This document shows, one piece after another, positions 1 through 64,000 of a stretch of 64,000 nucleotides of DNA (within the stretch, counting starts at the first letter, position 1; the number at the start of each line of letters is the position of its first letter). Source of the stretch: an uncultured Opitutales bacterium (GTDB taxonomy: Bacteria; Verrucomicrobiota; Verrucomicrobiia; Opitutales; Intestinicryptomonadaceae); the NCBI GenBank assembly GCA_944389195.1, contig CALXLM010000034.1:1-64000 (forward strand), read 5' to 3'. Both the position numbers and the translations under genes were made by a program. The notes under the pieces are model-generated. The model was given only the letters and a program-made list of their open reading frames with translations. It made no database searches and was not told the DNA's origin.

Positions 1-293
1 CGTTCGCGGGCGTTTTTCCCCGCGGCGTCGCTTTTGTCGGATTCAAAGGGATTTTTGAGCCGTTTAAGCCGCGGGGATTTCTGGGGGCGCCCATGGCATT
101 TTTTATGCAAATGCGCGGTAAGGTATATTTAAAGAATGCGCTCGTTTTTTGCCCGCACGGAACTGTCTGCGCAGGACCGCAAACTTGCGCTTTTCCGCCT
201 TTAGGCGCGCGTACGGTATTTGAAGTTTGAAAGATCTCCCGAACGCCCGCATTATGGCACCCATAATTTCGGGCTGTTCGGAAGCCGCCCAAA
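1..293. other. Intergenic start of window, no gene recognised
   Basis: No coding frame here resembles a protein I know. The open frames that enter this stretch from the right are antisense to the rhamnosidase gene. The only structured element is the dyad at 241-279, listed separately. Any gene to the left of position 1 is outside the window. Confidence 0.5.
241..279. repeat. Long imperfect inverted repeat (hairpin) downstream of the rhamnosidase gene
   Basis: The left arm, 241-257 (GAACGCCCGCATTATGG), and the right arm, 261-279, pair over about 16 positions around a CAC loop. The inner part, ATTATGG-CAC-CCATAAT, is perfect, and the outer GCCCG/CGGGC and GAAC/GTTC pairs extend it with two small bulges. 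It lies 15-53 nt past the stop codon of the minus-strand gene at 294-3080, where a terminator would sit. Neither side has a T-tract, so a classical intrinsic terminator is not shown. It may stabilise the mRNA 3' end or be a protein-binding dyad. Confidence 0.5.
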
Positions 294-3080
294 TTACATC
301 GGCCGCAGAAGAATATCGTACGTTCCGCTTCCGACGCCTTGTAAGGACGGGAACCCCCCGTCGAAACTGATAGCGCTTTCAGCCAAGGGATGTCCGTTTA
401 TGCGTATGGTTTTGATATTCTTTGTGGGGAATACGATTGTGCCGGTGGCGTTCGGCGGAATCACGACCGTCCACTCCATGACGCCGTCGGAAATCTTCCA
501 AGACGACGAAGCCGTTCCGTATGGTGTTTCGTGCGAGGCGTTCGCAAACGTAAAGCCGCCTCCGGGTTTGGGCGCGTACAGAATGTTTTTATATCCGGGA
601 TTGTTTTCGTCGTACCACAACCCGGCCACGTCCTTGTACATCCACTGCCCGATTGCCCCATATGCGTAATGGTTGAACGAGTTCATTCCCGCGCTGCCGA
701 AACCGTGCTCGTGAGAGTAGCTGTTCCATCGCTCCCACATAGTGGTGGCGCCCTGGTTTATCGGATAGAGCCACGACGGATATTTCTCGTTGTTGATTAA
801 CATGTAGGCCAAGTCTATTCTGCCGAACCGCGTTAGCACGGGGTTTAAAAGCGGAGTTCCGACAAAGCCGGTATTTAGGCGGTTGCCGTCGCGCTCTATG
901 GCCTTTACGAGTTTTGCGAAAATCTTTTGGCGGAGATTTTCGGGGGCTATGTCGAAAGCCAATGTGAGCAAATACGCCGTTTGGCAGTCGCTTTTTACAG
1001 TGCCGTCGGCAGATACATATTGCGCGTTGAATGCCGCTCGGACGTCCTTTCCCAAAGCGGCGAAATATTTTGCGTCGGCCTCTTTGCCGAGTATTTTTGC
1101 TATGCGCTCCATCAGGTCGCAGCAGCGGACGAAATATGCCGTTCCGATGAGGTCTTTCGGGGCGTCCGAGGCGGAGGAGTCTCTTTTGCCGTTTGGCTGC
1201 AGCCAGTCGCCATAACCCTTGGCGGGGCGTATGAGACCCTTCGATTCGCGCTTCATAAATTCGATCCACGACTTCATTGCGGCATAATTTTTCTCGAGAA
1301 TCTTTTTGTCGCCGTAGGCCATATATATTTCCCACGGGCATATTACCATGGCGTCGGCCCATGCGGCGCTGCCGGTTCCGCAGCCGATGTCCGGGGCAAC
1401 GTGTGCGGGGGCTCCGCCGTTTTTGATGGTGTCCGCCAAATCGAGCGTCCATTTCGAGAAGAATCCGGACACGTCCATATTGAAGGCCGCCGTCGGACAG
1501 AATACCTGGGCGTCGCCTGCCCAGCCGAGCCTTTCGTTGCGCTGCGGGCAGTCGGTCGGGGTTGAGAAGAAGTTTCCGCGCTGGCCCCACTGTATGTTGT
1601 TTTGAAGCGTGTTTACTTTCGGTTTCGAGCAAAAGAACGAGCCTATGAGGGGCATGTCGTTATACAGAACTACGCCTTTGACCCAATCGGCCTGTGGCTT
1701 TGCGTTGTCCGAAAGCCCGCTTATTTCGACGTATCTGAATCCGTGGTATGTAAAAAGAGGCTCCCATTCGTCGGGCATGAATCCCCCGGCGCTCGTGTAT
1801 AAATCTTCGCTTACGGCGCTCCGGTAGTTGTCGGTATATAGTGTTCCGTCTTTGTTTAGCATTTCGGCGAAGCGCAATTTTACGGTTCTGCCGTTCTTTG
1901 CAGGTATTTTTATGCGCGCCCACCCGACCATGTTTTGCCCCATGTCGAATATGTACGCGCCGTCGGCAACTTTCCTGACGGAAACGGCATTGAGGACATC
2001 TTTTACGACAATCGGCTGGTTTCTGCGCGGTTCAAGAAGCGGGGCGCTCCCGACGCTTTTTTCGGACGGTGTTTTCCATGCAGAGTCGTCGAAGCCGTTT
2101 TTATTCCAGCCTGGCATTTCGCGGCGGGCGTCGTAAATTTCGCCGTCGTATATGTCGGAAAACAGTATGGGGCCGTACGAATATTTCCATGTAGAGTCGG
2201 TTGCAATGGTTTCTGTCGAGCCGTCGTCGTACGTTATTTCTATTTGCGCCAGCAGTTCCGGACGGTCACCGTATCTTCCCCTTACGTCTTTGTTTGAGAA
2301 TCCGATGCGCCCCGAATACCAGCCGTTTCCTATCACGGCAGCAAACGTATTTTTGCCGCTCCAGAGCATGTCGGTTATATCGTATGTGTTGGTTTGAATC
2401 CTTTTATTGTAGTCGGTCCAGCCGGTTCCCCAGTAGTCTTTGCCGACTTTCTTCCCGTTGACGTAGAATTGGAAAATTCCTCGGCATGTGACATAAAGAC
2501 GCGCCGATACTGCGGTTTTGTCCGTTTCGACCTCTTTGCGGAAATATGCAGGGGGAACATATTTCGAGGTCACTTTTGTTTTAAAAGTCGGCCTGTTTAG
2601 GGTTTCTTCATAATTGAGAAGAGGTTCGGGGGAGAATATCCATTTTCCCTTCCAATCGGAATTGTTAAGAAGGCCTGCTTCGAAAAACGCGGCGTCCGAC
2701 CATTCCGAAACCTTGCCGTCGGCGTCCCAATATCTTACGCGCCAGTAAATGCGGTCGCGCGATTTTATAGGTTCTCCGCCGTAGGGAATCTTTACTGATT
2801 TGTCGGAGAGTACCTTGCCGCTGTCCCAAAGCGGGCTCGAATCGAGCGCTTCCGGAGATTTTGCCGCCACAATCTGGTAGGCAGTTTGTTTTACGTTTTC
2901 GCCTCCGGCGGGAAGCTTCCACGAAAACGCCAGGTTTTCGAGGGAGTATCCGACGGGATTGGAAAAAAATTCCCCGACTGTGGTATCGTAAGGTTTCCCC
3001 GCCTCTTGGGAGGCGCATAGCGCCATCGGGCAGATGGCCAATAACATTCCCCAAAACAACTTTTTCATGTTATGCATCAT
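294..3080 (-). CDS. Secreted alpha-L-rhamnosidase (GH78)
   Basis: A 928-residue exported glycoside hydrolase expected to remove terminal alpha-L-rhamnose from plant glycans or glycosides such as rhamnogalacturonan side chains. Residues 1-23 form a signal peptide (charged MKK, hydrophobic core, CASQ cleavage region). An N-terminal beta-sandwich domain with the family pattern VTCRGIFQFYVNGKKVG precedes an (alpha/alpha)6 barrel. The barrel holds the GH78 signature DCPQRNERLGWAGD at about residues 510-523, with the acidic E516, and TMWERW with E783, the expected general base. A C-terminal beta domain follows. Length is normal for the family. ATG codons at 3080, 3077 and 3068 are all possible starts; the last still gives a good signal peptide. 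It stands alone, facing away from the pyruvate formate-lyase gene. The substrate is inferred from family only. Confidence 0.9.
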   Translation of the reverse strand: MMHNMKKLFWGMLLAICPMALCASQEAGKPYDTTVGEFFSNPVGYSLENLAFSWKLPAGGENVKQTAYQIVAAKSPEALDSSPLWDSGKVLSDKSVKIPYGGEPIKSRDRIYWRVRYWDADGKVSEWSDAAFFEAGLLNNSDWKGKWIFSPEPLLNYEETLNRPTFKTKVTSKYVPPAYFRKEVETDKTAVSARLYVTCRGIFQFYVNGKKVGKDYWGTGWTDYNKRIQTNTYDITDMLWSGKNTFAAVIGNGWYSGRIGFSNKDVRGRYGDRPELLAQIEITYDDGSTETIATDSTWKYSYGPILFSDIYDGEIYDARREMPGWNKNGFDDSAWKTPSEKSVGSAPLLEPRRNQPIVVKDVLNAVSVRKVADGAYIFDMGQNMVGWARIKIPAKNGRTVKLRFAEMLNKDGTLYTDNYRSAVSEDLYTSAGGFMPDEWEPLFTYHGFRYVEISGLSDNAKPQADWVKGVVLYNDMPLIGSFFCSKPKVNTLQNNIQWGQRGNFFSTPTDCPQRNERLGWAGDAQVFCPTAAFNMDVSGFFSKWTLDLADTIKNGGAPAHVAPDIGCGTGSAAWADAMVICPWEIYMAYGDKKILEKNYAAMKSWIEFMKRESKGLIRPAKGYGDWLQPNGKRDSSASDAPKDLIGTAYFVRCCDLMERIAKILGKEADAKYFAALGKDVRAAFNAQYVSADGTVKSDCQTAYLLTLAFDIAPENLRQKIFAKLVKAIERDGNRLNTGFVGTPLLNPVLTRFGRIDLAYMLINNEKYPSWLYPINQGATTMWERWNSYSHEHGFGSAGMNSFNHYAYGAIGQWMYKDVAGLWYDENNPGYKNILYAPKPGGGFTFANASHETPYGTASSSWKISDGVMEWTVVIPPNATGTIVFPTKNIKTIRINGHPLAESAISFDGGFPSLQGVGSGTYDILLRPM

Positions 3081-3305
3081 ATCAATTAAGGCTATTGTAT
3101 AATAATTACGAGCTAAAATTGCTCGGCAACTTCCTTTGACAATGTTGGAAAATTCGCGGTTTTCAAGAAAAAAACGGTTTTCAAATTTTGTGCCGGCATA
3201 AAGATTTGTTTTTTGCGGTGCTTTTTAGTTTACAAGGGAAATTTTGCCATTACAAACGGAGGCATTTATTTATATTTTTCCGCCAAAATTTTAATGGGAA
3301 TTTCG

Positions 3306-5552
3306 ATGAACATAGAAAACGCAAAACACGCATGGGACGGTTTTAAGGCCGGCAAATGGACGCAGTCTGTTGACATAATTGACTTTATAAAACTCAACTA
3401 CACTCCGTATTCCGGAGACGCGTCGTTTCTGTCTCCAGCAACGGAGCGGACGAAAAGGGTTTGGGACAAGGTTTTGTCTCTGATGAAAAAGGAAATTGAA
3501 AAGAACGGCTGTCTCGACGCCGACGTTTCGACGCCGTCGGCGATAGATTCGCACAAGGCCGGGTATATCGACAGGGAAGCGGAGATTATCGTCGGCCTTC
3601 AGACCGACGCGCCCCTAAAAAGGGCGATAATGCCCTACGGCGGATACCGCATGGTTCATTCGTCCTGCGAGGCTTACGGGCTGAAGGAGGACGAGCGCGT
3701 CAGGGAGATATTTACAAAATACCGCAAGACGCACAACGAGGGCGTCTATCAGGCGTACACTCCCGACATTCTCGCGGCGCGCAAAAGCGCCATAATTACG
3801 GGGCTTCCCGACGCCTACGGCCGCGGGCGCATCATAGGTGACTATCGCAGGTTGGCTTTGTACGGCATAGACATTCTGCTGGAGGATAAGAGGCGCGAAA
3901 AATCCGAATCCGATTCGGCGCTGATGGATTCCGACGTCATAAGGGAGCGCGAGGAGCTTTCCGAGCAGATAGGGGCGCTTGAAGCCATGCGGAGAATGGC
4001 GTCGTTTTACGGCATAGATATTTCTGGCCCGGCAAAAAATTTTAAGGAGGCCGTGCAGTGGGTTTATTTTGCGTACCTTGCGGCGGTAAAAGACCAGAAC
4101 GGGGCGGCGATGTCGCTCGGGCGCGTCACCACATTTCTCGACATATATGCCGAGCGCGATCTTGCGCGCGGGGCGATAGACGAAACCGGAGTGCAGGAAA
4201 TCATAGACGATTTTGTGATAAAGCTCCGCATGGTGAGATTCCTTCGCACTCCGGAATACAACGAACTTTTCAGCGGAGATCCCGTGTGGGTCACCGAATC
4301 GATAGGGGGAATGAACGACGACGGCCGCACGTTCGTGACTAAAAATTCGTTCAGAATGCTGCATACGCTTTGCAATCTCGGCCCCGCTCCGGAACCGAAT
4401 CTCACCGTGCTGTGGTCAAACAGGCTGCCCGAGGGGTTCAAGGATTTTTGCGCGAAAACGTCGATTGAGACCTCAGCCATACAGTACGAGAACGACGACC
4501 TTATGCGGCCCGCTTTCGGCGACGATTACGGCATAGCCTGCTGCGTGTCTCCTATGGTAATCGGCAAGGAAATGCAGTTTTTCGGGGCAAGGGCGAATTT
4601 GGCGAAGGCCCTTCTTTACGCCATCAACGGCGGGGTCGACGAGAAGTCGGGCGTGCTTGTGGCCAAAGGTATGGAGCCGATAACTTCCGAGTATCTCGAC
4701 TACGACGAAGTGTGCAAAAAGTTCGACAAAATGATGGATTGGCTCAGCCGCACATATGTAAACGCCCTCAACATCATTCACTATATGCACGACAAATACT
4801 ACTATGAAAAGGCGCAGCTGGCCTTTATGCAAAAGGACGTCGTGCGGAAGCTTGGCTGCGGCATAGCCGGATTTTCCGTCGTTGTCGATTCCCTTTCGGC
4901 AATAAAATACGCGAAGGTAAAACCCGTGCGCAACGAAAGCGGCATAGCCGTCGATTTTGAAATAGAGGGCGATTTCCCGAAATACGGCAACAACGACGAC
5001 CGCGTCGATTCCATAGCGGCAAATCTCGTCAAGAGATTTATGGACAAGATCCGCAAGCTTCCGACCTACAGGAACGCAGTCCAAACGCAGTCGATTCTGA
5101 CAATCACCTCGAACGTCGTTTACGGGAAAAAAACCGGGAATACGCCCGACGGGCGCAAGGGGGGAGTGCCTTTTGCGCCGGGGGCGAATCCGTTCCACGG
5201 GCGCGATTCGAGCGGGGCGCTGGCGTCCCTCTGTTCGGTGGCAAAACTCCCCTTTGAACACGCCAAAGACGGCATATCTAACACGTTCTCCATTCTTCCG
5301 GATTCCCTCGGTAAGTCTGAACGCGAGCGGATTGCCAACTTGTGCGGGCTTATCGACGGCTATATGTCCAAGCACGGGCAGCACCTGAACGTGAACGTTC
5401 TCTTGCGCGAGGTGCTGCAAGATGCGATGGAACATCCCGAGAAATATCCCCAGCTTACAATCCGCGTTTCCGGATATGCGGTCAATTTTATAAAGCTTAC
5501 CAAGCCTCAGCAGCTCGATGTAATATCGAGAACCTTCCATTCCAAGTTTTAG
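3306..5552 (+). CDS. pflB: Pyruvate formate-lyase (formate C-acetyltransferase)
   Basis: Cytoplasmic glycyl-radical enzyme that splits pyruvate and CoA into acetyl-CoA and formate in anaerobic fermentation. The 748-residue frame shows the paired catalytic cysteines C412-C413 in IACCVSPM, which separate true pyruvate formate-lyases from diol and glycerol dehydratase relatives, and the radical-bearing G723 in RVSGYAVNF near the C terminus. I chose ATG 3306 because a GGGAA stands 5 nt upstream and homologues begin near this point. ATG 3294 or an upstream TTG at 3213 would add residues that look non-homologous. The activating enzyme follows 84 nt downstream on the same strand, so both are probably co-transcribed. 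Its presence implies an oxygen-free or microaerobic lifestyle. Confidence 0.95.
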
Positions 5553-5636
5553 GGGTAGTTTGGGGGATATATTCCGGGCGCGCCGTTGGCGCGTTTTTGT
5601 TGCGCCCGGCGGTTAATTGGGAAATCGTTTTGGGGC

Positions 5637-6374
5637 ATGGCATCGGCTAAGATACATTCGGTTGAAACTCTCGGGGCTTTGGACGGCCCCGGAATAAGGT
5701 ATGTCCTGTTTATGAAGGGCTGCCCTCTAAGATGCGCGTTTTGCCATAACCCTGACACGTGGGCCTCGCCTCAATTTTCCTCGCGGTCGGCGGCCGAGGT
5801 TGCCGCGGACGTTCTGAGGTACAAGGAGTTTTTCGACGCTTCCGGAGGCGGATTTACCGCTTCGGGGGGAGAGCCGCTTCTCCAGCCGCTATTTTTGGAG
5901 GAACTTTTCGGAATTTTAAAGAGGGAAGGAGTTTCCACGGCGGTGGATACATGCGGCTATGTCGAAAATATTTCGGACGTGCGCGGGGCGGTGGAGCTTG
6001 CGGATTTGTTTTTGCTCGACATAAAGCATCTCGACGACGCCGTTCATAGAAGGCTTACGGGAAAATCAAACGGGAGGGTTCTGGAATTTCTCGGCTTTCT
6101 CGACAAGTTGGGGAAAGAAATTCACATAAGAGTGGTTCTTATTAACGACATATCGGCGGACAGGGCGTATCTCGAACTTCTGGCGTCTTTTTTAAAAAAG
6201 TATCCTTCGGTGTCGCGCGTGGACTTGTTGCCTTATCATACGCTGGGAGTGCGCAAATGGCGCGCTTTAGGCCTGCCGTACAGGTTGGATTCGTCCGCGG
6301 AGATTTCTGATGTGCAGCGTTTGCATGCGGTTGAAATTTTCAGGGACGCCGGATTCGAGACAACCGTGCAATAA
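5637..6374 (+). CDS. pflA: Pyruvate formate-lyase activating enzyme (radical SAM)
   Basis: Radical-SAM enzyme that generates the glycyl radical on PflB by abstracting a hydrogen from the conserved glycine. The 245-residue protein has the [4Fe-4S] motif C29-x3-C33-x2-C36 in GCPLRCAFCHNPD, followed by the SAM-contacting SGGEP at 76-80. Length matches E. coli PflA. It has no extra ferredoxin insert, as expected for the short PflA type rather than for activases of dehydratases. ATG 5637 fits the family N terminus and has GGGG just upstream; an in-frame TTG at 5586 would give an extension unlike the family. It sits directly behind pflB. Confidence 0.95.
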   Translation: MASAKIHSVETLGALDGPGIRYVLFMKGCPLRCAFCHNPDTWASPQFSSRSAAEVAADVLRYKEFFDASGGGFTASGGEPLLQPLFLEELFGILKREGVSTAVDTCGYVENISDVRGAVELADLFLLDIKHLDDAVHRRLTGKSNGRVLEFLGFLDKLGKEIHIRVVLINDISADRAYLELLASFLKKYPSVSRVDLLPYHTLGVRKWRALGLPYRLDSSAEISDVQRLHAVEIFRDAGFETTVQ

Positions 6375-6481
6375 CCGGCGCCGCTTGCGGTTGCTAAGCC
6401 AATGCGGTCGTTTCTTTGCCTTTTAGAAACTTGAAACAGCCTGCCGCAGCGGAATTTTTGCCGTTTTTTTGGAGCTTTTTT

Positions 6482-6895
6482 TTAAAATTTAAACGGTTTG
6501 TGTCCGTCCATATTTTTTCCGATTTTTGAATACAGACCGGCGGCTTCGGGTGTGGATATGCATGTAATCCAGTTTATGCCGTCGCGTTTTAGGCGTTTTA
6601 CAATTGAATCGCAAAGCATTTCGCCTATTCCCATGCGCCTGAACGGCGGCTCCACGAACAGCTCCAGAAGGTACGCATCGCCGACGCCGTCGGATATAGC
6701 CCTAAAAAAACCCACCATTTCGCTGCCGCAGAATGCGCCGAAACAGCAGTGCGAATTTTTAAGGGCGCGTTTTATAAGTGAAAGGTCTTTTGCAGGGGAT
6801 TCCAACCAACCCGCATGTTCATATATTAGGGCTACGCCGTTTTCGACGCCTTCGTCTTCGGGACTCAACTCTCTAATTGTAATGTTTTCTTTCAT
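6482..6895 (-). CDS. GNAT-family N-acetyltransferase
   Basis: A 137-residue protein with the GNAT fold. The acetyl-CoA pyrophosphate-binding motif is visible as PPFRRMGIGEMLCD at about 83-95 (R/Q-x-x-G-x-G pattern), after a beta-strand reading YLLELFVEP, and a C-terminal helix and strand end the domain. The acceptor substrate cannot be read from the sequence. Its start codon overlaps the stop of the upstream DUF2156 gene by 4 nt (ATGA), which indicates translational coupling and a shared role, perhaps modification of an amine on a lipid, peptide or sugar. No membrane segment or signal peptide is seen. Confidence 0.8.
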   Translation of the reverse strand: MKENITIRELSPEDEGVENGVALIYEHAGWLESPAKDLSLIKRALKNSHCCFGAFCGSEMVGFFRAISDGVGDAYLLELFVEPPFRRMGIGEMLCDSIVKRLKRDGINWITCISTPEAAGLYSKIGKNMDGHKPFKF

Positions 6896-7758
6896 AAAAA
6901 TCGGGGCACCAGCGACAGCCTTTTATACATTCTCACAGGGTCGAGAGACCTTTTCGCCTGCCTTAGGTTTTGTTCGCCGAAGTCCTGTTCGCGGTTCATA
7001 AAGGTCGCGCCTTTCGAGGAAAGGGTTTCGGCTTCGAGGCGGACGAGCATTTGGGCTGAGCCGTCGAACGACTTATCCGATTTTTCGAAAATAACGTCGA
7101 AAGTTTCGCAGGGCATGCGGGCGAAAGCGGCGAATCCGACGATTCTATGCGAATCGGAACGCAAAATCAATCCACCGAGCCCTATCGCGTCAAATTCCTG
7201 AAAAGCTTTGGAGAGAGCGCACTTTTCAAAATCGGCGGCGTTTTCAAGCGCAAAGTCCGCCGCTTGGTCGATATTGAGAGGGCTTATTTCTTCGCATGTC
7301 CAATTCGGATTTTGCTTTTCAAAATGTTTTATGTGGTTGCGCTTTTTGCGAAGCAGGGGGCCTTTCATGTTTTTTAAGGATTCGAGGCTGTATATGTAGT
7401 CAAAATCGCCGTCGTTTTCCACTATGTCGAAAAAATCGCGCACGGCCGGGAATTTTTCGGAATAATTAGGCGGAACGTCGTATAGGTAGTCGAATTTTAT
7501 TCCGGATTCGTCGGCTTCGCGCACGTATGAAACAAGTTCGTCCAGATTCGCGGGCTTGCCTATAGGATAGTGCAAAATGCCGTGCTTGGGCTTTAAAACG
7601 GCTATCCTGTTGTTCCAGAGCGCAATTTGAGTTTTGTAATTTTCTGAATAGACATAATTTACGGCAAACGTTTGCTCGCAGCTTTCAACGGGGTTCTCGG
7701 ACGCGGCAAGTTCGAAAAACTTTTTGTCGGCGATGTTAATTGGCCTAAATTTCAACAT
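6892..7758 (-). CDS. DUF2156 / phosphatidylglycerol lysyltransferase C-terminal-like protein
   Basis: A 288-residue soluble protein of the DUF2156 family, which has a duplicated GNAT-like fold related to the catalytic part of MprF (aminoacyl-phosphatidylglycerol synthase) and FemAB enzymes. The visible hallmarks are RKKRNHIKHF at 137-146 and NREQDFGEQNLRQAK starting near 255, both typical of the family. There are no membrane helices, so this is the stand-alone cytosolic form, whose reaction is generally unknown. It is the first gene of a two-gene unit with the GNAT gene. A role in transferring aminoacyl or acyl groups to an envelope component is inference. Confidence 0.8.
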   Translation of the reverse strand: MLKFRPINIADKKFFELAASENPVESCEQTFAVNYVYSENYKTQIALWNNRIAVLKPKHGILHYPIGKPANLDELVSYVREADESGIKFDYLYDVPPNYSEKFPAVRDFFDIVENDGDFDYIYSLESLKNMKGPLLRKKRNHIKHFEKQNPNWTCEEISPLNIDQAADFALENAADFEKCALSKAFQEFDAIGLGGLILRSDSHRIVGFAAFARMPCETFDVIFEKSDKSFDGSAQMLVRLEAETLSSKGATFMNREQDFGEQNLRQAKRSLDPVRMYKRLSLVPRFL

Positions 7759-7796
7759 TCGGTGTTTATCGTAAAAATGCGGTAAATATCAAGGCT

Positions 7797-9188
7797 TCAC
7801 ACGATTTCGCCTTCAAGAGCCGTGACGGTAATGCTGTTTATTTTAACGTTGACAAGTTTTGCAATGTCGTCGGGTGAGGCTCTAAAAATTGCTTTTCTAT
7901 GGGTTCGCGTTCTTCCCATGAAAAGGTTTTCGCCGCGCTTTGCGGCAGACTCAACAAGGACCTCTTGGGTGGTTCCTATAAATTTGTCGTGATAGCGCAT
8001 CGACTGTTCGGCAAGGTCGCCGAGCAATATCTGGTTGCGCATTTCCTTGACTTCCTCCGGCACGGAGTCCGGCAACCTTGCAGATTCCGTTCCCATTCTG
8101 GGACTATATTTGAATATAAAAGCCATATCGAAACCGGCTGTTTTGAAGGCTTGGCGTGTTTGTTCGAAATCGGTGTCGGTTTCGTTCGGATAGCCGACAA
8201 TTACATCTGTTGATATGGAAATATTCGGTTTGCGGTCGCGCAGCTTGTCTATAATCTTTAGAAAACTCGATATTTTATAGGGCCGGCGCATGGCTTTGAG
8301 TATGGTGTCGCTGCCCGACTGCATTGGAAGATGCACATATTCACACAATTTGGGCAATTCGGCGTAAGCGTTTATGAGGTCGTCACCGAAATACGACGGG
8401 TGCGGAGAGGTAAACCTGATGCGTTCAATGCCGTCAATATCGTTGATTGCGCGCAAAAGGCGGGTAAATGCCGCAGGGTCTTTTGCGTTTTCGGAATCGC
8501 GCCCGAAAGCGTTTACAACTTGTCCCAAAAGGGTAATTTCTTTAACCCCTGAATCGGCGAGGCGCTTAGCTTCGGAAACGATGTCTTCAAGCGGTCTCGA
8601 CCTTTGTTTCCCGCGCACTTTGGGAACTATGCAATACGAGCAGTTCATCTGGCACCCTTGCATTATTGATATGAACGCGCAGGCGCGTTTTGAACTTGGA
8701 GCGGGAAGATGCTTGTTTATATAGAGATGCGATTGAAGGTTGTCGGATATGTCCACCGCCGCGGCGCTTGTTTTAGGCGTGCGCTTTGCGCCTTTGGGAA
8801 GTTTTGGGTGGCCTATGCCGGCTTTTCTTTTATTGAAGATGTCGATTGCGATTTCTGCGATTCTGTGTGTTTGGCGGGTACCCGCAACAAAGTCGATGTC
8901 GGGCATCAGCTTTACGAGATCCGCGCCCCTGTTTTGGGCCATGCAACCGACTGCTCCCACAATGGGAAAATCGGCGTCGATAGGTTTTCGCAGCCATATC
9001 AGATGTCCGAGTTTTCCGATAGCCTTCAGTTCGGCCTGTTCCCGCACGGCGCATGTGTTTACCACGGCGACGTCGGCCTGTGTTTCGTCTTCGGTGATTT
9101 CCCATCCGCGCTCAATGAACTGCGCCGCAATATCCTCGGAATCGCGGTCGTTCATTTGGCATCCGTACGTGCGTATATAGACCTTCAC
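7797..9188 (-). CDS. miaB: tRNA-2-methylthio-N6-dimethylallyladenosine synthase MiaB
   Basis: Radical-SAM methylthiotransferase that adds the 2-methylthio group to i6A37 in tRNAs reading UNN codons. The 463-residue protein has the three MTTase domains in order. The N-terminal UPF0004 domain carries cluster cysteines C10 (TYGCQMND), C46 (VVNTCAVRE) and C82 (VGCMAQ). The radical-SAM core has C179-x3-C183-x2-C186, and a C-terminal TRAM domain spans about 400-463. The TYGCQMN and VNTCAVRE signatures favour MiaB over RimO or MtaB. The start gives MKVYIRTYGCQMN, as in homologues. It lies 38 nt upstream of the DUF2156/GNAT pair on the same strand, so the three genes may share a transcript. Confidence 0.93.
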   Translation of the reverse strand: MKVYIRTYGCQMNDRDSEDIAAQFIERGWEITEDETQADVAVVNTCAVREQAELKAIGKLGHLIWLRKPIDADFPIVGAVGCMAQNRGADLVKLMPDIDFVAGTRQTHRIAEIAIDIFNKRKAGIGHPKLPKGAKRTPKTSAAAVDISDNLQSHLYINKHLPAPSSKRACAFISIMQGCQMNCSYCIVPKVRGKQRSRPLEDIVSEAKRLADSGVKEITLLGQVVNAFGRDSENAKDPAAFTRLLRAINDIDGIERIRFTSPHPSYFGDDLINAYAELPKLCEYVHLPMQSGSDTILKAMRRPYKISSFLKIIDKLRDRKPNISISTDVIVGYPNETDTDFEQTRQAFKTAGFDMAFIFKYSPRMGTESARLPDSVPEEVKEMRNQILLGDLAEQSMRYHDKFIGTTQEVLVESAAKRGENLFMGRTRTHRKAIFRASPDDIAKLVNVKINSITVTALEGEIV

Positions 9189-9334
9189 TTTAAAAATTTT
9201 TTCCTTGAAATTATGGCAAATATGGATTTTTCAAATCACTGCGAATTGCGGCAGGCACAAAGCCGCCGCAGAGTTCTGATTTTTGCAAACTTTACATGAA
9301 AGTAAAAGTCTAAAATATCCAAAAAAGCACAATA

Positions 9335-10792
<1,458 letters not shown>

Positions 10793-10951
10793 CGTGGGAA
10801 TTGATGCGCACTTTTGCGCGCCACTGATGGCGTGGGCGTCCGATATTGCGCCCGCGCGAACTTGCGTTTAGATGAAAAACTTTCCCGCGCCGGAGTCTGC
10901 GAGCCGCCTTTGAAAGGCGCCGCGCAAGTTATAGCCTTGAATTTGGCAAAT

Positions 10952-10983
10952 AAAAAAGCGGAGCGTTTCGGCTCCGCTTTTTT
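10952..10983. terminator. Bidirectional intrinsic terminator between oadA and the xylanase gene
   Basis: A perfect 13-bp stem, AAAAAAGCGGAGC at 10952-10964 and its complement at 10971-10983, encloses a 6-nt loop GTTTCG. The A-run and T-run flanking the GC core provide a U-tract in both directions. The hairpin lies between the converging plus-strand gene ending at 10792 and the minus-strand gene ending at 10993, so it should terminate both. Confidence 0.92.
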
Positions 10984-10992
10984 CGTTTTTTG

Positions 10993-12417
10993 TTATTTGA
11001 CAAAAACGGGTCTTACCCTTGTCCCCTTTGAAAGGCGGACAAGTTGCGATTCCGTTTTGCCGTCGATTGTGTATGTCACTTTATATGTTCCGTAAAAACC
11101 CCTAAAGTGAAAATTCGAGCCCTCCTCGTCAAAGGAGACCGAAGTGTGCCATTTCTCGTTTATGAGATTGTCGAGAACTTTGTAGGCTTTTTTGGGCGAG
11201 AAATCGCGGTTTACAAGGCCGCCCTTCCATTTGTCCTCTCCGCTTGCGGCCGTTCCGTCGACGAGATTCCACCATGTTATGGCTTCGACCGACGGATGGC
11301 TGAACCACAGGCTGTAAAGTTTTTCTATCCAGAACGCCTGGTTGTCCTCTCCGTGCTCCCCCATGGAGGGTATCGTTATTTCTGTGATATGTATGGGGCG
11401 TTTCTGTTTGGCGAAAAAGTCTAAGGCCGAAAGGAAGAATTCGGGTTGCTCTATTTTCCCGTCAAGAATATCCTGCCAGCGTTTTTCCGAGAAAACATGG
11501 TATTGTATGCCGATGGCGTCGAGCTTTGCGCCTTTGGCTATCAGATAGTTGTTTGTTTGAAAGAAACGCCCTGTATAGTCGTCTTTGATGGCTTGGGAAA
11601 ACGCTTGGTCGGTTTCGTTGTTAATTAGGACAACGTCGCCGGGGAATACCCTTTCAGCTTCCTTAAAGGCTTGATATATATAGTCGTCGTACTGCATTGC
11701 CGGCTCGTTTCTGTATGAGCCCGATTCGTTTACAACGTCCCATATTTTTATAAAGTCGCCATAGCGTTTAGCTATCTCTCGCATATTTCTAAGCTGCGAT
11801 TTCTTATAGAATTGGGCGTCGCGCGCTTCCACCGCCCAGTCGGGCTGTCCGTGGCACTTGTTTACGTTCCACACGAGGCAGTGTCCCTTTGCGGTCAGCC
11901 CATATTTCTTGCAAAATTCAACCGAGGTGTCGCCGGCGGGCCGCCTGTATATGTATTCGCTGTCTTTTGCAAAGCGCCAATAGTTTTCGCGCGGCTCTAT
12001 TTCGGGCCAATAAAACGATAATGTGGCGAAGTTGAATATTTTTGCAAAAGTTTCGCCGTATTTGTCGCACTCCTGTTCGTTTTTCGTTCCGTCTGCGTTT
12101 CGGAAGCCGTCGATTAGAAAGGCGTTGCACCCGAACAGAAAGTCGTGTTTGACAAGCTCGACTTTGACGTTTGAAACCTTTTTGTCGTCGTATGTCCACG
12201 GACCATTCGGCGTTCTGAATTTCAATATGAAATCGCTCATGCGGTTCGCCTTTATTCCGGCGTCGATTTGTTCGCGCAGAGCGGGAGAATCCCATGCGGC
12301 TTTAAGTTTGTCCGAAACTTTGGCGGTCTGCACGTCGGCAAAAACCGCAGTTGAAAACAATGCCGCTAAAGTAAAAATAATTGGTTTTATGTCCATCATA
12401 TCCATATATTTTTTCAT
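10993..12417 (-). CDS. Secreted endo-1,4-beta-xylanase (GH10)
   Basis: A 474-residue exported enzyme expected to cut the beta-1,4-xylan backbone. A signal peptide covers about residues 1-27 (MKK, hydrophobic IIFTLAALFSTAVFA). The GH10 TIM barrel shows GHCLVWN near 178-183, the acid/base E231 in WDVVNESG and the nucleophile E346 in HITEITIP, followed by TWWNLVDG. A short beta-rich tail (about 425-474) ends the chain. I set the start at ATG 12417 because the signal peptide begins there; the frame remains open for a further 72 codons upstream that look non-coding. A consensus-like promoter abuts this start. Family members in gut and marine degraders act on arabinoxylan; substrate detail is inference. 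Confidence 0.9.
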   Translation of the reverse strand: MKKYMDMMDIKPIIFTLAALFSTAVFADVQTAKVSDKLKAAWDSPALREQIDAGIKANRMSDFILKFRTPNGPWTYDDKKVSNVKVELVKHDFLFGCNAFLIDGFRNADGTKNEQECDKYGETFAKIFNFATLSFYWPEIEPRENYWRFAKDSEYIYRRPAGDTSVEFCKKYGLTAKGHCLVWNVNKCHGQPDWAVEARDAQFYKKSQLRNMREIAKRYGDFIKIWDVVNESGSYRNEPAMQYDDYIYQAFKEAERVFPGDVVLINNETDQAFSQAIKDDYTGRFFQTNNYLIAKGAKLDAIGIQYHVFSEKRWQDILDGKIEQPEFFLSALDFFAKQKRPIHITEITIPSMGEHGEDNQAFWIEKLYSLWFSHPSVEAITWWNLVDGTAASGEDKWKGGLVNRDFSPKKAYKVLDNLINEKWHTSVSFDEEGSNFHFRGFYGTYKVTYTIDGKTESQLVRLSKGTRVRPVFVK

Positions 12418-12424
12418 AGATGAA

Positions 12425-12452
12425 ATTATGTTTCGGTTTTGAATGTTGTCAA
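12425..12452 (-). promoter_or_regulatory. Candidate sigma70-type promoter of the xylanase gene
   Basis: On the minus strand a perfect -35 TTGACA (plus-strand 12447-12452) is followed after 16 nt by CATAAT (12425-12430), which matches the -10 consensus at five of six positions. The -10 lies only 7 nt from the ATG at 12417, so transcription would begin at or next to the start codon. The transcript would be leaderless unless translation begins at one of the nearby Met codons 5, 7 or 8. Confidence 0.55.
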
Positions 12453-12781
12453 GGTGATAAATATGCGATTTTTGGTTGCAGCCGCGGGAAAAGAACGCGA
12501 CCGGTAAGGGGTTTTTGGCAAACTGCATGCGGAACTTTGGTCGTTTATAAAAATACTTGACGCAACTTTTATAGTCTGCTCTAAAGTCAAATTTGCCTTT
12601 TATATCTTTGAAATTAGTGCCCGGCGGCGACACCTCGCATATTCTTGAAATATTTCAATTATAGCGATACCGTATTTTTCGGGATATTGCGGCAAAAAAG
12701 TTATGCTTGCGCTGTACTGCGAAATGTGGGTCGGAGGCGGATTTTCAATAAAATATAAATTGATGGAACGGGACTTGTGAA
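12453..12781. other. Intergenic region upstream of xylanase and lipoprotein genes
   Basis: Divergent spacer with no supportable gene. The right part is AT-rich, with AAAATATAAATT around 12756-12767 that could serve as a -10 region for the lipoprotein gene, but I see no matching -35 hexamer. Confidence 0.35.
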
Positions 12782-13669
12782 GTGAAATTAAACTTAATTT
12801 TTTCGGCGTTTGCCGCCGCAATCGTTCTTGCCGGCTGCCAAAGTCGGCATAAAATTGTTTCCGTGCGCGATGCCGATACGGGTTATCCCGTTTCGGGAGC
12901 ATTTGTTTATGCGGCATCGTCGGATTCGCCCGACCCGTTTGCCGGCTGCGCGTTGCTCAGGACAAACGAAAACGGGAAAGTTTCGATAGACGGCTACCAT
13001 TCGGGGCTGTTTATTCTCGCGGGAAAGGAAGGATATGATGTGGCCCGCTCTTCCGAATGGGCGGGAGAGATTGAAAGAGGCGGTATTGTCGAAACGGAAA
13101 TAAAATTGAAAAAAGAGGGAAAACACAACTGCCGTTTAGCGAAGGTGGAATTTTTCAGGCCCTTTCCGGACGATGCCGAAAGCGCGGCCATAGCCGAGGA
13201 AATGAGCGACTATTTCGGACGTAGGAATACGATAGTTTGCACTTACGGCGAACCTGCCGTCATAGACGCAAAAATTGTTGTGAGAGACCGCAAGACAAAA
13301 AAGCCCGTATCTAACGCGATGGTTCTTGTACAGCAGCGCACGTCGGCTTTTGAGGTGGACGATTTTATAACCACCACCGATTCCTCCGGCGTTGCGGCAG
13401 TGCCGCTCGAATTGTTTTACAGCTCGCTTACCATAGACGCGGGCAAGGAGGGGTATTACCCCTCAAAACGCTTTAGAAAAAACCCTTACAAACACGGAGT
13501 TTACGAGGTGGAGATTGGCGTCAAACCGAAATCTTCAAACTATATCGTAGTCGTTTCAGACACGTCGGAGTTTTCGAAAAGAAAAACTGATATACCATTA
13601 TGGGAACGATTTAAGGAATACTGTAAAAAAGTGGGAGTTCCTATAAAATATAAAAGCGAGACGAGGTAG
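12782..13669 (+). CDS. Predicted lipoprotein with two carboxypeptidase-regulatory-like repeats
   Basis: A 295-residue protein of unknown function. Residues 1-18 form a lipoprotein signal with lipobox LAGC, giving a lipidated Cys18. The mature part contains two related beta-sandwich units of the transthyretin/carboxypeptidase-regulatory type. One, at about 25-105, includes VRDADTGYPVSGAFVYA and AGKEGYDVARS. The other, at about 162-240, includes VRDRKTKKPVSNAMVLV and AGKEGYYPSKR. The two share the order charged turn, P-V-S-x-A, then AGKEGY. Such modules are often surface-exposed and carbohydrate- or protein-binding. The start is GTG at 12782; a clear Shine-Dalgarno sequence is not seen. Its neighbour is the xylanase gene, divergently oriented, but a link is not demonstrated. 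Confidence 0.75.
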   Translation: MKLNLIFSAFAAAIVLAGCQSRHKIVSVRDADTGYPVSGAFVYAASSDSPDPFAGCALLRTNENGKVSIDGYHSGLFILAGKEGYDVARSSEWAGEIERGGIVETEIKLKKEGKHNCRLAKVEFFRPFPDDAESAAIAEEMSDYFGRRNTIVCTYGEPAVIDAKIVVRDRKTKKPVSNAMVLVQQRTSAFEVDDFITTTDSSGVAAVPLELFYSSLTIDAGKEGYYPSKRFRKNPYKHGVYEVEIGVKPKSSNYIVVVSDTSEFSKRKTDIPLWERFKEYCKKVGVPIKYKSETR

Positions 13670-14108
13670 AATTTTTTTATTCGATTGCAGTTGCCGCTTT
13701 TAATCGTTGGCTCAATACAAGCAGGCGCGTGTACAACGCAAGGTTTGCGGGCAAATTTTTACCGGGGCAGAACGGCGTTTGCATTTGTGCCAGCGGAGTA
13801 AAATGCGGCGTCGGATTAAAACATACCGCTGTGGGTATAAATCGAATCTTGACGGTTAAAGGCTGGTCATTTGAGCCTGTGTTTGTTTGAGCATGCGAAA
13901 GCGTTTTAGGGCGGTGTTTTTTTGCTTTTTTTACGGTGTAAGGCAAAATTTCCCAATATGGTAAAAATTTTCTATATATTTTTATGGCGAATGGCGGGAC
14001 TGCTGCTATGTTTCGATTTTAAGCCTTAAAAATTTTGAGCATATTTATCGATTAAAAATGGTTGTGTTTTTGCAAGGCAGGCATAACATCGGAACGATTT
14101 TTCTTATC
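13670..14108. other. Intergenic region upstream of the nuo operon; no nuoA
   Basis: This 439-nt stretch occupies the place where nuoA precedes nuoB in most complex I operons. No frame on either strand encodes a NuoA-like protein of about 120 residues with three membrane helices. A minus-strand open frame at 13677-13946 lacks any recognisable motif. The right half is AT-rich and probably holds the nuo promoter, but I could not assign hexamers. Confidence 0.5.
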
Positions 14109-14615
14109 ATGGATAAATGTTTTCAGCAGGGATTTGACGCCAAAAGCGAACAGGGCTTTATATGCACCAAACTGGATTCGCTGATAAACTGGGTTAGGGC
14201 GAATTCGATTTGGCCGCAGCCGATGGGTTTGGCATGTTGCGCAATTGAGCTTATGGGCGTGGGGGGCTCGCGCTTTGACATAGGAAGGTTCGGCATGGAG
14301 GTAATGCGCTTTTCGCCGCGTCAAAGCGACTGCATGATAGTTGCGGGGACGGTGACCTACAAGATGGCGGGTTCGGTGAAGCGCGTCTACGACCAGATGG
14401 CTGCTCCGAAATGGGTTGTGGCAATGGGCGCGTGCGCGTGCTCCGGCGGAATGTTCCGTACGTATTCGACGCTTCAGGGCGTGGACAAGGTAATCCCCGT
14501 TGACGTCTATGTCGCGGGCTGTCCGACGCGCCCCGAGGCTTTGATTGACGCGCTGATGTCTCTTCAGAACAAAATCCGCAGCGAGCGTTCGGCGCGCGGG
14601 CTGTTTTCAAAATAG
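14109..14615 (+). CDS. nuoB: NADH-quinone oxidoreductase subunit B
   Basis: Peripheral-arm subunit that carries cluster N2, the last iron-sulfur centre before quinone. The 168-residue protein has the four ligands C43-C44 in [11 protein letters not shown]109 in MGACACSGG and C138 in [12 protein letters not shown] chose ATG 14109, which gives [12 protein letters not shown] 14058 in the same frame would add 17 residues that look unlike the family. It is the first gene of the run of thirteen nuo genes, 11 nt before nuoC. Confidence 0.93.
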
Positions 14616-14626
14616 GGGGTAAGGCG

Positions 14627-15238
14627 ATGGAAAAAGAGAAAATCCTTTCGGAAATGCCGTTTCTTTCCGAGTGTAAAAGTTCCGACGGCATATTGTCGTT
14701 CGACTGCCCACCGCGCGATTTGTGCAGGGCGGCCCAGATTCTGCGCGACAGGTTTGAATGCCAGAGCCTGAACGACATTTCCGCCCTCGACATGGGATCA
14801 GGTATGAAGAGCGGCCGTTTCGCAGCTGTGTACCACTTTTTCTCGCACACGAAAAAGAAATACGTTCGGTTGGCCGCAGTTTGCGAAAGCGCGGAGGCTC
14901 CCAAGCTTCCGTCGCTGTGCTCCGTGTTCAAAGGGGCAGACTGGCTCGAGCGCGAGGCTTTCGACATGATGGGAATAGAGTTTGAAAACCACCCCCGCCT
15001 TGCCCGCATTCTGATGTGGGATTCGTATCCTTGGCATCCGCTGCGCAAAGACTTTCCGCTGGAGGGTAGGGAAGCGCCATTGCCGCCGTCATTCGAGGGC
15101 AATGAGGAGGCGGCGAAAATCGTTCCCGCGCCTGAGGAGGGAGGCCCGTTCCATTCTCCGTCCTGCGGAGTGGCGTTCGTATCCAAAAAGGAGCCGCGGA
15201 GCCGCGGGGGCGACTGCGGAAAAGACATAGAGCCATAA
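14627..15238 (+). CDS. nuoC: NADH-quinone oxidoreductase subunit C
   Basis: Structural subunit of the complex I connecting module, cofactor-free. The 203-residue protein carries the family signature WLEREAFDMMGIEF at 106-119, then HPRLARILM and HPLRKDFPLEG ending near 147. The last 50 residues are low-complexity and charged. It is separate from nuoD, unlike the fused NuoCD of enterobacteria. A GGGGTAAGG Shine-Dalgarno region precedes the ATG. Confidence 0.93.
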   Translation: MEKEKILSEMPFLSECKSSDGILSFDCPPRDLCRAAQILRDRFECQSLNDISALDMGSGMKSGRFAAVYHFFSHTKKKYVRLAAVCESAEAPKLPSLCSVFKGADWLEREAFDMMGIEFENHPRLARILMWDSYPWHPLRKDFPLEGREAPLPPSFEGNEEAAKIVPAPEEGGPFHSPSCGVAFVSKKEPRSRGGDCGKDIEP

Positions 15239-15256
15239 CTTTCCTGTTTTCAGAAG

Positions 15257-16474
15257 ATGGAAAAAGAATTTACATATCCGGAACCGGCATCGCTTGAAGC
15301 CGACAGGCTTGGCGAAAAAATGATACTCAACATAGGGCCTTCGCATCCGGCCACACACGGAGTTTTGAGAATGAAACTCGAACTCGACGGCGATTTGATT
15401 ACCCGGGCAGACCCGATTGTCGGCCAGTTGCACAGGGGCCAGGAAAAAATGGCCGAGAACCTGACCTACAACCAATTTATACCTTTTACCGACCGTTTGG
15501 ACTATCTCGCGCCGCTTTGCAACAATATAGCATTTGTGCAGTGCGTTGAAAAGATTGCGGGAATCGGCGTGACGGAACGTTGCAAGGCCGTGCGCGTAAT
15601 ATGTTGCGAGCTATCCCGCATAGCCAGCCACCTTGTGGGCATAGCCGCCTACGGAATGGACGCGGGCTCCTGGACGGTGTTCATGTACTGCTTCACCCAG
15701 CGCGAGAAGCTTTGCACGCTTTTCGAACAGCTTACGGGGGCCAGAATGACGACTTCCTACGCGCGCGTGGGCGGGCTTGCGCGCGACATTCCCGAAGGCT
15801 GGCTCGGCAACGTAAATTCGTTCGCCAACCAGTTTCTGCCCGCGCTCGACGAAATAGACGCGCTGATTACGCGCAATAAAATCTTTATAGACCGCACCGC
15901 CGGGATAGGCGTCGTTTCTCCGGAACAGGCGATGCAGTGGGGGCTCACCGGGGCTAACCTGCGCGGCAGCGGCGTGGCTAGCGACCTTCGCAAAGACGTT
16001 CCGTATCTCGGCTACGAAAACTACGAATTCGACGTCCCCATAGGTGTTAACGGGGATTGCTACGACCGCTGGCTTGTGCGCATAGAGGAGATGCGCCAGA
16101 GCATAAGGATAGTCAGGCAGGCTATCGAAAAGATGCCCGACGGCCCGGTAAATGTGGCCGATCCGCGCATATCGCTGCCGAAAAAAGAAAAAGTTTTGCG
16201 CGACATGGAGGACCTTATCAACAATTTCGTCCTCGTCACGCAGGGGCCGGACATTCCGGCGGGGGACGCGTATTTTGAGGCCGAAAATCCCAAGGGGGCG
16301 CTCGGCTTCTACATCGTGTCGAAAGGCGGCGGCGTTCCGTACAGGGTAAAGATAAGGGCGCCGTCGTTTGTGAGCCTTTCGGCCATGCAGGAGATTCTGC
16401 CGGGGCACCACATGAGCGACATGGCGGTAATTTTGGGTTCGTTCGACTTCGTCCTCGGGGAGTGCGACAGGTAA
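15257..16474 (+). CDS. nuoD: NADH-quinone oxidoreductase subunit D
   Basis: 49-kDa-type subunit that forms most of the quinone-binding cavity together with NuoB. The 405-residue chain contains the N-terminal NIGPSHPATHGVLRM, then GQLHRGQEKMAENLTYNQ and the closing DFVLGECDR, close to the canonical DFVFGEVDR. It is a separate gene from nuoC. The substitution of Val by Cys in the C-terminal motif is a minor departure. Confidence 0.95.
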   Translation: MEKEFTYPEPASLEADRLGEKMILNIGPSHPATHGVLRMKLELDGDLITRADPIVGQLHRGQEKMAENLTYNQFIPFTDRLDYLAPLCNNIAFVQCVEKIAGIGVTERCKAVRVICCELSRIASHLVGIAAYGMDAGSWTVFMYCFTQREKLCTLFEQLTGARMTTSYARVGGLARDIPEGWLGNVNSFANQFLPALDEIDALITRNKIFIDRTAGIGVVSPEQAMQWGLTGANLRGSGVASDLRKDVPYLGYENYEFDVPIGVNGDCYDRWLVRIEEMRQSIRIVRQAIEKMPDGPVNVADPRISLPKKEKVLRDMEDLINNFVLVTQGPDIPAGDAYFEAENPKGALGFYIVSKGGGVPYRVKIRAPSFVSLSAMQEILPGHHMSDMAVILGSFDFVLGECDR

Positions 16475-16492
16475 TTTTTCAAGGAGCTGGAA

Positions 16493-17044
16493 ATGGAAAT
16501 CACTTCAGAATTGGAAAGCAAATGCGACGCGTTGATAGCGCAGTACCCGAAGAAGCGTTCGGCCGCGATGATGATAATGCATCTCATACAGGAGACGTTC
16601 GGGTATTTCGACGACTCGTCCGTCAAATTCGCCGCGCGCAAGCTTGGGGTGGAGCCCATAGACGTTTACGGAATGCTTTCGTTTTATCCGATGTTTTCGC
16701 AGTCTCCGCGCGGGCGCATACACATAAAGGTGTGCCGCACGCTTTCGTGCGCAATGGCGGGTTCTGTCAAGCTCGGGCACGAGCTGGCAAAGCGCATAGG
16801 GTGCCCGATAGGGGAGACGAGGGGAATATACACGCTCGAGTTTGTGGAATGTCTGGGGAATTGCGTCAGGGGGCCGAACGTTCAGGTGAACGACAAGCTA
16901 TTTGAGGGCGTGGCTCCGGAGGACGCCGAAAAATTCGTTTTAAAATTGGGCGAGCTCGACAAGAGCGGGGAACTTGCGGCGAAGCCGTCCTCGGATCTTC
17001 CGCAGGGCGGCGGAGATTTCGATTCTCCCGCGTACAAAGGTTAA
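16493..17044 (+). CDS. nuoE: NADH-quinone oxidoreductase subunit E
   Basis: 24-kDa-type subunit of the NADH-dehydrogenase module, carrying the [2Fe-2S] cluster N1a. The 183-residue protein has the thioredoxin-like domain with ligands C81 and C86 (CRTLSC) and C120 and C124 (ECLGNC). The C-terminal 25 residues are variable. Its stop at 17042-17044 is followed 4 nt later by the nuoF start. Confidence 0.95.
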   Translation: MEITSELESKCDALIAQYPKKRSAAMMIMHLIQETFGYFDDSSVKFAARKLGVEPIDVYGMLSFYPMFSQSPRGRIHIKVCRTLSCAMAGSVKLGHELAKRIGCPIGETRGIYTLEFVECLGNCVRGPNVQVNDKLFEGVAPEDAEKFVLKLGELDKSGELAAKPSSDLPQGGGDFDSPAYKG

Positions 17045-17048
17045 TGCA

Positions 17049-18413
17049 ATGGCTGCTGAAGAAACAAGAATCATATACGGGCACATAGGGCTTGAGGGGT
17101 GGAACGCCTCGATAGACAAGTACGTGTCGTCCGGAGGGTACAGAATTTTATCGAAGACGGTCGGGCGCGATCCGCAGGAGTTGTGCGCCGAGATGCTCAA
17201 GTCCAATCTGCGCGGCCGCGGTGGGGCGGGTTTTCCCATAGGGCTGAAATGGAAGTTTATCGACAAGAAGTGCGGCAAGCCCATATATCTGATAGCAAAT
17301 GCCGACGAATCCGAACCCGGAACATGCAAAGACCGGCTTATAATATATCAAGACCCCCACAGGCTCATAGAGGGAATGATGTGCGCCGCATACGCAATAA
17401 ACGCGTCGCACGCCTTTATTTATATAAGGGGCGAATATGTCAACGGCTACCGCGTGCTTGTAAACGCCATAGAGGAGGCGCGCTCAAAGAACTATGTCGG
17501 CAAAAACATATGCGGAAGCGGATATTCGTGCGAGCTTACGGTGTGCCGCGGCGCCGGTTGCTATGTGTGCGGAGAGGAGACAGGGCTCATATCGTCGTTG
17601 GCCGGAATGCGCGCGTATCCGCGGATCAAGCCTCCGTATTTTCCGGCGGTCATGGGGTTGTACGACTGCCCTACGGTCGTAAACAACGTGGAGTCGCTTT
17701 GCTGGGTTCCGATAGTGTTCGACAAAGGCGGGGAGTATGTGTCGAAGATGGGCTCCCCGGCCGATCCGGGAACGCATATATGGGGCGTCAGCGGGCTTGT
17801 GCAGAAGCCGGGCCGCTACGAAATACTTTCGGGGTCTTGCACTCTCGGGGAGCTTTTGCACGATTTGTGCGGGGGGCCGCTTGTCGGGCGCCGCTTTAAG
17901 GCGGTCATACCCGGGGGGTCGTCGATGAAGGTTCTCAAGTGGGACGATAAATATGCCGTGAAAAACGCCGACGGAACTGAATCGGAAATGCGCACTGAGG
18001 ACATACCGCTCGACGCCGTTTCTTTCCAAAAATGCGGGACTGCGATAGGTTCGTGCGGGATTATCGTGATGGACAACACCATCGACATGGTGGAGGCCCT
18101 TGCCAACCTGAACCAGTTTTACGCCCACGAAAGCTGCGGGCAATGCACTCCGTGCAGGGAGGGAACGCTGTGGATGTCTCGCATCACAAAGCGCATATGC
18201 GAAGGCTGGGGGCGCAGGGAGGACGTCGAACTGTTGCAGAGCGTGGCCGACAATATATGCGGCAGGACAATTTGCGCGCTCGGGGAGGGCGCGGCTTGGC
18301 CCGTTCAAAGCAATGTCGGAAAGTTTAGGGAGGAATATTACGAAAAAATACGCCGCCAGGAGACCGTTGGCGGACAGGCCAGGGCGGACAACAACGCGTA
18401 TAGACTCATTTAG
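17049..18413 (+). CDS. nuoF: NADH-quinone oxidoreductase subunit F
   Basis: 51-kDa-type subunit holding FMN and the NADH site, plus cluster N3. The 454-residue protein shows the nucleotide-binding GRGGAGFPIGLKW at 56-68 and the cluster motif SCGQCTPCREGT with C363, C366 and C369, with a further Cys in NICGRTICALGEG. I chose ATG 17049, which gives MAAEETRIIYG; the frame is open further upstream inside nuoE. Together with NuoE and NuoG this gives a complete NADH-oxidising module. Confidence 0.96.
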   Translation: MAAEETRIIYGHIGLEGWNASIDKYVSSGGYRILSKTVGRDPQELCAEMLKSNLRGRGGAGFPIGLKWKFIDKKCGKPIYLIANADESEPGTCKDRLIIYQDPHRLIEGMMCAAYAINASHAFIYIRGEYVNGYRVLVNAIEEARSKNYVGKNICGSGYSCELTVCRGAGCYVCGEETGLISSLAGMRAYPRIKPPYFPAVMGLYDCPTVVNNVESLCWVPIVFDKGGEYVSKMGSPADPGTHIWGVSGLVQKPGRYEILSGSCTLGELLHDLCGGPLVGRRFKAVIPGGSSMKVLKWDDKYAVKNADGTESEMRTEDIPLDAVSFQKCGTAIGSCGIIVMDNTIDMVEALANLNQFYAHESCGQCTPCREGTLWMSRITKRICEGWGRREDVELLQSVADNICGRTICALGEGAAWPVQSNVGKFREEYYEKIRRQETVGGQARADNNAYRLI

Positions 18414-18415
18414 CG

Positions 18416-20098
18416 ATGGACAAGAAAACCGTAAAAGTAAACATCAACGGCGCCGATTACGAGGTTGAGGCCGGGCGGAACGTTCTTGAAACATGCCGCA
18501 GCGTGGGGATTGAAATTCCGCACTTTTGCTATCACCCCGATTTGAAGGTGGCAGGATCCTGCAGAATGTGCCTCGTTTACACCGGAATGCCGGCGCGCGA
18601 CCGCGCAACGGGAGAGCTTTTGAAAAAGGAGGACGGCTCGTTTGAAATAGCGTGGATGCCGAAGCCGGCGATAGCGTGCGGCACGAACGTAGCGGAAAAC
18701 ATGCATATAATTACGGACAGCGAAGCCGTAAGGGACTGCCGCAGGAGTGTGCTCGAATTCATACTTCTCAACCACCCCCTCGACTGCCCGATTTGCGACA
18801 AGGCGGGCGAATGCAGGCTTCAGGAATACGCGCACGCCTACGGGAGGGAGGAGTCGCGCTATGTTGAGAATAAAAACGTAAAGCCGAAAAAGACGGAGGT
18901 TGCGGGAAAAATAATGCTGGACGCCGAAAGGTGCATTCAGTGTTCGCGCTGCATACGCTTTTGCAACGAATTCATAGGAAGAAGCATATTCGGGTTTACT
19001 AAGCGCGGGTCCAAAACGGAGATAGCTGTGTACCCGGAGGCCGACAACGACAGCAATTATCTTTTGAACGTCGTGGACGGCTGCCCCGTTGGTGCGCTTA
19101 CGGAAAAGGCGTTCCGGTTCAAGATGCGCACTTGGTTTTTAAAGGCTGTCGACGGCATATGCGCCGAAAGCAGCGCGGGCGTCAATACGCGAGTTTGGTC
19201 GCGCGAGGGCAGGATATACCGCATTACCCCGCGGGAAAACTCGGCAGTCAACCAGACTTGGATGAGCGACAGCGGAAGGTATGTGTTCGAGCGTTTCAAC
19301 AGCGAAAACAGGCTTTCGCGCGCGCGCATAGACTCGTCGCCGTGCGAGCTTTCCTACGCGGTCGACAGGTGCGTGGAAATCCTCAAGCTCGGTTCAGTCG
19401 CGGTAGTTGCCAACGCGTGGCAGACGCTGGAGGAGCAGTATGCGGCCGGAGAGCTCGCAAAGGCTTGCGGGGCGCGGATTTTCATGGCATCGCATCTCGG
19501 AGAGGACGACGGAAAGCTCGTGTCGGCCGACCGCACCCCGAACATGCGCGGAGCGTTCCTTACGGGGCTGGTCGATTCGTATCCCGGGGGCGACCTTTCG
19601 GAGCTTGCCGGGCTGGTGCGTTCAGGCGCGGTAAAGACGGTGTTGTGCCTGCGCGAGAATTTGCGCGCGCTCGGGTTTGAGGCTAAGGATTTCAAGTCCG
19701 CAAATATCATATATTGCGGGGCTTTGGAAAACGAAACGAGCGCTTCAGCCAAGGTGTGCGTTCCGCTTCGCAGCGAGTTTGAAAAGAGAGGGCTCTGGGT
19801 TAACCGGCAGTTCCGCGTACAAAAGTTTGAAAGGGCTGTGGAACCGCCGCGCGAAACTATCGACGACCTCGAATTTTTGATGGCGCTTTTGCGCGACTTT
19901 ACAAACGCGTCGTTTTCCATTCCGTCGGTTGGCGACGTCCGGAGGGTTATAGCCTCAAAAATTCCGCAACTGAAGGATTGCTGGAACGTCGGTCCCGAAG
20001 GCTTGCAAATAGACGGTTCGGCTTTCGCGGAAATAGATTTTCCGGAGACGGACGCCATGCATTTTTACAAGAACCAGCATGCTTGCAGCAAGGAGTAG
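18416..20098 (+). CDS. nuoG: NADH-quinone oxidoreductase subunit G, short form
   Basis: 75-kDa-type subunit passing electrons from NuoF toward NuoI. The first 230 residues carry clusters N1b (C38, C49, C52, C88), N5 (H120, C124, C127, C133) and N4 (C173, C176, C179, C223). The extra C183 belongs to the CIQCSRCIRFC run. The following domain, DGICAESSAGVNTRV, retains only one cysteine where E. coli NuoG has the CxxCxxxC ligands of N7. The molybdopterin-like region is much shorter than usual (560 residues in all, against roughly 680-900 in many bacteria). It is probably functional in electron transfer without N7. Confidence 0.93.
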   Translation: MDKKTVKVNINGADYEVEAGRNVLETCRSVGIEIPHFCYHPDLKVAGSCRMCLVYTGMPARDRATGELLKKEDGSFEIAWMPKPAIACGTNVAENMHIITDSEAVRDCRRSVLEFILLNHPLDCPICDKAGECRLQEYAHAYGREESRYVENKNVKPKKTEVAGKIMLDAERCIQCSRCIRFCNEFIGRSIFGFTKRGSKTEIAVYPEADNDSNYLLNVVDGCPVGALTEKAFRFKMRTWFLKAVDGICAESSAGVNTRVWSREGRIYRITPRENSAVNQTWMSDSGRYVFERFNSENRLSRARIDSSPCELSYAVDRCVEILKLGSVAVVANAWQTLEEQYAAGELAKACGARIFMASHLGEDDGKLVSADRTPNMRGAFLTGLVDSYPGGDLSELAGLVRSGAVKTVLCLRENLRALGFEAKDFKSANIIYCGALENETSASAKVCVPLRSEFEKRGLWVNRQFRVQKFERAVEPPRETIDDLEFLMALLRDFTNASFSIPSVGDVRRVIASKIPQLKDCWNVGPEGLQIDGSAFAEIDFPETDAMHFYKNQHACSKE

Positions 20099-20106
20099 TG
20101 TTTAAT

Positions 20107-21240
20107 ATGCAGACAGTTTCAGACATTTGCGTTTTTGCCTCTGTGCAGCCTCTCGATTGGAGCGCGGCGGCTTTGGACGTCGCAGTAAAGGTTCTATGCA
20201 GCCTCGGCGCCATTATGTTGGTTATGTGCTTTGCGGGTCTTAGCGTTGTGGCCGAGCGCAAAGTTTGCGCGTATATTCAGGGAAGATACGGCCCGAACCG
20301 CACGGCGATACCGGTTGTGGCGGCGGTGCCGCTTATAGGAAACTTCCTTAAGAAAAACGGCCTTATGCAGCTTGTGGCCGACGGATTGAAGTTCCTTCTG
20401 AAGGAGGATCCACTGCCTGCGCACGTCGGGAAATTCTGGTATTTGGCAGCTCCGCTAATGTCGCTTTCTCCCGTTTTGATAGCCGCATGCGTGATTCCTT
20501 TCGGGGCGTATTGGAGCGACGGCCAGTTGTGCCCGCTTTCGGCGGCCGACATAGACGTAAGCCTCGTGTTCGCTCTCGCGGTTAGCGCACTTGGAGTTTA
20601 CGGCGCCATTATGGCGGGGTGGTCGTCGAACAGCAAATTCCCCTATATGGGTGCGATGAGGGCGTCGGCGCAGGTTATAAGCTACGAGCTTACGATGGGT
20701 TTGTCGGTCCTTCCCGTCGTAATGTGGGTTGCGCACTCTTCGGAAAGCCCCTTGAGCCTTTTTGAAATAGCGAAGGCGCAGGGCGGCTTGTGGTTTTGCA
20801 TAGTCCAGCCGCTTTCGGCGCTCCTGTTTCTCGTCGCGATGTTCGCCGAAACCAACAGGCTTCCGTTCGATATGGCCGAAAGCGAGACCGACTTGGTGAG
20901 CGGGTACCATACCGAGTATGGAAGCTTTAAGTTCGGCCTGTTTTTCGTGGGCGAATACGGGCATATGGTCTTGGGGTCGTCGCTGTTTATAGTGCTGTTT
21001 CTTGGGGGCTGGAATCCGTTCCCCGGGGTGGTTTGGCCTGAGTCGTGGGGTTGGGCAGGGGCGCTGCTTTCGCTGCTTACCTTCATAGTGAAGATTGCGG
21101 CCATGCTCTTTCTTTTCATATGGGTGCGCTGGACGCTTCCGCGCTTCAGATACGACCAGGTTATGCGCCTCGGCTGGAAGGTACTGCTTCCCTTGGCGCT
21201 CGCAAATTTTGCGGCGTATCTGGTTTTCATGTCATTCTAA
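20107..21240 (+). CDS. nuoH: NADH-quinone oxidoreductase subunit H
   Basis: Membrane-arm subunit next to the quinone cavity; polytopic, with about eight or nine helices. The 377-residue chain includes the conserved loop VAERKVCAYIQGRYGPNRT and the later ETNRLPFDMAESETDLVSGYHTEY region typical of the family. ATG 20107 gives MQTVSDICVF. It is preceded by nuoG with an 8-nt gap and followed by nuoI 12 nt later. Confidence 0.95.
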   Translation: MQTVSDICVFASVQPLDWSAAALDVAVKVLCSLGAIMLVMCFAGLSVVAERKVCAYIQGRYGPNRTAIPVVAAVPLIGNFLKKNGLMQLVADGLKFLLKEDPLPAHVGKFWYLAAPLMSLSPVLIAACVIPFGAYWSDGQLCPLSAADIDVSLVFALAVSALGVYGAIMAGWSSNSKFPYMGAMRASAQVISYELTMGLSVLPVVMWVAHSSESPLSLFEIAKAQGGLWFCIVQPLSALLFLVAMFAETNRLPFDMAESETDLVSGYHTEYGSFKFGLFFVGEYGHMVLGSSLFIVLFLGGWNPFPGVVWPESWGWAGALLSLLTFIVKIAAMLFLFIWVRWTLPRFRYDQVMRLGWKVLLPLALANFAAYLVFMSF

Positions 21241-21252
21241 CTTGCAAATACC

Positions 21253-21789
21253 ATGGCAATCATAGTCGAAAGAAAACGCCTGAGCTTTTGGGAAAGACTT
21301 TACCTTCCCCAGATAGTGTCGGGGCTTTTTATAACTTTCAAAAACATATTCAAGCCGCGCGTGACGCTGGAGTATCCCGATCAGTCTCCCGTTCTTCCCG
21401 TAGGGTATCGCGGAGCGCCGACGCTCGTTAAGGATTCGGAGGGAAGGGAAAAATGCGTGTCGTGCCAGCTATGCGAATTTGTCTGCCCCTCCAAGGCTAT
21501 AAGGGTCACGCCAGGAGAGATTTCCCCGGACTGCGAGTATTCGTACATAGAGAAGGCCCCGAAGGACTTTAAGATAGACATGCTGCGTTGCATATTTTGC
21601 GGGCTATGCCAGGAGGCGTGCCCGGAAAACGCCATAGTTTTGCAGAACGAATTTTCGATAAACGGATATTCCCGCGGCGATTTTGTGCGGCATAAATGCG
21701 ACCTTTACGCGGCTGGGGGCGTAATGCCCGACAAAATTATGAAATGGAAAAAGGTAAGGGACAACGCCGAACTTGGAGGGAATCGATGA
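21253..21789 (+). CDS. nuoI: NADH-quinone oxidoreductase subunit I
   Basis: Peripheral-arm ferredoxin-like subunit with clusters N6a and N6b. The 178-residue protein has two 4Fe-4S motifs: C68-C71-C74-C78 (CVSCQLCEFVCPS) and C113-C116-C119-C123 (CIFCGLCQEACPE). The N terminus forms the amphipathic anchor to the membrane arm. Its TGA stop overlaps the nuoJ ATG (ATGA at 21786-21789), which couples the two. Confidence 0.96.
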   Translation: MAIIVERKRLSFWERLYLPQIVSGLFITFKNIFKPRVTLEYPDQSPVLPVGYRGAPTLVKDSEGREKCVSCQLCEFVCPSKAIRVTPGEISPDCEYSYIEKAPKDFKIDMLRCIFCGLCQEACPENAIVLQNEFSINGYSRGDFVRHKCDLYAAGGVMPDKIMKWKKVRDNAELGGNR

Positions 21790-22328
21790 TGCAGGAGATT
21801 ATTTATTTTGTCTTTTGCGGGCTGTGCCTCGGAGGCGCGCTCGGGGTGCTCATAGTGCCGGGATATGTAAATTCGGCGATGTCGATGCTCGTATCTATGC
21901 TTGGGGTGGCAGGCTTGCTGCTTTTGATGGAGGCATATTTTTTGGCATTTGTCGTTGTGATGGTATATGCGGGAGCGGTGATGGTGCTTTTCGTGTTTGT
22001 CGTAATGTTTGTGGGAGACCGCCGCGACAATACGGGATTTATGAAGAAGGTCGCGCTCGTTTTGCTTTGGGTTGGGCTCGGAATCGTTTTGGGGCTGTTC
22101 GAACCCGAAATCTTAAAGGGAGGGGTTTCGGAGGCCTTGAAATCCGGGGCTGACAGGGCGGTCCCGCCAGCGGTGTCGGTCGCGAAAAACTACGGAATTT
22201 CCCTTTTTACAACTTTTATGCTGCCGTTTCAAGTCGCTGGAGTGCTGCTTTTGGCCGCAATGGTCGGCATTGTGGCAGTGGCAAAGCGCGGAACCCATAA
22301 AAAGCGGGGCGGAATGGAATCGGCGTAG
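21786..22328 (+). CDS. nuoJ: NADH-quinone oxidoreductase subunit J
   Basis: Small membrane subunit of about five helices. The 180-residue protein begins MMQEIIYFVFC and contains VYAGAVMVLFVFVVMFV, the family's conserved third helix with its pi-bulge tyrosine-glycine region. The start overlaps the end of nuoI by 4 nt. The longer open frame upstream lies inside nuoI and is ignored. Confidence 0.92.
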   Translation: MMQEIIYFVFCGLCLGGALGVLIVPGYVNSAMSMLVSMLGVAGLLLLMEAYFLAFVVVMVYAGAVMVLFVFVVMFVGDRRDNTGFMKKVALVLLWVGLGIVLGLFEPEILKGGVSEALKSGADRAVPPAVSVAKNYGISLFTTFMLPFQVAGVLLLAAMVGIVAVAKRGTHKKRGGMESA

Positions 22329-22345
22329 GAAGGAGGACTTTTATT

Positions 22346-22651
22346 ATGGAACACACTTTGCACCAGTTTTTATTTCCGGCCATGATGCTCTTTGCGACAG
22401 GGCTTCTCGGAGCCATGTTTAAAAGGAATCTCATTACGATATTTATGTCGATAGAGCTTATGCTCTGCGGCGCGATGCTTGCTTTTGTGGCGTTTGCGTC
22501 TGCTTACAACGACATCGACGGGGCTGTTTTCGCGTTTTTTATACTTGCGATAGCCGCGGCGGAAGTCGCGGTGGGGCTGGCGATAATCACGAGGCTTTTT
22601 AAGCTGGAAAACACGGTCTCGACGAAAAACCTCAACACTCTCGGAGATTAG
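22346..22651 (+). CDS. nuoK: NADH-quinone oxidoreductase subunit K
   Basis: Three-helix membrane subunit of 101 residues (the family standard is about 100). The two conserved membrane glutamates of the proton path appear in MSIELMLCG and AIAAAEVAVGL. A strong GGAGGA Shine-Dalgarno sits before the ATG. It is followed by nuoL after 4 nt. Confidence 0.95.
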   Translation: MEHTLHQFLFPAMMLFATGLLGAMFKRNLITIFMSIELMLCGAMLAFVAFASAYNDIDGAVFAFFILAIAAAEVAVGLAIITRLFKLENTVSTKNLNTLGD

Positions 22652-22655
22652 CCAA

Positions 22656-24563
22656 ATGTATTTTCAATTGAATGCCGTTCTATTTCTGCCGCTTTTGTCG
22701 GCAATCGTCATAGCGCTGTTTCTTCGCCGCAGCAGATGGGGCGGGGCGGCGGTCTCGGTGGTTTCGGCGGGAGCCGCTTTCGGGATTGCGCTGTGGGCGA
22801 TGTTTTCGGAGTCTCCGGCGTTTGCGTTCAAAAGCTCGTACGAGCTTTTGAAACTCGGCGGGTTCACGCTCGATTTCGGGTTTTTATTCGACGGGCTTTC
22901 GCGCAACATGGTGTTCATCGTGTGTTTTGTGGGCTTCCTTATACATGTTTTCAGCGTGGGGTATATGGACGACGACTCGTCGAAGTCGAGGTTCTTTGCG
23001 GGCATGAGCTTTTTTATGTTTTCGATGACGGGCATAGCGCTGTCGTCAAACCTCTTCATGATGTTCATATTTTGGGAGCTTGTCGGCTTTAGCTCGTACG
23101 CCCTTATAGCCCATTATTCCGATACGGAGGAGGCGCGCGCGGCGTCGAAGAAAGCGTTTATAGTCAACCGCGTCGGAGACTTGGGCTTCCTTTTGGGCAT
23201 AATATTTTGCTATTCGTGGCTCGGCACGACCGATTTCTCGGAATTGGCAAGAATTTTCCACGAGGATCCGTCGAAGGTCTCGACTTCGATGGGGCTACTG
23301 GTTTTATGCGGATTTTTGGGCAAGAGCGCGCAGTTCCCTCTCCAGGTGTGGCTTCCCGACGCCATGGCCGGCCCGACGCCCGTGTCGGCCCTCATCCACG
23401 CCGCAACGATGGTTGCCGCGGGCGTGTTCATGATGGCGCGTTTGGCGTCAATCGGTTTTTTGTCGGAGGATGCGCTTTCGGCCATAACGGCGCTTTGCGC
23501 GCTGATGGCGTTTTTTGCGGGCCTGTGGGCTTTGGGCCAGAACGACATCAAGAAAATACTCGCGTATTCCACTTTGGCCCATCTCGGCCTGATGGGGGTC
23601 GGGATAGGCTTAGGATACGACCTTGCCATGTACCACCTTACGACCCACGCGTTCTTCAAGGCTACGCTGTTTCTTGCGGCGGGTTCGGTAATCCACGCCT
23701 GCGGGCACCAGCAGGACATCTTCAAGCTCGGCGGCTTGTTCAAAAAGATGCCAATTACGTCGGCTGCCGCGCTTGTCGCGACGCTTTCAATCATAGCGAT
23801 ACCCTATTTTTCGGGATATTACAGCAAGGAGGCCATACTTGCGGCGTCCTACGGAAGGTCGGTTGACGGCGCAATTTTCGACAAAATAATATTCTGGCTG
23901 GTTATGGGGGCGGCCGTATTGACTCCCGTTTACATGGGAAGGCTTTTCTTTAACGTATTCTGCGGAAAACCGCATTCCGACGGGGCGGCGCGCGCGCGCG
24001 AAAGCTCCCTTTGGATGACTTTGCCGCTTGCGGTTTTGGCGCTTTATTCGCTGGCGGGCGCATGGAGTTTCGCGTACGGGCTTTTGTGGATGGACGGCAA
24101 AATGAATTTCCTAATGCCGTCGGCCGCCACGACGTTCATAGGCTCGGTTTGGGAAATACACCGTTCGGCGCTTTTGAAGATTCCGGACGTGCATGCCATT
24201 AAAAACGCGGCTTTTATTGCCACCCTTGCCGGCGCGGTTTTCTCGTACATTCTGTACGGGCGCTCCCGCGGGTACGATTTGGTGGAAAGGCGCTTGCCCG
24301 GCGTGTACCGTTTCTTTAATAAGCACGGCTGGTTCGACGACCTCTACGATTGGTATGTGGCAAAAGTCCAACAGCGGGTTGCAACCCTTTTGGCGACGTT
24401 TGTGGATTTGCTTTTGATAGAGCTGCTGGTCGTGCGCGGGGTCGGAATGGTTTGCGCGGTAATCGGGCAGGGCTTCAAACGCATGCACGACGCTTCGGCG
24501 AATTCGGAGATAAAATGGCTTGTGGCGGGTTTTGCGCTTCTGATGATATTAATTTACGCGTAG
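22656..24563 (+). CDS. nuoL: NADH-quinone oxidoreductase subunit L
   Basis: Distal antiporter-like proton-pumping subunit, 635 residues and about sixteen helices, ending in the long lateral helix. Visible family marks are [19 protein letters not shown] with the essential Glu, the [31 protein letters not shown] segment with its Lys, and the [19 protein letters not shown] stretch. Length and domain order are normal. Confidence 0.95.
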
Positions 24564-24575
24564 GAGATTTCTAAT

Positions 24576-26090
24576 ATGGAAATGGACGATTTTTGCAGGG
24601 TTCTTCTGAACGTGGCGGTGTACGCCCCCATCTTCGGATCCGTATGCGTTTCGGCGATGTTTCCGTTTTTCGGGAACAGAAGCGCCAAGGCCGTCGGAGT
24701 GGCGGCGGCGGGGCTATCCTTTGCCTCGGCGGTTTTTATTTGGGCGGCCTACGCTTCGGAATTTTCGTCTTCCGGGGGCTTCGCCTTTGCTACGTCTCCC
24801 GAGTTTTTCGGCGTGGCGCTTCCGTGCCTTGCGCTGAATGCCGTTTCCGTTCCGATGTTCGCGCTTGCCGCCGTTGTGGGGCTTGCGGCGTCGCTTTGGG
24901 CCGCCAGAACCGAAATAGGCAACGCGCGCCTCTACTTCATACTGCTTATGTTTATGCAGGGGGGGCTGCTGGGCGCGTTTTCGACGACAAACGTAATGTG
25001 GATGTACATGTTCCACGAGTTTGCGCTCGTCCCTACGTTCATAGCGATGTGCCTTTGGGGCGGGGCGGGGAAGCGCATGGCGGCCATGCAGATGGCTGTC
25101 TATCTGACGCTTGGGGCGCTGGTGTCGCTCGTGGGAATAATAGCCCTTTACGCGAGGACGAATTCTGACGACTTTTCCCTTTTGTCAATAGCCCTCGCAG
25201 TGGCAAAGACTCCGCTCGGCGCGGATTGGCAGTACGCAGTATTCGGCCTTCTGATGTTCGGGCTCGGAACGCTGGTTTCGCTCTTCCCGTTCTATTCGTG
25301 GGCGCCGCGGGCGTATTCGTCGGCGCCGACGTCGTTTGCGATGCTGCATGCGGGAGTTCTTAAAAAATTCGGATTGTACGTGCTTATTCAGGTTGCGGTT
25401 CCCCTTTTGTCGGCTGGGTGCGCCGATTGGTCGAAAACAATGGCGGTTCTTGCGCTGTTTAACGTGGTGTACATAGGATTGGTGACGATGGCGCAGCGCG
25501 ATTTGAAAATGATGGTTTCATATTCGAGCGTGGCGCACATGGGGCTTTGTTTTCTCGGAATAGCGTCGATGTCTGTTTTGGGCGTCGGCGGCGCGATACT
25601 TTTGATGTTCGGGCACGGCGCAAGCGTGGCGCTTATGTTCATGCTTTCAAACGCGGTCGTCAACAGAACCGGGCAATGGGACATGCTGAAGATGGGGGGC
25701 CTGTATAAGAGGACGCCGGTTCTCGCAGCCTTCTTTTTGGCCGCGACCCTCGCCGGGCTCGGGCTTCCGGGATTTGCAAATTTCTGGGGCGAGCTTGCCA
25801 TTCTTGTCAGCCTTTGGAATTTCTCGCCCGCAATTTGCGCGGTAGCTTCAACCGGCTTGGTGATATCGGCCGTTTACGGCCTCCGCGCCATGGCCAACAT
25901 ATTTATGGGGGAACCGACTGAAGGTTTGTCGGGAAAATTCAATCTCATACCGGACATGACATTCGGCGAGAAAATTCCCGCCGCAATACTGCTTGCGCTG
26001 CTGCTGTTCGTGGGATTCTTCCCGAAATCGGTGACGGCCGGCTTAGACGCCGATTTGTCGGCTGTTCCAACATTAACGCAATCTAAATAG
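24576..26090 (+). CDS. nuoM: NADH-quinone oxidoreductase subunit M
   Basis: Antiporter-like proton-pumping subunit of 504 residues with about fourteen helices. It contains the conserved MYMFHEFALVPTF with the membrane Glu, the FYSWAPRAYSSAPTSFAMLHAGVLKKFG segment and SYSSVAHMGLCFLGI. The FHEFALVP variant (usually FEAxLIP or FELxLIP) is seen in some diverged complexes. It is located between nuoL and nuoN, as usual. Confidence 0.95.
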   Translation: MEMDDFCRVLLNVAVYAPIFGSVCVSAMFPFFGNRSAKAVGVAAAGLSFASAVFIWAAYASEFSSSGGFAFATSPEFFGVALPCLALNAVSVPMFALAAVVGLAASLWAARTEIGNARLYFILLMFMQGGLLGAFSTTNVMWMYMFHEFALVPTFIAMCLWGGAGKRMAAMQMAVYLTLGALVSLVGIIALYARTNSDDFSLLSIALAVAKTPLGADWQYAVFGLLMFGLGTLVSLFPFYSWAPRAYSSAPTSFAMLHAGVLKKFGLYVLIQVAVPLLSAGCADWSKTMAVLALFNVVYIGLVTMAQRDLKMMVSYSSVAHMGLCFLGIASMSVLGVGGAILLMFGHGASVALMFMLSNAVVNRTGQWDMLKMGGLYKRTPVLAAFFLAATLAGLGLPGFANFWGELAILVSLWNFSPAICAVASTGLVISAVYGLRAMANIFMGEPTEGLSGKFNLIPDMTFGEKIPAAILLALLLFVGFFPKSVTAGLDADLSAVPTLTQSK

Positions 26091-26097
26091 TTTTTCT

Positions 26098-27540
26098 ATG
26101 GAAGGCACAATATCATTCGAATGGGCGAGCGTTTCCACCGAGGCGACCCTTGCGGTTTTTGCCGCCGCCACTTTGGCTCTGTCGGCTTTGGCGCCGAAAA
26201 GGGGGGAGAAATGGGTTTCGATGTTTGCGATGTTTGCGGTTATGGCCGCATTGGCAGTTGAGGTCTTTGTGCCGTCTGCCGGGGCGTCGTTCGGCGGAAT
26301 GCTCGGCGGAAAATCGGTTTTTGGAGTCTTTGCAATCGCGTGCGCGCTTTTGACGTCGCTGATGAGCTTTCAGTATTTCTCGAAGGGCGCGCGCAACAGA
26401 AACGAATTTTTGGCGATTGTCATGATTTGCACGGCAGCGTTGATGCTGTTCGTGCGCTCCGGCAGCTTGCTGATGGCGTTTGTTGCGCTCGAATGCGCGA
26501 CTGTTTGCCTGTATGTGGCGGCGGCGTGGAGCTCGGAAAAGGCTTCGAGCATGGAGGCTGCGGCGAAATACCTTGTGGTCGCGGGCGTAAGCGGTGCGGC
26601 GTTTCTAATGGGGACGGCGTTTATTTACGGGGCGTCGCTGTCGAGCGGCAGAAATTTGCTTTTGTTCGGAAATTTCACGTCGGGGCTCGTGCATCCGATG
26701 TTTTTGACGGGCATTGTCCTTGTCATGGGCGGCACGCTGTTTAAAATGGCGGCGTTTCCGTTTCAATTCTGGTCTCCGGACGTTTACCAGGGCGCGCCTA
26801 CGCCCGTTTCGGCGTTTTTTGCGGTGGCTTCAAAAGCGGCGGGCGTTGTTTTTCTGGGGAAAATATGCATGTCGCTCGATTTCGCGTCGATGGGGCTTTC
26901 CGAATTGCACGACAAGGCGGTTGCGGCCGTGTCGGTAATTGCGGCGGCCACGATAATCGTAGGAAATCTCGGCGGAATAACGCAGATAAACATAAAGCGT
27001 CTCATGGCTTTTTCGGGAGTGTCTAACGCCGGATATATGCTCGTTCTCGTTGCGGCGGTGTTGAAATACGCCTCGCTTGCGGAGTTTTTCGCGCCGGTGC
27101 TTTATTTTTATCTGGCCGCCTACATGTTTGCAAACTACGCGCTGTTTTTTGTCATCAACAGCTATGAGGGGTACGACGATTTCGACCAGTCCATGTCGGA
27201 CTACCGCGGCCTTCTGAGAAAGAGCCCGGTGATGGAGGGCACTCTTATAATAAGTTTGTCGTCGCTGGCGGGCATTCCTCCGACGGCCGGATTTTTCGGC
27301 AAAGTTCTCATACTCATAACGGCGTGGAGCGCGCAGCTTTACTGGCTCGTGGGCATAATGGTCGCCGGGTCGGTAGTTTCGATATACTACTATTTCGCAT
27401 GGATGAGGGCTTCCCTCGATACGCCTGACGGCGTGGAGCGCAAGCTCGATCCAAATCCCATACTGTATCCGACGATGGTCGCCCTTTCTGTTGCCACGCT
27501 CGTCTTGGGGGTCGCAGTTCTCTATTTTTACGGGATATAA
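26098..27540 (+). CDS. nuoN: NADH-quinone oxidoreductase subunit N
   Basis: Third antiporter-like subunit of the membrane arm, 480 residues. Family marks include VALECATVCLYVAAA, AFPFQFWSPDVYQGAPTPVSAFFAVASKAAG with the lysine used in proton transfer, and the later KRLMAFSGVSNAGYMLV. It is the last gene of the nuo run. The next gene starts 44 nt downstream, without a terminator that I can see in between. Confidence 0.95.
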   Translation: MEGTISFEWASVSTEATLAVFAAATLALSALAPKRGEKWVSMFAMFAVMAALAVEVFVPSAGASFGGMLGGKSVFGVFAIACALLTSLMSFQYFSKGARNRNEFLAIVMICTAALMLFVRSGSLLMAFVALECATVCLYVAAAWSSEKASSMEAAAKYLVVAGVSGAAFLMGTAFIYGASLSSGRNLLLFGNFTSGLVHPMFLTGIVLVMGGTLFKMAAFPFQFWSPDVYQGAPTPVSAFFAVASKAAGVVFLGKICMSLDFASMGLSELHDKAVAAVSVIAAATIIVGNLGGITQINIKRLMAFSGVSNAGYMLVLVAAVLKYASLAEFFAPVLYFYLAAYMFANYALFFVINSYEGYDDFDQSMSDYRGLLRKSPVMEGTLIISLSSLAGIPPTAGFFGKVLILITAWSAQLYWLVGIMVAGSVVSIYYYFAWMRASLDTPDGVERKLDPNPILYPTMVALSVATLVLGVAVLYFYGI

Positions 27541-27584
27541 ATAATATTGCATTGCGCGTTTACGGCACTTAGAAAATTCTTTTA

Positions 27585-27950
27585 ATGAAAATATTATACG
27601 CATTATTGGCTGCCGCGGCGCTGTGCGCGTGCACGAGCGAGGAAAAGGAAATCTACAGCCGGCAGATAGAGATAGTCAGCGTGCCCGAGGGCGCGCCGAT
27701 CGTAATCGACGGGCTTAAGATGGGCACCGCCCCGCTTTGCGTCGGCGTGGAGACGAACGAGGACGGATATTTCGTTCGCAAGACTGTCATAACGGCCATT
27801 CCGCAAAAGGCGTCACTGTTCACGCAGGTTGTGACGTTCCCGGCGTATTTGGCGTCCAACCCCGAAAAGAGCAGGGTCCCCGAAAAAATCACCTTTCACA
27901 TGGAAAAGCCTCCGTCCCAGGGCGGGGGGGTCACGTTCGACGACGACTAA
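27585..27950 (+). CDS. Small PEGA-like lipoprotein
   Basis: A 121-residue predicted lipoprotein of unknown function. The signal region has lipobox LCAC, lipidating Cys16. The segment EIVSVPEGAPIVIDGLKMGTAPL matches the PEGA-type beta unit (S-x-P-x-G-A-x-V-x-I-D-G-x-x-x-G-x-A-P) found in envelope proteins. The C terminus is a flexible glycine- and aspartate-rich tail. It follows nuoN by 44 nt on the same strand and may share its transcript, but no functional tie with complex I is shown. Confidence 0.75.
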   Translation: MKILYALLAAAALCACTSEEKEIYSRQIEIVSVPEGAPIVIDGLKMGTAPLCVGVETNEDGYFVRKTVITAIPQKASLFTQVVTFPAYLASNPEKSRVPEKITFHMEKPPSQGGGVTFDDD

Positions 27951-27986
27951 CATTGGGAAAATACGTATTTTTACACGAAAAAACAA

Positions 27987-29351
27987 ATGTCATCGCAAAT
28001 TAAATACATTCTTGAGGAAGAGAAAATCCCCGCAAACTGGTATAACATAGAGGCGGATCTTAAGGTGCACACGCCTCCGCCGATAGATCCCTCTACGGGA
28101 AAGCCTATAGATCCGGCAAAGCTTGAGGCCATATTTGCGCGGGGGGTGATAGAGCAGGAAATGTCGCGCGAGCGCTACATACCGATACCCGAACCCGTGC
28201 GCGACATATTGAAACAGTGGAGGCCGTCGCCGCTGTACCGCGCCCGAAAGCTCGAAAAGGCCCTCGGCACGCCCGCCAGGATATATTATAAATACGAGGG
28301 GGTAAGCCCGTCGGGTTCGCACAAATCAAACAGCGCGCTCGCGCAGGTTTTTGAAAACAAGCGCTGCGGCACGAAGTTTATAACGACTGAAACCGGGGCC
28401 GGGCAGTGGGGTTCGGCGCTGTCGCAGGCCTGCCAAATATTCGGCCTGCATTGCAGGGTTTACATGGTTAAATGCTCCTACAACCAAAAGCCGTACAGAA
28501 AGGCGGTAATGGAGCTTTTCGGCGGCGAGACGGTGCCGTCGCCGAGCGACCGCACAGAGGCCGGGCGCGCCGTGCTGGCAAAAGATCCGGATTGCAGCGG
28601 CTCGCTGGGAATAGCGATATCGGAGGCGGTGGAGGACGCGCTCACCAATCCCGATACGAAATACTGCCTCGGTTCGGTGTTAAACCATGTGCTGCTCCAC
28701 CAGACGATTATCGGCGAAGAGGCGATACTCCAAATGGAGATGGCAGGCGATTACCCCGACATTATCATAGGCGCTTGCGGCGGGGGCTCGAATTTTGCGG
28801 GAATAGCATTTCCGTTTATTGGGCAGATGCTTAGGGGAGGCAGAAAAGTGGACATACTCGGGGTTGAGCCTGCCGCCTGCCCGAGCCTCACAAAAGGAAA
28901 GTACGCGTACGATTTCGGCGATGTAGCCAAAATGACGCCCATGATGAAAATGTACACACTCGGAAGCGCGTTTATTCCGCCCGCGGTGCATGCCGGAGGC
29001 TTGCGGTACCACGGAATGGCACCCCAAATAAGCAACGTAGCAAAACAGGGGCTGATGCGCGCAAGAACCGTGGAGCAGCTCGACGTTTTCCGCGACGCCG
29101 TCGCGTTTGCGCGTTCCGAGGGCATAATTCCTGCGCCGGAGTCTTCGCACGCGATTTCCGCCGCAATGGACGAGGCGCGCAAATGCGCTGAAACGGGGGA
29201 GGAAAAGTGCATACTTTTCAATTTGTCCGGCCACGGGCATCTCGACATGACGGCGTATCTCGACTATTTTGCGGGAAAGCTCCGCAATTACGATTACCCG
29301 GAAAAGGAAATTGCGATGGCGCTGTCATGCCTGCCGGTTTGCGACGCCTGA
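27987..29351 (+). CDS. trpB2: Tryptophan synthase beta-like enzyme, TrpB2 type
   Basis: Cytoplasmic PLP enzyme that joins indole and serine to tryptophan. The 454-residue length, the extended N terminus and the motifs place it in the TrpB2 group rather than TrpB1. The PLP lysine is K113 in SGSHKSNSALAQ, and the phosphate-binding loop is GACGGGSNFAG. TrpB2 members lack the standard TrpA-contact surface and often act alone or as indole scavengers. No other trp gene is nearby, which agrees with a stand-alone function. Downstream, at 29353-29380, lies an imperfect hairpin without a T-tract. Confidence 0.92.
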   Translation: MSSQIKYILEEEKIPANWYNIEADLKVHTPPPIDPSTGKPIDPAKLEAIFARGVIEQEMSRERYIPIPEPVRDILKQWRPSPLYRARKLEKALGTPARIYYKYEGVSPSGSHKSNSALAQVFENKRCGTKFITTETGAGQWGSALSQACQIFGLHCRVYMVKCSYNQKPYRKAVMELFGGETVPSPSDRTEAGRAVLAKDPDCSGSLGIAISEAVEDALTNPDTKYCLGSVLNHVLLHQTIIGEEAILQMEMAGDYPDIIIGACGGGSNFAGIAFPFIGQMLRGGRKVDILGVEPAACPSLTKGKYAYDFGDVAKMTPMMKMYTLGSAFIPPAVHAGGLRYHGMAPQISNVAKQGLMRARTVEQLDVFRDAVAFARSEGIIPAPESSHAISAAMDEARKCAETGEEKCILFNLSGHGHLDMTAYLDYFAGKLRNYDYPEKEIAMALSCLPVCDA

Positions 29352-29410
29352 CGGTTTTTTGCGGATAGTTCCGAAAAACCAGCGGCGGCATCCGGCTTCC
29401 TGACGTTAAT

Positions 29411-30856
29411 ATGGCACGAATCACTGAATACTGCGCGGCTATGCTGTCGGCGGCGGCTTTTGCTTTCGCCGCGCTTGCCGATTGTGCGCGCGCCGAAACC
29501 GGTGCGGCATCCGGCATTGCGTTTATGCGGGCGGACAAAATGTGCGCCGTTATGGATTTCGACTACGGCCAAATCGAAAAGATAACGCAGGCTGCGGTGT
29601 CGAAAATAAGGGGCATGGCCGAAAGGGGAGATCCCGACGCGATGGCGTCGCTGGGGGTGTGCCACTATTTGGGGCTCGGCGTACCGGCAGATCCCGGCAA
29701 GGCTGCCGAGCAGTTTGCGATGTCGGCTTTTTCGGGAAATCCTTTCGGAATGTGGGGGATTGCTGTGTGCATGCTCGAGGGGCGCGGTGTTCCGCAAAAC
29801 GAAAAGGACGCAGTGGCGTTCCTGAAAAAATCGGCCAAGAAAAATTGTCCGGCCGCCTTGAACAGGCTCGGGGTGTGCTATTATCGCGGCGCCGGGGTTC
29901 CCAAAAACGAGAAGCTGGCGGTGGAAATGTTTGAAAAGGCCATTAAACTCGGTTCAAACAGGGCCAAGGTTTCGCTTTCGCGCGCATATCTCGAGGGCGC
30001 GGGGGTTCAAAAAGATGCGGGCATGGCGAAGAAACTTCTCGAAAGCGCGGCGCGCGCTGGCAACGTCGTGGCGCAGAACAACCTCGGAGTGTTTTATCTC
30101 GAGGGGCTGGGCGGAAAACCCGACGAATTTGCGGCCTTTGGGTGGTTTGACATGGCGGCAAAAAAAAATTATCCGCCGGCGATGCTTTTTCTCGGCATGG
30201 CATATCTTCAGGGAGCGGGGGTTGCGCCGGATGCGGCAAAGGGCTTTCGTTTCATAAAAGATGCCGCGGAGCGCGGAAACGCCGAGGCACAAAACAACCT
30301 TGGAGTGTGCTATACGAACGGGTACGGAACCGACGCAAATGCCGTTTCGGCGTTTGGGTGGTATAAAAAATCTGCCGAACAGGGATATGCGATAGCGCAA
30401 AACAATCTGGCCGATTGCTATTTTCACGGCGCCGGCTGCGTAGAAGATAAATACGAGGCTGTAAAATGGTATAGGCGCGCGGCTTTTCAGGGCGACGTTT
30501 CGGCGCAGAGCAATTTGGGCTACTGTTATTTGGAGGGAATCGGCACCGGAAAAAGCGCCGCAGATGCGATAAAATGGCTTAAGAAGGCTGCCGATGCTGG
30601 CGACGTTTCGGCGCAGAGCAATTTGGGAACCTGCTATGTCAACGCGGTGGGGGTCGAAAGAAACCTTCCGGAAGCCATAAAGTATTTGTCGTTGGCTGCC
30701 CAAAAGGAAGACGCGCAGGCGTTGGGAAATCTCGGGGCATGCTATTATAACGGCATAGGGGTTGAAAAAAACGAGCTTAAGGGAGTGGACCTTTTGCGCC
30801 GGGCGGCGCGCGCCGGCAACGACGAGGCGAGAAAAGCTCTAAACCGGATTAGGTGA
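29411..30856 (+). CDS. Secreted Sel1-like repeat protein
   Basis: A 481-residue exported protein built almost entirely from Sel1-type helical repeats, which act as protein-binding scaffolds. A signal peptide covers about 1-29 (ALADCARAE end). I count eleven 36-residue repeats plus a capping half repeat. Each has the pattern A-x-G-[ND]-x-x-A-x-x-N-L-G-x-C-Y-x-x-G-x-G-V, then A-x-x-W-x-x-x-A-A. Repeats 9 and 10 share an identical 29-nt DNA stretch, starting at 30491 and at 30599. Most repeats carry a Cys in the LGVCY position. Partner and process are unknown; Sel1 proteins commonly sit in envelope stress or signalling routes. Confidence 0.88.
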   Translation: MARITEYCAAMLSAAAFAFAALADCARAETGAASGIAFMRADKMCAVMDFDYGQIEKITQAAVSKIRGMAERGDPDAMASLGVCHYLGLGVPADPGKAAEQFAMSAFSGNPFGMWGIAVCMLEGRGVPQNEKDAVAFLKKSAKKNCPAALNRLGVCYYRGAGVPKNEKLAVEMFEKAIKLGSNRAKVSLSRAYLEGAGVQKDAGMAKKLLESAARAGNVVAQNNLGVFYLEGLGGKPDEFAAFGWFDMAAKKNYPPAMLFLGMAYLQGAGVAPDAAKGFRFIKDAAERGNAEAQNNLGVCYTNGYGTDANAVSAFGWYKKSAEQGYAIAQNNLADCYFHGAGCVEDKYEAVKWYRRAAFQGDVSAQSNLGYCYLEGIGTGKSAADAIKWLKKAADAGDVSAQSNLGTCYVNAVGVERNLPEAIKYLSLAAQKEDAQALGNLGACYYNGIGVEKNELKGVDLLRRAARAGNDEARKALNRIR

Positions 30857-31203
30857 CCATTTCCCGTTGGCTGGTTTGGCGGCGCCACGGCCGGCTATGC
30901 TTCCGCCTTCGGCGCTTTTATTTGCGCCATTCGCGTGCATAATATAAATTTTTGTTTATGCGGCCGGGCGTTCGGAAGCTAAGGTTTCAAACGCGCATAT
31001 GGGAAGTGCGCGAAATGTGGGATTTTTTTTAGGGCATAAAATTTTCCGGTTTGGAAATCGCAATATCTAAAAAAAACTTAAAAAATTTTGTTTTTTTACG
31101 GGGGGAGTTTTTTTGTTTATATATATAGCTGTAATTATATTATAAATTTACGTTAAAGCCGGGCATGGATATCCGTATTTTCAAAAATACCTAAAAACGC
31201 ATT
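30857..31203. other. AT-rich intergenic region before the GH50-like gene
   Basis: No gene is supported. From about 31020 the sequence becomes markedly AT-rich with long A and T runs and ATATATATAG near 31120-31130. The composition suggests a curved, regulator-rich upstream region for the promoter at 31204-31232. No dyad operator could be picked out with confidence. Confidence 0.45.
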
Positions 31204-31232
31204 TTGACAATTTAAATTTCAAAAGATAAAAT
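31204..31232 (+). promoter_or_regulatory. Near-consensus sigma70 promoter of the GH50-like gene
   Basis: TTGACA at 31204-31209, a 17-nt spacer, then TAAAAT at 31227-31232, five of six positions of the -10 consensus. Expected transcription start is near 31239, giving a leader of about 30 nt that contains GGGAGGA at 31256-31262 before the ATG at 31271. It is the best-formed promoter in the window and predicts strong expression unless repressed. Confidence 0.8.
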
Positions 31233-31270
31233 ACGTCGAGAAACATTAACCAGTGGGAGGAATTTTTATC

Positions 31271-33376
31271 ATGATGTTTAAATATTGTGCATTGCCTGTT
31301 TGTTTTTTTGTGGCAGCGGCCTTTTTGCATGCCGGAGAAACCGTTTTATTTGACGCATCTAAAGATTTCCACCGCTTGTCTTCGGAAAGCGGGGCTAAAA
31401 TTGCAAAGGGAGATGGGAAGGCCGTCGTAAGCTACGAGGGTGAGTTCGGCGAAAACTCGGGCATAGCAATTTCCGGAAATTGGGATTTGTCGGGATTTTC
31501 GTCTCTTAAATTTTATTTCGACAGCGAGCCTTCAAAAGAAATTCCACTGAGAATCGTCATTCAAAACAGCAAGGTGGATTGGAGCGGCAAAAACGGATAT
31601 TTGTCTATGGGCGCTTACGCCAATTCGCCTTCGGTTTTGATGAAACTTGCGTTTGTCAGCCCCGAAAAAAACGAAGTAGCCGAAATGCTGAGCGACAGAA
31701 AAAAAATGAGGGGGAACCCGTTTTCAATGTCCGAATCCAATATCGACCTGAAAAACGTTTCCAAGATTCGCCTGTATGTGCGCAATCCGTCGCCCGACAT
31801 GAAATGGAGCCTGAAGAAAATAGTGGCGTCCACCGGGGGCGGCGTTCCCGAGAGGCCGGCGTGGTTCGACATTCCCAAAGAAAAATTTTTCCCGTTCATC
31901 GACAAATACGGCCAGTTTAAGCACAAGGAGTGGAAGGATAAAATACATTCGGACGCCGATTTGCAGGCCGCGATAAAAACCGAAAACGCCTATCTTGAAA
32001 AATACGGTGGCGCGGCTGACCGCGATAAATGGGGCGGATGGGAAAAAGGCCCCAAACTTTCAGCTTCGGGGCGTTTCCGGGTGGAAAAGATAAACGGCAA
32101 ATGGTGGATGGTCGATCCGGACGGCAGATTGTTTTGGTCGCACGGGGCGGTCCGGGTGACGCCGTCGTCGGGAGAGACGCCGCTCGACGGCCGAAAGTTT
32201 TTCTTTGAATACCTGCCTCCCGAGGGCGACGCTCTCGGCCAGTTCTACCACACGCACGACGAGCTTCTGCGCCCGTACTATGTCAAGCGCGACATAAAGG
32301 AGACGTACGATTTTTCCGCCGCCAATATTTTCAGAAAATACGGCGACAATTGGCTTGAGAAATACGCCGACATCTGCCACAAGCGTTTTAAGAGCTGGGG
32401 GCTTAACACCATTGCAAACAGCTCGGACAAGCGCATTTTCATGATGCGCCGTACGCCGTACATCGACCGTTTCGAAATAAAATCGCCCGAACTGAGCGGA
32501 AGCGAGGGCTACTGGTGGGCTTTCCGAGATCCTTTCGATCCGAAGTTCCGCGAAAACGTCAGAAAAAACCTCGAAGAGCGCAGGGACGAAATTTCGGATC
32601 CGTGGTGTATCGGGATATTCGTCGACAACGAATTGGAATGGGGCAAGCCCAATTCACACGCGGTTTGGGCGCTTTTGTCCCCTGCCGATTGCGTTGCAAA
32701 GAAAGTTTTTGTAAGCGTACTTAAAAACAAATACGGCGAAATAGAGAATCTCAACGAGGTGTGGGGGGCTAATTTTCTTTCGTGGGACGAGCTGTTAAAC
32801 AGGCGCGCCGAACCCCCGAAGGGTTCTTATGACGACTGCGTGGCGTTTTCCGAAAAAATAATAGAGGAATATTTTAAAGTGATACGCAGCGAGATTAAAT
32901 CGGCGGATCCTCACATTCTCTACATGGGCTGCAGATTTGCCGGAACTCCCAAGAAGAATCCGAACGTTATGTATATATGCGCCAAATATTGCGACGCAAT
33001 CAGCTACAATATCTACCGGGACGTTCTCGACGCTTTGGCGCTTCCTCCGGGCATAGACAAGCCCATAATAATCGGCGAATTTCATTTCGGCGCTCTCGAC
33101 AGGGGCAAGTTCCATACGGGACTGGTTCCGAAGCTCTCCCAAGAGGACAGGGCGCAGTCTTATTACAAATATGTCGAATCGGCGCTGAAGCACCCCAACG
33201 TGATAGGGACGCACTGGCATCAGTTTTCCGACCAGGCCACGACAGGCAGGTTCGACGGGGAGAATTTTCAAGTCGGCTTCACTGACATTTGCGACACCCC
33301 GTATTGGGAGACCGTCGAAAAAGTCAGGGAGATCGGATACAAAATGTACGACGTAAGAAGCGGCGAAGAAAAATAA
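31271..33376 (+). CDS. Secreted GH50-like (beta-agarase-type) glycoside hydrolase
   Basis: A 701-residue exported enzyme. Residues 1-21 are a signal peptide. About 25-210 form a beta-sandwich resembling a carbohydrate-binding module. The rest is a TIM-barrel catalytic domain with GRFRVEKINGKWWMVDPDGRLFWSHG at its entrance, the acid/base candidate E454 in GIFVDNELEWG and the nucleophile candidate E603 in IIGEFHFGALDRG. This organisation resembles GH50 agarases and the many agarase-like enzymes of Verrucomicrobia and Planctomycetes whose substrates are not agar. Which galactan or other glycan it cuts is unknown. Start: ATG 31271, 8 nt after a clear Shine-Dalgarno, although ATG 31274 is possible. 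The gene is monocistronic, bounded by a strong promoter and a terminator. Confidence 0.75.
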   Translation: MMFKYCALPVCFFVAAAFLHAGETVLFDASKDFHRLSSESGAKIAKGDGKAVVSYEGEFGENSGIAISGNWDLSGFSSLKFYFDSEPSKEIPLRIVIQNSKVDWSGKNGYLSMGAYANSPSVLMKLAFVSPEKNEVAEMLSDRKKMRGNPFSMSESNIDLKNVSKIRLYVRNPSPDMKWSLKKIVASTGGGVPERPAWFDIPKEKFFPFIDKYGQFKHKEWKDKIHSDADLQAAIKTENAYLEKYGGAADRDKWGGWEKGPKLSASGRFRVEKINGKWWMVDPDGRLFWSHGAVRVTPSSGETPLDGRKFFFEYLPPEGDALGQFYHTHDELLRPYYVKRDIKETYDFSAANIFRKYGDNWLEKYADICHKRFKSWGLNTIANSSDKRIFMMRRTPYIDRFEIKSPELSGSEGYWWAFRDPFDPKFRENVRKNLEERRDEISDPWCIGIFVDNELEWGKPNSHAVWALLSPADCVAKKVFVSVLKNKYGEIENLNEVWGANFLSWDELLNRRAEPPKGSYDDCVAFSEKIIEEYFKVIRSEIKSADPHILYMGCRFAGTPKKNPNVMYICAKYCDAISYNIYRDVLDALALPPGIDKPIIIGEFHFGALDRGKFHTGLVPKLSQEDRAQSYYKYVESALKHPNVIGTHWHQFSDQATTGRFDGENFQVGFTDICDTPYWETVEKVREIGYKMYDVRSGEEK

Positions 33377-33410
33377 TACAAGCATACACACCCATCACAC
33401 AGATAATAGC

Positions 33411-33445
33411 AAAGGCTCGCCCGATTTTTCTGGCGAGCCTTTTCC
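33411..33445 (+). terminator. Intrinsic terminator of the GH50-like gene
   Basis: An 11-bp perfect stem, AAAGGCTCGCC at 33411-33421 and GGCGAGCCTTT at 33432-33442, with a 10-nt loop. It is followed by TCC and a T-run to about 33451. It lies 35 nt after the stop codon and closes the monocistronic unit. Confidence 0.9.
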
Positions 33446-33782
33446 TTTTTTATGCGCCTGCCGCTGTGCGTGGCGGACAGAAAAAGGGGATTGTAGAATA
33501 TCTTTTTTTTCCGGCCCGGGGCGGGCGGCGGCTGGGCGCGGTTTGGGAAGGTCCCGCTCCACCGGCGGCAGGGCGCGGCCTTCTAACCCGGCATGCTTGC
33601 GCCAAAAATGAATGGACGCCATTTTTTGGCAGGATTTTTTGCGGGATTGGCGCGGAATACGGCCCCTCCGGCGGGATTTAGCCCTCAGGAATTCCGGAGC
33701 CGGCGTTTGCTTTTTTAAACAGAGGCGCGCAATATTTTTAAAAATGCTTGCGTCGGGGGCGGGCATTTTAGAGATTACGCGC
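33446..33782. other. Intergenic region, one possible hairpin
   Basis: No gene supported. The left part is very GC-rich. At 33601-33630, GCCAAAAATG pairs with CATTTTTTGGC (one bulged base) around a 9-nt loop. TTTTTT follows a few bases later, which might be a weak plus-strand terminator or leftover of one. Confidence 0.4.
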
Positions 33783-34007
33783 ATGCTGATGAGAAAAAAC
33801 CGTGTGCTGGTTGCAAAGAACGCGAAATCGGTGCGTTCGGGAGACCCGCTTGAGGCTTTCAAAAGGCAGACAAAAGGTGAAATGGGCAAATATCAGGTTC
33901 GCGGCGAAATTTGGAAGTCGCTAAGAAAGCTCGTTTTTCTTGCGGCCGGGTTGGCTCTGTTTTATTTCATGCGCGAATGCTGGCTTGCGTGGGATATCTT
34001 TCAATAG
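33783..34007 (+). CDS. Possible small single-pass membrane protein
   Basis: A 74-residue frame with a basic N-terminal half rich in Lys and Arg, including KNAKSVRSGDPLEAFKRQ, and one membrane segment, LVFLAAGLALFYFM, near the C terminus. No family recognised. It lies 40 nt upstream of the exonuclease gene on the same strand and could be co-transcribed. The absence of a good Shine-Dalgarno and of detectable homology makes it uncertain; the organised charge and hydrophobicity is the reason to list it. Confidence 0.35.
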   Translation: MLMRKNRVLVAKNAKSVRSGDPLEAFKRQTKGEMGKYQVRGEIWKSLRKLVFLAAGLALFYFMRECWLAWDIFQ

Positions 34008-34047
34008 TTTTAAATCGGCCGTTAAAACAACCATATCTGGAAAGAAC

Positions 34048-34926
34048 ATGAAGTACTATTTGATAGACGGATACAATCTCGCTTTTAGGTGTTTTTACGC
34101 CATGCCGGACCTTTCGCGTTCCGACGGGTTCCCAACGGGGGCGCTCCACGCGTTTTTTGCAAGCCTTTTGAAGCTTTCATCGTCGGATACTCCCCATTTC
34201 ACAGCTGTGTTTTTCGACAAGGGGGGCTCGAGGCGCCATCTCGAAATTTTCCCTGAGTATAAGGCAAACCGAGCCGACGCCCCAGAAAATTTTCGGAGAC
34301 AAATTCCGCAAATGAAATATTTGTGCGAGATATTCGGATTCGAACCGACTGAATCGGAGGGGGTGGAGGCCGACGACCTTTTGGCGAGCGCGGCCGTTAA
34401 GCTTAAAGCCGGCGGAAATTCCGTGGCGATAGTCAGCGCCGACAAGGATTTTGCACAGCTCGTGTCCCCGAACATACGCCAGCTTCTTCCCCCGAAGCCG
34501 CGCCTTAAAGAGTGGGTTGAACTGGACAGCGTGGGGGTCAAGGCGAAGTTCGGTGTCGCGCCGGCGCAAATACCGGCGTATCTTGCGCTTGTCGGAGATT
34601 CTTCAGACAACATACCGGGCTTGGACGGTGTCGGCCCGAAAACGGCGGCAAAATGGCTTAAGGATTTCGGAGACATAGAAACGCTTATACGCCGCGCCGA
34701 TTGGATAAAACCCGACAGGTTCAGGAAAGTCGTGGCCGAATCGGCGGAACTGCTTAGGCGAAACCTTGAACTTGTCACTCTCGACACGTCGCTCGACGTG
34801 TGCGTCAAACCTTCCAAAGTTCCGGACTTTGCCGAGATAATCCATTTTCTCGAGGAAATGGAAATGAAAAAATCGCTTTTCAGCCTTAGAAATTTTGCAA
34901 GGGAGCAATATCAGATAACAATTTAG
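34048..34926 (+). CDS. Stand-alone 5'-3' exonuclease (PolA N-terminal type / flap endonuclease family)
   Basis: A 292-residue nuclease matching the 5'-3' exonuclease domain of DNA polymerase I, without polymerase or 3'-5' domains. It has the N-terminal LIDGYNLAFRCFYAMP with a metal-binding Asp, DKGGSRRHLEIFPEYKANR, the acidic VEADDLLAS and SADKDFAQLV, and the helix-three-turn-helix DNA-binding GDSSDNIPGLDGVGPKTAAKW. It would remove RNA primers or 5' flaps during replication and repair. Start ATG 34048 has GGAAAG upstream. Orphan exonucleases of this kind coexist with full PolA in many bacteria; whether this genome also has a full PolA cannot be seen here. Confidence 0.9.
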   Translation: MKYYLIDGYNLAFRCFYAMPDLSRSDGFPTGALHAFFASLLKLSSSDTPHFTAVFFDKGGSRRHLEIFPEYKANRADAPENFRRQIPQMKYLCEIFGFEPTESEGVEADDLLASAAVKLKAGGNSVAIVSADKDFAQLVSPNIRQLLPPKPRLKEWVELDSVGVKAKFGVAPAQIPAYLALVGDSSDNIPGLDGVGPKTAAKWLKDFGDIETLIRRADWIKPDRFRKVVAESAELLRRNLELVTLDTSLDVCVKPSKVPDFAEIIHFLEEMEMKKSLFSLRNFAREQYQITI

Positions 34927-35102
34927 TCCAGGCATTAGAAAAGGAAAACAGTATCGGATTACGCTGTGAATCAGTTGTTTGCTGCATGGGGCGGCGGCTT
35001 GAGCGGCGTTTAAATTCCGGTTGTGCTGATAAATTATAGAGTATATAGGGCTCTTCCCTTAACCGTCCTGCCGCTTGGTGTGCGGATATTTCTCTTGGAA
35101 AA
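34927..35102. other. Short intergenic spacer
   Basis: This 176-nt spacer separates the exonuclease and NagB-like genes. I see no terminator hairpin or convincing promoter hexamers in it. Confidence 0.3.
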
Positions 35103-35861
35103 ATGAAGACACTTCAAAAAGACAAGCTCACCGTAAAAATAGGGGACAGCTGCGAAGAAACCGGCAAGGCCGCCGCTCGCGATGCCGCCGATTATCTTTC
35201 TAAAGTTGCGTCTGGCGGCGCATATATAAATGTGGTATTTGCCGCCGCGCCGTCCCAGAACGCGTTTTTGGACGCTCTGCTCAGATGCGCCGTCCCTTGG
35301 GAACGCGTCAGGGCTTTTCATATGGACGAGTACATAGGGCTTCCCGACGGCGCCCAGCAAAGTTTCGGAAACTATTTAGAAAGGCGCATATTTTCGAAAG
35401 CTCCCTTTAAATCGGTGCACTATATCCGCGACTGCGGCGCCGGGCCGGAGGAACTTTGCCGCAAGTATGCGCGGATTATCGCCGACTATCCTCCCGATGT
35501 GGTTTTTATGGGCATAGGCGAAAACGCCCACATTGCCTTTAACGATCCGGCGTTCGCAAAATTTAACGACAAAGAGAGCGTAAAAATTGTCGAACTGGAC
35601 GAAATATGCCGCCGGCAACAGGTAAATGACGGGTGTTTCCGGAAAGTTTCAGACGTTCCGAAGTTCGCCGTCACGCTTACGATACCGGCTTTGATGTCGG
35701 CCAGAAAAATATTTTGCGTTGTTCCGTACGCTTCGAAAGCCGACGCCGTAAGAAGGGTATTTTTTGGAAAGATAGAAGAGGCGTGCCCGGCGTCAATTTT
35801 GAGACTCCACTCCGACGCGACAATGTACTGCGACCGCGACAGCGCAAAATATATTCTTTGA
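35103..35861 (+). CDS. Glucosamine-6-phosphate deaminase/isomerase family protein (NagB-like)
   Basis: A 252-residue sugar-phosphate isomerase of the NagB/6-phosphogluconolactonase fold. FHMDEYIGL at 72-80 places D75 at the position of the catalytic Asp72 of E. coli NagB. GIGENAHIAFNDP at 136-148 gives H142 for the ring-opening His143. The canonical GHIAFNEP has become AHIAFNDP, and Asp141 is Asn140, as in several Gram-positive NagB proteins. It probably converts glucosamine-6-phosphate or a related amino-sugar phosphate to fructose-6-phosphate and ammonia. No nagA or transporter gene is adjacent. Start ATG 35103 fits the family. Confidence 0.8.
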   Translation: MKTLQKDKLTVKIGDSCEETGKAAARDAADYLSKVASGGAYINVVFAAAPSQNAFLDALLRCAVPWERVRAFHMDEYIGLPDGAQQSFGNYLERRIFSKAPFKSVHYIRDCGAGPEELCRKYARIIADYPPDVVFMGIGENAHIAFNDPAFAKFNDKESVKIVELDEICRRQQVNDGCFRKVSDVPKFAVTLTIPALMSARKIFCVVPYASKADAVRRVFFGKIEEACPASILRLHSDATMYCDRDSAKYIL

Positions 35862-36552
35862 CAGCGCATCGCACCGCATTTCGCTAAATTAAAAAACGTT
35901 TGAAAAATTTTTTCCGGGGCGCCAATGACACGCCGGTTCTATTTGGAAATTTGCCGCCTTGATTGCGCTTCGCATCCGCGAAATTAAAACGCGCTTTAAC
36001 ATGCCTTGATTTTTACCGGAGGATTGGGTCTTTGTCGGATTTTTTACGGGAAAATATTGCCCGTTTTTTAGCGCGGGAGCAAGGAAAGCGCGCGGCGCAA
36101 TTTTGGCGCCGGATTTTAAAGCCGCTGCAATTTTTACATGGAGCCGCGGCGCGCCGATGCCGAGAAGGTTTTTCCTAGTTAAAATATATACTGCGAATTT
36201 GCATGCCGGTTTTGGGATTTGCGGCGTGCCGATACAGCGCGGAACGGGTTGCGGTTTTATAGATTACACTTGGAAAAATCGCCGTTTTTATTTTGCAATG
36301 CGCGTCGTTTTTTAGGGGAAGAGCAATCCGCATAAACGGCGGATGGGGCGCCCCGCAAATTGTCCGATGTTTTGGGGGGTGTCGTCCAGTTTAAACGGGT
36401 TTCGGCAACCGTTCAAATCAGTTGCAAGCGCTTTGCGTTTTTGAAACAGAGCGTGCGGCCAAATGCAAAAAAAATCTTTGCATTGCCCGCGCGGAGGCGG
36501 CATGCTGTTGAGCCGGTTGAGTGCTGGCGGGGCGGGATTGGCGCGCGGCAAT
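35862..36552. other. Long intergenic region without a recognised gene
   Basis: About 690 nt between the convergent NagB-like and Asp-box genes. Short open frames at 35963-36178, 36103-36315 and 36360-36629 have no motif, no consistent start region and overlap one another. I see no tRNA-like fold or strong terminator. Alternating GC-rich and T-rich tracts suggest a decayed or non-coding stretch. Confidence 0.4.
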
Positions 36553-37815
36553 TTAAGGCTTTCCCATATTCAGAAGCGGGGAATCGACATTCCTTTGGCG
36601 GAAATTTTTTATTCTATGGAAGGTCATAAGATTTGAATCGTGGTAATTTTTAGCCTTTGAAACACCGTCAAAGCACGCCGTGCGGCAGACGAATATGATA
36701 TCGTCGCCGTCGAACAGCCAGTCCGCATATTGGTATCCGTCGTGTTTCGGGTCGCCGCTTTTGATTAAGACGGAATTGAGCCTCCATGTCTTTAAATCTT
36801 TTGATTCCATGAGTGCGAGCACATTTCGGCAGGCAGTGGGGGGTCTTGAGGATCTGTATTCTTCGGGGATATAGTTGGAAAGGGTCCAATATTTGTCGCT
36901 TTTAGGGTCGTAGCGGGGCACAAATTTTTTGTTGGCGCCGGGCAGGCGGGCAAAATCGTTTAGATTAAATTCGAGCGATTTACCGTCGGGTGAAACCCTT
37001 AACATTGCGGCGATGTCGTCGGTGTTGCCCTCGACGCGCATCATGTTAAAAATTTGGCCGTCGCTTTCCCTCCTTACCATGTTTCCCTCAAGCCATGTCC
37101 AGTGGGCGGATCCTGCGGCGGATTCGGGGAATGGTACGGAGTTTGTGTATGTCCAGTTGTCGGCGTCCAACAAATCGGAATTTTCGGGGGCCGACATGAC
37201 AAAGGCGCGGAATTTCAGCTTATGCCATTCGGGCGTGTTGTCGACCGCCTCTATTGCCCTCCATATTCTTCCGTTTGCAACAATAGTGGCACACGGGGCG
37301 GTGTGGTAGCCGTTCTGCCTGTTGGAACGCAAAAGCAGGCCGCTTTTTTCGTCTTTCGGCTCGGTCCATGTCTTGCCGCCGTCGGTGGATTTCCTTATTA
37401 CGAGATCGCCGTTGTTGTTGCGCGGGCTTAAGATGTAAAGAGCTCCGTTGTGGAAGAATAAGCCCCCCCAGAACTGGTTGAACTCGGCGACTTTTTCCCA
37501 AGTGTTTCCCCTGTCGGCGGAGCGGTACACGTTTGTGGCGGCGTTTTTGCGTTCGTCGGCGGCAGGCCCGAAAAAATCGTGGCTTGCCACATAGGATCCG
37601 TCGGGCAAGACTGCCAGCGAAACCGAGCCTATAAATTTTTTCAGCTCCGCCGGGGCGTGCGCTATGATTCTCCCCGGTATTATTGAAGTGTCGGGTACCG
37701 AAACGGAGCGAGTTTTGCAAGTCGGCGGATTTGAAGAGTCGGCTCCAGGGGAAATGTTTATCGCGGACGCCAAATTTGCGGCTGCGAAAAAAACTGTTAA
37801 TGCCAAAACTTTCAT
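36553..37815 (-). CDS. Secreted Asp-box (sialidase-fold) protein
   Basis: A 420-residue exported beta-propeller. A signal peptide covers about 1-18 (MKVLALTVFFAAANLASA). Two Asp boxes are clear, SADRGNTW and STDGGKTW, each a beta-hairpin mark of sialidase-like propellers; later blades are degenerate. I do not see the classical FRIP arginine motif, so exo-sialidase activity is not proven and other exo-glycosidases or glycan-binding propellers are possible. Orientation is convergent with the NagB-like gene. Both could act in host- or mucus-derived amino-sugar use, but this is inference from proximity. Confidence 0.7.
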   Translation of the reverse strand: MKVLALTVFFAAANLASAINISPGADSSNPPTCKTRSVSVPDTSIIPGRIIAHAPAELKKFIGSVSLAVLPDGSYVASHDFFGPAADERKNAATNVYRSADRGNTWEKVAEFNQFWGGLFFHNGALYILSPRNNNGDLVIRKSTDGGKTWTEPKDEKSGLLLRSNRQNGYHTAPCATIVANGRIWRAIEAVDNTPEWHKLKFRAFVMSAPENSDLLDADNWTYTNSVPFPESAAGSAHWTWLEGNMVRRESDGQIFNMMRVEGNTDDIAAMLRVSPDGKSLEFNLNDFARLPGANKKFVPRYDPKSDKYWTLSNYIPEEYRSSRPPTACRNVLALMESKDLKTWRLNSVLIKSGDPKHDGYQYADWLFDGDDIIFVCRTACFDGVSKAKNYHDSNLMTFHRIKNFRQRNVDSPLLNMGKP

Positions 37816-37823
37816 GAAATTGA

Positions 37824-37851
37824 CATTCTATGGCCCTTTGAGATGTGTTCA
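37824..37851 (-). promoter_or_regulatory. Possible promoter of the Asp-box gene
   Basis: On the minus strand TTGAAC is followed after 16 nt by TAGAAT, five of six positions of the -10 consensus, ending 9 nt before the ATG. As with the xylanase gene, this would give a very short or absent 5' leader. The -35 match is only moderate. Confidence 0.35.
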
Positions 37852-38763
37852 AGAAAATATCGTTTTGGCATTGTCGCGGTCAGCGATGCGGCATGTATAA
37901 TGCAAATTGAAATAAAGCCCGGTGCAATACGGGCGCGTTGGGGCCGTTCTGACGCCGGAGCGCAAAACAAACAAGCTTTTCCTTCTATTGAGAGCATGCG
38001 CTTGTAGGATTCCATATTATATTTTAACGGCGTATATCTTCATAATGGGCGCCCGCTCGGAAAAAGCGGATATCTGGCATAAGCGTTTTTTACTTGGAAT
38101 TATGGCTTTCGGCGATTCGGGCGGAACGATGAGTCAAGGGGGTTAAATGGGAAACGGGCGGCGTTTTATAGGCGTTTTTGCCGGGGATCTGCCGCTTCCC
38201 CAAGGGCGAAGCTTTTTCGGCATTTTTTTAAGGCTTTCGCAGCGGCCGCGCAAAGCGGTTTTTTGTATGCGTGGCGGATCCGTAGCGGGGAAGATTCTTC
38301 CTGCGGGCGGCAAAAAACCTTAGCTTCGGATTTTTGCCGCGTTTTCGCATTCCATGCCGGAACATGCCAGGAAAGGGCGCCTGAGATGGGCGTCAAGACG
38401 CGCACAATGTGGCAGGTGGCGGCTTTTCTTTTTCGCAAATCCGCTAAAATTTTTAGCGCCGAATTTGCCTCGCGCCGGTTTTTGCCCCATTGACGCCTCG
38501 CGCGCTTTCGGGGTGGCATTGCGTATGTTGGCATCGCTCAAATCAGCCGGCAGTCCGGCCGCTGCGCGGGCGGTTCTAGCTGTCTGTTAAAAAAGCGAAA
38601 AACGCAGCGGATTAAAAAGCCGGGCATTGACGAGGAAGCTTTGGCGTTTTTTTGCGCGCTAAATTCTCTTGTAAAAAATTCCGCCAAGCCCATTATAAAT
38701 GAAAATACCGTAATTTTATAAAGGCGATTCAGATGCGGTTCGCCTTATGAAAGGCTTAAATAT
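37852..38763. other. Long intergenic region without a recognised gene
   Basis: About 910 nt upstream of the fumarase gene. Open frames on both strands around 38166-38590 overlap each other and carry no motifs. A perfect 17-nt palindrome, CGCTAAAATTTTTAGCG, lies at 38442-38458. I looked for RNase P, tmRNA, SRP and tRNA signatures and saw none. The AT-rich end near 38680-38720 may carry the fumarase promoter. Confidence 0.4.
38442..38458. repeat. Perfect 17-nt palindrome
   Basis: CGCTAAAA at 38442-38449 mirrors TTTTAGCG at 38451-38458 around a central T. It sits alone in non-coding DNA about 305 nt before the fumarase start and could be a transcription-factor operator or chance. Confidence 0.4.
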
Positions 38764-40383
38764 ATGGCAACTCCACCGTTTGAATATCAAAAGATGTTTC
38801 CTCTTGGCAAGGACGATACAAAATATCGCCTCTTGACAAAAGACTACGTTTCAACCGTTGAATTTGAGGGAAAAAAGATCCTCAAAATCGACCCGCGCGC
38901 ACTCACCCTTTTGGCGCGTACGGCAATGCGCGACGTATCGTTCTTTCTGCGCCCGGCGCATTTGGAGCTGGTCGCAAAGATATTGAAGGATCCCGAAGCC
39001 AGCGACAACGACAAAAGCGTGGCGCTTACGATGCTTCGCAACGCGGAGGTTGCGGCAATGGGCAAGCTGCCGTTCTGCCAGGACACCGGAACAGCGACGA
39101 TTGTCGCAAAAAAAGGTCAGTGCGTGTGGACGGGAGCCGAGGACGAGGAGTATTTGTCAAGGGGAGTTTACGACTGCTATACGCAGGAAAATTTGCGCTA
39201 CTCGCAAAACGCTCCGCTTACGATGTGGGACGAGGTAAACACCGGCTGCAATCTTCCCGCGCAAATCGATATTTACGCCACTAATTCCGATTCGTACGAC
39301 TTTCTTTTTGTCGCAAAGGGAGGCGGATCGGCAAACAAAACCTATCTCTACCAAGAGACAAAGGCGATTCTTACTCCCGAAAGGCTCATTCCGTTCATGG
39401 TGGAAAAGATGAAGGGGCTTGGCACGGCGGCATGCCCGCCGTACCATATCGCGTGGGTGGTAGGTGGCACGAGCGCGGAGGCGAATCTTAAAAATGTAAA
39501 GCTTGCGTCGGTCAAATATCTGGACAATTTGCCGACAAAAGGCAACAAGCTTGGGCACGCATTCCGCGATGTCGAACTCGAAAAGAGGCTTCTTGAGGAG
39601 ACGCGAAAACTCGGTATCGGCGCTCAATTCGGAGGCGCGAATTTCGCCCTCGACGTGCGCGTGATACGCATGCCGAGGCACGGGGCGAGCTGCCCGATAG
39701 GTTTGGGGGTGTCGTGCTCGGCCGACCGCAACATGAAAGCCAAGATCAACGCCGAAGGCGTATGGTTGGAACAGCTTGAAACCGATCCGGCAAAGTACAT
39801 TCCGGAAGAATACAAGAATGTAAACACGGCAGACGGCGCTGTCGAAATAGACTTGAACCGCCCGATGAAAGAGATTCTGGCGGAGCTTTCGAAGTATCCC
39901 GTCAAGACCCGTTTAAAACTGAAGGGAACAATTATCGTCGGCAGGGACATAGCGCACGCAAAGCTCAAGGAGCGCATAGACAGGGGCGAAGGGCTTCCGC
40001 AATACATAAAGGACCACCCCATATACTACGCCGGGCCCGCGAAGACTCCGGAAGGCATGCCTTCGGGTTCGTTCGGCCCGACGACAGCGGGCCGCATGGA
40101 TCCATATGTCGATTTGTTCCAGTCGAACGGCGGAAGCATGATTATGATAGCAAAGGGCAACCGTTCGCAGGCGGTCACCGACGCGTGCAAAAAACACGGC
40201 GGGTTCTATCTTGGGTCGATAGGTGGGCCGGCCGCAATTTTGGCGAAGGAAAACATAAAGAAAGTCGAGCTTTTGGAGTATCCCGAACTGGGCATGGAGG
40301 CAATATGGAAAATAGAGGTTGTCGATTTCCCGGCCTTCATACTTGTCGATGACAAAGGCAACGACTTCTTTAAGATGCTTTAG
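38764..40383 (+). CDS. fumA: Fumarate hydratase, class I (iron-sulfur)
   Basis: Cytoplasmic enzyme interconverting fumarate and L-malate with an oxygen-labile [4Fe-4S] cluster. The single-chain 539-residue form resembles E. coli FumA/FumB in length. The three cluster cysteines even fall at the same numbers: C105 (LPFCQDTGT), C224 ([10 protein letters not shown]) and C318 (VSCSADRN). The C-terminal beta domain includes [13 protein letters not shown] and PAGRMDP-like [12 protein letters not shown]. Start ATG 38764 has AAAGG upstream. Class I fumarase fits an anaerobic lifestyle and reductive fumarate or succinate formation. A terminator follows directly. Confidence 0.95.
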
Positions 40384-40398
40384 CCGACTTTTCTTCGG

Positions 40399-40433
40399 AA
40401 AGCGCCGGAACGTTCGTTTCGGCGCTTTTTTTT
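40399..40433 (+). terminator. Intrinsic terminator after fumarase
   Basis: The stem AAAGCGCCGGAAC at 40399-40411 pairs with GTTTCGGCGCTTT at 40416-40428 (13 bp with one G-T pair) around a GTTC loop, followed by a run of T to 40433. It begins 16 nt past the stop codon. Confidence 0.9.
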
Positions 40434-40715
40434 AGCGGGTGTTCGGCAGGCGAGGCGCGTTCAGATTGCGGCTGCCATTGTGCGGCGCGGCAGAAGCTTT
40501 CTTTGGGGGCGCATGCGGGTGTCCCGCCTTGCGTTAGGGCGTTTTTTGTTTGCGGGTTGTATCGGTGCGTTTCGGAATGGCGGGCCGGCCGGAGTGCTGT
40601 GTGCGGATTGCGGATTTTTAATTTCGGCTATACGGCGCGTGCCAATCTCCGGCGAAACGCAACGGGGCGTTTGAAAATTATTTTGGCCAATTGCAATATT
40701 TTTTAAAAAAAATTG
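40434..40715. other. Intergenic region before the tRNA-Thr/tuf unit
   Basis: No gene recognised. Two overlapping plus-strand open frames around 40480-40706 have no motif and atypical composition. The right edge is AT-rich and leads into the promoter at 40716. Confidence 0.4.
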
Positions 40716-40744
40716 TTGACGAAGGTGGTAGGGGTAGCCATATT
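40716..40744 (+). promoter_or_regulatory. Candidate promoter of the tRNA-Thr/tuf unit
   Basis: TTGACG at 40716-40721 (five of six), a 17-nt GC-rich spacer, then CATATT at 40739-40744 (four of six). The predicted transcript starts near 40751 and would read through the leader hairpin at 40767-40782, then tRNA-Thr and tuf. The GC-rich patch just after the -10 is moderate, so a stringent discriminator is not evident. Confidence 0.55.
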
Positions 40745-40766
40745 TAGTCCCTTTCAAATTAAAAAA

Positions 40767-40790
40767 CGCCAGACAACTGGCGGCTTTTAA
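40767..40790 (+). promoter_or_regulatory. Short leader hairpin with T-tract ahead of tRNA-Thr
   Basis: CGCCAG at 40767-40772 and CTGGCG at 40777-40782 enclose an ACAA loop, preceded by AAAAAA and followed by GCTTTTAA. It looks like a small terminator or processing hairpin situated between the promoter and the tRNA gene, so it could attenuate the unit or mark the 5' processing site. Confidence 0.5.
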
Positions 40791-40795
40791 GTGTC

Positions 40796-40868
40796 GCCCC
40801 GGTAGCTCAGCTGGCAGAGCACGTCCTTGGTAAGGACGGGGTCGGCGGTTCAAATCCGCTCTGGGGCT
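40796..40868 (+). tRNA. tRNA-Thr (anticodon GGT)
   Basis: A 73-nt cloverleaf. The acceptor arm GCCCCGG pairs with CTGGGGC, the D arm is GCTC/GAGC, and the anticodon stem CGTCC/GGACG holds loop TTGGTAA with anticodon GGT at 40829-40831. The T arm is GGCGG/CCGCT with TTCAAAT. The discriminator is T. CCA is not encoded. It lies 48 nt upstream of tuf, the tRNA-tuf arrangement common in bacteria. Confidence 0.95.
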
Positions 40869-40916
40869 TGCGTTTAAAAGTCATCAACAAAACCTAAATA
40901 ATAAACCGAAAGAACC

Positions 40917-42107
40917 ATGTCGAAAGAATCATTCGTCAGAACGAAACCACACGTAAACGTAGGTACCATCGGCCACATCGACCACGGTAAAACTACACTC
41001 ACGACCGCAATCTTGAAGGTTCAGTCGGACAAGGGCCTGGCTCAATTTAAGTCCTATCAGGACATAGCTAAGGGCGGCACTGTTCGCGACGCTTCAAAGA
41101 CTGTCACTATCGCCGTTGCGCACGTCGAATACGAAACGCCCACGCGCCACTATGCGCACGTCGACTGTCCCGGACACGCCGACTTCGTAAAGAACATGAT
41201 CACTGGCGCTGCCCAGATGGACGGCGCAATCCTCGTCGTAAGCGCGGCTGACGGCCCGATGCCCCAGACTCGCGAGCACATACTTTTGGCCAGGCAGGTC
41301 GGAGTTCCGAAAATCGTAGTTTTCCTCAACAAGTGCGACCTTCTCGACGACCCCGAACTTCTCGAGCTCGTTGAAATGGAAGTGCGCGACCTCCTCAACA
41401 AGTACCAGTATCCGGGCGACGAAGCAACGATTATCCGCGGTTCCGCTCTCGGGGCTCTCGAAGGAACTGAATTCGGCGTAAAGAGCATTGAACAGCTCAT
41501 GGACGCCATCGACAAGGAAATACCCGAACCGGAACGCCCGATAGACAAGCCTTTCATGATGTCGGTAGAAGACGTGTTCTCCATTACTGGAAGAGGCACG
41601 GTTGCCACCGGACGTATCGAGCGCGGCAAGATCAAGGTCGGCGAGGAAGTCGAAATCGTGGGTCTCGGCGACACCAAGAAGACGACCGTCACCGGCGTGG
41701 AAATGTTCCGCAAACTTCTCGACGAAGGCCAGGCGGGCGACAATGTAGGGCTTCTCTTGCGCGGCATTGAAAAGAACCAGGTCCAGCGCGGCCAGGTAAT
41801 CGCCAAGCCCGGTTCCATCACCCCGCACACGAAGGCGAAGGCTGAGATTTACGTCCTCACCAAGGACGAAGGCGGTCGCCACACGCCGTTCTTTACGAAC
41901 TACCGCCCGCAATTCTTCTTCGGAACGGCGGACGTGACGGGCGTTTGCAAACTTCCCGAAGGCGTGGAAATGGTAATGCCCGGCGACAACCTCTCCATCG
42001 AAATCGAGCTTCAGAAGCCCATAGCGATGGAAAAGGGGCAGCGTTTCGCCATCCGCGAAGGCGGCCGCACGATAGGCGCGGGCCGTATCTCGGAAATCTT
42101 GGCTTAA
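40917..42107 (+). CDS. tuf: Elongation factor Tu with atypical switch I
   Basis: GTPase that brings aminoacyl-tRNA to the ribosome; 396 residues in three domains. G-motifs are intact: GHIDHGKT at 19-26, DCPGH at 83-87 and NKCD. Switch I departs from the norm. The segment that reads EEKARGITIN in E. coli is [10 protein letters not shown] here (57-66), keeping the Mg/GTP-sensing threonine (T64) but losing the Arg-Gly, and the loop before it is two residues longer. In domain 3, QFYFRTTDVTG has become [11 protein letters not shown], so Arg333 (E. coli numbering) is Gly. Domain 2 and the rest are well conserved, so it is clearly the working EF-Tu, not a paralogue. It is flanked by tRNA genes and followed by secE. 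Confidence 0.97.
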
Positions 42108-42209
42108 CCGTTTTTTTAGCAGTAGCCGGAAGGTCCGAAAAGGCCTTTCGGCTTTGCCGTACGATTGGCGTGCCGGAAACGGCGTGCCCGCGTCCGGCGG
42201 AAAATAAAT

Positions 42210-42282
<73 letters not shown>

Positions 42283-42336
42283 TTGTTCTTTCAGCCTTAG
42301 GCAAAATAACCGCGGCAAACCCGCAAAAAATTTAAT

Positions 42337-42549
42337 ATGACCAATCCATTCCTAAAGATCAGGCAGTTTTATCAGGAAACAGTCGTGGAGCTGAAAAAAT
42401 CGTCGTGGCCGACGCGTCCCGAGCTTGTCAATTCCGTAATAGTTGTATTTGTGGCGTTGGGTCTGCTCGGTGCGTTTGTAAGCCTTGCCGACTTTGCCAT
42501 TTACAATGTAGTGGATTTGTTGACGTGGTTTGTCAACGGAGGTAAATAG
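42337..42549 (+). CDS. secE: Preprotein translocase subunit SecE
   Basis: Essential small membrane subunit clamping SecY. The 70-residue form is the short, single-helix type: an amphipathic QFYQETVVELKKSSWPTRPEL segment with the conserved WPT motif, then one membrane helix SVIVVFVALGLLGAFVSLADF. It is followed by nusG after 9 nt. Confidence 0.93.
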   Translation: MTNPFLKIRQFYQETVVELKKSSWPTRPELVNSVIVVFVALGLLGAFVSLADFAIYNVVDLLTWFVNGGK

Positions 42550-42558
42550 GGCGGACGT

Positions 42559-43143
42559 ATGGAATCCGATATTCAAGACACGCGCAAGTGGTACGCCGTT
42601 CAGACCCGTTCCAATATGGAAAAAAAGGCGGTCGAAACCCTCAAGCACATGATAGACGTTGAGGACATGGGCGCATACATTTCCAAGGAGGACATCCTTA
42701 TGCCCGAAGAGCGCGTGTCGGAAATAAAGAACGGCAGCAAAATATCGCGCCCCCGGAAGCTGTATCCGGGATATATTTTTGTGCGCGTCAAGCTCTACGA
42801 CGAGAACGAAAACTTTTTGGAAAAGCCGTGGTATTTCATACGCGGAATAAACGGCGTAATAAATTTTATGGGCGGGGAACGGCCCGTTCCGCTTCGGAAG
42901 GCGGAAATAGACAGGATATTTGCGCAAATAGCGCAGTCGGAGGGAACCGAAAGGCCGAAAATCAGCTTTGAAGTCGGGGAGGCGGTTAAGATTCACGAAG
43001 GCCCGTTCCTCGGGCTTACCGGCATTATCGAGGAGGTTGACGCCGACCGCGGAAAATTAAAGGTGAGCGTTTCCATTTTCGGAAGGTTTACGCCGGTCGA
43101 GCTCGAATACTCGCAGGTTTCGAGGGCCGACGCCGACAGTTAA
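42559..43143 (+). CDS. nusG: Transcription termination/antitermination factor NusG
   Basis: RNA polymerase-binding elongation factor, 194 residues. The N-terminal NGN domain begins KWYAVQTRSNMEKKA and includes YPGYIFVRV. The C-terminal KOW domain reads VKIHEGPFLGLTGIIEEVD and FGRFTPVELEYSQV. The NGN domain carries a small insertion around 42-65 (ISKEDILMPEERVSEIKNG). A GGGCGGA Shine-Dalgarno precedes the start. Confidence 0.95.
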   Translation: MESDIQDTRKWYAVQTRSNMEKKAVETLKHMIDVEDMGAYISKEDILMPEERVSEIKNGSKISRPRKLYPGYIFVRVKLYDENENFLEKPWYFIRGINGVINFMGGERPVPLRKAEIDRIFAQIAQSEGTERPKISFEVGEAVKIHEGPFLGLTGIIEEVDADRGKLKVSVSIFGRFTPVELEYSQVSRADADS

Positions 43144-43208
43144 AAAAGAGCAGCGAATTTACGCACAGCCTCAAACATTAAAATTCTTATAGAGAAAAGA
43201 GGATAAAA

Positions 43209-43634
43209 ATGGCAAAGAAAGTAGTAAAGGAAATTAAATTGCAGTTGCCCGCAGGGGCGGCGAACCCCGCTCCTCCGGTGGGTCCGGCGCTCGGCGCGGC
43301 CGGCGTTAACATTATGGCTTTTTGCAAGGAGTTTAACGCCAAGACAAAAGACCATGCCGGCATGATATTGCCCGTGGTTATTTCCGTGTATCAGGACAAG
43401 TCGTTTACGTTTATTCTCAAATCTCCGCCGGCCGCCGTTTTGCTGAAAAAAGCGGCAAAAATCGAGACGGCAAGCGCCAAGCCGAATGTTGACAAAGTCG
43501 GCAAGGTCACGCGCGCACAGATTAAGGAGATAGTAAAGATCAAGGAGAAGGATCTCAACGCAACGAGTCCGGAACAGGCCGCCAAGATAATCGAGGGAAC
43601 GGCGCGTTCGATGGGCATTGATGTTGTCGATTAA
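43209..43634 (+). CDS. rplK: Ribosomal protein L11
   Basis: Binds the GTPase-associated region of 23S rRNA. The 141-residue protein shows [34 protein letters not shown], and ends with the RSMGIDVVD tail. Length equals the E. coli protein. It is the first of the L11-L1-L10-L12 series. Confidence 0.97.
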
Positions 43635-43732
43635 ATTTTTCGGTGTTTGCGGCGGCCGATAGGCCTTTGCAAATACCGTCCGTGTTAATAATTAAAAAAC
43701 CGCACTGCAAAAGCAGGAGACAAATTAAAGTC

Positions 43733-44419
43733 ATGGTAAAAAGAAGCAAAAGATACAGAAAGGCCGAAGAGACCGCGCCGAAAGAGGCGTTGGGTCTTGC
43801 GGAGGCGGTAGATGCGCTGCAGGCTATGCCCAAGGCGGGATTCGACGAGACGGTGGAGCTTTCCTTCCGTTTGAACGTCGATCCGAAACAGAGCACCCAG
43901 ATGGTGCGCGGAACGGTGCGCCTGCCCAACGGCAGCGGCAAAAAAGTAAGGGTTGTGGTCTTTACGGAAAATCCGGAAGCGGCCCTCGCCGCCGGGGCGG
44001 ACAAGGCCGGTTTCGAGGATTTAATAAAGGAGGTTTCCGGGGGCTTTCTCGATTTCGACGTGGCGATTTCGACTACATCGGCGATGAAGGAAGTCCGCAA
44101 GGTGGCCCGCGTGCTCGGCCCGAAGGGGTTGATGCCCAATCCGAAGAGCGGAACGGTGACCGACGACGTGGCTGCGGCCATAGCCGAAGTCAAGGCGGGG
44201 CGCGTTGAGTTCAAAATGGACAAGACCTCGAACATGTGCGTTGTCATAGGAAAGCGCAGTTTTGCTTCGGAAAAGCTTGTGGAAAATGCAAAGACGGTAA
44301 TCGACAGCGTTGTCGCGGCTCGTCCCGAAGCCATCAAGGGCAAGTTTATCAACTCAATTGCAATCAGCTCGACGATGAGTCCGAGCGTTAAAATAGCGCT
44401 CAGCCAGATAGCGCAATAG
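43733..44419 (+). CDS. rplA: Ribosomal protein L1
   Basis: Forms the L1 stalk and in many bacteria represses its own operon by binding the mRNA leader. The 228-residue protein has FRLNVDPKQSTQMVRGTVRLP and LGPKGLMPNPKSGTVTDDV. ATG 43733 gives MVKRSKRYRK as expected; the frame is open further upstream in the 98-nt spacer after rplK. That spacer could carry the L1-binding leader, but I could not define the fold. Confidence 0.96.
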   Translation: MVKRSKRYRKAEETAPKEALGLAEAVDALQAMPKAGFDETVELSFRLNVDPKQSTQMVRGTVRLPNGSGKKVRVVVFTENPEAALAAGADKAGFEDLIKEVSGGFLDFDVAISTTSAMKEVRKVARVLGPKGLMPNPKSGTVTDDVAAAIAEVKAGRVEFKMDKTSNMCVVIGKRSFASEKLVENAKTVIDSVVAARPEAIKGKFINSIAISSTMSPSVKIALSQIAQ

Positions 44420-44434
44420 GGAGAGTTTTTGACA

Positions 44435-44947
44435 ATGAGACCCGAAAAGAAATTTCTTGTTGAAGAGGTTCGCAACCGCATATCGTCGGCCGAGCATGTG
44501 TTTTTTGTGAGTTTCACCGGCGTGAAGGTGGCCGATGCTGCCGAGCTGCGCAAAGCGCTTGCGGAAGTCGGCGCCGAATACCACGTTGCGAAAAATTCCA
44601 TAATAAAAATCGCCGCAAAAGAGCTTAACCTGCCGTCCGTGGACGCGGTTTTGGAGGGGCAGACCGGCATCGTCACGGGAGGGGAAGATCCCGCTTCGGT
44701 GGCGAAGGCTATATCGGCGTTTTTCAAGGCCCGCGAAAATGCGGCCATAAAGCTTGGCGTTATGGGCGAAAAGGTGATGAACAAGGAGGAGGTCGAATAT
44801 CTCGGAAGCCTTCCGAGCCTTTCGGAGCTCCGCGCGAAGTTCCTCTCGCTGCTCAATACGCCCGCGAGCCAGATGGTCCGCGTTATATTCTGCAAAATCG
44901 AAAAAGAGGGCGGGGCTCCCGCGGAAGGCGACTCCGCGCAGGGCTAA
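44435..44947 (+). CDS. rplJ: Ribosomal protein L10
   Basis: Anchors L12 dimers to the ribosome. The 170-residue protein has EEVRNRISSAEHVFFVSFTGVKV and VAKNSIIKIA, typical of L10. I chose ATG 44435, which gives MRPEKKFLV; a TTG two codons upstream with GGGAG in front is also possible and would add two residues. It follows rplA by 15 nt. Confidence 0.95.
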   Translation: MRPEKKFLVEEVRNRISSAEHVFFVSFTGVKVADAAELRKALAEVGAEYHVAKNSIIKIAAKELNLPSVDAVLEGQTGIVTGGEDPASVAKAISAFFKARENAAIKLGVMGEKVMNKEEVEYLGSLPSLSELRAKFLSLLNTPASQMVRVIFCKIEKEGGAPAEGDSAQG

Positions 44948-45125
44948 GGGCGTGTTTACGGTTGGGAGTGGTTTTATTCTTTCCCGGCTTAAATTGAAAT
45001 TTATGTTTTCGGCCTGTGTTTGCTCGGGCCGGGAGCTTAACAAAAACAACTAAAGGGCGAACTTAGGGGGGTATCCCCTTAAATGTTCCGGTAGGGACGC
45101 TAAGAGCCCAAAGGAGAAAATAAAA

Positions 45126-45503
45126 ATGGCAGACATCACAAAAGATCAGGTTATAGAATGGCTCAGCGGGCTGTCGGTTATGGACGCGGCCGCCCTCGTT
45201 AAGGAGCTCGAAGAAAAATGGGGCGTAAGCGCGGCTGCTCCCGTGGCGGTAGTCGCTGGCGGAGCGGCAGCTCCGGCGGCCGAAGAGAAGGACTCTTTCG
45301 ACGTCATTCTCAAGGCTGTCGATCCGTCTAAGAAGATAGCGGTCATTAAGGAAGTCCGCGCCATTACCGGCTTGGGCTTGGCGGAGGCCAAGGCACTTGT
45401 CGAAGGCGCGCCGAAAGCCGTAAAGGAAGGCGTCAACAAGGACGAATCTGCGGAATTGGCCAAGAAGCTCAAGGACGCGGGCGCCGAAGTGGAAGTCAAA
45501 TAA
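45126..45503 (+). CDS. rplL: Ribosomal protein L7/L12
   Basis: Multicopy stalk protein that recruits translation factors. The 125-residue chain has an N-terminal dimer helix, a flexible Ala/Val hinge near 40-56 and the C-terminal factor-binding domain with [28 protein letters not shown]. It lies 178 nt downstream of rplJ; this spacer contains short GGGG/CCCC dyads near 45066-45080 and GGAGAA as Shine-Dalgarno. Confidence 0.97.
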
Positions 45504-45541
45504 AAGGTTTGAGCATTCAAACGATTCTTTTCGCGGAGAGT

Positions 45542-45571
45542 CCGCGGCGCGGAGTTTATCCGGCGCCGCGG
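45542..45571 (+). promoter_or_regulatory. GC-rich hairpin between rplL and rpoB (possible attenuator)
   Basis: CCGCGGCGC at 45542-45550 pairs perfectly with GCGCCGCGG at 45563-45571, with an inner GGA/TCC extension and a GTTTA loop. CTGTCCGCTTTTTCCGC follows, giving a weak T-tract. The site is where E. coli has its rplL-rpoB attenuator, which lowers polymerase subunit expression relative to ribosomal proteins. The same role here is inferred from position. Confidence 0.6.
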
Positions 45572-45720
45572 CTGTCCGCTTTTTCCGCTTAAATTGTCCC
45601 GGGCGTAAAACAGGGGCAGCAAGAGTTCTTTTTATAAATCCGCCGCCGTTGCATTGCTGGCGGCAAGCCTTTACCGGGCGGGATTTTGCAGAGGGCCAAC
45701 CAACATAAAATCTCAAGAAT

Positions 45721-48700
45721 ATGTCCGAGCGAAAAAACTTTGGAAAACTCAAGGAAGTGATACCGCTTCCAAACCTCATTGAGAATCAGCTTAATTCCTA
45801 CGCTGATTTTCTCCAGAAAGACGTGCCCCCATCGAAGAGAAGAATGGTGGGGCTGCATGCCGTTTTCAGCGAGATATTTCCCATAGAAAGCTACGACGGC
45901 AAGCACAGGCTCGAGTATGTGTCGTACGATCTTGTGGGCCCGAAGCAGTCGGAGGTTGAGTGCATAAAGGAGGGGACGACCTATTCGGTGGCCCTTCACG
46001 TAAAATTCCGCCTAATCTCCGGCGACTCCACGAAGGAGGACACCATTTTTATGGGCGACATCAACATGATGACCCAAAGCGGCAGTTTTATAGTAAACGG
46101 CGCCGAGCGCGTTGTTGTCAGCCAGTTGCACCGCAGCCCGGGGATATGCTTTGAGGAGACGATGCACAGCTCAGACAAAATGCTGTATTCGTTCCGCCTG
46201 ATTCCCGACCGCGGAACATGGGTTGAAGTTCAATTCGACCAGAACGATTTGCTCTACGTTTATATAGACCGCCGCAGGAGGCGCAGGAAATTTTTGATAA
46301 CAACCCTTCTGAGGGCGCTCGGGCACAGCTCCGACCCGGAGATAGTAAAGCTTTTCTACGACGTGGAGGACATGTCGGTAAAGCGCGCCCTACAGATGGA
46401 CAACATTTCGCAATACGTTTTGGCAGAGCCCGTCACCGACCCCGACAAGGGCATAGTGCTTTTGAAGCAGTACGAGACGCTGACGACCATGGCCGTTCAG
46501 AAGTTTAAGGCTGCCAATATAGAAGAGTTCAAGGTCATAGACACGACTGTCGACGACGGCGCGATAGTGCGCGCAATCAAGAAGGACAAGACCAAGAACG
46601 AAGAGGGGGCGCTGAAATACATTTACACGCAGCTGCGCCCCGGGGAGCCGGTAAACGTCGAAAACGCGCGCGCCCTCATCCGCCGCACGTTGAAGGATCC
46701 GAAAAGGTACGATTTGGGCCGAGTGGGGCGCTTCAAGATAAACCAGAAGCTGGGCCTGAACACGCCGCTTGAGACGCGCATTCTCACAAGCGAGGACATC
46801 GTTGCGGGCACAAAGTATCTTTGCAAGCTCAAGAAGGGTCAGGGCATTATCGACGATATAGACAATTTGAGCAGCCGCCGCGTAAGGACTGCCGGCGAGC
46901 TTCTCGCGAACCAGTGCAGAATGGGGTTGGCCCGGACCGAAAAGCTCGTGCGCGAACGCATGAACGCCTCCGAGCAAAACGCCGAGTCGCTCACGATACA
47001 GCGGCTTGTCAACACGAAGGCGATGACCACCGTCATACGCGACTTTTTCGCGCGCAACCAGCTTTCGCAGTTTATGGACCAAATCAATCCGCTTTCCGAG
47101 CTCACGCACAAGCGCCGTCTTTCGGCTCTCGGGCAGGGCGGTTTGAGCCGCGAGCGCGCCGGTTTCGAAGTCCGCGACGTGCATGCCACGCACTACGGAA
47201 GGATATGCCCCATTGAAACGCCTGAAGGCCCGAACATCGGCCTTATAAACTCGCTTTCGTGCTATGCGAAAATAAACGAGTTCGGTTTCATAGAGACACC
47301 GTACCGCAAGGTTGAGAACGGCAGGGTGCTGAACAAGATAGAGTATCTTTCCGCCGACGAGGAGGAGGGCAAGACGATAGCGCAGGCCAGCAGCGAAATA
47401 AAGGACGGAAAGCTTGTCGGAAGAGTTATCGCCAGAAACTTCGACGAGGTTTCGGAAGTCGATCCGTCGGAAGTTGACTATATGGACGTCAGCCCGAAGC
47501 AGCTGGTGTCGGTTGCGGCGGGCCTTATTCCGTTCCTCGAGCACGACGACGCAAACCGCGCGCTCATGGGTTCGAACATGCAGCGCCAGGGAGTTCCCCT
47601 TTTGAAAACGCAGGCGCCGTTTGTCGGCACAGGCATAGAGGGCAGGGTTGCGACCGACTCCAAAACGGTAGTGCTTTCGGAATCCGACGGTGTGGTCGCA
47701 AGCGTTGACGCCAAGCGGATAATAGTCACTCCGGACGGCGAATTGCCCAAAAAGGTCCAGGGGAAGTACAAAAGCGATTCCGAAAAGAAGATTTTTGTGT
47801 ACGAGCTGCGCAAGTTTATGCGTTCGAACGCGTGCACATGCTTTACGCAAAAGCCCGTCGTAAGGAGCGGGCAGAAGGTTAAGGCGGGGACGGTCCTCGC
47901 AGACGGCGCCGCCACGGAGGACGGCGAGCTGGCTCTCGGCAAAAACGTCCTTGTCGCTTTCATGCCGTGGAACGGGTACAACTTTGAGGACGCCATTCTG
48001 CTTTCCGAAAAGCTGATTAAAAACGACGTTTTCACGTCGGTCCACATCGAGGAGTACGAGGTCACCGCGCGCGACACGAAGCTCGGACCCGAGGAGATCA
48101 CGCGCGACATTCCCAACGTCGGCGAGGAGGCGTTGAAGAATCTCGACCGCAACGGCGTAATACGCATAGGCGCCGAAGTCAAGGCGGGCGACATTCTCGT
48201 CGGCAAAATCACCCCAAAAAGCGAGACTGAACTCGCCCCCGAGGAAAAGCTTCTGAGGGCCATCTTCGGCGAGAAGGCTTCCGACGTGAAGGACTCGTCG
48301 CTTGTGGTGCCGTCGGGCGTCAAGGGCATCATAATGGACGTAAAGATTTCCACCAAGGTGGACGGCGAGGGCGAAAAGCTTAGCGAGAGCGACATGCGCC
48401 GCAGAACGCGCAAAATCAAGGAGGAGCACCGCGCCCAAAGCGACGCTCTCCGCGACGAGCTCACCGAGGCGCTTTCGAATGTGCTGCTTGGCGAGAAGAT
48501 TCCGCTCGACGTCCGCAATTCCGAAACGGGCGAAGTCATAATTCCGCAGAACAGGAAGATAACAAAGACCCTTTTGCGGCGCTTGGCGTCGGTTTCGAAG
48601 AATATCGACATAGACCCGTCGCCCGTGCGGAACAAGATATTCGGGATAATCGAAGGCTTCCAGAGTAAGTTTGCCGAGATCGAGGCGGAATGCGCCCGCA

Positions 48701-49488
48701 AGGTCGCTTCGATAGAAAGCGGCGACGGATCCGACCAAAACGTAATTAAGAACGTAAAGGTTTACATAGCCACGAAGCGCAAGATACAAGTCGGCGACAA
48801 AATGGCGGGCCGCCACGGGAACAAGGGCATTGTGGCGCGCATCGTTCCCGAGGAGGACATGCCGTATCTTCCCGACGGGACTCCGGTTGAAATATGTTTG
48901 AATCCGATGGGCGTTCCTTCGCGAATGAACGTCGGGCAGGTTTTGGAAACGCACCTTGGCTGGGCCTGCAAAAAGCTCGGGATAAAGATAGCCACGCCGA
49001 TATTCGACGGCATAAGCGAAAAGGATATCCGCACGTACCTCAAGGAAACGGGCATGCCCGAAAGCGGAAAGATACGCCTGATAGACGGCCTGACCGGCGA
49101 ATATTTCGACCAGCCCGTCGTTGTCGGATACATCTACATGATGAAGCTCAACCACCTTGTGGCGGACAAGATACACGCCCGCGCCGTCGGGCCGTACAGC
49201 CTTATAACGCAGCAGCCTTTGGGCGGCAAGGCGCAGTACGGCGGCCAGAGGTTCGGAGAAATGGAAGTTTGGGCTTTGGAGGCGTACGGGGCTGCCTACA
49301 CCTTGCAGGAGCTGCTTACGGTGAAGTCCGACGACGTGCAGGGCAGAACCAAGATTTACGAGCAGCTTGTAAAGGGCGACAGTTCTTTGCAGGCGGGAAC
49401 TCCTCAGTCCTTCAACGTTTTGATGAAGGAAATGCAGGGCTTGTGCCTGAACATCAAGGCCGAAAACAGCGACGACATTCAGATATGA
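45721..49488 (+). CDS. rpoB: RNA polymerase beta subunit
   Basis: Catalytic-pair subunit of RNA polymerase, 1255 residues. The rifampicin pocket is recognisable: SQFMDQINPLSELTHKRRLSALGQGG. D453, H463 and S468 correspond to E. coli D516, H526 and S531 and are the sensitive type. Two prolines that are conserved in E. coli are changed: Q472 for P535 (GPGG to GQGG) and A489 for P552 (VHPTHYGR to VHATHYGR). I455 replaces N518. The catalytic region GDKMAGRHGNKG and the switch-3 end are normal. The gene follows the attenuator-like hairpin and precedes rpoC by 45 nt. Confidence 0.98.
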   Translation: MSERKNFGKLKEVIPLPNLIENQLNSYADFLQKDVPPSKRRMVGLHAVFSEIFPIESYDGKHRLEYVSYDLVGPKQSEVECIKEGTTYSVALHVKFRLISGDSTKEDTIFMGDINMMTQSGSFIVNGAERVVVSQLHRSPGICFEETMHSSDKMLYSFRLIPDRGTWVEVQFDQNDLLYVYIDRRRRRRKFLITTLLRALGHSSDPEIVKLFYDVEDMSVKRALQMDNISQYVLAEPVTDPDKGIVLLKQYETLTTMAVQKFKAANIEEFKVIDTTVDDGAIVRAIKKDKTKNEEGALKYIYTQLRPGEPVNVENARALIRRTLKDPKRYDLGRVGRFKINQKLGLNTPLETRILTSEDIVAGTKYLCKLKKGQGIIDDIDNLSSRRVRTAGELLANQCRMGLARTEKLVRERMNASEQNAESLTIQRLVNTKAMTTVIRDFFARNQLSQFMDQINPLSELTHKRRLSALGQGGLSRERAGFEVRDVHATHYGRICPIETPEGPNIGLINSLSCYAKINEFGFIETPYRKVENGRVLNKIEYLSADEEEGKTIAQASSEIKDGKLVGRVIARNFDEVSEVDPSEVDYMDVSPKQLVSVAAGLIPFLEHDDANRALMGSNMQRQGVPLLKTQAPFVGTGIEGRVATDSKTVVLSESDGVVASVDAKRIIVTPDGELPKKVQGKYKSDSEKKIFVYELRKFMRSNACTCFTQKPVVRSGQKVKAGTVLADGAATEDGELALGKNVLVAFMPWNGYNFEDAILLSEKLIKNDVFTSVHIEEYEVTARDTKLGPEEITRDIPNVGEEALKNLDRNGVIRIGAEVKAGDILVGKITPKSETELAPEEKLLRAIFGEKASDVKDSSLVVPSGVKGIIMDVKISTKVDGEGEKLSESDMRRRTRKIKEEHRAQSDALRDELTEALSNVLLGEKIPLDVRNSETGEVIIPQNRKITKTLLRRLASVSKNIDIDPSPVRNKIFGIIEGFQSKFAEIEAECARKVASIESGDGSDQNVIKNVKVYIATKRKIQVGDKMAGRHGNKGIVARIVPEEDMPYLPDGTPVEICLNPMGVPSRMNVGQVLETHLGWACKKLGIKIATPIFDGISEKDIRTYLKETGMPESGKIRLIDGLTGEYFDQPVVVGYIYMMKLNHLVADKIHARAVGPYSLITQQPLGGKAQYGGQRFGEMEVWALEAYGAAYTLQELLTVKSDDVQGRTKIYEQLVKGDSSLQAGTPQSFNVLMKEMQGLCLNIKAENSDDIQI

Positions 49489-49533
49489 GGTTTGTCCGCT
49501 TTTAAGAAACCTTAATAAGCAAGGAATTTTTTT

Positions 49534-52500
49534 ATGGACGAAAACAATACAAGCCAAGCGCGTGAAATTCTCGGTTTCGACAGCGCCGCGGGTTTTGACT
49601 GCGTTTCAATAGGTCTGGCTTCGCCCGACACGATACGCTCGTGGTCGCACGGCGAGGTGAAGAACCCGGAAACAATAAACTACCGCACATTCAAGCCGGA
49701 ACCCGGCGGTTTGTTCTGCCAAAGGATTTTCGGCCCGGTGCGCGACTACGAGTGCGCCTGCGGAAAATACAAGCGCATACGCTTTAAAGACCAGGTTTGC
49801 GACCGCTGCGGAGTGGAGGTGACCACCAGCCGCGTCCGCCGCGAGAGGATGGGGCACATAGAGCTCGCCGTTCCCGTAGCCCACATATGGTTTCTCAAGA
49901 GCATGCCGAGCAGGCTGAGCCTTATGCTCGACATGACCTCCAAGGCGCTTGAAAGCGTGATTTATTACGAGCGCTACGTGGTAATCGACCCTATGAACAC
50001 GTCGCTTACGTTTAAGCAGTTCCTGACGGAGGAGGAATACCAGGCTGCGATAGACGCCGGCGACGAGTTCGTGGCGAAAATGGGCGCGGAGGCAGTGCGC
50101 GACCTTTTGGCGAAAATCGACCTTGAAAAGCTCGAGGTCGAGCTTGTCGAGCAGATGCAGTCGACGCGCTCAAAGCAAATAAAGAAAAAGCTGTCGAAGC
50201 GCCTAAAGCTGGTGCAGGGGTTCATTCACAGCAACTCCCGCCCGGAATGGATGATTCTCGAGGTTTTGCCCGTCATTCCTCCGGATTTGCGCCCGCTTGT
50301 TCCTTTAGAGGGCGGCAGGTTCGCCACTAGCGACCTCAACGACCTTTACCGCCGCGTTATAAACCGCAACAACCGCCTGCGCAGCCTCATGCAGATGCGC
50401 ACTCCTGACGTCATCATACACAACGAAAAGAGAATGCTTCAGGAGTCGATAGACGCGCTGTTCGACAACGGCCGCCACGGGCGCCCCGTCACCGGGGCCG
50501 GCAACCGTCCTCTCAAGAGCATATCCGACATGCTTAAGGGCAAGCAGGGGCGTTTCCGCCAGAACCTTCTCGGAAAGCGCGTGGACTATTCCGGCCGTTC
50601 GGTCATAGTCATCGGCCCGGATTTAAAGCTCAACCAGTGCGGGCTTCCGAAGAAAATGGCGCTTACCCTGTTCGAGCCGTTCATAATCCGCCGCCTCAAA
50701 GAGCTCGGGTTTGTGCATACGGTTCGCAGCGCGCGAAAAATGATAGAAAAGAAGTCGCCCGAAGTGTGGGACATTTTGGAGGAAGTCACCGAGGGGCACC
50801 CCGTTCTGCTCAACCGAGCCCCTACTCTCCACAGGCTTTCGATACAGGCTTTCGAACCCGTCCTGATTGAGGGCGACGCAATCCGCCTCCACCCGCTCGT
50901 TTGCGCGGCCTACAATGCCGACTTCGACGGAGACCAGATGGCGGTCCACGTCCCGCTTTCGCTCGAGGCGATTTTGGAGGCAAAACTCCTAATGCTTGCA
51001 AGCAACAACATATTCTCGCCGTCCTCGGGCAAGCCGATATTGACGCCTTCGCAGGACATCGTGCTGGGCTGCTACTATCTCACCTACGAGCCGAGCCTCA
51101 AGAAGGGCAAGGGCGAGCGCGTACCCCTGTTGGCGTCACTGCGCGAAGTCGAGGGGGCCCACGCCGAAGGCATGCTTCACTGGCACGACTGGATAGACTA
51201 TGTCAATCCCGACTACGGCAAGGACACGATTTTCGGCGACAAGAACAAAAAGATAATCCGCACAACTCCCGGGCGCGTCATATTTAACACGATATGGCCC
51301 GAGCAGATGGGCTTTGTGAATTTCGTGGTTCCCAAGGGAAAACTTGGCGACCTTATTTTGAACACGTTCAAGATCTGCGGGCGCAGCGACAGCGCCCCCG
51401 TTCTCGACCGCCTCAAGAAGCTCGGTTTCCGCACGGCGACGCTTGCCGGCATTTCTATCGGAATCGGCGACATGAACATTCCCGCCGAAAAGAAAACCAT
51501 CATATCTGAGGCGCGCGCGAAAATAAAGGCCATCGAAAACGAATACCACAAGGGAACGATTACAAAAGGCGAGCGTTCCAACAAGGTCATAGACGTTTGG
51601 AATGTGGCGACCGACGAAATAGCAAAGAAAGCTTTTGAAAATCTGGCCCGCGTTCCCGAAAAGACTTACGGCCGCCAGAACATAAACCCCGTTTACATAT
51701 TGATGGATTCGGGAGCTCGAGGCAATAAGGCGCAGGTAAGGCAGCTTTGCGGAGCCCGCGGCCTTATGGCAAAGCCCAACGGCGAGATTATAGAACGCCC
51801 GATACTTTCGTCCTTCCGCGAGGGCCTGAGCGTTCACGAATATTTCATATCTACGCACGGCGCGCGCAAAGGCTTGGCCGACACCGCGCTGAAAACGGCG
51901 GACGCCGGATACATGACGAGAAAGCTTTGCGACGTCGCCATGGACGTAATTATAACGGAAGAGGACGACGGCAACCGCGACGGCATTTGGAAACAGGCCA
52001 TTTACGACGGCGACGACGAAATAGTTTCGCTGTTCGACCGCATTGTGGGGCGCTGCTCGTCGGACGACGTTAAGAACCCGACAAATCCGTCGGAGATAAT
52101 AGTCCACAGCGGGGAGCTTATAACGGAGGCAATGGCCAAGCGCATAGGGGCATTGGGCATAGAGCGCGTAAAGATAATGAGTCCGCTCACGCACTTGAAG
52201 CGCAACGCGATACCCGCGAAGGCATACGGCATAGACCCGTCGTCGCAGAAGCTCGTTGAGCGCGGCACGGCAGTGGGCATCATTGCGGCGCAGTCTATCG
52301 GAGAACCCGGCACGCAGCTGACGATGCGCACGTTCCACGTAGGTGGCGTCGCCCAGGCGGTCAAGGCGCCGGAGCTTACGGCGCGCAACGACGGCACGAT
52401 CCATTACGAGGATATAACCTGCGTATCCCTGCCACAGACGGGCGCCGGCGGCAACGAGACGAAAGTGAGCGTGGTCTTGAATAAAACCGCGCACATGAAG

Positions 52501-53715
52501 ATAGTGGGCGAGGAAGGCAACGTTCTGGAAGACTACACCCTTGCGGCGGGCGCCCTCATAACCGCCGAGGAAGGGCAGCACGTTAAGAAGGGCACACTAT
52601 TGGCCCGCTGGGATCCGCACAATATTCCGATTATGGCGAGCGAATCAGGGGTGGTGCAGTTTAAGGATTTGATAGACGGCCTTACATACCGCTCGGATTT
52701 CGACCCGTCGACCGGGCGTACGACGATAACAATTTCGGACCACAAGGAGGATTTGAATCCGACCATCAACATCGTCGACAAGAAGACCAAGAAAATAAAG
52801 GCGTTCCAGGCTATACCGACGGGGGCGCAGGTCATTGTCTCCGAGGGCGACGAGATCGTTCCCGGAATGATTATGGCAAAGACTCCGCGTTCGGCGGCCA
52901 AGACGCAGGATATCACCGGAGGCCTTCCGCGCGTTGCGGAGCTTTTTGAAGCCCGCCGCCCGAAGGACGCCGCGGAAATCGCGCGTTCGCACGGCATAGT
53001 CAAGATAGGAGGAACTCGCCGCAAAAAGACGATTTTGCGCATAGTTCCCAAAGGCTGGCAGGAAGGGGATTCCGGTGCGATAGAGGAGCATCTCATACCC
53101 GCAAACAAACGCATAATCGTCCAGCCAGACGACGAGGTGAAGAGGGGGCAGCCGCTAACCGAAGGCGGAGTGGACCCGAGCGAGGTTTTGGAGGTTATGG
53201 GTTCGAGCGAGGTTCAGGAATACATCATCAGGGAAATCCAGAAGGTGTACCGTTCGCAGGGCGTGACGATCAACGACAAACACATCGAAGTGATAGCCTC
53301 GAGAATGCTCAGGAAGGTTCGCGTGTCGGATCCCGGAGACTCCGATTATTTCTGGGGGCAGCAGGTTGACCGCTACGAGTTCATGGAGACCAACAAAAAC
53401 ATCGTCGATGCCGGCGGAAAACCGGCGGCAGCCGAGCCGATACTGCTCGGCATCACCAAGGCGAGCCTTGAAACGGAAAGCTTCATAAGCGCCGCCTCCT
53501 TCCAGGAAACCACAAGGGTTCTGACCGAAGCCGCAACGCTCGGCAAACGCGACGACCTTTCGGGATTCAAGGAGAACGTAATCATGGGAAATCTGATTCC
53601 CGCGGGCACGGGGCTTGCGGCTTACCGCAAGCTCAGGGTAAGCGCGGCGGGCCGTTCGCCGCTGGTTTCCGAGAATGTCGGAGAATCGTCCGATACGGAG
53701 GCCGGCGCCCAGTAG
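49534..53715 (+). CDS. rpoC: RNA polymerase beta' subunit lacking the second zinc site
   Basis: 1393-residue catalytic subunit. The first zinc ribbon is intact (C74, C76, C89, C92 in [13 protein letters not shown] and VCDRCGVE), and the active-site aspartates D463, D465 and D467 are in NADFDGD. The bridge-helix/trigger-loop region with [13 protein letters not shown] is normal. The second zinc site, made in E. coli by C814, C888, C895 and C898, has no cysteine left. The aligned residues are D812 (ITEEDDGN for ITEEDCGT), H887 (SPLTH), P894 and A897 (IPAKAYG in place of VCxxCYG). All surrounding sequence is well conserved, so this is loss of the metal site and not misalignment. Start ATG 49534 has AAGGAA upstream. 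Confidence 0.98.
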
Positions 53716-53973
53716 AGGGTGTGCCGGCGTCCTTTGACGTTTTAATTTCTTTGTGCGCGCTTTTCGGCGTCCGCAAAAAGTCGCTTTCGCCGGCGCAAAA
53801 ATTGTTTTTTGCAAAGTGAGGGCAGAGCAAAATAAAAACAGTGTCGGGCGTCGAAGACGTTGCACGGGCGCGCCGGCACAAAGCAGAAAAATAAAAAAAC
53901 ACAAATAAAAAACTTGCCAAAGAGAAAGCGATATATACTTTCTGACGTCTTTCTCTTTAAAAAGACACAAAAT

Positions 53974-54357
53974 ATGCCTACAATTAATCAGTTAGTTCGC
54001 AAGCCGCGCAGCCTTGTAAAATCCAAGACGAAGGCTCCGGCGTTGAAGTCGAATCCGTTTCGCCGCGGAGTTTGCGTGCAGGTCATGACCCGCACGCCTA
54101 AAAAGCCTAATTCGGCTATTCGTAAAGTTGCAAAAGTACGTCTCACTTCAGGGTACGAAGTGATAGCCTATATTCCCGACGAGGGACACTCGCTGCAGGA
54201 ACACAGCGTAGTTCTCGTGCGCGGCGGCCGCGTGAAGGACTTGCCCGGCGTCCGCTACCATATCGTGCGCGGAACGCTCGACTGCATGGGCGTTGAAAAG
54301 CGCCGCCGCAGCCGTTCGAAATACGGAGTGAAGCGTCCCAAGGCAAAGAAGGCATAG
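53974..54357 (+). CDS. rpsL: Ribosomal protein S12
   Basis: Decoding-centre protein, 127 residues. The PKKPNSA loop and [12 protein letters not shown] retain the lysines equivalent to K42 and K87, so the sequence predicts streptomycin sensitivity at S12. ATG 53974 gives [12 protein letters not shown]; the upstream extension of the frame is in the 258-nt spacer after rpoC. TATACT near 53933 might be a -10 of a str-operon promoter, without a matching -35. Confidence 0.97.
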
Positions 54358-54384
54358 TTAACAGGTTAAAGAAAAGGCAAAAAC

Positions 54385-54858
54385 ATGTCACGCAGACACA
54401 GAGCTGAAAAAAGAGAACGCATTCCGGATTCGCGCTATAAAAGCCCGCTTGTGAGCCACCTTATAAATATGGTGATGAAAAATGGCAAAAAAACCGTGGC
54501 CGAACGCATTGTTTACGGGGCGATAGAAAAGGTGAGCGAAAAGCTCGAAAAGGGCGACCCCATAGATTTGCTTTTGGGCGCGCTTGAGAACGTGCGCCCC
54601 AAACTCGAGGTCAAGAGCCGCCGCGTGGGAGGTGCGACTTACCAAGTGCCGGTAGAAGTTTCGTTTGACCGCCAGCAGACGCTTGCTTTCCGCTGGCTGA
54701 TAGAGGCCGCCGGGAACCGCAAGGGGCTGCCAATGTCGGACGCGCTTGCCGCGGAGCTGGTCGATGCGTACAACGGCACTGGAACGGTTGTCAAGAAGCG
54801 CGAGGACGTTCATAAAATGGCGCAGTCCAACAGGGCTTTTGCGCATCTTCGCTGGTGA
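54385..54858 (+). CDS. rpsG: Ribosomal protein S7
   Basis: Small-subunit head assembly protein, 157 residues. It begins MSRRHRAEKRERIPDSRYKSP and includes the RRVGGATYQVPVEV hairpin and the C-terminal VHKMAQSNRAFAHLRW. It lies between rpsL and fusA in the usual str order. Confidence 0.97.
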   Translation: MSRRHRAEKRERIPDSRYKSPLVSHLINMVMKNGKKTVAERIVYGAIEKVSEKLEKGDPIDLLLGALENVRPKLEVKSRRVGGATYQVPVEVSFDRQQTLAFRWLIEAAGNRKGLPMSDALAAELVDAYNGTGTVVKKREDVHKMAQSNRAFAHLRW

Positions 54859-54882
54859 TAGATTTTTTACAGGACCGCAGAC

Positions 54883-57036
54883 ATGGCACTATCAGAAAAA
54901 AACTCCCCCAACAGGCCTAAGCCCTTGGAATATACGAGGAACATAGGCATTTCGGCGCACATAGACGCAGGCAAGACCACTTGTTCCGAACGTATTTTAT
55001 TTTATAGCGGCGTGGTTCACAAAATCGGAGAGGTCCACGAAGGCACGGCAGTCACAGACTGGATGGAGCAAGAGCGCGAGAGAGGTATAACGATAACGTC
55101 TTCGGCAATATCTTGCAATTGGACCACGAAAAAGGGGCCGTATGCCGGGATACAGCAGCAAATAAATCTCATAGACACCCCCGGACACGTCGATTTTACG
55201 GCTGAGGTGGAGCGTTCGCTAAGGGTGCTTGACGGCGCTGTTGCGGTATTTTGCGCCGTGGCCGGCGTGCAGCCGCAGTCCGAAACGGTTTGGCGGCAGA
55301 TGAACAAGTACAATGTTCCCCGCATCGCGTTCATAAACAAGATGGACAGGACGGGCGCCGATTTTTACGGCGCGGTGGAGGACATTAAAACGAAGCTTAA
55401 CGGCAACCCGCATCCGCTTTTCCTTCCCATCGGGGCCGAAGACAAGTTCAAGGGGCTTGTGGACCTCGTGTCGATGAAGGCTTATGTGTACGACGAAAAC
55501 GACCCGCAGGGCGTTAAGTACGACGTGGTTGACATTCCGGCAGAATATAAGGAGAAGGCGGAGCAGTACCGTTCGGAACTCATAGAGGCGGTGGCAGATT
55601 TTGACGACTCCATAATGGAGCGCTTCCTTGAGGGGGAAACGAATTTTTCGGAGGACGAGCTGCGCATAGGTATCCGCAAGGCGACGCTTTCGCGCGAATT
55701 TGTGGGCGTAATTCCCGGTTCGGCGTTCAAGAACAAAGGCGTACAGATGCTTTTGGACTCCGTGGTTGACTATCTTCCGAGTCCGCTCGACGTTCCGCCG
55801 ATTAAGGCCTATGGGGAAAACGACGAGGACGTTCCTTCGCTGGAAATCGTTTCCGACGACTTTGCGCCCCCGACGGCGCTCGCGTTCAAGCTGTGGAGCG
55901 ATCCGTTTGTGGGCAAGCTCGTGTTTATCCGCGTTTACAGCGGGTGCATCAAAAAGGGCATGCAGGTTTACAATCCGCGCAGCCGCAAGACGGAGCGCAT
56001 TTCCCGTTTGCTGGTCATCAAGGCCGACAAGCGCGAAGACATTGAAGAGGCTTACAGCGGTTCGATATGCGCAATCATCGGGGCTAAAGACATAGTCACG
56101 GGCGACACGCTTTGCGAAAGGGACCACGAAGTCCGCCTCGAGCCTCCGACATTCCCCGAGCCGGTTATCGCCATGAGCATAGAGCCGAAGTCGAAGGCCG
56201 ACCAGGAAAAGCTTTCGATAGCCTTGCAGCGCCTCGCCGAAGAGGACCCGACTTTTGTAGTCACTACAAATCAGGAAACTGGGCAGACTCTTATCGCCGG
56301 CATGGGAGAGCTTCACCTCGACATCATACGCGACCGCCTGTTCCGCGAATTTAAGGTGGAGGCCGATTCGGGCAAGCCGCAGATAGCCTACCGCGAAACT
56401 ATCACAAAGTCTGCTCCGGGCGTCGGAAAATTCGTCCGCCAGTCGGGCGGGCGAGGCCAGTACGGCCATGCCGAAATCGTCATGGAGCCGCTCGAAAAGG
56501 GCAAGCACTACGAGTTTGTCAACGAAATCGTCGGCGGCGTCATTCCCAAAGAGTATATCAAGCCTACGGAGGACGGCATAAAGGAGGCGATGATAAACGG
56601 CGTTGTTGCCGGGTATCCGGTTGTGGACGTCAAAGTGCGCCTCGTATTCGGCTCGTTCCACGAAGTTGACTCGTCCGAAATGGCGTTCAAGATGGCCGGC
56701 ATTTTCGCCTTCAAGGACGCCATGAAAAAAGCGGATCCGATTCTTCTCGAACCCATAATGAAGGTCGAAGTGACCACTCCCGACGAGTACCAGGGCGACG
56801 TGATGGGCGACATAAACCGCCGCCGCGGCCAGATACAGGGCATGGAATCGAAGGGCAACGTCACTGTAATAAAGGCGTTTGTGCCGCTTGAAACCATGTT
56901 CGGGTATGCGACCGACATTCGTTCGCTTTCGAGCGGAAGGGCGTCGTACTCGATGGAGCCGAGCCATTTCGAGCAGGTTCCGGCGGCCGTCCTAAAGCAG
57001 GTTCAGGAAGGCGCGGCAAAAAAGGCGCAAAGATAA
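54883..57036 (+). CDS. fusA: Elongation factor G
   Basis: Translocation GTPase of 717 residues in five domains. G1 is AHIDAGKTT, switch I contains the canonical QERERGITI, and G3 is DTPGHVDFT. Domain IV carries [11 protein letters not shown]. The intact RGITI here contrasts with the altered switch I of the same organism's EF-Tu, showing that the EF-Tu change is specific. It is the last str-operon gene before rpsJ, which begins 17 nt later. Confidence 0.97.
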
Positions 57037-57053
57037 TTTAAAAGGAAAAAATT

Positions 57054-57362
57054 ATGGCCACTCAGAGAATCAGAATAAAACTCAAGGGTTACGATTTCCG
57101 CACGATAGACCAGAGCGCGAGCGACATCGTCGAAACGGCAAAGCGCACTGGCGCGACGGTGTCGGGTCCGGTGCCGCTGCCGACCAAGATTGAAAAGTAT
57201 TCGGTAAACCGTTCCGTGCACGTCGACAAAAAAAGCATGGAGCAGTTTGAGCTTCGCACGCACAAGCGTCTTATCGACATCGTTAATCCGACGGCGAACA
57301 CCGTTGACGAGCTGAAGAAATTGAATCTTCCTTCGGGCGTAGACATAACGATAAACGTTTAG
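57054..57362 (+). CDS. rpsJ: Ribosomal protein S10
   Basis: Small-subunit head protein, also NusE, the partner of NusG in coupling transcription and translation. The 102-residue protein has [18 protein letters not shown] and [18 protein letters not shown]. It is preceded by fusA by 17 nt and so belongs to the str transcript here. The next gene, rplC, is 403 nt away rather than adjacent. Confidence 0.97.
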
Positions 57363-57765
57363 CGGATTTTTTCCGGGGAGGGCGCGGTTGCGGATTTCCC
57401 CGGGGCGCGGAGTTCCGTATTTTGGGGAAGTCCGCTTTTTCAGTCAAATTTCATTTGCGCAAATTTTTCGAAGCATCTGCCGCCGGGCGGTGCCGGAGGG
57501 AAAAGTTCTTAAGGGCTTTTCCATTCGGCTGACGGGCGGAGAGAACCGGAAAGTTTGCGCGAAATTTGTTAAAAAATTAAGGCGTAAAAAAATTTTTTAT
57601 TGACAGGGTTTTTTAGATAGGCACTATTTGCCGTCTTTACAGATTTTTTCATACAAACAATAACAACTAAAGCAGGTTTCGAAAGGGAGTCTTGCCTGAA
57701 AGCCGGAGACCTTTAAAAATCGCGTTTCGCGGCGCTTTTAGCGTGATTCCGCCTGCCTCTTAGCA
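57363..57765. other. Long rpsJ-rplC spacer with candidate promoter and leader
   Basis: No gene supported; a plus-strand open frame at 57388-57603 lacks motifs. After an AT-rich patch, TTGACA lies at 57600-57605. The following 130 nt before rplC contain small dyads such as CGCGTTTCGCG. The region probably holds a separate promoter and an untranslated leader for the rplC gene group. Regulation by a ribosomal protein (for example L4) is possible but not shown. Confidence 0.5.
57600..57628 (+). promoter_or_regulatory. Candidate promoter for the rplC gene group
   Basis: A perfect -35 TTGACA at 57600-57605 and, after 17 nt, ACTATT at 57623-57628, which matches only three of six -10 positions. The location in an unusually long spacer makes a promoter plausible; the weak -10 keeps the confidence low. 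Confidence 0.4.
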
Positions 57766-58404
57766 ATGAGCGAAATATTAATCGGAAAAAAACTGGGCAT
57801 GACCCAGATTTTCGACGGGGACAACAGCCTTGTTGCTGTGACGGTCGTAGAGGCCGGTCCGTGTCCCGTCACGCAGGTTAAAACGGCTCAGAGCGACGGT
57901 TACGACGCCGTGCAGATCGGCTTCGGGGCGCAGAAAGAACAGCGCATGACAAAACCGGAACTCGGGCACTTAAAAAAAGCGGGGATAGCGCCCGTGTCGG
58001 AGCTTGTGGAGTTCCGCGTTGACAATCCGTCCGACTACAAGGCGGGCGACGTTCTTACGGTTGCAAAATTCGCCGAGGGACAAATGGTCGACGTTATCGG
58101 CACGACAAAAGGCCGCGGTTTTCAGGGCGTTATGAAGCGCCACAATTTCGACGGGCAACCCGAAACGCACGGCCATATGATGCACCGCCGTCCAGGTTCC
58201 GTAGGCTGCCGCCAGACTCCAGGGCACGTCTATAAGGGCAGAAAGATGCCCGGGCACATGGGGCAGGTGCGCCGTACGACGCAGAACCATCCCATAATGA
58301 AGGTTCTGGAGGACAAAAACATCCTTTTAATAAAGGGAAGCCTTCCCGGAGCGAAGGGCGATCTGCTTATTGTTCGTCCCGCCAAGAAGGCCAAGAAAGC
58401 ATAA
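57766..58404 (+). CDS. rplC: Ribosomal protein L3
   Basis: Early assembly protein near the peptidyl-transferase centre, 212 residues. It shows LIGKKLGMTQIF at the N terminus, TKGRGFQGVMKRHNF, HRRPGSVGCRQTPGHVYKGRKMPGHMG and VKGSLPGAKGDLLIV. First gene of the group after the promoter-bearing spacer. Confidence 0.97.
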   Translation: MSEILIGKKLGMTQIFDGDNSLVAVTVVEAGPCPVTQVKTAQSDGYDAVQIGFGAQKEQRMTKPELGHLKKAGIAPVSELVEFRVDNPSDYKAGDVLTVAKFAEGQMVDVIGTTKGRGFQGVMKRHNFDGQPETHGHMMHRRPGSVGCRQTPGHVYKGRKMPGHMGQVRRTTQNHPIMKVLEDKNILLIKGSLPGAKGDLLIVRPAKKAKKA

Positions 58405-58416
58405 GGAGCCGCTAAG

Positions 58417-59052
58417 ATGAAACTTAAAGTTTATACAAAGGACGGTTCGAGCTTCACGGAGCAGGATTTTGAAAATATCCCCCAGTTCGAGGGTGACAAG
58501 GGACTGTTCGCGCTCAAGGAAACAATAGTTGCATACCAGGCAAACGCCAGACAGGGCAACGCTTCGACTCTCGACTACGGTCACGTCAACGGCACGTGCC
58601 GCAAGCCTTTCAAGCAGAAGGGCGGCGGGCGTTCGCGCCACGGCACGATGAAAAGCCCGATCCACCGCGGAGGAGCGGTCGTTTTCGGCCCCAAGCCGCG
58701 CGACTGGTCAAAGAAGATAAACCGCAAGGCGAGGCTTTTGGCGTTTTCGCGAGCCCTCTTTGACAAGTGCGTGGATAACGACGTTTGCGTCATAGAGGAA
58801 TTCTCCGTCCCCGAAAGGAAGACGAAGGAGGTCGTCAAGGTTTTGTCGAACATAAAGCCCGAAGGAAGGGTTCTGTTGGTTGACGACGTTTTCGGCGACG
58901 ATTTCATACTTGCCGGCCGCAATATAGAGCGCGCCGATTTCTGCGAAAGCGCAACATTGAACGCTTTGGACATCGTAAAATCGGGAACTATAATAGTGTC
59001 GCGCAAAGGGCTGGATACGGTTCTTGCCCGCATCAACAAGGACGAAAGGTAA
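58417..59052 (+). CDS. rplD: Ribosomal protein L4
   Basis: Exit-tunnel protein and in E. coli the autoregulator of the S10 operon. The 211-residue protein has the loop GTCRKPFKQKGGGRSRHGTMKSPIHRGGAVVFGPKPRDW. It lies 12 nt after rplC. Confidence 0.96.
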   Translation: MKLKVYTKDGSSFTEQDFENIPQFEGDKGLFALKETIVAYQANARQGNASTLDYGHVNGTCRKPFKQKGGGRSRHGTMKSPIHRGGAVVFGPKPRDWSKKINRKARLLAFSRALFDKCVDNDVCVIEEFSVPERKTKEVVKVLSNIKPEGRVLLVDDVFGDDFILAGRNIERADFCESATLNALDIVKSGTIIVSRKGLDTVLARINKDER

Positions 59053-59057
59053 TCCAG

Positions 59058-59345
59058 ATGGTACAGGCAGACAAAATTATAAAAGGTTTCCGCGTGACGG
59101 AAAAGGCGGCCAATTTGCAGGTTTCAAACCAGTACACTTTTGAAGTCGCCGAAAGCGCGAACGCGGTTTCGGTTGGGCAGGCCGTGGAGCAGCTCTTCAA
59201 GGTGAAGGTCGTGAGGGTGAACATTCTCAACGCCAAGGGCAAGGTGAAGGTTTCGCGCATGAGGCGCAGCAATCCCGGAGTCAAGGGCAAAATGAAAAAG
59301 GCCGTCGTGACGCTCAAGAGCGGAGACTCAATTCAAATCGCGTAA
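59058..59345 (+). CDS. rplW: Ribosomal protein L23
   Basis: Tunnel-exit docking site for trigger factor and SRP, 95 residues. Starts MVQADKIIKGFRVTEKAANLQ and has the YTFEVAESANAVSVGQAVEQLF segment of the family. Separated from rplD by 5 nt. Confidence 0.95.
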   Translation: MVQADKIIKGFRVTEKAANLQVSNQYTFEVAESANAVSVGQAVEQLFKVKVVRVNILNAKGKVKVSRMRRSNPGVKGKMKKAVVTLKSGDSIQIA

Positions 59346-59363
59346 GGCAGGAGGATTTTCAAT

Positions 59364-60212
59364 ATGGCTATTATAAAAAGAAGACCTTTGACACCCGCGC
59401 AGCGCTTTTTGGAACTCGGGCGCAACGAGGTTGACAACAAGCGTCCTGAACGCGCCCTCACCGAAAGCAAACACCGCGCCAAAGGGCGCAACTGCTACGG
59501 GCGCATAACTTCCCGGCGCAGGGGCGGCGGCCACAAGAGGCTTTACCGCATAGTCGATTTCAAGCGCGACATAGTTGACGTTCCGGCCGTTGTCATGGCG
59601 ATAGAGTACGATCCGTACCGCACGGCGTATTTGGCGCTTGTGCAGTATCAGGACGAGAAAAAGACCAAGAGATACATCATTGCGCCCGACGGCTTAAAGA
59701 AGGGCGATACGGTTGTCACGCTTTCAAAGCGTCCCGACGAATTTCCCGTCGGCACATGCATGCCGCTGAAGTTCATTCCGCCTGCAATGAGGATTTTCTG
59801 CATCGAGATGCAGCCCGGCAAGGGTGCGCAGATCGCCCGCGGCGCCGGAGCCGGCGCTCAGCTTGTGGCCGTTGAAGGCGACATGGCGACCGTAAAAATG
59901 CCGAGCGGCGAAATACGCATGATAAACGCCGAATGCAAGGCCGTAATAGGGGTTGTGGGAAATCTCGAGCATCAGAACCAGAGTCTCGGCAAGGCGGGGC
60001 GCGTCCGTTGGATGGGCAAGCGCCCGAGGGTCCGCGGCGTGGTGATGAATCCGGTTGACCACCCGATGGGCGGCGGCGAAGGCCGTACTTCAGGCGGCGG
60101 ACATCCGGTGTCGCCGTGGGGGCAGCTGGCCAAGGGCTATCCGACGCGCACCAAGAGCAAGCCGTCGAACTCGATGATTGTTCTCCGCCGCAACGGCAAG
60201 AAAACAAAGTAA
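59364..60212 (+). CDS. rplB: Ribosomal protein L2
   Basis: Peptidyl-transferase-associated protein, 282 residues. The C-terminal VMNPVDHPMGGGEGRTSGG retains the conserved histidine equivalent to H229 of E. coli, and GRNCYGRITSRRRGGGHKR is near the N terminus. An AGGAGG-type Shine-Dalgarno precedes the start. Confidence 0.97.
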   Translation: MAIIKRRPLTPAQRFLELGRNEVDNKRPERALTESKHRAKGRNCYGRITSRRRGGGHKRLYRIVDFKRDIVDVPAVVMAIEYDPYRTAYLALVQYQDEKKTKRYIIAPDGLKKGDTVVTLSKRPDEFPVGTCMPLKFIPPAMRIFCIEMQPGKGAQIARGAGAGAQLVAVEGDMATVKMPSGEIRMINAECKAVIGVVGNLEHQNQSLGKAGRVRWMGKRPRVRGVVMNPVDHPMGGGEGRTSGGGHPVSPWGQLAKGYPTRTKSKPSNSMIVLRRNGKKTK

Positions 60213-60234
60213 GAAATCATAGGAGAAATCAAAA

Positions 60235-60513
60235 ATGGCACGTTCAATTAAAAAAGGTCCGTTTGTGGATCCGAGCCTTCAGGACAAAATCGACGAAGCG
60301 CAGAAGACAAATTCTCACAAGCCGATTCAGACCTGGTCGAGACGTTCGATGATTACTCCCGATTTTATCGGACTGAATTTTAACGTTCACAACGGCAAAA
60401 AGTTTGTGCCGGTCTATGTCACGGAGAACATGGTAGGGCACAAGCTTGGCGAATTTTCGCCCACTCGCACGTTTAAGGGACACAATCCGCACACCAAGAA
60501 GGCAGCTATGTAA
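60235..60513 (+). CDS. rpsS: Ribosomal protein S19
   Basis: Small-subunit head protein, 92 residues. Reads [19 protein letters not shown], then [17 protein letters not shown] and the end [12 protein letters not shown]. Its stop codon is only 2 nt from the start of the exported protein gene that interrupts the usual rpsS-rplV junction. Confidence 0.97.
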
Positions 60514-60515
60514 TT

Positions 60516-60848
60516 ATGGCGGGTTTTGGCAAAGTCGTGTTTTTTTCCGCTTTGACAGCAGCGGGATTGGCGTGCTTTGCCGAATCTCCCGAATGGGTGC
60601 TGAAGACAAACTACACCAACAGGGTGAACAGGGTGTCGGAGGCGCGCGACGACTTGGGGATTGTCAGGATAGACACCGGCTCGCAGAGCAACCTCCGCAG
60701 GGGGGCTATCTGCAAGGTGTACAGGGACAAAAAATACATCGGCGATGTCGTGGTGGTCGAATCGGACAAAACGCGGGCCGTCGCAATGGTAACCTCGGAT
60801 ATAAGCGTCGAAAAGGGAGACGCCGTTTACATAACACCGGCAAACTAA
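60516..60848 (+). CDS. Exported 110-residue protein embedded in the ribosomal-protein operon
   Basis: A small secreted or periplasmic protein of unknown function sitting between rpsS and rplV, where bacteria normally have no gene. Residues 1-22 form a signal peptide (MAGFGKVVFFSALTAAGLACFA). The mature 88 residues are beta-rich, with the pattern LRRGAICKVYRDKKYIGDVVVVESDKTRAVAMV and VEKGDAVYITP, which resembles a small SH3-like or beta-barrel fold. The single cysteine of the mature chain is in AICKVY. Spacing of 2 nt from rpsS and 15 nt to rplV implies co-transcription and likely coupled translation. An AAGAAGG at 60496-60502 inside rpsS is the best Shine-Dalgarno. Codon use looks like its neighbours, so it seems resident and not newly acquired. 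Confidence 0.82.
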   Translation: MAGFGKVVFFSALTAAGLACFAESPEWVLKTNYTNRVNRVSEARDDLGIVRIDTGSQSNLRRGAICKVYRDKKYIGDVVVVESDKTRAVAMVTSDISVEKGDAVYITPAN

Positions 60849-60863
60849 TATAGGAATATAAAA

Positions 60864-61205
60864 ATGGAAGTTAAAGCTTTAACAAAGTTTGCGCGCATGT
60901 CAGACAAAAAGGTGCGCGAAATATCCCGGGAAATTCAGGGACTCAACGCCGCCGAGGCGCTGGAAATTTTGAAACTTGTTCCGCGCAAGAGCGCAAGGCT
61001 CGTGGCAAAGACGCTTGCAAGCGCCATTGCCAATGCGGAAAACAACAACGGTCTTTCGGCTGCAAATCTCACGATTAAGAGCGCGGTTGTGAATCAGGGC
61101 ATCGCTTTCAAGCGTTTCCGCCCGGTGGCGCGGGGCAGCGCGCACCCGATTCGCAAGAGGACTTCTCATATTTCGATCGTCCTTTCAGACGAGAACACTA
61201 AATAG
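60864..61205 (+). CDS. rplV: Ribosomal protein L22
   Basis: Tunnel-lining protein, 113 residues. Visible are [41 protein letters not shown] and the tunnel hairpin region [22 protein letters not shown]. It follows the exported protein gene and has AGGAA as Shine-Dalgarno. Confidence 0.97.
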
Positions 61206-61216
61206 AGGCAGATAAA

Positions 61217-61849
61217 ATGGGTCAAAAAGTAAATCCTAAGGGTTTCCGTCTCGCCGTCCGCCGCGACTGGGAGTCGCGTTGGTTTGCGAACAAGGGCGAT
61301 TACGCAGCGGCTGTCAACGAGGACTACCGCATCCGCGAATTTCTCCGCGAAAAGCTCAAAGGGGCGTCTGTTCCCCGCATATTCATAGAGCGCGCAGGGC
61401 AGCGCATACGCGTAAAAATCTACACTGCGCGTCCCGGAGTGGTCATAGGCCAGAAGGGCGCGGCTTTGGAGACGCTTAAAAGCGATTTGTCGAAATACCT
61501 CGGAAAAGATGTAATTGTGGACATTCAGGAGGTCAAGAAGCCTGATTTGGTCGCGTACCTTGTGGCCGAGAGCGTGGCGCTGCAGTTGGAGCGCCGCATA
61601 TCGTTCCGCCGCGCGATAAAGAAGGCGATAACGACTTCCATGGGCATGGGCGCAGACGGCATAAAGATACAGTGCTCCGGCCGTCTTGGTGGCGCCGAAA
61701 TAGCGCGCACGGAATGGCAGAGAAAGGGCCGCATACCGCTGCACACTTTGCGCGAGAACATCGACTACGGTTTCGCGGAGGCCCATACCGTGTACGGCAA
61801 AATCGGCGTCAAGTGCTGGTTGTGCCTTAAGGGCGAAGACAACATGTAA
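61217..61849 (+). CDS. rpsC: Ribosomal protein S3
   Basis: mRNA-entry protein with KH domain, 210 residues. [22 protein letters not shown] opens the chain. The KH GxxG loop is in [13 protein letters not shown], and the C-terminal [31 protein letters not shown] is typical. Confidence 0.97.
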
Positions 61850-61869
61850 TTTTAGGGAGATACGGTAAA

Positions 61870-62298
61870 ATGGCAAACATTCTTCCAGCAAAGACGAAGT
61901 ACCGCAAAGTGCAAAAGGGCCGCAACCGCGGCATGGCAAAAGGCGGCGACAGCATAGATTTCGGCGACTACGCAATACAGGCGCTCGAGCGCGGCAAATG
62001 CTCGGCGGCCCAGCTTGAGGCGGCGCGCGTTGCCATAAACAGGCATTTCAAGCGCCGCGGCAAGGTTTGGATGAGGGTTTTCCCCCAAAAGAGCGTGACA
62101 AAGAAGCCCGCGGAAACCCGCATGGGAAAAGGCAAGGGCGGAGTCGAATTCTGGTGTGCGATAATCAAGCCCGGAAGCATATTGTTCGAAGTTTCGGGCG
62201 TGCCTGCAAGCATGGCTCGCGAGGCCATGCGCCTGGCCGACGGTAAGCTTCCGTTCAGGTGCAGGTTTGTTGTTCGCGAAGGCGTGGAAATTCTGTAA
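61870..62298 (+). CDS. rplP: Ribosomal protein L16
   Basis: Large-subunit protein near the A site, 142 residues. Shows PAKTKYRKVQKGRNRGMAKGG, VFPQKSVTKKPAETRMGKGKGGVEFW and the C-terminal LPFRCRFV. The conserved RMGKGKG arginine, hydroxylated in E. coli, is present. Confidence 0.97.
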   Translation: MANILPAKTKYRKVQKGRNRGMAKGGDSIDFGDYAIQALERGKCSAAQLEAARVAINRHFKRRGKVWMRVFPQKSVTKKPAETRMGKGKGGVEFWCAIIKPGSILFEVSGVPASMAREAMRLADGKLPFRCRFVVREGVEIL

Positions 62299-62320
62299 TC
62301 GGTAGGAGGATTCTCAGTAT

Positions 62321-62506
62321 ATGAAGACAAAGGAAATAAGGGAACTTTCGGCTGAAGAGCTTTCAAAGAAACTCCGCGACATGCGCGAAGAACTGTTGAA
62401 TCTCAACGTTCGCAAGGGAACGGGGCAGGTTGAAAATCCGGCTCGCATCAGGGAATTGCGCCGCGACATAGCTCGCTGCGAAACAATTAAGGGTCAGAAG
62501 AAGTAA
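62321..62506 (+). CDS. rpmC: Ribosomal protein L29
   Basis: Short helical large-subunit protein of 61 residues near the tunnel exit: KTKEIRELSAEELSKKLRDMREELLNLNVRKGTGQVENPARIRELRRDIAR. Strong GTAGGAGG upstream. Confidence 0.96.
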   Translation: MKTKEIRELSAEELSKKLRDMREELLNLNVRKGTGQVENPARIRELRRDIARCETIKGQKK

Positions 62507-62517
62507 AGGACTATAAC

Positions 62518-62799
62518 ATGTCGGAAAAAGAAAGAAAGTCTCGCAGGAATCTCGTGGGCGTGGTGACATCCCGTTCGGGGGACAAGAGCATAAAGCTCAC
62601 CTATTTTTACAAAGTGCCGCATTCGCTGTACGGTAAGGAAATCCGCCGCAAGACGGTCATACACGTGCACGACGAAAAGAACGAATGCGCCCTTGGCGAC
62701 AAAGTTGAAGTGATGGAGACGCGTCCGGTCAGCAAGCTGAAGAGGTTTCGCGTTGTCCGCATAATAGAGAAGGCCCCCGTGGTGGCCTCGGCTGAATAA
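62518..62799 (+). CDS. rpsQ: Ribosomal protein S17
   Basis: Small-subunit OB-fold protein, 93 residues. [21 protein letters not shown], then [32 protein letters not shown] are the family marks. It lies between rpmC and rplN in the usual spc order. Confidence 0.96.
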
Positions 62800-62813
62800 A
62801 AGGAGGCAGGGCA

Positions 62814-63179
62814 ATGATACAGATGCAGACAAGGCTTGTGGTCGCCGACAACACCGGCGCCAAGGAGGTCGCAATGATTCGCCGTTTGGGCCAGCACAGC
62901 CGTACGGCGAAGGTCGGCGACATAATAGTGGTTGCCGTCAAGACTTCGACGCCCGACGCGGCGGTGAAGAAAGGCACGGTTGCGAAGGCGGTCGTCGTCA
63001 GGACGAAGGCGCCGATACGCCGCGCCGACGGCTCGTATCTCCGCTTCGACACGAACGCGTGCGTAATTCTCGACGGAAGCGGAAATCCGAAAGGCACGCG
63101 CATTTTCGGGCCCGTTGCGCGCGAGCTTAGGGCGAAGAACTACATGAAAATCATATCCCTCGCACCGGAGGTTTTGTAA
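62814..63179 (+). CDS. rplN: Ribosomal protein L14
   Basis: Subunit-bridge protein, 121 residues. [26 protein letters not shown] and [29 protein letters not shown] are family hallmarks. AAAGGAGG Shine-Dalgarno upstream. Confidence 0.97.
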
Positions 63180-63180
63180 T

Positions 63181-63441
63181 ATGGCTAAGAGGTTTGTAAA
63201 AAAAGGCGACGAAGTTGTTGTCATTTCCGGCTCGTCCAAGGGAAAGCGCGGAAAGATTCTGCTTGTGGACCCCAAAAAGGAGCGGGTAATTGTTGAGGGA
63301 GTAAATTTGCGCAAGCACCACGAGCGCAAGAGCGAAAAGAATCCGGAGGGGGCGATAGTCGAGCGCGAGGCTTCCATACATATTTCCAACGTAATGCCGG
63401 CTGGGCGTTTTGATGCCAAAAGGGGGCAAAAAAAAGCGTAA
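63181..63441 (+). CDS. rplX: Ribosomal protein L24
   Basis: Assembly initiator with a KOW motif, 86 residues: [38 protein letters not shown]. It starts 1 nt after the rplN stop, which indicates coupled translation. The chain is at the short end for the family. Confidence 0.96.
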
Positions 63442-63464
63442 TCAGCGGATAAACAAAAAAGAAA

Positions 63465-64000
63465 ATGAGCACACCAGTACTAAAGAGAATATATCAGGAG
63501 AAGGTCGTTCCCGAGCTTAAGAAGACGCTTGGGGTGGACAATCCTCACGAGGTGCCCACACTGGAGAAGATAGTCATCAATTCTGCCGTCAGAAGCGAGT
63601 CTCCCAAGGAGTGGGTGCCCGAAGTGGTCAAGGAGATAGCCAAGATAGCGGGCCAGCAGCCCGTGGTTGTCAAGGCCGGGAAAAGCATAGCGAACTTCAA
63701 GTTGCGCGCCGGCCAGCCGAACGGCGTGAAGGTGACTTTGCGCGGGGCGGCAATGTGGGACTTCCTTTATAAATTTATAGCGGTTGTGTTGCCGTCAATC
63801 CGCGACTTTCGCGGCGTTGGGAACCGCTTCGACGGGGCCGGCAATTACAGCTACGGCGTGGCAGACCACACGATATTCCCAGAAATAACGGTTGATCCGG
63901 GGCGCAAGAACATAGGCATGGACATCACTATCGTGACGACAGCCAAGGACGACAAGGCGGGCAGGGAACTTTTGAAGCTTCTCGGCATGCCGTTTCGCAA
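63465..64000 (+). CDS. rplE: Ribosomal protein L5 (3' end beyond window)
   Basis: 5S rRNA-binding protein. From ATG 63465 the frame runs 178 codons plus two bases to the window end without a stop. It shows VPTLEKIVINSAV, VVKAGKSIANFKLRAGQPNGVKVTLRG and the C-terminal LLGMPFR. Since L5 usually ends GMPFRK or a few residues later, the gene is nearly complete. Confidence 0.95.
   Translation, partial: MSTPVLKRIYQEKVVPELKKTLGVDNPHEVPTLEKIVINSAVRSESPKEWVPEVVKEIAKIAGQQPVVVKAGKSIANFKLRAGQPNGVKVTLRGAAMWDFLYKFIAVVLPSIRDFRGVGNRFDGAGNYSYGVADHTIFPEITVDPGRKNIGMDITIVTTAKDDKAGRELLKLLGMPFR

Follow-up and report, generated by a model that had tools for sequence, protein, structure and literature searches.

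The junction of the ribosomal protein genes rpsS and rplV is usually regarded as fixed. In an uncultured Opitutales bacterium (assembly GCA_944389195.1, contig CALXLM010000034.1), it holds a further gene, here called gene X, which encodes a small protein with a predicted export signal and a predicted six-stranded barrel. Among described proteins, the Vibrio flagellar H-ring protein FlgT (PDB 3W1E) is exported and carries a periplasmic six-stranded barrel as its C-terminal domain (PF16538), an arrangement that is predicted for X. However, FlgT has additional N and M domains and belongs to a flagellar context, whereas X consists of a signal and a barrel and is encoded among ribosomal genes. The FlgT C-domain has been structurally connected to the N-terminal (crown) barrel domain of F1-ATPase, and its topology is common to the barrels of periplasmic adaptors (PMC4446572). 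The corresponding barrels of F1/V1 ATPases and FliI resemble the predicted X barrel in size and in how the strands are arranged (Z 8-9, about 66-72 residues). In contrast to these enzymes, X lacks a nucleotide-binding domain, ends at the barrel and is predicted to be exported; identity in structural alignments is about 10-20%, and X had no ATPase Pfam match. Periplasmic adaptor proteins of the AcrA/MacA type resemble X by description, having a periplasmic beta-barrel of the FlgT-C topology (PMC4446572), but they combine it with a hairpin, a lipoyl domain and a transporter partner, none of which was seen for X. The layout of MreC (anchor or signal, coiled coil, beta-barrel) is common to the longer members of the X family; X itself has a single barrel and no significant match to MreC, which has its own gene in these genomes. 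The PVC superphylum signature protein CT421.2 is small (about 53 to over 80 aa) and PVC restricted (PMC3444138); X family proteins, with an export signal and 110-400 aa, are set apart from it by published length only.

Gene X is an open reading frame of 110 codons with an ATG start and a TAA stop, located within the 64,000-nt stretch of DNA analyzed here (the window; Table 1). Its translated N-terminus, MAGFGKVVFFSALTAAGLACFA followed by ESPEW, resembles a signal peptide with a hydrophobic core. The cut site was read by eye, and the residues around it (F21-A22-E23) are identical in a relative whose protein is 69% identical and encoded in the same place (L002 of the genome collection). Likewise, the N-terminus is hydrophobic in each of the 27 homologues from the order, and its first ten positions always include one or more basic residues. 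Scans of X against Pfam, NCBIfam and PHROGs returned no usable family, no plasmid relative of X was found, and an Rfam scan of window positions 53600-64000 gave no match. An earlier note on this DNA had described an exported, beta-rich protein of no recognized family encoded between rpsS and rplV with spacers of 2 and 15 nt. The coordinates bear out the position and spacing, and the signal-like N-terminus, the all-beta model and the lack of a named family support the rest, export and fold being predictions. Elsewhere in the S10 operon, the gap between rpsJ and rplC (window 57363-57765) is long for this operon at 403 nt and holds no convincing gene.

Table 1. Features of the gene X locus in window coordinates.
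Feature	Position	Strand	Basis or remark
Gene X, 110-aa exported barrel protein (predicted)	60516..60848	+	Sequence and translation, 27 order-level homologous ORFs, dN/dS
Predicted signal peptide, residues 1-22	60516..60581	+	Likely cut after Ala22 (between CFA and ES)
Predicted six-stranded barrel, residues 35-110	60618..60845	+	AlphaFold2 models, structure comparison range, 68-sequence phylum profile
rpsS, upstream neighbor of X	60235..60513	+	3' end holds the only Shine-Dalgarno-like match for X
rpsS-X spacer, 2 nt	60514..60515	+	1-34 nt for homologues elsewhere in the order; compatible with coupled translation
X-rplV spacer, 15 nt	60849..60863	+	Contains AGGA, a Shine-Dalgarno-like match for rplV
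rplV, neighbor to which X stays attached at split operons	60864..61205	+	Sequence, split loci

No promoter-like site on the forward strand was found between rpsS and rplV, and the stretch from the rpsS stop codon to rplV holds no terminator-like site on that strand. Shine-Dalgarno-like matches in the window were AGGAG for rpsS and AGGA for rplV, while X has only AAGG, inside the coding end of rpsS. This arrangement fits a putative co-transcription of X with the S10 operon and a coupled translation, probably at a lower level. The codon log-ratio index of X was -0.055, compared with a background mean of -0.040 (standard deviation 0.039) for other genes of the window and a mean of +0.029 for its ribosomal genes. 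Codon usage is thus ordinary and not ribosome-like, an observation that is weakly informative due to the small contrast between background and ribosomal gene sets. The earlier note proposed that X must be made at ribosomal-protein levels or be coupled to them; the former is unsupported, given this codon usage and the weak ribosome-binding site.

Gene X is under purifying selection, with dN/dS values of 0.14-0.32 between close pairs versus less than 0.08 for rpsS and rplV, and it evolves about ten times faster than these two neighbors. Protein distances of X track those of RplV (Mantel Spearman rho 0.44; 0 of 2000 permutations as high), which fits the expectation under vertical inheritance.

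A match to X was detected in 30 of 54 relatives. When rpsS and rplV were mapped in 123 genomes of the order, both genes lay on one contig in 110, and the gap between them was two-peaked, measuring 339-609 nt in 58 of the 110 and less than 225 nt in the remaining 52. Long gaps were read in 27 distinct genomes and at 11 further loci, the others being counted by length alone. Each of the 27 genomes has one open reading frame of 108-137 codons between the two genes, starting 1-34 nt after rpsS and ending 5-46 nt before rplV, and all 11 further loci carry the X family. Indeed, all long gaps read in the order encode a protein that has a signal peptide and, at its C-terminus, the barrel found in X. 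Identity to the X of the window falls as low as 19%, so that the more distant homologues are recognized by their position and by profile matching more than by pairwise comparison. Decay by frameshift or lack of conservation, which the earlier note had considered as evidence against its reading, was not observed: orthologues occupy the same place in the genus and the order, and none of the 27 copies read showed decay or a frameshift. Together with the selection acting on the protein, this puts gene X far outside what chance would produce.

By gap mapping, around half of the genomes in the order lack X. Within families f14, f21 and f22 some genomes have it and others do not, and it is missing from reduced genomes (0.8-1.1 Mb) as well as from several families with genomes of 2-5 Mb. 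Because X occupies this position outside the order too, repeated loss accounts for the pattern more simply than repeated insertion does, an argument made without a formal tree. Since X has been lost in many relatives, it is not generally essential and not a core requirement. One single-contig genome of the same genus, listed as 95% complete (G010), gave no match for rpsS, rplV, MreC or secretin; its sequence may be masked or mislabeled.

Outside the order, a profile built from order sequences only matched proteins of 240-300 residues elsewhere in the phylum, by their C-terminal part only. In the first pass, E-values for genes 5' of rplV ranged from 5.6e-13 to 0.004; families f36 and f64 and one f61 locus joined only after iteration, and their final E-values are partly circular. 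The specificity of the iterated profile was checked against 1133 six-frame translations, among which only forward-strand frames at rplV matched. The resulting phylum profile comprises 68 sequences. Reading of the DNA placed the long-form genes directly 5' of rplV, encoding a signal or anchor, a coiled coil and the barrel; compared with these, the X of the window is minimal, having no coiled coil.

Of the genomes outside the order, 115 yielded both rpsS and rplV; the gap was long in 35 and short in 32, and the two genes lay apart in 48. Different contigs carry the two genes in most of the 48 cases; where the assembly is a single chromosome, as in G058, G132, G165 and G168, a long distance separates them. 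In these four genomes and in G095 the break in the operon falls precisely between rpsS and rplV, and a split also occurs in families f36, f41, f42, f46, f47, f52, f54, f58, f60-f62 and f64. The X family, in its longer form, was present at all 14 long-gap loci read. At split loci, it was the gene before rplV in 16 of 20 read, 1-117 nt away where measured, and in part of the phylum the X gene heads a separate rplV operon. No copy was detectable at the other four split loci read (L107, L108, L111 and L124), and no X remnant was detected in the short gaps read (about 85-228 nt). Intermediate gaps of this size without an X remnant were found at L069-L075, L087, L092, L093, L095, L101 and L104.

The high stability of the rpsS-rplV junction assumed in the earlier note does not hold in the Verrucomicrobiota, as outside the order the junction is split in 48 and expanded in 35 of 115 genomes. 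A phylum-wide profile search, which that note had suggested as a way of asking whether X always sits in this place, did recover the family beside rplV across much of the Verrucomicrobiota; the position between rpsS and rplV, by contrast, is not fixed. These data point to an ancestral Verrucomicrobiota family encoded directly 5' of rplV, which the order has mostly retained as a short version whose coiled coil is reduced or missing. Taken jointly with the functional model set out below, this is a proposition that we consider evenly balanced.

The predicted mature protein is all-beta. AlphaFold2 models, both built on a two-sequence alignment, had a mean pLDDT of 64.6 for full-length X and 71.0 for the mature part, and showed a six-stranded barrel over residues 35-110 with a domain pLDDT of about 75-80. 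Compared with the N-terminal barrels of F1/V1 ATPases and FliI, the first model gave a Z of 8.4 (68 residues, 2.2 A) and the second a Z of up to 9.4 (72 residues, 2.5 A). Values of 8-9 exceed only slightly what models lacking a clear match typically reach at best. A helicase domain (Ighmbp2) tied in the second structure search (Z 9.6), and the best Foldseek E-value for the models was only 5e-3. Profile and consensus searches against solved structures likewise returned weak, scattered matches only. FlgT 3W1E was absent among the structure matches listed, which excludes nothing.

The only relevant Pfam model touching the barrel was FlgT_C (PF16538), always below its curated cut-off of 27 bits. 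X itself had no match, while a long form scored 15.2 bits (E 0.03) and the family consensus 13.2 bits. The best paralogue score was 24.7 bits, a copy in G041 (L022) reached an E-value of 3.3e-5, and none of 96 phylum genomes had a match over the cut-off. The modeled barrel thus looks like the FlgT-C type, but X does not qualify as a member, and the X barrel family is claimed by no curated family. In this genome, a paralogue (L033; G000:C40, near 71125-71355) combines an anchor, a coiled coil and an FlgT_C-like barrel and adjoins a gene that reads as glucose-6-phosphate isomerase; L022 (G041:C59) is arranged likewise. On account of these paralogues, X is one branch of a wider verrucomicrobial protein set.

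The explanation that we favor is that X would be transcribed with the S10 operon and translated largely by re-initiation after rpsS. The product would be exported by Sec and trimmed to a barrel protein of roughly 88 residues, and the mature protein may work in the periplasm as a small envelope assembly or scaffold subunit. The supply of X would then rise and fall with ribosome synthesis. We consider this model as a whole to have an even chance of being correct. Its scaffold or assembly component is proposed from architecture, on the precedent of barrels of this type that form rings. A broader version, in which an ancestral exported barrel locked to rplV couples growth to the envelope throughout the phylum by performing an envelope job outside known families, is doubtful; if it were true, the supply of X to the periplasm would follow ribosome synthesis across the phylum.

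Nearly as likely as the favored model, and itself tentative, is an explanation in which X has an ordinary envelope function and has inherited its place since breaking a ribosomal operon is costly. The ordinary codon usage, the weak ribosome-binding site, the fast evolution and the many losses of X all agree with such a passenger. However, where the operon has split and X had the chance to separate, it is still directly 5' of rplV in 16 of the 20 loci read.

This retention, together with the tight spacing of X and the predicted export of a protein encoded directly 5' of rplV, would also suit a secretion monitor. SecM, which precedes secA, is such a monitor, and translation and export of X could similarly tune rplV and downstream genes. 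We consider this very improbable, as the conserved part of X is the folded barrel and not the tail. Among the 27 homologues, the tail after the last strand varies in length and sequence and has no arrest-like motif. Furthermore, rplV often has its own Shine-Dalgarno match, and X was lost in many relatives that keep rpsS and rplV adjacent.

A further reading makes X an MreC-like morphogenesis factor, built of signal or anchor, coiled coil and barrel, that would work together with the elongasome. The long forms have a similar layout, and there is local, though very weak, resemblance to an MreC chain (E 0.75) and an MreC model (E 0.45). We give this role little credence because MreC is present independently of X: 115 of 123 order genomes encode a separate MreC regardless of X (here at G000:C23), and the presence of X does not track MreC or secretin across the order, both being near universal. 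In addition, no PF04085 match was listed for X or its homologues, nor for any longer protein that was scanned. Finally, location among ribosomal genes and the anchored rather than cleaved appearance of some long forms could indicate that X is not exported, its N-terminus being an inward-facing membrane anchor or its barrel cytoplasmic at the ribosome, but this is highly unlikely given signal-like N-termini in all 27 homologues and an evolutionary rate, about tenfold that of ribosomal proteins, that is unusual for a ribosome partner.

In the open-access literature, no description of the X gene or of the Verrucomicrobia S10 operon split was found; as subscription papers were outside this search, the novelty of the family and of the split is provisional. 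Overall, X represents an old, uncharacterized family of predicted secreted proteins locked into the ribosome-making operons of the Verrucomicrobiota. The family sits beside rplV across much of the phylum, probably including Akkermansia-type gut bacteria, and the S10 operon is split exactly at the X site in many lineages. With X, the question of how Verrucomicrobiota link ribosome production to construction of the envelope can be put to one defined gene that is amenable to testing.
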